IMG/VR virus record: IMGVR_UViG_3300042894_000427 | Location: 1 to 28,961 of that record | From: a virus | Direction: 5' to 3' (one strand) | Length of the DNA: 28,961 bases | Shown: piece by piece, positions 1 through 28,961 of the stretch | How the letters are laid out: the number at the start of each line of letters is the position of its first letter | Numbering within the stretch: position 1 is the stretch's first letter | Made by a program: the position numbers and the translations under genes | The notes under the pieces: model-generated | What the model was told of the DNA's origin: nothing | Seen by the model: only the letters and a program-made list of their open reading frames with translations | Database searches by the model: none

Positions 1-665
1 TTGACTATCCATTTAATTCTTTCTGCTGACCATGCAGTAAGATAAAAACTATATATTTCCATATTAAATTTATGGCTTGGATTAAATCCTTCATCATGTA
101 TTTGTGGGACATGACCAAGACAATAGATGTATCCTTCATGTGGCACTAGGGGAACACCTTTAATTATTCTATGAGAGATATCAAAAGCGGCATCCTCTGG
201 TCCCCACTGCTGAAACTTTTCATCCATTCCATACAAACTCCACCATGTTTCTGGTGTACAAACCCATATACCACCTGTTGCTGGTGTAAATAATGTATGT
301 TTAAGTAATTTAATATCCTTACCAGCATAGTAGAGTTCACTCATTTCGATATCTATATATTTACATTTATTGTAGGGGCTATGAACAAGTCCATCAGTTT
401 TGCATTGTTCTATTGATTCTAATAAAGGTTCAATTTCGGGTAGTGTATCTGCGTCATTAAGAATAATAACGTCACAGTGAGCCTCCTGTGCCCTTTTTAC
501 ACCATCATTACGACTGGCTGCAGCATTCCATCTTTCCCCTGGTCTGTCGCTATAAAATATCTCAATGTCTGGTAAATTAGTTTGATACCAATCAAGCACT
601 GCCTGTAATGGTTTTAGTCTACTTGGAGTAGGTCTCCATGGTATTACGAGTCCTATCTTAGACAA
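1..665 (-). CDS. Glycosyltransferase-like protein, 3' end outside window
   Basis: This reading frame stays open from a TTG codon at 665 to the window edge, so at least 221 codons are present and the C-terminus is missing. The N-terminus (SKIGLVIPWRPTPSR) has the beta-strand start typical of family 2 (GT-A) glycosyltransferases. A VIILNDADTLP segment about 70 residues in supplies a DxD-type metal and nucleotide-sugar motif, and a later GPEDAAFD segment resembles the C-terminal ED motif of galactosyltransferase-like GT-A enzymes. The TTG overlaps the stop of the epimerase gene. The AAGGA upstream is too close to be an ideal ribosome site, but no better start keeps the IGLVIPWR strand. It probably transfers a sugar to a glycan, virion protein or base. 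Substrate unknown. Confidence 0.8.
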   Translation of the reverse strand, partial: MSKIGLVIPWRPTPSRLKPLQAVLDWYQTNLPDIEIFYSDRPGERWNAAASRNDGVKRAQEAHCDVIILNDADTLPEIEPLLESIEQCKTDGLVHSPYNKCKYIDIEMSELYYAGKDIKLLKHTLFTPATGGIWVCTPETWWSLYGMDEKFQQWGPEDAAFDISHRIIKGVPLVPHEGYIYCLGHVPQIHDEGFNPSHKFNMEIYSFYLTAWSAERIKWIV

Positions 666-1524
666 TTCCTTTTAATGCCCTTTCAATACCTTCTTCCAAA
701 GTAATCTTTGGTGTATAGAATGATAGCATCTTAGTTGGATTGGCTATACGATTTAAAACTCCTACTGGTGCTGCTGGTAAATGTTTGAACTCTGGTGAGT
801 ACCCTTCGATTTCAGTAACTATCTTGGCTAACTCATTGAAGGTGGTTCTGCGACCCCAGCCTAGGTTCACTGGTCCCTGGATGTCCTGCCTAATTGCTTC
901 ATCAACTGCATCAACAACGTCAGACATGTGGATAAAGTCTCTGGTCTGCTCTCCGTCTCCCCAGATTTCAAATGGGTCCATGCGGTCCACAGCCCTCTTT
1001 ATGTAACTAGGGAATGGATAGTCTAGCGACTGGTCTGTCCCATAGCCAGAGAAAGGTCTAAAGATGTGAACAGGTATGCCAGCCTCTTGAACAAACTTAG
1101 CAAGATACTCACCAGTTAGTTTGCTCCAGCCATAGGTTAGGTCTGGGTTACTAATGTTATCTAAATCAATCATTGATTCTTCTAGTCTTACCCAGTCTTC
1201 GTTGCCCTGGAACTTTGTAGGATAGGCAGCACTAGAACTAAAGTACACAATGCGTCCTGGTCTTGTTATTAATGCCCAGTTAAAAAAGTCTGAGTCTATG
1301 GCTAAGTCTGTTGCTACTGATAAAGGATTTCCCTCAATGGTTGCTCTACCACCAACGATAGCAGCAAGATGAATAACTAAATCATAACTCTCTCTATTAG
1401 TCTTAAAGAAGTCACGAACATCTAGTCCGTCAACAATGTCTACGCCTGTGATGTCATGGTCTTTATACTTTTCTACAAAGTACTTACCAACAAAGCCACG
1501 GTGTCCTGTAATTAAAATTTTCAT
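658..1524 (-). CDS. NAD-dependent epimerase/dehydratase (extended SDR)
   Basis: The 288-residue protein starts MKILITGHRGFVG, giving the TGxxGxxG NAD(P)-binding turn at residues 6-13. An IHLAAIVGG strand follows at about 51-59, then the SSS run at 96-98 and the catalytic YxxxK as Y131 and K135 (YGWSK). This is the standard layout of sugar-nucleotide epimerases/dehydratases of the GDP-fucose synthase or dTDP-glucose dehydratase type. I chose the ATG at 1524 because it gives the canonical N-terminus and overlaps the upstream methyltransferase stop as ATGA. An in-frame ATG 10 codons upstream would add an unconvincing extension. It probably supplies an activated sugar to the flanking glycosyltransferases. 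The exact substrate cannot be read from sequence. Confidence 0.9.
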   Translation of the reverse strand: MKILITGHRGFVGKYFVEKYKDHDITGVDIVDGLDVRDFFKTNRESYDLVIHLAAIVGGRATIEGNPLSVATDLAIDSDFFNWALITRPGRIVYFSSSAAYPTKFQGNEDWVRLEESMIDLDNISNPDLTYGWSKLTGEYLAKFVQEAGIPVHIFRPFSGYGTDQSLDYPFPSYIKRAVDRMDPFEIWGDGEQTRDFIHMSDVVDAVDEAIRQDIQGPVNLGWGRRTTFNELAKIVTEIEGYSPEFKHLPAAPVGVLNRIANPTKMLSFYTPKITLEEGIERALKGIV

Positions 1525-2066
1525 TTGCAAATCCAATACTGATGTATGTACCATATTTTTTGAGACATAAACGCTACAGGCTCAAAGCCAGCGTCTTTTA
1601 GTAACTGCTCTACGCCAGCCTTATCCCAAGCCCAATAGTGTTCTTCGTTCTCATCGTCCCAGTTATTTTCTGGAGTTGATAGCAAAAGATACTTAGTCTT
1701 TTTTCTAATCTGTTTAAGAACATCTAAAGGATTGTCTAAATGTTCCAAAGTCTCGGACAGAATAAATGCATCTACTGCAGGTATCTGTTCGATGGTATCT
1801 TCAATCTTACCAGAATACTCAAACCCAGGATAGAAGTCTCCAACAATTTTATTCTCATAAGGCAAAGCATTTATAATTGCACCATCGCCAGCAGAAAGGT
1901 CTGCTATTGTTTTTATAGACTCATCCTTTGGCATCTTCAATATTGCAAAAATGATTGTTTGCTTTATTCTAGCAACATGGTCTTCCCAGCGTTCATGGTT
2001 GTATCGATGATTATATATTTTCAATAACTCTTCATCTGACCACGCTGGTCTTAACCTTTTAATCAT
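1521..2066 (-). CDS. Class I SAM-dependent methyltransferase-like protein
   Basis: The protein has 181 residues. An IADLSAGDGAIIN segment in the first half matches methyltransferase motif I, the SAM-binding glycine-rich loop, in a divergent form (AGDG). AFILSETLEHLDNPLDVL matches the acidic motif after strand 4, with the E-H-L signature seen in Methyltransf_11/23-type enzymes. A C-terminal LLKDAGFEPV element is also typical of this fold. It lies between a glycosyltransferase gene (8-nt overlap) and the epimerase gene (ATGA overlap), so sugar or small-molecule methylation within a glycan pathway is the most economical role. DNA or protein methylation is not excluded. Confidence 0.75.
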   Translation of the reverse strand: MIKRLRPAWSDEELLKIYNHRYNHERWEDHVARIKQTIIFAILKMPKDESIKTIADLSAGDGAIINALPYENKIVGDFYPGFEYSGKIEDTIEQIPAVDAFILSETLEHLDNPLDVLKQIRKKTKYLLLSTPENNWDDENEEHYWAWDKAGVEQLLKDAGFEPVAFMSQKIWYIHQYWICK

Positions 2067-2715
2067 TTAGCAATTTTTCCAAATCAGATTCTTTTTGTGT
2101 GCCCCAATAATTAACAAAAGCATTTCTATCATGCTCATAGATTGCAGAACTATTGACCTCTACATATCCAGAGTCGTTGTCTGCTTTACCAGCAACAGGA
2201 TGTAGATGTTCAATGATTACGTCATCTCTATAGAAAAGACTACCCAACTCAATACCCATGTCCTTCCAGAAATTGTCTAAATAAAGATGCTTCATTGCTG
2301 GTGGTGCCATAAAGCCAAGTGTCTTTACAATACTAGACTTAAGCAATACTGCTGTAGGAAGATTTCTTCCTTGTAGCAAATCATTACCATAAGCAATACC
2401 ATGTTTAATATCTTTAATAGAGTTAACTAACTCAACATCCCATCCAGGAGTTCTTGGTCTGTGGTCATCACCCATAAAGGCAATGTACTCATACTGGTCT
2501 GCATACTTATTAGCAATAAGGTTCAGTGTTCCATTCATCATCGCTCTTGGATTGACCTCATACATTACCCCATCAATTCTAGGATATTCTACATCGTCAT
2601 CATCAAGACCAAACACTAGGTCCGTAATCATAGAATTCTTTTTGAACTCATCATAGAATTCTAGTGACTTGGTTGGTCTGCCCCTTGTTGGAACAATCAA
2701 TAATACTTTATTCAT
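2059..2715 (-). CDS. GT-A glycosyltransferase-like protein
   Basis: The 218-residue protein begins MNKVLLIVPTRGRP, a classic GT2 first strand and loop. FGLDDDDVEYP near residues 37-47 and IAFMGDDHRPRTPGWD near 80-95 give acidic DD/DxD-type clusters that could bind metal and nucleotide-sugar. The start at 2715 is preferred because AGGAG lies 6 nt upstream. An ATG two codons earlier abuts that AGGAG with no spacing. It overlaps the GroES gene by 8 nt and the methyltransferase gene by 8 nt, so it is translationally coupled to both. Together with the gene at 1-665 it suggests sequential addition of at least two sugars. Confidence 0.75.
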   Translation of the reverse strand: MNKVLLIVPTRGRPTKSLEFYDEFKKNSMITDLVFGLDDDDVEYPRIDGVMYEVNPRAMMNGTLNLIANKYADQYEYIAFMGDDHRPRTPGWDVELVNSIKDIKHGIAYGNDLLQGRNLPTAVLLKSSIVKTLGFMAPPAMKHLYLDNFWKDMGIELGSLFYRDDVIIEHLHPVAGKADNDSGYVEVNSSAIYEHDRNAFVNYWGTQKESDLEKLLND

Positions 2716-3016
2716 ATTCATCTCCTAGGATTGCCAAAACGCTTACGCTAAATAATGACAAGTAATCTTCTTCTTCATGTTTAAACTTTATAGTGCCACC
2801 AGGATTGAACATAATCTTATCTCCAACCTTAACTTCCATTGGAACACGAACACCACTCTTTAGTTGCCTACCCTCTCCCACAGCATAGACTGTGCCAATG
2901 TTTTTTGGCTGGTCTGTCTCACTCTGGATAATTAGCAAGCCACTCTTGGTTTGTTCTGGCTCAGTGCTTTTCTTTTCTACTTTGATAATAATAATATCTT
3001 CTGGTGCCTTAATCAT
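2708..3016 (-). CDS. groES: GroES-like co-chaperonin (Cpn10)
   Basis: The 102-residue length matches bacterial GroES (about 95-100). The family landmarks occur in order: IIIIKVEKK first strand, EQTKSGLLI mobile-loop region (residues about 21-29), IGTVYAVGEG (40-49), VKVGDKIMF (63-71) and a C-terminal VLAIL strand. GroES caps the GroEL chamber. Phage versions such as T4 gp31 modify the host GroEL cage to fold large phage proteins. No GroEL is present in the window, so it would have to work with the host chaperonin. AAGGAG lies 6 nt upstream of the ATG and overlaps the stop of the DUF2637 gene. It sits in an operon with glycosyltransferases, not with structural genes. Confidence 0.88.
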   Translation of the reverse strand: MIKAPEDIIIIKVEKKSTEPEQTKSGLLIIQSETDQPKNIGTVYAVGEGRQLKSGVRVPMEVKVGDKIMFNPGGTIKFKHEEEDYLSLFSVSVLAILGDEYE

Positions 3017-3019
3017 TTG

Positions 3020-3556
3020 CTACTCCTTGTCAAATGCTAGTCTAGTAATTTCTTCCGATGCAAGTAGTACTGCAATCGGAGCAAGTGCAGTAATGGCTAC
3101 ACCAATCCATGCACGGTAATCAACAAGAGAACCCTCCCAGAAACTAAGTGTGTGTGCTACGTTAGCCACAACAGACATGGCTGCAAAGCCTGTTAGTCCT
3201 ACTAGTGTTCTCCATGTACTTTCTCCACGAGCCTTAAAGACTACAAGTGAAATTGTATAAGCAAGGATTGCAGCATCAATAAATAGTGCTGGTAGCCATT
3301 GCAATACTGGAGGTAATCCTGTCCATGCAGATACTTCATAGATACCGCTGAAAGAAACGGTAAAGGAAGTAATCATCAGCAACGACACCAAAGCCACTGC
3401 TGTATACAATACAGGCAGTGAGTCAGGGTCTATACGACTAGACTTCTTTTTCTTAGCCACTGGCTCTACCTGTGGCTCTTCCTTAATTGTTTCAGGAAAC
3501 TCAACACGCTTGTTAAAGTTGCCACCTTGGATGTCCCATTCTGTTGGATTACTCAT
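3020..3556 (-). CDS. DUF2637-like membrane protein
   Basis: The 178-residue protein has a hydrophilic, Lys-rich N-terminus of about 45 residues and then four predicted membrane segments (about 50-72, 85-107, 117-137 and 150-168). The spacing, the LQWLPALFIDAAI segment, the VVANVAH motif and the final LAPIAVLLASEE helix match the actinobacterial DUF2637/Spd-type membrane family, known mainly from plasmid-spread proteins and phage or prophage loci. Its function is unknown. The start codon lies only 6 nt after a TATAAT box and has no Shine-Dalgarno, so it is probably translated from a leaderless transcript that also covers GroES and the glycosyltransferases. Confidence 0.75.
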   Translation of the reverse strand: MSNPTEWDIQGGNFNKRVEFPETIKEEPQVEPVAKKKKSSRIDPDSLPVLYTAVALVSLLMITSFTVSFSGIYEVSAWTGLPPVLQWLPALFIDAAILAYTISLVVFKARGESTWRTLVGLTGFAAMSVVANVAHTLSFWEGSLVDYRAWIGVAITALAPIAVLLASEEITRLAFDKE

Positions 3557-3562
3557 AGTTCT

Positions 3563-3568
3563 ATTATA
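3563..3568 (-). promoter_or_regulatory. -10 box of a leaderless promoter for the DUF2637/GroES operon
   Basis: TATAAT on the minus strand is followed by exactly 6 nt (AGAACT) and then the ATG of the DUF2637 gene. That places the expected transcription start at or next to the A of the start codon. No Shine-Dalgarno sequence precedes the gene, and no clear -35 box is seen 16-18 nt upstream. Leaderless mRNAs are common in Actinobacteria, so the spacing is meaningful. Confidence 0.6.
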
Positions 3569-3570
3569 CC

Positions 3571-3858
3571 CTATCTATCCCACTCATCATCTAATACCAG
3601 CATTGCAATAATAGCGTAGTTTGCCATATCGATAAAAGAATCCCTAAGACTTTCATTTTCGGGGGTAGCACCAGTATCATAAAGATGGTTAATGCGAGCC
3701 AACTTGTCGTGCATTCTAACTCTAAGTCCATTTATTGCTCCTCCTGGACTACCAGAAATGTTCTTCGGTCCATAGTCTTTGTGCTTTTTAATAAGCAACT
3801 TTTCTGCTTCGTCATACTTGACCTGCACTGCCTTTATAAAGTTTGCATCTAAATCCAT
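3571..3858 (-). CDS. DUF1599 / Nmad1-like protein
   Basis: The 95-residue, mostly helical protein has the signature KKHKDYGPKNISG in its first third, then RMHDKLARINHL, ESLRDSFIDMANYAIIAM and a short acidic end. This K-x-D-Y-G, H-D-K-x-x-R, D-x-x-x-D-x-A-N-Y pattern is that of the family called nucleotide modification associated domain 1 (DUF1599), common in phages. The family resembles MazG-type all-alpha NTP-handling proteins, but its reaction is not established to my knowledge. GAGG lies 9 nt before the ATG. It follows the His-rich membrane gene by one base, so the two are likely cotranscribed. Confidence 0.75.
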   Translation of the reverse strand: MDLDANFIKAVQVKYDEAEKLLIKKHKDYGPKNISGSPGGAINGLRVRMHDKLARINHLYDTGATPENESLRDSFIDMANYAIIAMLVLDDEWDR

Positions 3859-3859
3859 C

Positions 3860-4153
3860 TTAGTAATCCTCGTGCTCTACACCATGCTTGCTGTCCACAT
3901 ACTTATGAATCTTGCGAAGTGTTCTAGCCTTAGCAAATGCGTATACGCCCAATGCGAATACAATGTTCCAAAAGAATTCAGAAACCATGTGCTCAATGCC
4001 AAATGTGATTTCTAGAATTGTGTCCCAAAGAGTTTCTCCAGCGTGTTCGTGACCAGCGTGTGAAACTTCTTCTACCTTTTCAGTAAGAGTGTTAGCCACT
4101 TCTCCATGCTCTTCGTGCTTTTCGTGTCCGTGTTCTTCGTGTTGATGTTCCAT
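3860..4153 (-). CDS. Histidine-rich single-pass membrane protein
   Basis: The 97-residue protein has an N-terminal stretch unusually rich in His and Glu (repeated HEEHGHEKHEEHG-like units, then HAGHEHAGE), a more ordinary segment around residues 40-60, a hydrophobic helix at about 61-77 (FFWNIVFALGVYAFA), and a basic/His C-terminus. The His/Glu pattern is typical of metal-binding linkers or tails, so Zn, Ni or Cu binding is plausible but unproven. It starts at the stop codon of a 54-residue membrane protein (TAATG), suggesting the two are made together. I do not recognise a named family. Confidence 0.7.
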   Translation of the reverse strand: MEHQHEEHGHEKHEEHGEVANTLTEKVEEVSHAGHEHAGETLWDTILEITFGIEHMVSEFFWNIVFALGVYAFAKARTLRKIHKYVDSKHGVEHEDY

Positions 4154-4317
4154 TAGTTTTTTCCTTCGCAGTTTGTTATTGCTTCATATTCTGTGGTGTA
4201 TTTATCCCAACAGTTTTCTTTTGTTATACTAACTGACAATGTTATCAGAAAGGTTAGTAAACAGACTGTGCTGATAATCCAGATAGCCTTATTACTTGGT
4301 TGATTTGTTTTGGTCAT
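4153..4317 (-). CDS. Small membrane protein (54 aa)
   Basis: A complete 54-codon frame, MTKTNQPSN to NCEGKN. It has a short polar N-terminus, one strong transmembrane segment (AIWIISTVCLLTFLITLSV, about residues 11-29) and a C-terminal polar tail containing two cysteines (NCW and NCEG). It starts inside the 3' end of the HEXXH peptidase gene and stops at the ATG of the His-rich membrane gene (TAATG). That tight packing supports it as a real gene although it is short. The N-terminal helix plus Cys tail would allow a disulfide or lipid-like topology role. No family recognised. Confidence 0.65.
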   Translation of the reverse strand: MTKTNQPSNKAIWIISTVCLLTFLITLSVSITKENCWDKYTTEYEAITNCEGKN

Positions 4318-4645
4318 TAGTTAACCATTCTACTAGTTTAGGATTGTCCTTTAGTACCGCCAACAATCCAGTCTCATACATGGCGATAAAGTAGTGTTCC
4401 CATGCTTCGAAGTCATCTTCTTTGCTTGGTCTAGGCATACCATCATTATTCATTCTGATAGCGTGTAAAACTTCATGTAGCAATGTAATCTGTTGCTTTC
4501 CATTGCCAAGACCTGCAGCAACTACAATTACATTTTTGCTATCTAGTGTATACCCATAGGCACCATCGTTAAGCATACCATCTACGTCAGGGTCACGCTC
4601 AATAACATCGAACCTTTGTGGTCCAACCTTAATATATTTAATCAT
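4292..4645 (-). CDS. ImmA/IrrE-like HEXXH metallopeptidase-type protein
   Basis: The 117-residue protein carries HEVLHAIRM at residues 57-65, the HExxH zinc-peptidase motif on a helix, preceded by a strand and loop (YTLDSKNVIVVAAG). An FEAWEHYF segment downstream could supply the third zinc ligand. The layout and size resemble short phage proteins of the ImmA/IrrE (DUF955) or SprT-like zincin superfamily. Substrate unknown: phage ImmA-like proteins can cleave repressors, but no repressor gene is adjacent. It overlaps its upstream neighbour as TAATG. Confidence 0.7.
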   Translation of the reverse strand: MIKYIKVGPQRFDVIERDPDVDGMLNDGAYGYTLDSKNVIVVAAGLGNGKQQITLLHEVLHAIRMNNDGMPRPSKEDDFEAWEHYFIAMYETGLLAVLKDNPKLVEWLTNDQNKSTK

Positions 4646-4884
4646 TATCTTGTCTTTCTAATAATAGAAATAGCGGCTTGTAATCCTGCAAGAGTTCCTG
4701 GACTATAGTGTTGCTTATTCTTGTCAATATCTTTTTGAATGCCAGCAATCATAACTTTACGTTGCTCTGCAAGGGCTTTCTTACTACCCACTTTAAATCC
4801 TTCCGTCCAGCCATCAGCATAGCCTAGGTCATACTTACGTTTAAATGTATTTTGTAGGCGTGTAGCCCAATCAGGTTTACTCAT
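4645..4884 (-). CDS. Small basic hypothetical protein from a leaderless promoter
   Basis: The 79-residue protein is rich in Lys, Arg and Gln. It is probably helical, with no membrane segment or cysteine (DWATRLQNTFKRKYDLGYADGWTEG at the start, LAGLQAAISIIRKTR at the end). The YxxGYxDGWxEGFKxG pattern occurs in short phage proteins of unknown function. The ATG has no Shine-Dalgarno and lies 6 nt after a TAAAAT box with a perfect TTGACA 17 nt upstream, so it is the first gene of a leaderless transcript covering the peptidase and the two membrane proteins. Confidence 0.7.
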   Translation of the reverse strand: MSKPDWATRLQNTFKRKYDLGYADGWTEGFKVGSKKALAEQRKVMIAGIQKDIDKNKQHYSPGTLAGLQAAISIIRKTR

Positions 4885-4890
4885 ATATAT

Positions 4891-4919
4891 ATTTTACCGT
4901 ATGTGATAGTATTTGTCAA
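4891..4919 (-). promoter_or_regulatory. Sigma-70-type leaderless promoter (TTGACA-17-TAAAAT)
   Basis: On the minus strand TTGACA (4914-4919) is followed by a 17-nt spacer and TAAAAT (4891-4896), then ATATAT and the ATG at 4884. The -35 box overlaps the TGA stop codon of the thioredoxin gene. The spacing puts the transcription start at the first base of the start codon, and there is no ribosome-binding site. Confidence 0.75.
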
Positions 4920-5164
4920 GCAAATAGTGAGGAAAGTCTGGATTCTGTGGCTGTTCCCTTATGAAAGGTTTCCTTGCCATCTACCTTGCCAATAAAGGCA
5001 GGTACTCCACGAACCTCATGTTCCTGGAATACGCTTACATCCTCGTCAGCATCATACTTAGTATAAACAATGTCAGGGTTATCTTTAAGAAACTTATCTA
5101 ACACTGGCTGCATCTGCTTGCATGGCTGACACCATGTAGCACTAAAATGAATCAGTTCTCTCAT
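4916..5164 (-). CDS. Thioredoxin-like protein
   Basis: The 82-residue protein is a short thioredoxin fold with the redox motif FSATWCQPCK (C12 and C15), DADEDVSV, and the cis-proline loop RGVPAFIG (P55). The canonical WCGPC is changed to WCQPC, which should shift redox potential or partner choice. Phage thioredoxins and glutaredoxins often serve phage ribonucleotide reductase. None is in this window, so the partner is unknown. It starts at the stop of the 418-residue protein (TAATG) behind AGGAG and is probably coupled to it. Confidence 0.85.
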   Translation of the reverse strand: MRELIHFSATWCQPCKQMQPVLDKFLKDNPDIVYTKYDADEDVSVFQEHEVRGVPAFIGKVDGKETFHKGTATESRLSSLFA

Positions 5165-6420
5165 TACTTGCTCCTAAGAGTTTTAACTTTATGTCCAACC
5201 AATGTTTCTGTTGGCTTGCCATCACGATAGATTCTAATGACTGCGGCTGGGTCTTCTGGTGTTCCTGTTACTGTGAAGTCTGAGTTAGGAACATTGTATT
5301 TGCCATTTCTAATAATCCTAACAATCTTTCCTGTCGCTGTACCCCCAGAAGAATTCCAAGAAACCATACTGCCAACACCCATAGTCTTAGACACTCTCTG
5401 TCCTTGGTCTGAGTAATCTTTACCAAAATCAGCAAACAAAGCCTTATCCGCTTCTCTAGTTGCAATAGCACGAGACCAAGTAAAGCCAGCGTCCCCGCCC
5501 CAAGCGTCCCACATTATTCTACCGTTGCTTGGATTAGATGTATTATAAAAGTCTTTGCCTTTTTTATCTACTTCGTGCCTGGAGAAGAATGAATACATTC
5601 GTTTGACAACACTAAGAGACATTGAGCGACCTGCTACAATATCTCTTGCTCTACCCCAGCCTACTGGAGTTCCTGCACCTGTAGCCTTGCCCTCTTCTTT
5701 CCAACGGATAGCACGAGCAGCCGCTGACTTCATTCCAGCAGTTGGAGAATATCCTTCTGCTTTTTCCATATCGTCTTCGTATTCTTCTTCGTCATCATCC
5801 ATAGTGTGACCATCCAAAGTCTCTAGATATACTGCATCTTTGTACATCATACCAATGCTGTATGCTGTTGGTTCCCAAGTTCCTGGCTCGTCTTCGTCTT
5901 CTTCATAAATTCTAACAGCCATGGCTGGGTTCTCTGGCGGCATTGATTGAATGGCATACTCTGTTCCAGGAACACCATAGACACCACCCTCAGTCATAAT
6001 GTGTTCTACCATACCGTGAACCATGCCCTCCGTGGTCATGCCCATGACATAGCAACCCTCCATGATTTCTCCATCTGCTTTGTATACAGCACTAATTGCT
6101 GTTCCGCTAGATGATACAGCACCAGATGCATTGGCTCCATTGCCACCCTGCATTCTTGGTCTGCGAAGTCTAACCCTTCTTCGACTACGCATAGAGTCTG
6201 GTGTTCTTACACCAACGTTTGGATACTTAGGGTTTGCTGTGGATGATGGATTAACACTGTTAGGACCATCAGCCTTGTCTGATTCTGCGGCATATAAAGC
6301 CTGTACTTGCCTTGTGGCTGCTTCTTGTGTCATGTGGCAACCCATGACCTCTCCGCCTTCTTTTATTACTGGATACCCTGAGCATCCATTTGAACCTTTA
6401 GAACCTACTGCATATGGCAT
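5164..6420 (-). CDS. Multidomain phage protein with two tudor/SH3-like modules (prohead-associated type)
   Basis: The 418-residue protein has recognisable blocks. Residues 1-50 (NGCSGYPV...GEVMGCHMTQEAA) resemble an N-terminal segment found on many actinophage prohead or capsid-maturation fusion proteins. A basic RSRRRVRLRRPR patch lies at about 78-90. A first SH3/tudor-like module (about 108-205) ends AVRIYEEDEDEPG. A Ser/Trp-rich helical domain follows at about 222-320 (GWGRARDIVAGRSMS, FFSRHEVDKKG, GWGGDAGFTW... is the block's signature). A C-terminal DUF2945-like tudor module is at about 345-418 (VGSMVSWNSSGGTATGK, AAVIRIYRDGKPTETLVGHKV). I see no protease catalytic motif. A virion-assembly role is inferred. 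Translation is probably coupled to a 12-codon upstream ORF. Confidence 0.65.
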   Translation of the reverse strand: MPYAVGSKGSNGCSGYPVIKEGGEVMGCHMTQEAATRQVQALYAAESDKADGPNSVNPSSTANPKYPNVGVRTPDSMRSRRRVRLRRPRMQGGNGANASGAVSSSGTAISAVYKADGEIMEGCYVMGMTTEGMVHGMVEHIMTEGGVYGVPGTEYAIQSMPPENPAMAVRIYEEDEDEPGTWEPTAYSIGMMYKDAVYLETLDGHTMDDDEEEYEDDMEKAEGYSPTAGMKSAAARAIRWKEEGKATGAGTPVGWGRARDIVAGRSMSLSVVKRMYSFFSRHEVDKKGKDFYNTSNPSNGRIMWDAWGGDAGFTWSRAIATREADKALFADFGKDYSDQGQRVSKTMGVGSMVSWNSSGGTATGKIVRIIRNGKYNVPNSDFTVTGTPEDPAAVIRIYRDGKPTETLVGHKVKTLRSK

Positions 6421-6458
6421 TAGCGATTCATCTCCTTTTCATTTGTAAAGTATTTCAT
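6420..6458 (-). CDS. Leaderless 12-codon upstream ORF
   Basis: A 12-residue frame MKYFTNEKEMNR begins exactly 6 nt after a TATAAT box and ends in a TAA that overlaps the ATG of the 418-residue gene (TAATG). The AAGGAG used by the downstream gene lies inside the mini-ORF and is 11 nt from that ATG, longer than ideal. Termination and re-initiation from the mini-ORF would therefore help expression of the big gene. It is too short to prove as a gene by content. The case rests on leaderless spacing plus the overlap. Confidence 0.45.
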   Translation of the reverse strand: MKYFTNEKEMNR

Positions 6459-6464
6459 CTAAAC

Positions 6465-6473
6465 ATTATACCA
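6465..6473 (-). promoter_or_regulatory. Extended -10 promoter (TGGTATAAT) for uORF/418-aa gene
   Basis: TATAAT (6465-6470) is preceded directly by TGG, giving the extended -10 motif TGnTATAAT, within the shared string GTGGTATAAT. No good -35 box is visible 16-18 nt upstream. It lies in the 60-nt gap after hsp20 and is followed after 6 nt by the ATG of the mini-ORF. Confidence 0.65.
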
Positions 6474-6518
6474 CATGTATTAGGTAGGCAGTTTAGCGTC
6501 ATGCCCAGGACATCCGAC

Positions 6519-6935
6519 TTACTTAATAGTAATAGTCTTAGGTTTCTTTTCCTCTGGAATATTGATAACTAAATCAATAGTCAGAATACCGTGCTCTAGT
6601 TCAGCGTTAGCGACTTCGGCATATTCTGGGAGGGTAAAAGAACGAGTGAACTTACGACCAGCAATACCCTTATAAACATATCGGATATCTTCTGGCAGGT
6701 CTTTGTCTTCTTTGGTTTCACCACTAACAGTCAAAACATTCTTCTCTGTTGTGATGGTTACGTCATCCTTCTCAAATCCTGCAAGAGCGAATTCAAGATA
6801 CCATTCGTTCTTTTCCTTTGAGTGGATTACGTTGTAAGGTGGGTATGTGGAGCCAACTCTGTTGATTCCTGGTGTTGCAAGCATCTTATCAAATTCCTGA
6901 CTAAGTGCTGCGAATGGGTCTGTATAGATTACCAT
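6519..6935 (-). CDS. Small heat-shock protein (Hsp20/alpha-crystallin family)
   Basis: The 138-residue protein has a short N-terminal arm (DPFAALSQEFDKML) and an alpha-crystallin domain: YNVIHSKEKNEWYLEFALAG, the FEKDDVTIT strand, LTVSGET, the RKFTRSFTLPEYAEV block and AELEHGILTIDL. A C-terminal PEEKKPKTITI tail carries the I-x-I anchor. This is the normal layout of IbpA-type ATP-independent holdases. ATG 6935 is chosen because AAGGAG lies 9 nt upstream; another ATG three codons earlier abuts the AAGGAG. It is monocistronic or first in its unit, with its own promoter and a terminator just upstream. Phage-encoded Hsp20 is known from T4-like marine phages. Confidence 0.92.
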   Translation of the reverse strand: MVIYTDPFAALSQEFDKMLATPGINRVGSTYPPYNVIHSKEKNEWYLEFALAGFEKDDVTITTEKNVLTVSGETKEDKDLPEDIRYVYKGIAGRKFTRSFTLPEYAEVANAELEHGILTIDLVINIPEEKKPKTITIK

Positions 6936-6996
6936 TTGTATCATCTCCTTTTAAGCGAGTTATTTTTTTGTACCCCCAGTTGGCAGGTACATATTT

Positions 6997-7025
6997 ATTA
7001 TAGCAAAAAAGGATAGGCTTTGCAA
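6997..7025 (-). promoter_or_regulatory. hsp20 promoter overlapping upstream terminator
   Basis: TTGCAA (7020-7025), a 17-nt spacer and TGC-TATAAT (6997-7002) form an extended -10 promoter facing hsp20. The -35 box is the loop of the terminator hairpin at 7011-7032 and the U-tract is inside the spacer. The leader then contains a TGTACC/GGTACA inverted repeat (6969-6991) before AAGGAG. Confidence 0.75.
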
Positions 7026-7032
7026 CCTATCC
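7005..7032 (-). terminator. Rho-independent terminator after the 87-aa membrane gene
   Basis: On the minus strand a perfect 7-bp stem GGATAGG/CCTATCC (7011-7017 with 7026-7032), with an 8-nt loop, is followed at once by six T (7005-7010). It stops transcripts from the membrane-protein/WhiB unit before hsp20. Confidence 0.88.
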
Positions 7033-7049
7033 CTTAATGCTTATTAAGA

Positions 7050-7313
7050 TTACTTCTTTGTGACAGTTTTCTTAACTGGTGCTTTCTTTGGTGTTGCCTT
7101 TGCAAGTGCTTCCTTGATTTCTGCTTCCTTTGGAACGATGCCAAAAGCAGGGTCCTTCGGATTGATGTATCTTAGAGCAACTGGCAATACTGCAGCAACC
7201 AATGACCATGCTAAGTCTAGTGGGTCAGTAACCCCTGCTAGATATAGTGCAGAAGCCGCACCAAGTACGCTTCTTCCATATGAGGCAGCAAGTGCCTTTA
7301 GTTTTGCATCCAT
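7050..7313 (-). CDS. Small membrane protein with Lys/Ala/Pro-rich tail (holin-like?)
   Basis: The 87-residue protein begins with a short basic helix (MDAKLKALAASYGRS), then two hydrophobic segments at about 16-28 and 33-49 (LAWSLVAAVLPVALRYI). NPKDPAFG follows, and then a strongly basic tail of alternating Lys, Ala, Pro and Thr. Similar small proteins with NP-x-DPAFG at the end of the second helix occur in many actinophages and are sometimes called holins, without firm proof. It starts behind AAGGAG and is the last gene before a strong terminator. It is not next to the endolysin here, so a lysis role is only a possibility. Confidence 0.7.
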   Translation of the reverse strand: MDAKLKALAASYGRSVLGAASALYLAGVTDPLDLAWSLVAAVLPVALRYINPKDPAFGIVPKEAEIKEALAKATPKKAPVKKTVTKK

Positions 7314-7335
7314 TTTATTTCTCCTTGTTTAATGC

Positions 7336-7770
7336 CTAATTATTAGGCGTTTCTGTATTCTCTGGCAATACTAATTTTAGTTTGTCGTATGCCTCGGAAA
7401 TTTCTCGTAATATTTTAACGTTAGCAGTTTCGCCATTTAAAACACCGAATTTCATAGCCCACCCTAATGCAGGGTCAACAACCTCATCAAATTCAGCAAG
7501 TGCTTTTTGCACTTCTTCAATATACTGGAATGCCCAGTCACGAGATTGTGAGATAAACTTCACAAAGCCATCAGTTTCGGATAGTTCTTTTGCGGAAAGT
7601 TCTTTCTGCAACTCTTCTATTCTTTGTCCAAGCATATGCTTGTGCATCTCTGATTGTATATAGAAAGATAGAATCTTTCTCTTTTGTATGTTTGACCTAA
7701 TAAGAAAATATGCCAAGACAAAAATCAGAACTGATGCTGTAATGAACAATGCTAAGTTTAGTAAATCCAT
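7336..7770 (-). CDS. N-terminally anchored membrane protein, unknown function
   Basis: The 144-residue protein starts with a transmembrane helix (LALFITASVLIFVLAYFLI, about residues 5-23) followed by a basic stop-transfer RSNIQKRK. A long helical, probably coiled-coil segment follows (about 35-100; EMHKHMLGQRIEELQKELSAKELSE). The topology suggests an N-out, cytoplasmic helical domain. Only one base separates it from the gene upstream. Its stop codon lies in the palindrome GCCTAATAATTAGGC (7334-7348), which may act as a weak stem-loop before the next ribosome site. No family recognised. Confidence 0.7.
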   Translation of the reverse strand: MDLLNLALFITASVLIFVLAYFLIRSNIQKRKILSFYIQSEMHKHMLGQRIEELQKELSAKELSETDGFVKFISQSRDWAFQYIEEVQKALAEFDEVVDPALGWAMKFGVLNGETANVKILREISEAYDKLKLVLPENTETPNN

Positions 7771-7771
7771 T

Positions 7772-8005
7772 TTAGTCTTCCAGTGCTTCTCTTAGAATCA
7801 TTACGATAGCCCCTAAGTTTTCTAGTGTAGACTTCACATCATTGATATATTTGACCGCACTCTCTAGGTCTTCTTCGGGAACTGCCAGCAGTTCTTTTGG
7901 GTCAATCTGAATTGTGATAAAGTCTTCGTTCTCTAAAAGAACCACACCAAAATTCTTTGGTGGGACTATTGCTTTAAATGCTGTAGCCATTTCTGCTGTA
8001 TACAT
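7772..8005 (-). CDS. Small acidic hypothetical protein
   Basis: The 77-residue acidic protein has an alternating strand/helix pattern: FGVVLLENEDFITIQIDPKELL, then EEDLESAVKYINDVKSTLENLGAIVMIL. It has no cysteines or membrane segment. It starts within one base of the WhiB stop codon and is followed after one base by the anchored membrane protein, so it belongs to the WhiB operon. I do not recognise the family. Confidence 0.65.
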   Translation of the reverse strand: MYTAEMATAFKAIVPPKNFGVVLLENEDFITIQIDPKELLAVPEEDLESAVKYINDVKSTLENLGAIVMILREALED

Positions 8006-8296
8006 TTAATACTCCTTATCTGTAGTTAGGTTTTGCCAGGTGTTTCCCCAGTCTTCTTTTGTTTTGTGTTTGTTGAACTCTCTAGATATTTTTCCTCTAT
8101 CTAAGTATACACCACCCCAGACACCTACCGCTTTTTGAGATACCCCAACAGCAAAGCAAGTTCTGGCAACTGGACAGATAGAGCAAAGAGAATCTATTTC
8201 TTTTCTTACTTCAACGTCTTCTTCATATGTGTCAAAGAATAGATTAACATCATCTCCACTACATATGGCTTCGTCTTTCCATTTATCATTGGACAT
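8006..8296 (-). CDS. WhiB-like Fe-S transcriptional regulator
   Basis: The 96-residue protein has the four conserved cysteines C12, C38, C41 and C47 in the WhiB pattern C-x(n)-C-x2-C-x5-C, the PVARTC segment, and the GVWGG turn at 58-62 followed by the basic YLDRGKISREFNKHK region that contacts DNA. WhiB proteins bind a [4Fe-4S] cluster and act with the principal sigma factor, and they are restricted to Actinobacteria and their phages. A phage copy (as in mycobacteriophage TM4) can block host WhiB2 and prevent superinfection. It overlaps the gene upstream by 11 nt. Confidence 0.95.
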   Translation of the reverse strand: MSNDKWKDEAICSGDDVNLFFDTYEEDVEVRKEIDSLCSICPVARTCFAVGVSQKAVGVWGGVYLDRGKISREFNKHKTKEDWGNTWQNLTTDKEY

Positions 8297-8507
8297 TCTT
8301 CTTTACCAAACTAGCAGGTATATTCCAGCCATCAACATTGGCATCAAAACGATTAGCAATATACCATTCGTTGTTGATGAACTTGGCATTTGGTTTCATC
8401 CAAGCCATGTCAGACTTTTTCAGTTCTAACACTGTCCAGCCATCCCACGATAGAAACTTATTGTTTTCTACAATTGTTTCCATTTTCTCTAGTGATTTAA
8501 TTAACAT
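8286..8507 (-). CDS. Small Trp-rich hypothetical protein
   Basis: The 73-residue protein starts MLIKSLEKMETIV and has six Trp residues (WDGWTVLELKKSDMAWM, NNEWYIANRF, VDGWNIP), with NIPASLVKK near the end. The ATG at 8507 is chosen because AAAGGTGA lies 2-3 nt upstream and the start does not then run into the neighbouring gene. An upstream ATG would force a 44-nt overlap. It is translationally linked to WhiB by an 11-nt overlap. Similar W-rich short proteins recur in actinophages without known function. Confidence 0.65.
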   Translation of the reverse strand: MLIKSLEKMETIVENNKFLSWDGWTVLELKKSDMAWMKPNAKFINNEWYIANRFDANVDGWNIPASLVKKNVQ

Positions 8508-8520
8508 AATCACCTTTCTG

Positions 8521-8871
8521 TTAGTAGCGATAAACGCCAACCTCAACATCTTTTGCTTCAGCAAGGTCTACCAAGTCAGACACAGGCTCTTTTGGTTTAC
8601 TAAAATAAGCAAAATATCCAATGTTATGAATATTATCCTTAATCCAACTTGGTGGAATCTTAATTAGTTTAATCCTAATACCACGAGCCTTTAGGCTACG
8701 CTCAGATATGTTGACAAACTCCATAGCCATATTATTAATATTAATTGGTCCAGCAGACGCAACAAGTATCTCTGTGTCTTGTGCATCTAGACTAGCCATG
8801 GCTACTCCCATTGCTCTCAAGAACACATTATAGTCAACGAAAGTCTTACTTCCCTGAATCGCTACTATCAT
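8521..8871 (-). CDS. SLOG/DUF2493-like nucleotide-binding fold protein
   Basis: The 116-residue protein starts MIVAIQGSKTFVDYNVFLRAM, matching the first strand and GS-x-TF-x-DY turn of the DUF2493 (YspA-like) SLOG family. The later ILVASAGP strand and KLIKIPPSWIKDN segment match the order of this fold. The usual GGA-x-GAD loop after the second strand is replaced by SAGPININN, so nucleotide binding may differ or be lost. SLOG proteins sense or process nucleotide-derived ligands. AAGGA lies 7 nt before the ATG. It overlaps the anchored membrane gene upstream by 26 nt. Confidence 0.6.
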   Translation of the reverse strand: MIVAIQGSKTFVDYNVFLRAMGVAMASLDAQDTEILVASAGPININNMAMEFVNISERSLKARGIRIKLIKIPPSWIKDNIHNIGYFAYFSKPKEPVSDLVDLAEAKDVEVGVYRY

Positions 8872-9268
8872 CTTTATTTCCTTCTGTTAGTTTATCAACG
8901 ATATAAATCATCTTATCTAATTCTACCTTACTAAGGCTATGTGTGTCAACCTTTTTCTTAGTAGTTTCATCAATCTGATTATTAAAAATTTTTGCTGTTT
9001 GCAAAAAACCATCTTCAATCCAATAAACATCTTTCTCTAAAAAGTATGCTTTCTTTGAATTCTTTTTTAAATGATTTGTAGACTGAGTTTTCTTCTCAGG
9101 CTTTGGCGTAACAACATCCTCTATATAATTTCTAAACAAAGCAACCTTAATGCTTTGAGAAAATTTTGGGATAGGAATACTTGACTGTGTAATTTTATTA
9201 GTAAACTTATTAAACATAATAATAGATATCAGGGTTACTAAAGAACCTAGAAAATATTCTACAATCAT
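8846..9268 (-). CDS. N-terminally anchored Lys/Ser-rich protein, unknown function
   Basis: The 140-residue protein has one N-terminal membrane helix (YFLGSLVTLISIIMF, about 5-19) and a long, Lys-, Thr- and Ser-rich soluble region without cysteines (EDVVTPKPEKKTQSTNHLKKNSKK, then YFLEKDVYWIEDGF). The C-terminus is acidic and Ser/Asp-rich. It is unlike neighbouring proteins in having little recognisable fold. The start overlaps the upstream stop as TAATG. Short mixed-charge repeats suggest a flexible membrane-tethered protein. No family recognised. Confidence 0.65.
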   Translation of the reverse strand: MIVEYFLGSLVTLISIIMFNKFTNKITQSSIPIPKFSQSIKVALFRNYIEDVVTPKPEKKTQSTNHLKKNSKKAYFLEKDVYWIEDGFLQTAKIFNNQIDETTKKKVDTHSLSKVELDKMIYIVDKLTEGNKDDSSDSGK

Positions 9269-9495
9269 TATTCCTCCAACTGCCCACGCTCATCAATAAT
9301 TTGGTAGGCAAACTGGGTCATTGCCTTCTGTGCTTTTTCATTATCAAGAATACCTTGGTAGTGATGGGCACAGAAAAGCAAATCCCCTGATGTTCCTAGT
9401 GCTTGAACGTAAGCCTGTGAGCCACAAGAATCGCATCTGTCTGATGCCTTGAGTGTCCACTTGCTATCTATTTGTTCGATTAGGTTATTTGTCAT
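9268..9495 (-). CDS. DUF7455-like zinc-ribbon protein
   Basis: The 75-residue protein carries RCDSCGSQAYVQ, then GDLLFCAHHYQG. This is the CxxC ... C-AHH arrangement of the actinobacterial DUF7455 family, where the Cys/His set probably binds zinc. The ATG at 9495 (MTNNLIEQ...) is preferred over one 7 codons upstream because it has GGAGG 11 nt before it and matches the usual short N-terminus of the family. It overlaps the FmdB-like gene by 11 nt. Function of the family unknown. It is another sign of an actinobacterial host. Confidence 0.75.
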   Translation of the reverse strand: MTNNLIEQIDSKWTLKASDRCDSCGSQAYVQALGTSGDLLFCAHHYQGILDNEKAQKAMTQFAYQIIDERGQLEE

Positions 9496-9661
9496 TTGAG
9501 TAAAATCCTCCACCATTAAATTTAATTGCTCCTACTGAGTATACCTTGTGCATCGCTGTATTGCAAGCATCACAAAGCAATTCTTTATCAGCATCATCAA
9601 AAGTCCTCACCTCTTGTGCTGTTTTCTCACAGTCTGGGCATTTAAAGTTATATGTTGGCAT
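9485..9661 (-). CDS. FmdB-like zinc-ribbon protein (58 aa)
   Basis: A complete 58-codon frame begins MPTYNFKCPDC, has a second cysteine pair (LCDAC) and ends KFNGGGFYSNDK. This is the length, MPTY start and GGGFY end typical of the small FmdB-type putative regulatory proteins, with two CxxC knuckles for one zinc. AAAAGGA lies a few bases before the ATG. It lies between the M23 peptidase and the DUF7455-like gene. The role in phage is unknown. The short length means it is easily missed by automatic calling. Confidence 0.82.
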   Translation of the reverse strand: MPTYNFKCPDCEKTAQEVRTFDDADKELLCDACNTAMHKVYSVGAIKFNGGGFYSNDK

Positions 9662-9678
9662 GATTTTCCTTTTGATAC

Positions 9679-10176
9679 CTACGGTTTCTTTGTAGGTACA
9701 ACTTTCTTAACTGCTGTAGCAACTTTAGATACAACACTCTTCTTAGGTGCTGCATCAAATACCGCAAACAAATCACGGAGGTCAGGCATACCAGCAGTAA
9801 TTAGATTTCTCTTTACACCGTATGTAACGTGTAGGTGATTTCCAGTACTTGCGGTACCTGTTGTTCCAACTAGACCAACGATTGTCTTCCCTGCTTCTAC
9901 CTTGTCACCCTGCTTGAGTGTTGATGGAACCTGGAAGTGTGCGTAAAGAATGAAGTGACCGTCATATGTTGACTGAACTAGATAGTGTCCTAGTACCTTT
10001 GTCTCTCCTACTTCCATTACTGTTCCTCCTGTGATAGCCTTAATCTTGCTACCGCCAGCAACGGACCAGTCAACGCCACGGTGTGGGTTAGTTCTGTATG
10101 ATGCCATGTTCTTGAATCCATCTCCACGCTTATTCTTCGGGAATGGTTCTACATAAATTGCAACTTTTTCTGTCAT
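9679..10176 (-). CDS. M23-family endopeptidase (endolysin candidate)
   Basis: The 165-residue protein is an LytM/M23 zinc peptidase: NPHRGVDW supplies the HxxxD pair (H32, D36), LYAHF gives H80, and GNHLHV gives the HxH at H114/H116. The strand order GTVMEVG, GHYLVQSTYDGHFILYAH, GDKVEAGKTIVGLVGTTG is the normal beta-sheet. A 25-residue Lys/Val/Pro tail follows. M23 enzymes cut peptidoglycan cross-bridges or stem peptides. The ATG at 10176 is preferred because AAAGGAAG lies 7 nt upstream; a 14-codon extension exists. There is no signal peptide, so release would need a holin. It is the first protein gene after three tRNAs and is preceded by its own -10 box. Confidence 0.93.
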   Translation of the reverse strand: MTEKVAIYVEPFPKNKRGDGFKNMASYRTNPHRGVDWSVAGGSKIKAITGGTVMEVGETKVLGHYLVQSTYDGHFILYAHFQVPSTLKQGDKVEAGKTIVGLVGTTGTASTGNHLHVTYGVKRNLITAGMPDLRDLFAVFDAAPKKSVVSKVATAVKKVVPTKKP

Positions 10177-10227
10177 ATTAATACTTCCTTTCAAGATGTA
10201 TTCTATGATTTGGGTCATAGTATTTCT

Positions 10228-10236
10228 ATTATACCA
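10228..10236 (-). promoter_or_regulatory. Extended -10 promoter (TGGTATAAT) before the M23 gene
   Basis: TGG-TATAAT then AG on the minus strand, between tRNA-Thr and the endopeptidase gene. The -35 region lies in the tRNA and does not match TTGACA well. It is the same TGGTATAATAG string as at several other promoters of this phage. Confidence 0.55.
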
Positions 10237-10243
10237 TTGACTT

Positions 10244-10318
10244 TGGAGCCACCTAACAGATTCGAACTGTTGACCTCCATATTACAAGTATGGCACTCTA
10301 CCGCTGAGTTAAGGTGGC
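10244..10318 (-). tRNA. tRNA-Thr(TGT)
   Basis: A complete cloverleaf of 75 nt with encoded CCA. Acceptor arms are GCCACCT/AGGTGGC, the anticodon stem is CCATA/TATGG with loop CTTGTAA giving anticodon TGT, the T-arm loop is GTTCGAATC, and the discriminator is T followed by CCA (10244-10246). It is the only one of the three tRNAs with CCA in the DNA. Confidence 0.95.
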
Positions 10319-10322
10319 GATG

Positions 10323-10396
10323 CGACTCTGACCAGACTTGAACTGGCGACTTCCACCGTGACAGGGTGGCACTCTAACCAACTGAGTTACAGAGTC
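10323..10396 (-). tRNA. tRNA-Asp(GTC)
   Basis: A complete cloverleaf of 74 nt. Acceptor arms are GACTCTG/CAGAGTC, the anticodon stem is CCACC/GGTGG with loop CTGTCAC giving anticodon GTC, and the T-loop is TTCAAGT. The discriminator is G, followed by CA and not CCA, so a host tRNA nucleotidyltransferase would have to complete the end. It lies 4 nt from each neighbouring tRNA. Confidence 0.95.
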
Positions 10397-10400
10397 TTTG

Positions 10401-10473
10401 CTGGGCATCCTGGGTTCGAACCAGGGACATTTCGATTAACAGTCGAACACTCTGCCAACTGAGTTAATGCCCA
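10401..10473 (-). tRNA. tRNA-Asn(GTT)
   Basis: A complete cloverleaf of 73 nt. Acceptor arms are TGGGCAT/ATGCCCA, the anticodon stem is TTCGA/TCGAA with loop CTGTTAA giving anticodon GTT, and the T-loop is TTCGAAC. The discriminator is G and CCA is not encoded in full. It is the first tRNA of a three-gene cluster with 4-nt gaps, which fits processing from one transcript. Confidence 0.95.
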
Positions 10474-10483
10474 TCACTATTTA

Positions 10484-10489
10484 ATTATA
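10484..10489 (-). promoter_or_regulatory. Possible -10 box of the tRNA cluster
   Basis: TATAAT overlaps the TAA stop of the gene upstream and ends 10 nt before the 5' end of tRNA-Asn. That is a suitable distance for a tRNA promoter, but no convincing -35 box is seen, and readthrough from the 10755 promoter could also supply the tRNAs. Confidence 0.4.
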
Positions 10490-10727
10490 CAGTGTAACCG
10501 TCATTAGTTGCTCGCCATACAGACGCAGGATGATTCTCCTGAACAGCCAACTTAGTTGCTTCGTCTTCATAAAGTCTAATCATATGAATACATGGGTCTG
10601 CACCTTGGTCAAAACCCCAATCTTCTTCTGCAGTAGTTGGCGTTCCATCGTGAATAACACAAACAGCAGGACCATTCCAGCCCTGTGATAAACCATACTG
10701 CAACCATTCGTCAAAAGTCATTGACAT
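10485..10727 (-). CDS. Small hypothetical protein with own strong promoter
   Basis: The 80-residue, acidic protein runs MSMTFDEWLQYGLSQGW, then PAVCVIHDGTPTTAEEDWGFDQGADPCIHMIRLY. The CVIHDG...E..GFDQGxDPCIH pattern places two Cys and two His in a way that could bind a metal, and similar proteins occur in actinophages without known function. The ATG at 10727 is chosen because AAGGGG lies 7 nt upstream; an ATG 14 codons earlier would lie around the promoter's own start point. It is the first gene of a unit running into the tRNAs and, perhaps, the endopeptidase. Confidence 0.7.
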   Translation of the reverse strand: MSMTFDEWLQYGLSQGWNGPAVCVIHDGTPTTAEEDWGFDQGADPCIHMIRLYEDEATKLAVQENHPASVWRATNDGYTV

Positions 10728-10754
10728 AGAAAAACCCCTTTCAGGTCTATATCT

Positions 10755-10783
10755 AGTATAAAGCACCAAAAAGGGTTTGTCAA
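10755..10783 (-). promoter_or_regulatory. Strong sigma-70-type promoter (TTGACA-17-TATACT)
   Basis: Minus-strand TTGACA (10778-10783), 17-nt spacer, TATACT (10755-10760), just after the stop of the holin-like gene. An inverted repeat AAACCCTTT (within the spacer side) and AAAGGGGTTT (the ribosome site of the downstream gene) brackets the -10 box. A read-through transcript could thus fold to hide the AAGGGG, while a transcript started here could not. Confidence 0.85.
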
Positions 10784-10792
10784 GTTATTTCT

Positions 10793-11026
10793 CTACTTTT
10801 TTGCTGGAATGTTGTCAACAAATGCTTTGTCAATTTCATCATTAGTTAGTTTACCATCATTGAGATACCCACGAGATAGGTCCTCAATCACATTGGCGAT
10901 ACCCATTACACCTGCCAAAATAGCAGTCTGGACTACATCAATGCCGATTACTGCACCAGCACCAATGGTAGCCAAAGCAGTTACTAAAAATAGAGCAAGC
11001 ATACGCTTTGCAATCTTTAAAATCAT
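10793..11026 (-). CDS. Small membrane protein, second holin candidate
   Basis: The 77-residue protein has two hydrophobic stretches near its N-terminus, ALFLVTALATIGAGAVIGI (about 10-28) and VQTAILAGVMGIANVI (about 30-45). A polar, charged C-terminus follows (EDLSRGYLNDGKLTNDEIDKAF). The size, two-helix topology and position directly behind another small two-helix protein and upstream of an endolysin are those of phage holins. The ATG 11026 has GGAGG a few bases upstream and overlaps the previous stop as TAATG; an ATG 17 codons upstream would lie inside the neighbour. Function inferred from context only. Confidence 0.65.
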   Translation of the reverse strand: MILKIAKRMLALFLVTALATIGAGAVIGIDVVQTAILAGVMGIANVIEDLSRGYLNDGKLTNDEIDKAFVDNIPAKK

Positions 11027-11205
11027 TAGTCTTCCTCCTTGTCTTTTGGATTTCTTAATGGATATGTAATTACCCAAAGAACGCTTGTTCCTACGATGGC
11101 ATATCCAACTACTTCTTTGGCAGAGCCTTCTAGGACTAACCAGGCAACAAACATACCGAGGAGAGTCCAGGCTTGACCAACGATGTCATTTAAAAATTTC
11201 TTCAT
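11026..11205 (-). CDS. Small two-helix membrane protein (59 aa), holin candidate
   Basis: A complete 59-codon frame starts MKKFLNDIVGQAW. It has two membrane segments (about 12-27, WTLLGMFVAWLVLEGS, and 33-49, VGYAIVGTSVLWVITYP) and a charged C-terminal tail RNPKDKEED. Its ATG overlaps the TGA of the PA14 protein (ATGA), with AAGGAGG 6-7 nt upstream inside the last codons of that gene. Its own stop overlaps the next start (TAATG). Two short membrane proteins in tandem, coupled like this and lying upstream of a peptidoglycan endopeptidase, suggest a holin/antiholin pair. No experimental family is recognised. Confidence 0.7.
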   Translation of the reverse strand: MKKFLNDIVGQAWTLLGMFVAWLVLEGSAKEVVGYAIVGTSVLWVITYPLRNPKDKEED

Positions 11206-12785
11206 GTATTCCTCCTTATAATGTTTGATGAAGCACTAGCAGGAGCAGCCATCATAGCGGCACCTGTTGCTGCGTTTACTGCTGCACCTACAGCAACAAT
11301 GGCTGTAACAACAACTTTTTCAGATTCTTCTCTAACCTTTGGTGACATGTCTGCACCAACGTTACCAATAAAGTTAATGGCTCCAACAAGTGCTTCTGCA
11401 CCTGGGATTGCTGCCAGTTCTTCAGACAGGACGATATCGTCTGCTTGAGCAGCAACAAACAAAGCATCTAGGGCTTCTTCATATTCTGGCGAGCCTTGTT
11501 CTGAATTATTTAATATTTCATTTGCTACAGATACAAGTTCTGCTACTTGCTCATTTGAAAGTGTTGTTGGGTCTACTGTAGATACATCTACTGGTAACTC
11601 AGGTTCACTGACTTCGGGGGTTGTTGGCGGCTCTGGCTCTGGTAGCGGTTCTGGCTCAACCTCTTCTGGCTCTTTAACAGGTTCCTCGGTCTTTTCAGGT
11701 GTAGGTGTTGGGTCTCTGAAAGGTGGAATGGCTTGTAGTTCCTGTTGAGCGACACGCAGTGCCTCCTGTTCTGTCATTATATTTTGTAATGATACATCTA
11801 TTTTACCTTGATTTTCAATTTGTTTTTGCTGTAAAATAACTAATGCTAGATTAGCGTTAGACAAATCCAATTGTGCTTGCTCATACTCTGCGACAGCGTT
11901 GTCATATACTTGCTGTGCTTGTTCAAGAAGAACTAAAAGAGCAGGGTCTTTGATATATGTCACAGGTGTTTGTTCATTTTGAGAGAACCATTCTGCTGGA
12001 ACTGTAGCCCATGTCTGACTATTTATATAGAGTAGTTGGTTACAAGCACCACCACCATACTCGTAGAACCAAGCGTCAATAGGATAGGACTTGCCACCTT
12101 CGAGTGCGATTGGTTGGCTCCACCACCCACCACAACCTTTAAGAACCCAATTATCATTTACAACTGTGTTGCCAATTGTCATGTACCAACCATCATCTGC
12201 CTGAGCCAAGAACTCGTAGTTGTCTGTTGCTGGAACTGTTATGAAGCCTGTATAGTTAATCATTACGAAGTCTTCTCCACAGCCTTCCATATTTCCTCCA
12301 CCCCAATCCTTATCTATATTATCTACTGTAATTGTTTTACAGAATGTGTGGGCTGTTGTAGAACGTTCTGGATAATAGTTACTACGGTCAAATGTGTAGA
12401 TGTCTGCCTTTAATCCAGGAACTGTTGGCTCTGTGTTTTCTGGTAGCACTACTATCAGGTTGTTATCATAGTTTTCTCTTGCTTGGTCTACCGCAGATTT
12501 TGCGTCAGCAATAGCCTGAGACTTCTGGACTACTGAAATGTTTTTGTTATCTAGCAAACCCTGTGCTTCGGACAAAGCCAAGTTAGTTTCTGATTGTAGA
12601 GTCTCTGCTGCTGATAAAGAGTTCTGTGCCTCTGTTAGCCTAGCCTGAGCAGCAGAAACTTTAGCCTCTGCTACCTCTATCTTTGCGTCATACTCTGCTC
12701 TTGTTTCTGCAGATGCTGCCTGTGCCAAAAGGATAGGTGAGAGTGCTAGTGTTATAATTGCTAAAATAAAATGGGGTTTTTTAAT
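11202..12785 (-). CDS. Secreted coiled-coil/PA14 protein, apparent AUU start
   Basis: The 527-residue protein is read from ATT at 12785, which has AAGGAG exactly 7 nt upstream. It opens KKPHFILAIITLALSP and ends its signal peptide at an ASA site (residues 24-26). A TTG 20 codons in would cut this signal in half. After cleavage come an Ala/Gln-rich coiled coil (about 27-110), a PA14-type beta-sandwich (about 120-270: IDKDWGGG, ADDGWYMTIGN, KGCGGWWSQ, DAWFYEYGGG), a second coiled coil (about 275-355), a Pro/Glu-rich linker (about 358-400) and a helical domain ending in small hydrophobic residues. PA14 domains bind carbohydrates. It is probably exported and binds the cell surface or wall. It starts the lysis-region operon. 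Confidence 0.7.
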   Translation of the reverse strand: MKKPHFILAIITLALSPILLAQAASAETRAEYDAKIEVAEAKVSAAQARLTEAQNSLSAAETLQSETNLALSEAQGLLDNKNISVVQKSQAIADAKSAVDQARENYDNNLIVVLPENTEPTVPGLKADIYTFDRSNYYPERSTTAHTFCKTITVDNIDKDWGGGNMEGCGEDFVMINYTGFITVPATDNYEFLAQADDGWYMTIGNTVVNDNWVLKGCGGWWSQPIALEGGKSYPIDAWFYEYGGGACNQLLYINSQTWATVPAEWFSQNEQTPVTYIKDPALLVLLEQAQQVYDNAVAEYEQAQLDLSNANLALVILQQKQIENQGKIDVSLQNIMTEQEALRVAQQELQAIPPFRDPTPTPEKTEEPVKEPEEVEPEPLPEPEPPTTPEVSEPELPVDVSTVDPTTLSNEQVAELVSVANEILNNSEQGSPEYEEALDALFVAAQADDIVLSEELAAIPGAEALVGAINFIGNVGADMSPKVREESEKVVVTAIVAVGAAVNAATGAAMMAAPASASSNIIRRNT

Positions 12786-12795
12786 TTTAAGTCTC

Positions 12796-12817
12796 CTTGT
12801 TGGAAGTGCCCAACAAG
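12796..12817 (-). other. Stem-loop overlapping the ribosome site of the PA14 gene
   Basis: A perfect 8-bp inverted repeat CTTGTTGG/CCAACAAG with a 6-nt loop. The last AAG of the 3' arm is the first half of the AAGGAG ribosome-binding site. The predicted start of the promoter just upstream (about 12814) falls inside the 5' arm, so a transcript begun there would keep only about 5 bp of the stem. Confidence 0.65.
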
Positions 12818-12820
12818 ACT

Positions 12821-12849
12821 ATTATACCACTACATTATGTTTATGTTAA
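12821..12849 (-). promoter_or_regulatory. Promoter of the PA14/holin operon (TTAACA-17-TGGTATAAT)
   Basis: TTAACA (12844-12849), a 17-nt spacer and TATAAT (12821-12826) preceded by TGG give a near-consensus extended -10 promoter. The -35 box lies inside the 3' end of the large-terminase gene. The string AGTGGTATAATAGT is also found at 27337. Confidence 0.85.
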
Positions 12850-14626
12850 ACTGTTTTAAGTATGACTCTAGTTCTTTGTCTGCTGGTCTGTTGCGTTCAA
12901 CTATATTACGCTTATCAAACTCGTGCATTTCTTCTGTTGGCTTTCTATCACGGAAAGTATGTATCTCCACCATCTGGTTATTGTCCTTAACAGTATGAGA
13001 GATAGCACCAAAGATAGCACCACAAACAGCATCTGCAAGGTCCTTAGAAGACTTTCTAGGGTGGTCTACACGATTACCCCTCATAATCTTTAACTCTGTC
13101 AGTTCTTCAAACAGCAGGTCTATGGCTGGCATAGCAAGGCGTTCTTCATAAACAAGCATAGCCATATCCTCGTAGTGCTTCTTGGCAACAGATACAGTCT
13201 CAGTCTTTATACCAACAGCCTTAAGTTCATTTTGAATATCGAAGGATTGCCAGCGGTCAAAAGAAACCATGCCAATGTCAAAGCCTATTCTTCTAAGGTT
13301 TTGAATCCATTGCTTAACTTCGGATAAGTTGACAGGACCTTCAATCTTTGGTTCCCAATACACTACTGCATCTACTACTACAATAGGCATTACTTGGGCA
13401 TAGTCTTTAACTACCTGCACATTTACCCACTTTTCAACGTGAGCAATAGCAACAGCACACTTGTCATGTCTCTGTGCAAGGTCAGCATGGACAAAATATT
13501 TTTTGTCTGGGTCTGGTTTGAAAGAATCCATAAATCTTTTATTTGAATCGATAGGGTTTACGATAGTCATGGTTGCACGAACCTTGTCCTGCTGCTTAAA
13601 GAATGCATCCGAAGCATAGGTAGGCACACAAGCAAAACGCATCATAGCATCTCCAAGGTCTGTGTAGAATGCTAACTTGAAGTCATCAATTTTACGAGTA
13701 GGGTTTACGACCCATGTAGGTCTTTTGATAGCGAACATTCCAGGAAACTTGTAGGACAGAATGTTATCCTCTTCCCACTCAATCTCCAGAGTGTTTCCTT
13801 CTGTATCTTCTGGCAATTCTGGATTCATAATAAACTTATGTTTCTTTGTTACAACTTCTTTGTCTGCAATTACTGCATCATATCTAGTAGAGATAAAGTC
13901 TCCAGGATAGCGAGGAAATGACAGCAAGGCTACCTTGCCAAGGTCAGGGAAGCGAGAGTCTACGGAAGCACGGAAGGCTTTATAGATGTTGTCAGCAGTC
14001 TTGCCTTGGTCATTGCCATTAGTGTTTTCACTAGCAAAACCAGAAATCTCATCGAGAACTGCAAGGATAAGGTTAAGACCCTCGTGAGACTCACGCTCAG
14101 AGTGACCAGAGTAAACAGTAATAGCATTATTAAACTCAATGCTATCTACCTTTGCATAATACTTTCCAGCAAACCATGGGGAACGTTCAATCTTGTTCTT
14201 GAAACCTTTGAAGAAAACGTTCTTAGCCTGTTGTGCGTTGATAGCGATGTTGATAATATCGATGGCATCTCCTGTTGGCTTACCAAAGTAGCGAGCAGGG
14301 TCTTTAAGACAAAGTAGTTTATAAACGATATAGCAACAAGCAACTGTAGACACAAAGTCCTTACCAGAACCTTTCCCCAGTTGTAGGATAACCTCATTCT
14401 TAGTATACTTATTGTAGTATCTACGACCTTCTGTCTCTCCCAGGATTTCAATAACTTCTTCTAGTTTATAAATTTGGCTCATAGCCTCAACAATGTCATA
14501 CTGAATCTGTGATAGTGGTGGTTGCTGAAGATAGTCTTCACCCTCAACAAATGTTTTAACATCCACAGGAACTTCTGCAAACACATTGCTTTTAAGAACT
14601 TCAAAGAAATCATTGAACATTGACAA
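12830..14626 (-). CDS. terL: Terminase large subunit
   Basis: The 598-residue protein has an ATPase domain with Walker A LGKGSGKDF (83-91) and a hydrophobic Walker B LILAVLDEIS (186-195). An RNase H-like nuclease domain has acidic residues in FVHADLAQ (D382), MVSFDRWQS (D457) and SSKDLADAVCGA (D529/D532). This is the full layout of the motor that packages DNA and cuts concatemers. TTG at 14626 has GAGG 9 nt upstream; an ATG two codons later lacks such a site. It overlaps the small-subunit gene by 17 nt, as terminase pairs often do. Its Walker A differs from the common GxGxGKS only in the final Asp. Confidence 0.95.
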   Translation of the reverse strand: MSMFNDFFEVLKSNVFAEVPVDVKTFVEGEDYLQQPPLSQIQYDIVEAMSQIYKLEEVIEILGETEGRRYYNKYTKNEVILQLGKGSGKDFVSTVACCYIVYKLLCLKDPARYFGKPTGDAIDIINIAINAQQAKNVFFKGFKNKIERSPWFAGKYYAKVDSIEFNNAITVYSGHSERESHEGLNLILAVLDEISGFASENTNGNDQGKTADNIYKAFRASVDSRFPDLGKVALLSFPRYPGDFISTRYDAVIADKEVVTKKHKFIMNPELPEDTEGNTLEIEWEEDNILSYKFPGMFAIKRPTWVVNPTRKIDDFKLAFYTDLGDAMMRFACVPTYASDAFFKQQDKVRATMTIVNPIDSNKRFMDSFKPDPDKKYFVHADLAQRHDKCAVAIAHVEKWVNVQVVKDYAQVMPIVVVDAVVYWEPKIEGPVNLSEVKQWIQNLRRIGFDIGMVSFDRWQSFDIQNELKAVGIKTETVSVAKKHYEDMAMLVYEERLAMPAIDLLFEELTELKIMRGNRVDHPRKSSKDLADAVCGAIFGAISHTVKDNNQMVEIHTFRDRKPTEEMHEFDKRNIVERNRPADKELESYLKQFNINIM

Positions 14627-15143
14627 TTGTGATTACCTCTTGTTCCTTAGATACTGAAGACAGCCTACGCATAATCTCGTCACGAATCTGTGGGTACTCA
14701 CTAGCAATATCTCTAAGTATACCAACAAGAATATCCTGCTTACGTTCAATCTCTAGCATCTCTTCTGCTAGTTCTTTGTTCTCTAACAGTCCTGCTTTTT
14801 GTAGCATGTCTATACGAGTTTTCTCTAGGTCCATGACCAACTTAATACCTGCGGTTTTTGCACCAAGGTTAGCGACTGTAGTCGCATCGTCAATAACTTC
14901 ATATGCTTTACTAATTAGTTTAGTATAGTGTGTGTCTGCACCAACCAACGCTTCCTTAGCCCTTGCACGAATTGCAGCGTTATCAGAAGCCATCATACGC
15001 CACTGGTTGATGTGAGCAACAACCTTTTGCCTTGACAGAGACAGTTCTTTAGAAATTTGGGTAGGTTCTTCACCTTGGAGATACTTCTCCACAACCCTGT
15101 TCATCTCATCGAGATGTTCAACTGTTAAATCTTCAATCGACAT
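14610..15143 (-). CDS. terS: Terminase small subunit-like protein
   Basis: The 177-residue protein opens with a helix-turn-helix (about 10-50; EYVEKYLQ-like helix, EEPTQISKELSLSRQKVVAHINQW), then a long helical region rich in Glu, Asp, Lys (EVIDDATTVANLGAKTAGIKLVMDLEKT, LLENKELAEEMLEIERKQDI). That is the usual DNA-binding plus oligomerisation layout of small terminase subunits. Its position immediately before terL with a 17-nt overlap supports the call. Sequence similarity alone would not prove it. The start overlaps the upstream gene by 11 nt. Confidence 0.7.
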   Translation of the reverse strand: MSIEDLTVEHLDEMNRVVEKYLQGEEPTQISKELSLSRQKVVAHINQWRMMASDNAAIRARAKEALVGADTHYTKLISKAYEVIDDATTVANLGAKTAGIKLVMDLEKTRIDMLQKAGLLENKELAEEMLEIERKQDILVGILRDIASEYPQIRDEIMRRLSSVSKEQEVITIVNVQ

Positions 15144-15420
15144 TTTTCTTTCGCCTTCCTCGTTTTGTTGGTATGCGTCTTACCCTTTCTGGAGCAAATG
15201 AACGCCATGTTCCAATCGATGCTTTATGCACCTCAAAACAATCTACCCAAACCAATCCGTTTTCTGTATTAGTTACAACACTAGAAAACTTAAACTTGCC
15301 ACCGTGTTCTCCCTCTATCTTAATGATATCACCTGGAACGATAGTAAAGTTGCCAATTTTCAACTCATACTCCCTTTGAAACTTTGTAACCTGTGGCTTT
15401 ATGCTTTTTACTTTCTTCAT
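15133..15420 (-). CDS. Conserved small phage protein with SH3-like beta core
   Basis: The 95-residue basic protein has a beta-rich centre (KIGNFTIVPGDIIKIEGEHGGKF, SSVVTNTENGLVWVDCFEVHK) and a Lys/Arg-rich end (VRRIPTKRGRRKKN). Small proteins with a GDIIKIxGEHGxKFKF and VWVDCFE core occur widely in actinophages, with no assigned function as far as I recall. It overlaps its upstream neighbour as ATGA and the small terminase by 11 nt. Nucleic-acid binding is a guess from the basic tail. Confidence 0.65.
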   Translation of the reverse strand: MKKVKSIKPQVTKFQREYELKIGNFTIVPGDIIKIEGEHGGKFKFSSVVTNTENGLVWVDCFEVHKASIGTWRSFAPERVRRIPTKRGRRKKNVD

Positions 15421-15572
15421 CTCTTTGACTTTCTCAACTTAAACTTGGCTAAATAAACATAGATTGTCTCTACGCTAGTGCCACATTCCAGAGCAATCTG
15501 CTCTGGAGTTTTCTTGTCTACATGAAATCTTTTGCGAAGCCATGCTTCATTTGTATAAAACTTATTAGCCAT
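15417..15572 (-). CDS. Small helix-turn-helix protein (51 aa)
   Basis: The protein starts MANKFYTNEAWLRKRFHVDKK and has a clear HTH: TPEQIALECGTSVETIYVYLAKF. A-L-E-C-G-T-S marks the turn and the second helix is the recognition helix. ATG 15572 is chosen because it overlaps the RuvC-like gene's stop as TGATG; an 18-codon extension would lie fully in that gene. It resembles the DNA-binding half of small phage terminase-like or resolvase-type HTH proteins. Target unknown. Confidence 0.7.
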   Translation of the reverse strand: MANKFYTNEAWLRKRFHVDKKTPEQIALECGTSVETIYVYLAKFKLRKSKR

Positions 15573-16147
15573 CAGTATCCAAACGCCTTGTCCCAGTTCT
15601 TCAAAGCCCAATGTCCAATAGCACACGCATCTGCAACATCGTCATCCTCTAACTGCTTATCATAGTTTATATTAACAAAGTTAATTGTTCTTTGCTTTCG
15701 AATATTTCGTTCCTCATTTTTAAACCAAGAAACAGACTTGCCTGGATTCTTCTTTTGAATCCCATGCTTTTCTTCTTTAGTTAGTTTCTTATTACCAATG
15801 AAGTTTTGCCATGTGATAGGAGATACAGAGCCAATCTTCTTTACCCCAGACATAGAAGCAGCCCCAAGCAACGCTCCCTGGACCATAGCCAGTTGAGCAG
15901 CAGTCTTAGGGCTGTTCATAAATACTGTGTGTTCAATTATAACTGTATCAAAGTCAAACTTATCAAAGAAAGATTTTGTTTTCTTAGCGGCATCCATTAC
16001 CTTGTCGTAGGTAGATATGCCTTCAAACTTAATCTTTCCACAAGCAATAATCCTGTCATCTTCGAAAATAGCAAAGGCTAGGCTGTTAGTGCTTGCATCA
16101 ATAGCACAGAATCTTTTAGGCTTCTTAGTCAAGTTTAATTTTACCAT
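15572..16147 (-). CDS. RuvC-like Holliday-junction resolvase
   Basis: The 191-residue protein has an RNase H-fold with the four-acid pattern: FCAIDAST (D17), VIIEHTVF (E72) and the C-terminal LEDDDVADACAIGHW (D168-170, D173). The NSPKTAAQLAMVQGAL segment matches the RuvC helix that contacts DNA, and WQNFIGNKKLTKEEKH is also typical. RuvC-type phage enzymes resolve branched DNA before packaging, which fits its place three genes upstream of the terminase pair. It overlaps the zinc-finger gene by 23 nt. Confidence 0.9.
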   Translation of the reverse strand: MVKLNLTKKPKRFCAIDASTNSLAFAIFEDDRIIACGKIKFEGISTYDKVMDAAKKTKSFFDKFDFDTVIIEHTVFMNSPKTAAQLAMVQGALLGAASMSGVKKIGSVSPITWQNFIGNKKLTKEEKHGIQKKNPGKSVSWFKNEERNIRKQRTINFVNINYDKQLEDDDVADACAIGHWALKNWDKAFGY

Positions 16148-16424
16148 TTAGGATATCCTTAATCTCTTTAAGAGTGTCTTTAACATCATCTGGGTTTACC
16201 TCGCAAGATTGGCAAATAGTTTCTTCGGTATACATAGACAGGTATCTATTGCAAGTCTTGCAAAGCCTAATCTTGCCAGCACGTTTCTTAACCTTGTCCC
16301 TTACATACTTTTGAGCAATCTTTTCTCTAGTTGCTTGCTCCCTACATTCAGGAGAGCAGTATATCTGATAGGATAGTTGAGTTTGGAATTGCTTATCGCA
16401 CCAACTACAATGTTTGTTCTTCAT
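16125..16424 (-). CDS. Small double zinc-finger protein
   Basis: The 99-residue protein has four Cys pairs: KHCSWCDKQF, IYCSPECR, LCKTCNRYL and ICQSCEV. The first two pairs form one zinc site and the last two another, connected by a basic helix (REKIAQKYVRDKVKKRAGK). Such proteins often bind DNA or RNA. It lies between two DNA-processing nucleases and overlaps both (20 nt with the Cas4-like gene, 23 nt with the RuvC-like gene), so a role in DNA processing is likely but undefined. Confidence 0.7.
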   Translation of the reverse strand: MKNKHCSWCDKQFQTQLSYQIYCSPECREQATREKIAQKYVRDKVKKRAGKIRLCKTCNRYLSMYTEETICQSCEVNPDDVKDTLKEIKDILNGKIKLD

Positions 16425-17214
16425 TCAAAGGCTCCAGAGATTTAATTTTTATCTCTCCAGAACCTGCAGAAGCACAAGCCGCTTGTATAGGGCATGTCTT
16501 GCATATCTTTGAATTAGAACGATAATTTTTCTCTGGCAGGGTTTTATCTTCCCAAGCCTTACGAACAGTTCTCATCCATTCAAAAGTGTTCTCTACCCAC
16601 TCGTACATGTACTGATTTAATTCTACAGGAAAAATCAACAGTTCGTGATTGTTCTTGTTCTCATAAATCAATACTGCTTTGCTCTTATTAAGAATCTTCA
16701 TGTAGATAAGCAACTGAATCATGTGACCCAGTTTAGGCTTCCCTGCACTTTTACGATACTCAAAGCCTTCATTAGGCATTGTCTTAATTTCGCCAAGCAG
16801 TTCTTTATCTTCCCAGTTAAGGATAACGTCACCATAACCAAAGATTGGTGGGTCGTTATATGTTACCTTAAACTCAGAATCTACAAGAAGCCCTGGAACA
16901 TTTCCCATAGCCTCTTGAATTCTTTCGTGTGCCTTTGTACCAGCAGTCATGTTTGCACCGCCATACGCATCAGCGTTATCAACAAAGTTGGCACCTTCAA
17001 ATGCTAGATACCAGTAACGAGGACATTCTCCATGAGAGAACGCAATCGTGCTAGGTGCAAAGGTTTTCTTTGTTTGAAACTTGTCTACACGATTAACAGT
17101 ATAACCAGAGTTAATCTTGTCAATCAGTGCTTGCTTGTCTAGGAATGATGGTTTGGAGTTTGGGTTCTTCTCAACCTTTTTAATCATTACCTGACTTAAT
17201 AAATTTTTTGCCAT
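16405..17214 (-). CDS. Cas4/RecB-like PD-(D/E)XK exonuclease
   Basis: The 269-residue protein has the RecB-nuclease motifs GTKAHERIQ (H96), GYGDVIL (D129), LGEIKT (E142, K144) and HMIQLLIYM (Q167). One Cys near the start (GECPRYW, C64) and a cluster CKTCPIQAAC at the end (C238, C241, C247) would hold a 4Fe-4S cluster as in Cas4 and AddB enzymes. Phages use such enzymes for recombination, host-DNA degradation or resection. There is no CRISPR context. No Shine-Dalgarno is obvious before the ATG, which lies 7 nt after the preceding gene. Confidence 0.88.
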   Translation of the reverse strand: MAKNLLSQVMIKKVEKNPNSKPSFLDKQALIDKINSGYTVNRVDKFQTKKTFAPSTIAFSHGECPRYWYLAFEGANFVDNADAYGGANMTAGTKAHERIQEAMGNVPGLLVDSEFKVTYNDPPIFGYGDVILNWEDKELLGEIKTMPNEGFEYRKSAGKPKLGHMIQLLIYMKILNKSKAVLIYENKNNHELLIFPVELNQYMYEWVENTFEWMRTVRKAWEDKTLPEKNYRSNSKICKTCPIQAACASAGSGEIKIKSLEPLNEEQTL

Positions 17215-17221
17215 AATAACA

Positions 17222-17527
17222 CTAGCGAGTGATATATTTAAGAGCCGAAACGAGGTTGTTAATAGCCTCAGCAGCGGTGTAATAAATATTCTTTTTCGCT
17301 CTGTCTCCTTTATCTACGTTAGTTAGCCATGTGGCTTTGAAAGACATCTTCGCAGCAATTGCTTGCAAGCGAACGATTTCTACTTGTGCAACGTTAAGAG
17401 GAATATCTGGTTTAAGAATTACCTTAGCAATAAAGGTAAGAGCAGTAGTCAGTTCTTCATCATTCATAAAGTCAGCAATTTCTGTGAGACCATTGACCTG
17501 TTCAATTGTTGTCTGTGTTTGTTCCAT
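17222..17527 (-). CDS. Conserved hypothetical helical protein
   Basis: The 101-residue, helical, soluble protein (LTEIADFMNDEELTTALTFIAK, PLNVAQVEIVRLQAIAAKM, KNIYYTAAEAINNLVSALKYI) has no cysteines or catalytic motif. Proteins with the same V-E-I-V-R-L-Q-A-I-A-A-K core occur next to recombination genes in actinophages, but I do not know a function. It starts a new transcription unit: a promoter lies 26 nt upstream and AAGGA precedes the ATG by 7 nt. Confidence 0.7.
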   Translation of the reverse strand: MEQTQTTIEQVNGLTEIADFMNDEELTTALTFIAKVILKPDIPLNVAQVEIVRLQAIAAKMSFKATWLTNVDKGDRAKKNIYYTAAEAINNLVSALKYITR

Positions 17528-17552
17528 TTAGTATCCTTAATGTTGTAATTCT

Positions 17553-17582
17553 ATTATACACTATTAGGCGGTAGTTGGTCAA
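17553..17582 (-). promoter_or_regulatory. Promoter (TTGACC-18-TATAAT) before the nuclease/terminase block
   Basis: Minus-strand TTGACC (17577-17582), 18-nt spacer, TATAAT (17553-17558), located in the 3' end of the upstream gene. The 5' leader is about 20 nt and includes AAGGA. It probably drives the 17527-to-terminase run of genes. Confidence 0.75.
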
Positions 17583-17853
17583 GTATCATCTCTAGTAGAG
17601 ACAACTCAATGACTGCTAGTCTTGTTTTAATACCGTCCTCGCCAAGGACAACTACAATTGCTGGATTATCGTTATTACGAATAGCATCTGTAGTTGCCTT
17701 AGCCCAGACATCTTTATTCAGGGTAAAAGACTTGCCAACCTCTTTAAAGTCAACTGTAAAGCCTTCCCAAGAAGCATCTCCCTTATGAGTACCCCTGCCA
17801 GAGTTCTTGTGCTGTTTAGCACCAATACGCTTACTCTCGCTTCTCTCGCTCAT
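17554..17853 (-). CDS. Probable Hjc/RecU-like PD-(D/E)XK nuclease
   Basis: The 99-residue protein begins MSERSESKRIGAKQHKNSG. It has the block SGRGTHKGDASWEGFTVDFKEVGKSFTL, then a helix, then NPAIVVVLGEDG. The G-D ... F-x-V-D-F-K-E-V arrangement resembles the catalytic D and E-x-K strand of Hjc/RecU-type Holliday-junction nucleases, but the E-x-K is D-x-K here. The ATG at 17853 is the first that fits without an N-terminal run of Arg from the neighbouring gene. It sits beside RecA, matching a recombination role. Call is tentative. Confidence 0.5.
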   Translation of the reverse strand: MSERSESKRIGAKQHKNSGRGTHKGDASWEGFTVDFKEVGKSFTLNKDVWAKATTDAIRNNDNPAIVVVLGEDGIKTRLAVIELSLLEMILDQLPPNSV

Positions 17854-18013
17854 AATCTTTCTTCTTCTTAGTCTCAAGACTTACTTCATTGAGGTGTTTC
17901 TCTGGACACATCCAAGTTATTAGTTTCTCTGATGGATATACTCTTACAGACTTTACATCTACCCTGCATGTATGGCAAGGAAAGGTTCCTGGATATACTG
18001 TGTACTTACCCAT
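17831..18013 (-). CDS. Small zinc-binding protein (60 aa)
   Basis: The basic protein has FPCHTCRVDVKS and a second group TWMCPEKHLNEVS, giving a CxxC ... CxxxH set for one zinc ion, followed by a Lys/Glu-rich helix (KKKKDYEREKRE). It overlaps recA by 8 nt and the nuclease-like gene by 23 nt. Small proteins of this layout occur near recA in several actinophages, without known function. Nucleic-acid binding is plausible. Confidence 0.7.
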   Translation of the reverse strand: MGKYTVYPGTFPCHTCRVDVKSVRVYPSEKLITWMCPEKHLNEVSLETKKKKDYEREKRE

Positions 18014-19010
18014 TTACCTTAGCCTTGATATCGTCTTGTAGGTCTAAGTCTTCACGAACACGAGCCACAAACTTATCTCTACCCTGCAACTTACTTCCAT
18101 CTGGTAGGATATACCAAGCACCTGTACGTTCTACAATACCCATCATCTCTGCAGTATCAACCAAATCCCCAATGCTGTCAATACCAACATCACCTCGGAA
18201 ATAAAAATCGTATTCTCCAGACTGAAAGGCTGGCGATGTCTTGCTAAACTGGACTTCCCAACGAATCTTCCTACCAACCTTTTCCTCAATGAGTTTATCG
18301 CCAACTGCAATCTTGCCTTTAATTGCTTGATTGTCTGATTCGGAAGAGAATAACTTGATAACCGTTGATGAATAGAACTTAGTAGCCTGACCACCAGAAG
18401 GCTGTTGACTAGTATACATAGCAGAAATATTGTTACGAGATTGCGAGATAAGAACCAAAAGGGTTGGCTTAACTTTGTTATTAGCATAGTTAAGCATCTT
18501 CCAAGCGTTGCTAAAATCTCTAGACTCTGCACCAATCTGTTTTGTGTTTTCGAGTTGTTTAAGTTCATCAGTATCCTTTTCAAAATAGATAGCAGGTAGT
18601 AGAGATGTAATCGAATCAACTACAATAATATCTACTCCAGCATTCATTAGGTTAGTTCCTACGTCTACCATTTCGTTGATTGTTCTGGCTTGTGATACGA
18701 TAAGGTTATCTGTATCTACCCCAAGTCTCTTAGCCCAATCCTCTGAGTAAGACATCTCTGCATCAATCCAAGCACACAACTTGCCTTCTTCTTGTGCCTG
18801 AGCAATCATCTGTAGGCATAGCGAAGACTTGGCAGAAGACTTGCTTCCCCAAATCAAAACCTGTCTACCTAGTGGTAGCCCACCATTGAGTGCACGATTA
18901 AGACCGAAACTAGGAGTCCCCTGATACTCAGTCTTGAACCCAACACCGTTAGTCAAACGCTTACGAATTCGTGGGTCTAGTGCTGCCATTGCTTCTTCTA
19001 AAGTAGTCAT
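18006..19010 (-). CDS. RecA-type recombinase
   Basis: The 334-residue protein has GTPSFGLNRALNGGLPLGRQVLIWG, then Walker A G55-SKSSAKS62, DAEMSYS (E85), Walker B DIIVVDSITSLLP (128-139), and VLISQSRN, the RecA SQ-type element. A C-terminal DNA-binding part follows. It pairs ssDNA with homologous duplex. The Walker A is unusual: the canonical GPESSGKT glycine before the Lys is Ala (SSAKSS). It overlaps the MazG-like gene by one base and is close to the nuclease-like and zinc genes, so it belongs to the replication/recombination operon. Clearly RecA fold, smaller than host RecA (about 350). Confidence 0.92.
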   Translation of the reverse strand: MTTLEEAMAALDPRIRKRLTNGVGFKTEYQGTPSFGLNRALNGGLPLGRQVLIWGSKSSAKSSLCLQMIAQAQEEGKLCAWIDAEMSYSEDWAKRLGVDTDNLIVSQARTINEMVDVGTNLMNAGVDIIVVDSITSLLPAIYFEKDTDELKQLENTKQIGAESRDFSNAWKMLNYANNKVKPTLLVLISQSRNNISAMYTSQQPSGGQATKFYSSTVIKLFSSESDNQAIKGKIAVGDKLIEEKVGRKIRWEVQFSKTSPAFQSGEYDFYFRGDVGIDSIGDLVDTAEMMGIVERTGAWYILPDGSKLQGRDKFVARVREDLDLQDDIKAKVNG

Positions 19011-19348
19011 TAGAAACGAACCCCATGTCTTTCTGGTCTCAACTTGTTAAAGCCAGTCTTCTTTTCAAAAGCATCGTCAAGGCTTCCATTGACATATTCG
19101 AACTCACGCAAACCTGCATACAGGTCAAGAGTACGGATGATGATGTCTGCCATCTCGTCTGCTACTTCTTCTGGTCCCCTGGACTTGCGAATTGCTTCCA
19201 TAACCTCTACAGCCTCTGACACAATCATCATTAGTTGTTTAGTCATAAATATATCCAAGGATTCCTTGTCATCATTGTTATAGGCAATGCCCCAGAAACC
19301 TTTTTCTACTGCTGTTTCGTGCAGGTCTTTTGCTACTTCATCAAACAT
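19010..19348 (-). CDS. MazG-like NTP pyrophosphohydrolase
   Basis: The 112-residue, all-helical protein has VSEAVEVMEAIRKSRGPEEVADEMADIIIRTLDL: the E-x-x-E and E-x-x-D motifs of the MazG/dUTPase-like all-alpha fold, which bind Mg2+. Such enzymes hydrolyse dNTPs or alarmone-related nucleotides. ATG 19348 is chosen because GGAGG lies 9 nt upstream and is contained in the last codons of dnaE. An ATG three codons earlier abuts that GGAGG. The DnaE stop and this start overlap by 8 nt. Likely supports nucleotide quality control during phage DNA synthesis. Confidence 0.82.
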   Translation of the reverse strand: MFDEVAKDLHETAVEKGFWGIAYNNDDKESLDIFMTKQLMMIVSEAVEVMEAIRKSRGPEEVADEMADIIIRTLDLYAGLREFEYVNGSLDDAFEKKTGFNKLRPERHGVRF

Positions 19349-22300
19349 TGAACACATCCTCCATAATTATTGTTCCATCTTTAGTTTTACCCAAAGAGAA
19401 TTTGTATACATTTCCTTCATCAATCTTCATATAAGCCTTTGAGAATGCTGTTGGAAATACTGTTACGCTATGCATCTCACGACTAGCATCTGCCAGCACT
19501 AGAGAAGCCATCTTCTTACCTGCTTTAGTTACCCTTGGCTTAAAGGACACAACGAAGAGTTCATCTTCTTTGTAAGGCAACTGACGGAAGTTTAGAATCT
19601 TTACAAGACCAGACGGATTACCCTTAATCTCATCTGCTGGAATTGCTGTAACAATTCTGTTATCGCTTGCTAGAACTATGTAAGTCCTACCTGCTTCGAT
19701 TGTAGTATTCTCATCATCAAAGATTCCAGTGCTACCAGTCCTGTCTAGAAGTTCTACCCTAGACCAGCCTTTGCCACGCTTAATGCCTTTAATCATTCCC
19801 ATAAGAATGTATGCACCCTTTTCTTCGTACTCTTCAACATCGTTGATGAATGCGTGGTAGTGCTGTGGGATAGAAGTATTGAACTCTGGTAGGTTAAGAT
19901 ACTCGTAAAGGTTCTCACGAACTTCTTCATCGTTTCTAGGTTGGTCATGGAACGTAGCAGCACCTACAAGGCGTAGAGCCTGTAATGCACGACTGTTTAC
20001 ACCATTACCCTTACCGAATGTGAACTCTTCTAGTTCTTTATAGGAAGCAAACGGTCTAGCAGCAATATACTTATTAGCAATATTATCACTAATAAACTTA
20101 ATAGATGATAGTCCGAATCTGATACCCTTACCCTCGATTTTGAAGTCAACATCCGAATCATTGATGTGTGGCAGACGAACAGGAATACCCATACGCTTTG
20201 CTTCAATCAAGTATTCAGTACGAGCATCCTTATCACTTTCATTCTTGAGCAATGAATACATAAACTCAATAGGATAGTAGTACTTCAGCCATGCTGTCCA
20301 GTAAGAAACAGTTGAGTAAGCAACAGCGTGAGACTTGTTAAACGAGTATCCAGCGTGTGCTTCGAAGTCATGCCACAGGTCTTCAGAGGCGTTTGGTGTT
20401 AGGAATCTAGAAGCACCCTTTACGAACTTGTCCTTGAAGACATCGAACTCTTTAGCATCTTTCTTCTTACCAATAATCTTACGAACCTTGTCCGCTTCAG
20501 CCATTGTCATACCACCAAGTTCCACACAGGCAAGCATAACTTGTTCCTGATACAGAATACATCCATAGGTCTCTTGTGTGAATGCCTTTAGCACTTGGTG
20601 CTTGTAGTCAATGTTTTGCTTACCATGCTTACGAGCAACATAATCTTTACCGATTGTGTTCATAGCACCTGGACGAACCAAAGCGTTAGAAGCAGCAAGT
20701 TCTGCAAAGTTTTTGATACCCATCTTTACTAGAAGATTAGTGTATGGTGTTGCTTCACACTGGAATACACCCTTAGTAAATCCGTCAGAAAGCATACGAT
20801 AAACATTTGCATCTTCCATGTTAAGTTTATACAGGTCAACGACATCTCCAGAACGCTCCTTGATAATAGCAAGCGTATCCTGAATAACAGATAGGGTCTT
20901 TAGACCCAGAGCATCAATCTTAATCAGACCAATACGTTCTGCCTCTTCCATGTCTACTGCCACTACTGGAATACGTTCCTTGCTACCTGGAGTTGTTCTA
21001 GTCTCCAATGGTGCATACTTAAAGATAGGCTCTTTAGCAGTAACCACACCAGCAGCGTGAATACCAGTACCACGAATACGACCACGAAGTTGCTCACCAT
21101 AGAGTTCAATCTCTGGATACTTCTCACGGAACTCCTGTGTAGACTTAGACCTTAAGTAGTCATCCCAATCATCAACCAGTTTAAGAACCTTGTTCACATC
21201 TGGTAGTGGAATGTTTAGCACACGAGCAATATCTCTAATCATACCCTTACCCTTGAACTCAAGGAATGTGGCAATAGAAGCAACGTGTCTATACTGTCTA
21301 ACTAGATAATCTTTGACATCTTCACGTCTTGAATCCTGAATATCTGTATCGATATCTGGAAAGTCATTACGTTCTGGATTGATAAAACGGAAGAATAGAA
21401 GTCCATGCTCAATAGGGTCAATGTCAGTAATGCCCAACGCATAACAAACTAGAGAACCAGCAGAAGAACCACGACCTGGACCAACCATAATGCCTTCTTT
21501 CTTAGCCCAGTTAATCATGTTACGAACAACTAGGAAGTAAGGAGCAAAGTTTTTATCCTTGATGATTTGAAGTTCTTCTTCAGCCCTAACGTGATATGCA
21601 GGGTCAGCACCTACACCACGAGCAGTCAATCCTTCCATAGCAAGTTCATAAAGTTCTTGGTCTGGATTTTGATACTGTGCTGGTAGCAAGTCTAGGTGGT
21701 CTTTAATATTGTAGTCTTCAACCTTGTTGACAATCTCAATAGTATTGTCATACATGTCCTGACGAGTGATACCCTGGGCTTCCATAGACCTGTGCATCTC
21801 TTCATCGGATAGTAGGTGGATTTCGTAATCCCTAAAAGTAATCTGGCGGTCAGCACCATAAAGATAATCCAACTTGTCCATAAGGTTATCGTAATCCTGA
21901 GTACCAGCAAAGGTAGCATCTTTCTGCACTTTGTTTGAATAAGTGTTTAGGATTAGTTTAAGTTCCTGAATCTCACGCTGTTCTGGACCAGAGTGGTGGC
22001 AGTCAGGTGTGACGATAGGCTTGATACCAAACTCATCTGCAAGAGCAAGAATAGTTTTGTTAATCTCTGGTGGATTGTGTGGCATAACTTCGATGTAGTA
22101 GTCATCGCCAAAAGTTTTCTTAGCCCATTCCAAATGCTCTTTTGCAGCAGCAAAGTCATCTGCTTCGATAGCCTTAGCCAAGAAGCCAGACAGACATCCA
22201 GAAGTGATGATAAGACCTTCTTTATACTTCTCTAGCGAAGTCCAGTCCATACGAGGCTTCTTATAGAAACCCTCAGTCCAAGCAATCTCATTTAGTTTGT

Positions 22301-22622
22301 TAAGATTCTCAAGACCCTTTTCGTTTTTAGCAAGAATAATTAAGTGATTGTACACAAGGTCTAGTGGCGTATCTACACGCTCTTCTTTGTCTCTCTGGTC
22401 AAAGCGGTCTTGTGCAATGTATCCTTCGACACCAAGAATTGGTTTAATACCCTTTTCAATAGCGACACGATACATTTCACGGTGTCCTGATAAGGAACCG
22501 TGGTCAGTGATTGCGATGGCTGGCATTCCAATTTCGATTGCTCTGTCCACATATTCTTGTGGTGTTGCTATGCCATCAAATAGCGAGTAGTGAGTGTGAA
22601 CGTGCAGTCCAGCATAACTCAT
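19341..22622 (-). CDS. dnaE: DNA polymerase III alpha subunit (DnaE-type, C family)
   Basis: The 1093-residue protein opens with a PHP domain (HVHTHYSLFDG at 7-17, ITDHGSLSGH). The polymerase palm has PGRGSSAGS, the catalytic PDIDTD (about 421-426) and the third acid in IKIDALGLKTL (about 569). Fingers and a YSFNKSHAVAYS loop follow, then an HhH region and an OB-type domain near 940-1020. This is a full-size replicative C-family polymerase, slightly shorter than host DnaE (about 1160-1190). It lacks an obvious epsilon-type exonuclease; the PHP motifs are preserved and might proofread. AAGGA lies 9 nt before the ATG. Phages with DnaE are less common than with family A or B. Confidence 0.96.
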   Translation of the reverse strand: MSYAGLHVHTHYSLFDGIATPQEYVDRAIEIGMPAIAITDHGSLSGHREMYRVAIEKGIKPILGVEGYIAQDRFDQRDKEERVDTPLDLVYNHLIILAKNEKGLENLNKLNEIAWTEGFYKKPRMDWTSLEKYKEGLIITSGCLSGFLAKAIEADDFAAAKEHLEWAKKTFGDDYYIEVMPHNPPEINKTILALADEFGIKPIVTPDCHHSGPEQREIQELKLILNTYSNKVQKDATFAGTQDYDNLMDKLDYLYGADRQITFRDYEIHLLSDEEMHRSMEAQGITRQDMYDNTIEIVNKVEDYNIKDHLDLLPAQYQNPDQELYELAMEGLTARGVGADPAYHVRAEEELQIIKDKNFAPYFLVVRNMINWAKKEGIMVGPGRGSSAGSLVCYALGITDIDPIEHGLLFFRFINPERNDFPDIDTDIQDSRREDVKDYLVRQYRHVASIATFLEFKGKGMIRDIARVLNIPLPDVNKVLKLVDDWDDYLRSKSTQEFREKYPEIELYGEQLRGRIRGTGIHAAGVVTAKEPIFKYAPLETRTTPGSKERIPVVAVDMEEAERIGLIKIDALGLKTLSVIQDTLAIIKERSGDVVDLYKLNMEDANVYRMLSDGFTKGVFQCEATPYTNLLVKMGIKNFAELAASNALVRPGAMNTIGKDYVARKHGKQNIDYKHQVLKAFTQETYGCILYQEQVMLACVELGGMTMAEADKVRKIIGKKKDAKEFDVFKDKFVKGASRFLTPNASEDLWHDFEAHAGYSFNKSHAVAYSTVSYWTAWLKYYYPIEFMYSLLKNESDKDARTEYLIEAKRMGIPVRLPHINDSDVDFKIEGKGIRFGLSSIKFISDNIANKYIAARPFASYKELEEFTFGKGNGVNSRALQALRLVGAATFHDQPRNDEEVRENLYEYLNLPEFNTSIPQHYHAFINDVEEYEEKGAYILMGMIKGIKRGKGWSRVELLDRTGSTGIFDDENTTIEAGRTYIVLASDNRIVTAIPADEIKGNPSGLVKILNFRQLPYKEDELFVVSFKPRVTKAGKKMASLVLADASREMHSVTVFPTAFSKAYMKIDEGNVYKFSLGKTKDGTIIMEDVFNV

Positions 22623-22649
22623 ATAATAAAATCCTTAAAGTTTAGAGCA

Positions 22650-22681
22650 GTGGGGGTAGAGAACGAATCATCTACCCCCAC
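22650..22681 (-). other. Perfect 11-bp hairpin between SSB and dnaE genes
   Basis: GTGGGGGTAGA and TCTACCCCCAC flank a 10-nt loop, giving a GC-rich hairpin on either strand. No T-run follows on the minus strand, so it is not a standard Rho-independent terminator. It could slow readthrough, mark RNA processing, or protect the upstream SSB mRNA 3' end. Confidence 0.7.
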
Positions 22682-22694
22682 CACGATTAATTGA

Positions 22695-23348
22695 TTACCA
22701 GTCTTGGTTGCTGGATGTTAGAGATGGAGCATCAAAACCGAAGTAGAAATTCTCCTGCTCTGCATAAGCCACTTCACGAACAACCTTTTCAAGATTGAAT
22801 GGCTCAATGCCATCGAAATTGAAAGGCTCTGTATCTGGCTTAGTTGGAAGCAATGTGTAATTGGTTTCAGTTCCCTGACCGTTACGCTTAATCTTCCACT
22901 CTAGGTTCGAAATTGAACCAGTCTCAATTGCATACTCACGGAGATTTCCGAAAGCAGATTGCTTTGAGATACCCTGTGACCAAACAGCCACATAAGGTGC
23001 TTCAGTACCATCATCAATGATGACGTTACCATACCAGCGAAGACGTGAACGCCATCCGCTCTTAGGCTCTTTACGACCCATTTCACAACCGTAGCAACGA
23101 CCCTCAGAGTCAATTGTACAGACTGCTTTACGCTTGTAATCCTTTGGATTAGTGTGTTCTGCGATTACCACAGATAGTCCACGACTTTCATCGTAGTTTG
23201 CTGAATCAGTATCGAGTTCTTCAACGAAACGAACCTTAGCAGACTGTCCGTCAGCCAACTTTACCCAACGAACCTTTTGACCATTGTTTTCATATTTTGG
23301 CTTATCCATCAATGCACCGATATCTTTTAGCCCTTTAATTACGCTCAT
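22695..23348 (-). CDS. T4 gp32-like single-stranded DNA-binding protein
   Basis: The 217-residue protein has a basic N-terminal segment, an OB-type core (VRWVKLADGQSAKVRFVEEL, YVAVWSQGISKQ), a Cys motif (AVCTIDSEGRCYGCEMGRKE) that may hold zinc as in gp32, and a short end SSNQDW that could serve as the interaction tail. The gene lies between primase and dnaE, where an SSB is expected. The family match is by pattern, not by close identity. AGGAG lies 6-8 nt before the ATG. An ATACTAG direct repeat upstream (23377-23396) may be an operator. Confidence 0.8.
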   Translation of the reverse strand: MSVIKGLKDIGALMDKPKYENNGQKVRWVKLADGQSAKVRFVEELDTDSANYDESRGLSVVIAEHTNPKDYKRKAVCTIDSEGRCYGCEMGRKEPKSGWRSRLRWYGNVIIDDGTEAPYVAVWSQGISKQSAFGNLREYAIETGSISNLEWKIKRNGQGTETNYTLLPTKPDTEPFNFDGIEPFNLEKVVREVAYAEQENFYFGFDAPSLTSSNQDW

Positions 23349-23379
23349 AATATTCTCCTTATGTTTTCTTAGCGGTATA

Positions 23380-24324
23380 CTAGTTTAGCATACTAGCAAT
23401 AGTTTTGTCAAACGATTCGTCAATATTTTTAATTGCTTCATCTGACATATCGCCAATATCCTTATATTGTTTATCTATTTTAATAACAGTAACACGAGAG
23501 CCAAGACGTTCAACAATCTTGTCTTTCATATTACCGCCAGCCTCATCGTTATCTGCAATAACAATAACGTTATTAAAATACTTAATGAGTAGGTCTGTTT
23601 GGAAACTGGATACATTTGCACCCAGAGTTGCTACCGCTGGAAAACCACACTGGTCTAGACGGATAGCATCGAATGATGATTCAACTACATAGACTTTACC
23701 AGCAGTCTTTACACGGTGTATGTTGAACAAAGTTTTCGACTTTGGAAGTCCTGGAGTATTCTTGAACTCTTTACCCTCAATAGAACGACCAACGAATCCC
23801 ACAGGTATTCCATCTGGAGAGTGAACAGGGATAGTTACCATGTCTTGCTTCTCAGAATAGCCCAACTGAAACTTCTTGATAGATGTCTCATTGATTAATC
23901 TACCATCATAGTATCTAGTTGCTCTTGGAGATTCTAATGCTTGCTGGTTTAATCTTTTAATCTGCAACTCGTCATATGGAATGTAGTCTGGCTTCTGGAC
24001 AAGTGTCTGGTTAATCTGATAAGAAAGGTCAGTCTCAGTTTCTTTGGACTTGATGTAGCGAACAGATTCAAAATAGGTTCTGGCAGATGTATGCATAATT
24101 AATTCTGGAAGCCCACAAACATGGTGGCAGGAAAAGCAAAAGAATAGACCAGAACTTTTATCTACTTCACCAGCAGGTGAGCGATAGTTGTTATGAAAAG
24201 GGCAGAAGATAATGTAATCAGAATCTACTTCTGATTCGATTGTGATGCCTGACCCTGTGATAACTCGCTTAATTTGTTCTTTTGAGTAGGAACTATGTGT
24301 GTTCCGTCTATTCCCTTTGTCCAT
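23380..24324 (-). CDS. DnaG-type primase (CHC2 zinc finger plus TOPRIM)
   Basis: The 314-residue protein has CPFH (41-44) and CFSC (63-66) forming the zinc-binding site in the usual C-x2-H-x(n)-C-x2-C form. Next is a connector, then a TOPRIM core with VYVVESSFDAI (E near 211) and VIADNDEAG (D near 256). It makes RNA primers for the DnaB-driven fork. It lacks a C-terminal helicase-binding domain of host size. The ATG at 24324 lies inside the upstream gene and gives a 100-nt out-of-frame overlap; AAGG lies just before it and KEQIKRVITGSG is the normal start of the zinc domain. Confidence 0.9.
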   Translation of the reverse strand: MDKGNRRNTHSSYSKEQIKRVITGSGITIESEVDSDYIIFCPFHNNYRSPAGEVDKSSGLFFCFSCHHVCGLPELIMHTSARTYFESVRYIKSKETETDLSYQINQTLVQKPDYIPYDELQIKRLNQQALESPRATRYYDGRLINETSIKKFQLGYSEKQDMVTIPVHSPDGIPVGFVGRSIEGKEFKNTPGLPKSKTLFNIHRVKTAGKVYVVESSFDAIRLDQCGFPAVATLGANVSSFQTDLLIKYFNNVIVIADNDEAGGNMKDKIVERLGSRVTVIKIDKQYKDIGDMSDEAIKNIDESFDKTIASMLN

Positions 24325-24569
24325 AATGCCTTATTCTTTCCTATGTATGTTCCGTATACGGTTAATGTAAACTCGTAATAATCTTTTTCGCTATTATATT
24401 TTATCGTAAATTGTGGGTCTATGTCAAGCCTTGGCACATACCCCGATTCACACATCTCAAGTGCCTTGAGTCTCACAAGTTCTAAACGAAGCCTACCGAT
24501 TGCGGCATCATTCTTGATGATTCCGTCAAACGTAAAGTTCTTAATAGGTCTGTGATATATATTGTCCAC
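24225..24569 (-). CDS. Hypothetical protein before primase, GTG start, leaderless
   Basis: The 114-residue protein opens with MDNIYHRPIKNFTFDG, then an LRLELVRLKALEMCESG helix, a beta segment YDYEFTLTVYGTYIGK-like, and a Gln/Ser/Lys-rich tail. The last 100 nt also code the first 33 residues of the primase in another frame. Its start codon is GTG 5 nt after a TATAAT box, and no Shine-Dalgarno is present. Proteins of similar size with this central pattern occur beside helicase and primase genes in actinophages. Function unknown. Confidence 0.7.
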   Translation of the reverse strand: MDNIYHRPIKNFTFDGIIKNDAAIGRLRLELVRLKALEMCESGYVPRLDIDPQFTIKYNSEKDYYEFTLTVYGTYIGKNKALWTKGIDGTHIVPTQKNKLSELSQGQASQSNQK

Positions 24570-24574
24570 ATTCT

Positions 24575-24580
24575 ATTATA
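24575..24580 (-). promoter_or_regulatory. -10 box, leaderless promoter before the primase pair
   Basis: TATAAT on the minus strand sits in the 12-nt gap after the helicase stop, 5 nt before the GTG. The following AG matches the TATAATAG form of other boxes. No -35 box is convincing. Confidence 0.5.
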
Positions 24581-24581
24581 A

Positions 24582-25802
24582 CTAGTTATCTTCAAAATCC
24601 TTATAACGATAGTAACCCTTGTCAAAGTCTACCTGAACTAGGAACTCACCCATAAAACCATTACGGTTCTTACGGAATACGCACTCTAGAATATCGGAGT
24701 TTGTAGCACGACCCAGAGCCAGCACCCAGTCAGCATCGTAGGCAATCTGACGAGACCAAGCAGTCTGCCCCAAGGTAGGAACCGTATCCAACTTGGTAAC
24801 ATCATCTGGCGTAGCAGATGAGATAGAAATGATGGGCATTTCTTCAGAGATAGCCATCAACTTTAGTTCACGAGAAAGGTTCTTCATACGGACAGTCTCG
24901 TTGTCAGACTTCTGGTTTGGAGACATTAACTGTAGATAGTCTACAATAACTAGGTCAGGTTTGTACTGGTCAATCTTACCACGAATAACTGATGGTGTAA
25001 CTTCACCACCATTGTCATTAGAGATAATGTGGAACTCTGGCTTACCAGCAAGTTCCTTAGAGTGCCAACGCTTAAGGTCATCAATCTCTACCTGCCCATT
25101 GCTGAGTTTACGATGTGACCAAAGACCCTCACCCATGATAGCGAACACACGGTTACGGACTTCTGTCTCAGACATTTCAAGTGAGATGATTAGTGGTGAC
25201 TTGCCTTGCTTCCATGCTTGCACTGCCATGTAAAGAGCAAACCAAGACTTACCAATTCCTGGGTAAGCAAGGAACACACCCAACTGACCTGGAGTAATAC
25301 CAGCAGGTAAATAGTTGTCAAACCCTGGCAAACCAGTCTTAATACCAATAGAGCCTAGTTCATTTTGTCTAGCAAGGTTTTCAAAGTAGGCAACAGCAGA
25401 ATCAATATCAGTGGCATCAATGTCACGGATAACTGCTGTGTTCTTCTTTAGTTCTGATGTCTTCTGGATTAAGTCTTCTAATGCCTTAGTACCCTGACCT
25501 GCTTGAACATCCGAAGCAGTAGTTCTAAGAACATCCTTTAGACTATCATTCAAGAACTCAGCCTGTAGTTCTTCTAGATGATACTTGGTAGCACCAACAC
25601 CATCAACTGGAGAGAAGTCACGGAACTTATCTACAACTAGCGATACTGGTGGAACTGTCCCATTAGTCTCAGAATAGTTACGGATGAAAGTCCAGATGTC
25701 GTTGTGGGTTCTCAAGATGTTGTCTACGTTTGCTTGTAGCAAAACGTGAACTTGTTTGTCTGCCAACACAGCAGAGATTAGTTTTGATTCTGTATTATTC
25801 AC
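24582..25802 (-). CDS. DnaB-type replicative helicase
   Basis: The 406-residue protein has an N-terminal helical domain (about 1-125) and a RecA-like ATPase with AYPGIGKSW as Walker A (179-187; DnaB family has A, not G, at the first position), PLIISLEMSETEVRNR as the H1a region, and PDLVIVDYLQLM as Walker B. An AWSRQIAYDADWV segment carries the arginine-finger/H4 region. It unwinds the fork ahead of the DnaE polymerase and activates the primase. It overlaps the small upstream gene by 8 nt. Confidence 0.95.
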   Translation of the reverse strand: MNNTESKLISAVLADKQVHVLLQANVDNILRTHNDIWTFIRNYSETNGTVPPVSLVVDKFRDFSPVDGVGATKYHLEELQAEFLNDSLKDVLRTTASDVQAGQGTKALEDLIQKTSELKKNTAVIRDIDATDIDSAVAYFENLARQNELGSIGIKTGLPGFDNYLPAGITPGQLGVFLAYPGIGKSWFALYMAVQAWKQGKSPLIISLEMSETEVRNRVFAIMGEGLWSHRKLSNGQVEIDDLKRWHSKELAGKPEFHIISNDNGGEVTPSVIRGKIDQYKPDLVIVDYLQLMSPNQKSDNETVRMKNLSRELKLMAISEEMPIISISSATPDDVTKLDTVPTLGQTAWSRQIAYDADWVLALGRATNSDILECVFRKNRNGFMGEFLVQVDFDKGYYRYKDFEDN

Positions 25803-26103
25803 TTAGCCATTCCTTCGCCTTGAGCCTACGTTCTGCTCTTTCTTTGTTGTCTTGTTCTACTTGCTTACGCTTGTAAACAATGTGGTCTGCATAATTTGCA
25901 AAGTATTTCCATGATGGGTTTTCAGATACATCAAAGTAGTACTGGAGTAGTTCGTAGCATTCTGGTATGCCATAGGATTCAATGAGTGCATCTGCAGCCC
26001 ACTGCTCTACATTTAAATTTAGGGATGGCTTTTCTTCGTACTTTGCAGTATGTAGTTTACTGTAGCGACTAAGCAAAGCCATGCGGTCTTTGCGTTCAGC
26101 CAT
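25795..26103 (-). CDS. Small protein upstream of helicase (possible loader)
   Basis: The 102-residue basic protein contains LLSRYSKLHTAKYEEKPSLNLNVEQW, YGIPECYELLQYYFDVSENPSWKYFANYADHIV and a Lys/Arg-rich helix (KERAERRLKAKEWL). Its R-Y-S-x-L-H-x-x-K-Y ... L-Q-Y-Y-F-D pattern recurs in small phage proteins encoded just before DnaB-type helicases, so a helicase-loader role is a reasonable guess. It overlaps its upstream neighbour as TAATG. Confidence 0.6.
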   Translation of the reverse strand: MAERKDRMALLSRYSKLHTAKYEEKPSLNLNVEQWAADALIESYGIPECYELLQYYFDVSENPSWKYFANYADHIVYKRKQVEQDNKERAERRLKAKEWLSE

Positions 26104-26312
26104 TACTTATTGTCAGCCTCTTCTAAAGATTCTTTAACCTTTTCAGATAGTTTCTGCTCAACAAACGCATACACACGTTCAAAGGCATCTGCTGTGTTTT
26201 CTCCATTACGCTTACTATCTGATACAGATAGGTCAATACGCAAGGATTGGAAGTTACCTAGATTAAGCGTATAGCCTAGCCCAACCGTAACTCTAGTCTC
26301 ATCGTTATTCAT
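26103..26312 (-). CDS. Conserved small actinophage protein (69 aa)
   Basis: The protein starts MNNDETRVTVGLGYTLNLGNFQSLRIDLSV and ends in a helical ADAFERVYAFVEQKLSEKVKE region. I recognise the TLNLGNF-x-S-L-R-I-D core as common in actinophages beside the replication genes, without known function. ATG 26312 has AAAGGA 8 nt upstream; starts further upstream would extend into the neighbouring gene and lack a site. Confidence 0.7.
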   Translation of the reverse strand: MNNDETRVTVGLGYTLNLGNFQSLRIDLSVSDSKRNGENTADAFERVYAFVEQKLSEKVKESLEEADNK

Positions 26313-26334
26313 ACCCTGTGTCCTTTCAAGAACA

Positions 26335-26865
26335 TTAAATTGATTCATTCCAGACTGGCACAAATCTGCCATCTTCTGTCTTTGTATAAACCAGTATACC
26401 ATCGCCCATACGCCTTGTCAACTCTTGTTTTGTAGGTGTTACATCGTTGGTTATTAGTTTATCTTTTCTTGGTCTACCGTGGTGATAGGATGCTAGTATA
26501 TCACGAATTTCCCTTACCTGTGATTCAGAATAGTAAGAACGGACCTGCCAGCCCCTCTCTCCGCCCTTCTGTGACCCCATAGGAAAGGGAATAACGCCTT
26601 TTAGCATTAATGCTGGCATATATTTTTTGTGCCTGTTTACAAGGGCTGCAGCCTGTCCTACGGTGTATGCTCGTTCCCTGTTTTTCTTAAAATCACTAAC
26701 TAAACAACTTTCAATCTGGTCTTTTATAATATTATAAACAGACATTATGCCATTAGAGTTATTCATATGATATACACGAACAAGGTCTCCATTAAGATAC
26801 CAGACCTTTTTGTTTCCTGGAATTACAGGTGAAGAGTTGTACTCTTCCATAGTTTGAGCAGCCAT
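26335..26865 (-). CDS. MerR-like helix-turn-helix DNA-binding protein
   Basis: The 176-residue protein has a C-terminal half that looks like a MerR-type winged HTH: RAYTVGQAAALVNRHKKYMPALMLKGVI, then WQVRSYYSESQVREIRDIL. The N-terminal half (NKKVWYLNGDLVRVYHMNN) is beta-like and unfamiliar. It sits between tail genes and the replication genes, so it may act as a regulator or as a DNA-binding replication factor. It begins 3 nt after the tail-type gene upstream. Confidence 0.65.
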   Translation of the reverse strand: MAAQTMEEYNSSPVIPGNKKVWYLNGDLVRVYHMNNSNGIMSVYNIIKDQIESCLVSDFKKNRERAYTVGQAAALVNRHKKYMPALMLKGVIPFPMGSQKGGERGWQVRSYYSESQVREIRDILASYHHGRPRKDKLITNDVTPTKQELTRRMGDGILVYTKTEDGRFVPVWNESI

Positions 26866-26868
26866 TGG

Positions 26869-27330
26869 CTATACCTGTGGAATACCAATTGCTAAAATGT
26901 TTACACGATATTGAATAGTTGGCTTTCTGGAATCTTTGTCTAAAATGACAGCAACAGTTCCTCCGCCAGTTGTAACTCCGCTAACCGCAACACCATTAAG
27001 AAGAGTAGCCGCTGTACTGCCAGTACCAGTTATAGCATCTGACTCAATTGTAGCAAAAACTAAAGGAGGAGCCTGAAAGTCTTTTCCAAAAGAAAAGTTT
27101 TCTGTATATCTAGTTGGAGCGTTAGCATTCAAAGTTTGGGTTACTTCTAACTGAGTTGTTGCAAAAGCAAAGCCTCCAAAGTATGTCAAAGATGCCTTCT
27201 TTGTGCTTGTATTGAATATTGGAGACGATGCCTGTGAAAAATTATCACTAAGAGTGTTTATTTCATCAACAATTTGCCCCAGAAATATCTGGTCAATTAG
27301 CGTATTTGAGCCTGGTTTTTGTAATGTCAT
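26869..27330 (-). CDS. Tail-fibre-like protein with H-type-lectin-like pattern
   Basis: The 153-residue protein has a short coiled-coil start (LIDQIFLGQIVDEINTLSDNFSQA) and a beta-rich second half. ENFSFGKDFQAPPLVFATIES matches the F-x-x-x-F-x-x-P-P-x-V pattern of H-type-lectin-like domains in phage receptor-binding or tail-tip proteins. Its ATG follows a TATAAT box by 6 nt with no Shine-Dalgarno, so it can be made from its own leaderless transcript. That fits a tail-tip protein needed in different amounts from its neighbours. Confidence 0.55.
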   Translation of the reverse strand: MTLQKPGSNTLIDQIFLGQIVDEINTLSDNFSQASSPIFNTSTKKASLTYFGGFAFATTQLEVTQTLNANAPTRYTENFSFGKDFQAPPLVFATIESDAITGTGSTAATLLNGVAVSGVTTGGGTVAVILDKDSRKPTIQYRVNILAIGIPQV

Positions 27331-27336
27331 AGTACT

Positions 27337-27365
27337 ATTATACCACTAAATCGTTCCAGAGTCTA
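27337..27365 (-). promoter_or_regulatory. Extended -10 leaderless promoter (TAGACT-17-TGGTATAAT)
   Basis: TAGACT (27360-27365), a 17-nt spacer, and TGG-TATAAT (27337-27342) on the minus strand. The ATG of the tail-fibre-like gene follows after 6 nt (AGTACT). The string AGTGGTATAATAGT is identical to that at 12821, and the -35 box lies in the 3' end of the gene upstream. Confidence 0.75.
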
Positions 27366-27858
27366 GGATTGGCAATGTTGAAATACCGTTAGACTGAAAC
27401 AGCAAAGCATTTGTATTGATAATCTTTATATTTGTTGGTACCTGGACTGCAGCCTTTACATACTCTGCCCCTGATGGAATTTTAATGTAATAGTTGTTTG
27501 CAGTTACAGTATCAGTATATTCAAAACTTGTGTAGGTTCCTCCGTTGTCATAGGACCAACTGAAGTATATGTCAAACTTATTAGTTGGAAAAGAACTTGG
27601 AACAGTCCATTTAACGTTCATCCCCACTCCACCAGACTCTACCGAACTTGCAGAAATTGATGGAGTGAACCCACCTAAAACACCAGAAATGCTTCCTTGT
27701 GTTTGCTGGTTTACTCCAGACCATTCGCTAAGGGCTTCTCCCTCATCTGTTACTAATCTATATCTAAAAAAATAGTCCAAACTGGACGAACTATTTTTAA
27801 TAACTGCAACAGAATTATTGAAGATATTAAAAGTACTAGTAACAATATTTTCAGCCAT
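27346..27858 (-). CDS. Fibronectin-type/beta-sandwich tail protein
   Basis: The 170-residue protein consists mostly of beta strands: VAVIKNSSSSLDYFFRYRLVTDEGEALSEWSG, then GMNVKWTVPSSFPTNKFDIYFSWSYDNGG, then YYIKIPSGAEYVKAAVQV. The W-x-V-P ... Y-x-x-x-F-S-W-S and sharply spaced Tyr residues look like a fibronectin-III or Ig-like sandwich, common in phage tail tip proteins. It overlaps the tail gene upstream by one base (TAATG), so the three-gene tail group is coupled. Confidence 0.6.
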   Translation of the reverse strand: MAENIVTSTFNIFNNSVAVIKNSSSSLDYFFRYRLVTDEGEALSEWSGVNQQTQGSISGVLGGFTPSISASSVESGGVGMNVKWTVPSSFPTNKFDIYFSWSYDNGGTYTSFEYTDTVTANNYYIKIPSGAEYVKAAVQVPTNIKIINTNALLFQSNGISTLPILDSGTI

Positions 27859-28961
27859 TACTGAACATCCACCACATAACTAAACTCAATAAAACTTGAG
27901 GTGTTGTCTGACTTTACAATTGGCAGGGAGTCTGAAGTTTTCATAATTGTGTATGCTGTAAGACCATAGACGTTGCTAAATGATGAAATGTTTTCTAGTC
28001 TTAATGCATCTAAGGCTACATAAAAATCTGATGCTGCTGCTGGAGATGTTCCAGTTACTGAAACATAAACTTTGATAGTAGAAACAGTGTCCCATGAAAA
28101 AGTTGCTGTTTTAAATAATTCTTTTATTTTTTTATTTACTACAACATATCTGTTAGTTGCAAAGTCCCATTGACCAGTAGATGTTCCATTATCTAGATTA
28201 ACAACAAAACTTGCATACTGTGGACTTGCACCATCAGTAGATGCAAACTGAAGTAAGACTTTGACGTTGCTTATCGCATCTGTGCTTCCTATGCCTTCTT
28301 TGTTTATTACAGTAAACGCTAGTCTGAGTTCATCTTCTGGTGAGTTTTTGCTTAAGACTATTGGCTCTACTGCTAAATGTATGTGGTCTCCAGAAGTAAT
28401 GCTTAGGTCTGTACCACTTGTAGCCAGAACAGAAGAATCTCCTCTAACAAAAATTGCTCTATCTAAAAATCTTGGTCTTTCATGTCTAGCAAGTCTATTC
28501 GGATAATTTATGTTTTCAAACAATGCGTTGTTTGAGTTAGCGTAAAAAACTTTATCTGCTATATTGATGTCATTATTGCTATTGAAGATAGTGCCAAGTT
28601 GCAAAGGAATAGGAATTGGACTTGCTGCAGAAACGTGAGACTCCCACAACTCATTAGAGTCAAAAAGAATTAAGGATTGACTATCTAAGCCAGTAGGTAC
28701 TGGATTGTTTTCAGATGGGTATACTCCAACCTCTGTTATCTCATATCTCTCTTCTGTTGGTAGTTCTGCTGTCAGGGTTACTCTCGTTACCCCACCATCT
28801 GTCAATACGCTTTTAGAAACAATTGGAACTCTAAGTGTTTCAAAGTCAAGGGATGTTTTTGTTGAGTAATCTCCAAAGGAGTCAGCCACTGCCAAAGGCT
28901 TTGGTCCACAACCAATAGCCAAATATGAAGCATAGGAGTCTGACTGCCCAACCAAGTATTT
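27858..28961 (-). CDS. Large beta-rich tail/baseplate-type protein, 5' end outside window
   Basis: The frame continues past the window edge (KYLVGQSDSYASYLAIGCG is open upstream of any good start), so the 5' end is missing and at least 367 residues are present. The protein is beta-rich, with a GPKPLAVADSFGDYST start like phage baseplate or tail-appendage proteins, and segments such as RYEITEVGVYPSEN and DFYVALDALRLEN typical of carbohydrate-binding sandwiches. TTG 28955 is not a real start, since reading continues. Role inferred: tail/host-recognition structure. Confidence 0.65.
   Translation of the reverse strand, partial: KYLVGQSDSYASYLAIGCGPKPLAVADSFGDYSTKTSLDFETLRVPIVSKSVLTDGGVTRVTLTAELPTEERYEITEVGVYPSENNPVPTGLDSQSLILFDSNELWESHVSAASPIPIPLQLGTIFNSNNDINIADKVFYANSNNALFENINYPNRLARHERPRFLDRAIFVRGDSSVLATSGTDLSITSGDHIHLAVEPIVLSKNSPEDELRLAFTVINKEGIGSTDAISNVKVLLQFASTDGASPQYASFVVNLDNGTSTGQWDFATNRYVVVNKKIKELFKTATFSWDTVSTIKVYVSVTGTSPAAASDFYVALDALRLENISSFSNVYGLTAYTIMKTSDSLPIVKSDNTSSFIEFSYVVDVQ

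Follow-up and report, generated by a model that had tools for sequence, protein, structure and literature searches.

A candidate lysis or surface lectin module in viruses of freshwater Actinobacteria, with predicted limits on its translation

How phages lyse Gram-positive and actinobacterial hosts is, apart from the holin and endolysin, little understood. A viral contig of 28,961 bases (the window, analysed over its whole length) carries a gene for a predicted exported protein with a PA14 domain (positions 11202 to 12785, on the minus strand, as are all window features whose positions are given below) directly upstream of small membrane proteins and close to an M23 endolysin. The question raised by this locus is what an exported, carbohydrate-binding type of protein could do beside lysis genes, and an earlier note had proposed a wall- or membrane-crossing lysis or surface-exclusion protein. 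That proposal is supported in part, including for a wall-crossing, membrane-anchored architecture. Additional features not in the note are the non-AUG start with its structured leader, the conserved C-terminal anchor, the pairing with TM1 (fused in a more distant family), and a predicted -1 frameshift in a sister lineage.

A predicted exported PA14 head on a membrane anchor

The gene encodes 527 amino acids and ends at a TGA stop codon (11202 to 11204). Its first 26 residues (12708 to 12785) form a signal peptide by sequence, MKKPHFILAIITLALSPILLAQAASA, which ends in ASA and is predicted from the sequence to be cleaved before ET; the most hydrophobic 19-mer spans residues 6 to 24. The export signal claimed in the earlier note is supported. 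No lipobox was found in the sequence of the window protein. AlphaFold2 (mean pLDDT, 80.9) placed a PA14 fold between two long helices, giving a head-on-stalk model composed of stalk helix 1 (residues 29 to 108, positions 12462 to 12701, pLDDT mostly >90), the PA14 fold (residues 111 to 278, positions 11952 to 12455, with the Pfam match at residues 124 to 241), and stalk helix 2 (residues 281 to 351, positions 11733 to 11945). The reported pair of coiled coils survives in part; both helices are long and confidently modeled, but hydrophobic periodicity at 3.5 residues was not significant in either (71 and 84 of 500 shuffles scored as high). A coiled coil in these stalk helices is likely.

The stalk is followed by a low-pLDDT linker rich in Pro and Glu, as had been noted (residues 352 to 405, positions 11571 to 11732; 16 P and 13 E within 53 residues), and then by a conserved membrane-proximal helical domain containing GNVGADMSP (residues 411 to 478, positions 11352 to 11555), which is supported by comparison of relatives and by AlphaFold2. 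The C-terminus, previously described as rich in small residues, is likely a membrane helix judging by hydropathy (residues 489 to 512, positions 11250 to 11321; the 19-mer at 491 has a mean hydropathy of 1.93) and terminates in a basic RR end. AlphaFold2 confidence was low in this region, as in the linker. These features would be those of a protein exported by Sec and anchored by its C-terminal helix.

The PA14 assignment held in a profile search (Pfam PF07691, E value of 3.6e-8, 33.8 bits versus a cut-off of 24), and a GLEYA profile also matched (E value of 4.2e-5), below the GLEYA cut-off. Structure prediction of the head region gave the PA14 beta-sandwich, with Foldseek E values down to 7e-10 and PDB matches to the PA14 domains of RsgI, Epa adhesins, flocculins, and an ice-binding adhesin. 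The Asp-Asp calcium/sugar site of the PA14 lectin subgroup was kept among 38 sequences, D197 in at least 90% and D198 in all; sugar binding by the head is predicted. A PA14 fold like that of yeast flocculins and adhesins and of bacterial adhesins, together with the stalked head, would suit a displayed lectin that sticks infected cells or debris to uninfected hosts and so carries progeny in dilute lake water. Such an adhesin is very unlikely, as no gene or context speaks directly in its favor and the gene is located in a lysis cassette.

PA14 domains also occur in phage tail proteins as a matter of general knowledge, and the weak matches listed include tail or adsorption proteins, which raises the alternative of a tail or head decoration lectin that merely resembles an exported protein. 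This virion reading is highly improbable given the signal peptides visible in relatives whose N-terminus was read, the C-terminal membrane helix, the coupling to a small membrane protein, and the lysis neighbors.

A conserved cassette and its viral family

The PA14 gene overlaps by ATGA with the gene for TM1, a 59-aa two-TM protein (WTLLGMFVAWLVLEGSAK; positions 11026 to 11205), which in turn overlaps by TAATG with the gene for TM2, a 77-aa holin-like protein (10793 to 11026). The ATGA coupling to two small membrane proteins described earlier is thus correct for TM1, TM2 being joined by TAATG instead. Further downstream lie an 80-aa protein that recurs in the cassette by neighborhood comparison (10485 to 10727) and the M23 endolysin (9679 to 10176, from a start with a Shine-Dalgarno sequence at 10176; an extended reading of the ORF would start at 10218). 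The suspected link to holin-like proteins is supported. TM2 matched the holin family phrog_443 (E value of 6.2e-4), and the association with the cassette recurs in genome contexts that are unrelated to one another. TM1 has the form of a holin, a small two-TM protein in a lysis cassette, and matched solely families of unknown function (best, phrog_16956; E value of 6.8e-4) and no known holin family. TM2 also matched phrog_26427 (E value of 1.3e-23), whose label of "nuclease" is at odds with a small membrane protein and is probably a library mislabel.

Among relatives, TM1 lies directly behind the PA14-protein gene in 68 of 70 distinct loci (the exceptions are L078 and L093), mostly with overlapping or abutting codons, and the ORF upstream of TM1 nearly always ends in the same anchor module. 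Of 36 distinct loci, 32 have an endolysin no more than about 6.5 kb away and 25 have a recognizable holin. The cassette occurs in several settings, including after TerL, after ribonucleotide reductase genes, and in the order M23-holin-PA14 protein-TM1. Two loci (L080 and L165) have an extra small membrane protein of about 80 aa between the anchor module and TM1. Downstream of the cassette in L024, L036, and L040 are signal-peptide proteins resembling exported peptidases, of which L040 gave an M9-like Pfam match below the cut-off (E value of 1.3e-4) and the others gave no Pfam match.

A first scan of viral contigs yielded 47 relatives of the PA14 protein, and the count then rose to at least 238, alongside at least 598 relatives of TM1. 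No homologues of the PA14 protein were found in species-level bacterial genomes. A tblastn search of 50,697 phage records with the whole protein and the anchor module recovered solely the PA14 part, in Pelagibacter phage HTVC008M, and TM1 had no tblastn match in phage genomes. (The PA14-bearing protein of HTVC008M, at 5746 to 7071 of L096, adjoins the curli genes csgF and csgG.) The phage records searched contain a single, distantly similar member, the metagenome-assembled DSL-LC01. The earlier impression of an unfamiliar composition is supported as far as the searches of phage genomes and family libraries reach, and the PA14 protein belongs to a large, widespread, previously undescribed viral family. 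Because WhiB was present in 17 of 20 viral records tested and the terminase is closest to those of Streptomyces phages (~54%), gene content identifies Actinobacteria as the hosts of these viruses.

The constant part of the family is the C-terminal module, with the pattern ADDI..IPG..GNVGADMSP..RE..EK followed by the membrane helix and RR. The head is exchanged between relatives; most have PA14, and others have an L-type lectin or a SUEL-like domain. A more distant family, consisting of phage DSL-LC01, which was assembled from lake water (PMC10611076), and 34 viral contigs, has a TM1-like hairpin fused to the lectin. Its layout is a signal peptide, a sugar-binding head, a Thr/Pro-rich linker, a membrane helix, and a C-terminal TM1-like two-helix hairpin, and AlphaFold2 placed one helix and then two more where expected, with modest confidence. 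One head carries an L-type lectin (E value of 5.7e-43) plus a SUEL lectin domain, and another carries PA14. TM1 aligned with the fused hairpin in hhalign with a probability of 95.8 and an E value of 8e-9, and homology between the anchor domains of the two families was judged by eye. In one locus (L132), the TM1-like hairpin is a separate small ORF. The charge pattern of TM1 suggests that both of its ends are inside, which together with the fusion argues for a cytoplasmic C-terminus of the PA14 protein, so the predicted topology is signal peptide end out and anchor end in.

TM1 was present in 1 of 396 genomes of the bacterial order examined. In the genome assembly of actinobacterium acMicro-4 (L213, 5003 to 6165), TM1 and a relative of the PA14 protein that has the signal but no head lie beside tRNA-Thr among ordinary chromosomal genes, and the 12 kb read contains no lysis genes; the copy may be the remainder of an integrated phage or element.

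An outward-facing lectin whose head type differs between otherwise similar phages, as receptors would, could also act in superinfection exclusion or debris masking, covering glycan receptors on the infected cell and its debris. Rival phages would then fail to adsorb and progeny would escape trapping, with TM1 serving as a small membrane immunity-like protein. A putative strong sigma-70-like promoter belonging to the gene itself, the soluble lectin that a frameshifting lineage would additionally make (see below), and the host-genome copy lacking lysis genes all fit this explanation. The persistence of holin and endolysin beside the gene in different genome contexts, and the placement of conservation in the anchor and TM1 rather than the head, count against it, and we regard it as rather unlikely.

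Leader, predicted AUU start, and predicted frameshifting

The putative promoter of the PA14 gene consists of a -35-like hexamer, TTAACA (12844 to 12849), located 17 nt upstream of TATAAT and inside the end of the terminase gene, and an extended -10 element, TGG-TATAAT (12821 to 12829), recognized by its sequence and conservation. Next is a leader hairpin supported by covariation (CTTGTTGG/CCAACAAG; 12796 to 12817), which runs into a conserved Shine-Dalgarno sequence, AAGGAG (12793 to 12798). After a 7-nt spacer, the gene begins ATT AAA AAA. The stretch from the in-frame stop to the signal peptide contains no ATG, GTG, or TTG, which is why the start is assigned to the conserved noncanonical codon ATT (12783 to 12785); the TTG chosen by ORF finding (12728) would remove the signal peptide. 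Provided that this ATT is the start, the gene limits in the earlier note, 11202 to 12785, are right.

The extended -10 sequence TGNTATAAT occurs at 6 sites in the window versus 2.0 expected, including further coding-strand sites at 6465 to 6473, 6997 to 7005, 10228 to 10236, and 27337 to 27345. The last of these has an ATG about 6 nt downstream and would yield a leaderless mRNA. No second copy of the leader was found in the window, and Rfam identified three tRNAs and no other match.

Across 46 distinct leaders tabulated, the plan is constant: TGNTATA[A/C]T in all (one has TATACT), exactly 3 nt, the stem, GGAG, 5 to 9 nt, and the start. With the sole exception of L045, each has a stem whose loop measures 6 to 10 nt. 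When leaders of a sister lineage were included, the stem had 19 doubly changed cells versus 7.3 ± 1.8 in shuffles, with 92.9% paired. The position of TATAAT predicts transcription from a point at or close to the stem. A DNA operator at this site, in place of an RNA hairpin, was disfavored because both arms remain complementary across loop lengths of 6 to 10 nt.

Among leader-bearing genes with an in-frame anchor, all 50 distinct cases have a non-AUG start (AUU in 45, AUC in 3, and AUA in 2). A few of these leaders contain an in-frame TTG or ATG further upstream, which would make a poor start given its place within or ahead of the hairpin. An AUU codon should initiate weakly and be sensitive to IF3. 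The leaders and start codons thus suggest AUU-type initiation, and low translation, in this family; codon-anticodon discrimination by IF3 has been surveyed elsewhere (PMC10158994). Three loci inside the AUU-type lineage on the tree (L154, L159, and L197) apparently start in the ordinary way and lack the leader, and are possibly reversions.

In the sister lineage, 42 of 42 distinct sites have a canonical -1 slippery heptamer (C CCA AAA in 24, T TTA AAA in 17, and A AAA AAA in 1) at which, or one codon after which, the reading frame stops; beyond it the anchor module is encoded in the -1 frame. Sister-lineage genes that have the same leader start with AUG in 12 of 12 distinct cases. The predicted product without the shift is a secreted lectin, and with the shift an anchored one. 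Stems downstream of the slippery site are stable, but their z-scores are 0.03, -1.92, -5.25, and -1.72 and the consensus fold is weak; a stimulatory stem is plausible at the predicted site. Transcription slippage would be likely solely for the A7 site, the others being runs of three and four, and sequencing error as the source of split genes is excluded by the 42 distinct sites that share the arrangement. A further split gene, in L053, seems to result from one nonsense change. In a tree built from the anchor module and TM1, the AUU-type and frameshift-type genes each form roughly one lineage, so the mutual exclusion of AUU-type start and frameshift rests on few events.

A low dose by weak start or frameshift would also suit a regulator. 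The ectodomain could report an outside event, such as a superinfecting phage or the glycan state, through the membrane helix to TM1 and the holin, and the large external domain, single membrane helix, and coupled two-TM protein adjoining a holin are arranged as a lysis-timing sensor might be. A comparable role is known from T4, where RI and holin T bring about lysis inhibition; RI is small and unrelated, however, and no sign of interaction with the holin was seen, which leaves a sensor quite improbable.

A proposed rationed lectin in lysis and its relation to known systems

The role we favor, by analogy in action to LysZ or spanins and at slightly less than even confidence, is that of a rationed, membrane-anchored lectin that assists lysis. 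The Sec pathway would export the PA14 protein during infection, and the C-terminal helix would hold it in the cytoplasmic membrane, the linker passing through the wall to a lectin head on the outside. Together with TM1 it would make up a small module in the membrane, binding glycans of the surface or wall and helping to open the envelope once holin and endolysin act, as LysZ reportedly does via lipid-anchored glycans. An anchored module could harm the cell too early, a reason for keeping its amount low, which would be achieved by the weak AUU start here and, in the sister lineage, by a -1 frameshift that anchors only a part of the chains. Through the overlap of start and stop codons, the dosage limit would extend to TM1.

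The lysis-accessory proposal follows from the steady presence of holin and endolysin as neighbors. A membrane module is suggested by what stays constant (the anchor, TM1, the coupling, and the signs of low dosage), and a changing surface glycan by the variable head. Counted in its favor are the conservation of the anchor rather than the head, the interchange of heads among sugar-binding types, TM1 in 68 of 70 loci, an endolysin in 32 of 36, and the TM1-like fusion in the distant family; counted for rationing are AUU-type starts in 50 of 50, AUG in 12 of 12 frameshift genes, and heptamers at 42 of 42 sites. Weighing against it, lysis cassettes also contain unrelated genes, TM1 and a headless relative stand outside any visible lysis cassette in acMicro-4, LysZ has the reverse orientation, and nothing visible in the endolysins of these phages calls for a helper.

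More broadly, and somewhat more tentatively, the lectin-plus-TM1 module of freshwater actinophages may represent a new lysis or surface class whose dose is capped by an AUU-type start or a -1 frameshift. If so, phage lysis, or the protection of infected cells, would gain a lectin-based step in monoderm hosts. A conserved AUU-type start in a viral family, along with a choice between secreted and anchored products by frameshift, would be an unusual form of translational dosage control.

The closest functional comparison is LysZ of corynephages CL31 and Cog, which is described as membrane anchored and reportedly acts with lipid-anchored surface glycans to complete lysis (PMC13056207). Both are actinophage lysis-cassette proteins with a membrane anchor and a link to glycans. 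LysZ is described as a protein of 177 aa with one TM and an N-in/C-out orientation (PMC13056207), whereas the PA14 protein has 527 aa, a signal peptide, a predicted N-out/C-in orientation, a PA14 head, and TM1 as a partner. On the features tested, the PA14 protein is a member of neither the LysZ nor the spanin group.

Spanins (Rz/Rz1 and the unimolecular type, from general knowledge) resemble the PA14 protein and TM1 in being an overlapping lysis-region gene pair with long extra-membrane stalk helices, and one-protein versions exist in both, as unimolecular spanins and as the related-looking fused family. Spanins join the inner and outer membranes of Gram-negative bacteria, whereas the hosts here are Actinobacteria, no outer-membrane lipoprotein is present, and a lectin head is added; TM1 is a two-TM protein, so the pair lacks the spanin combination of an inner-membrane protein with an outer-membrane lipoprotein, or of both anchors in one protein.

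The PA14 lectins and adhesins Epa1, Flo1/Flo5, MpAFP PA14, and RsgI3 have the head fold and Asp-Asp pair in common with the window protein, but they come from fungi or bacteria, where they serve as surface or sensor proteins; we know of none that is paired with TM1 or found in a lysis cassette. In translation, the nearest parallel is infC, in which a conserved AUU start follows a good Shine-Dalgarno sequence and is discriminated against by IF3. The likeness is the AUU-type start behind a good Shine-Dalgarno sequence, and the difference is that infC belongs to the host and controls its own product, whereas this is a phage surface protein for which, to our knowledge, no feedback on its own start is known. 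The sister lineage has its counterpart in the lambda tail assembly genes G and GT, where a slippery heptamer gives a minor extended product; the -1 heptamer is alike, but the extension here would be a membrane anchor on a secreted lectin.
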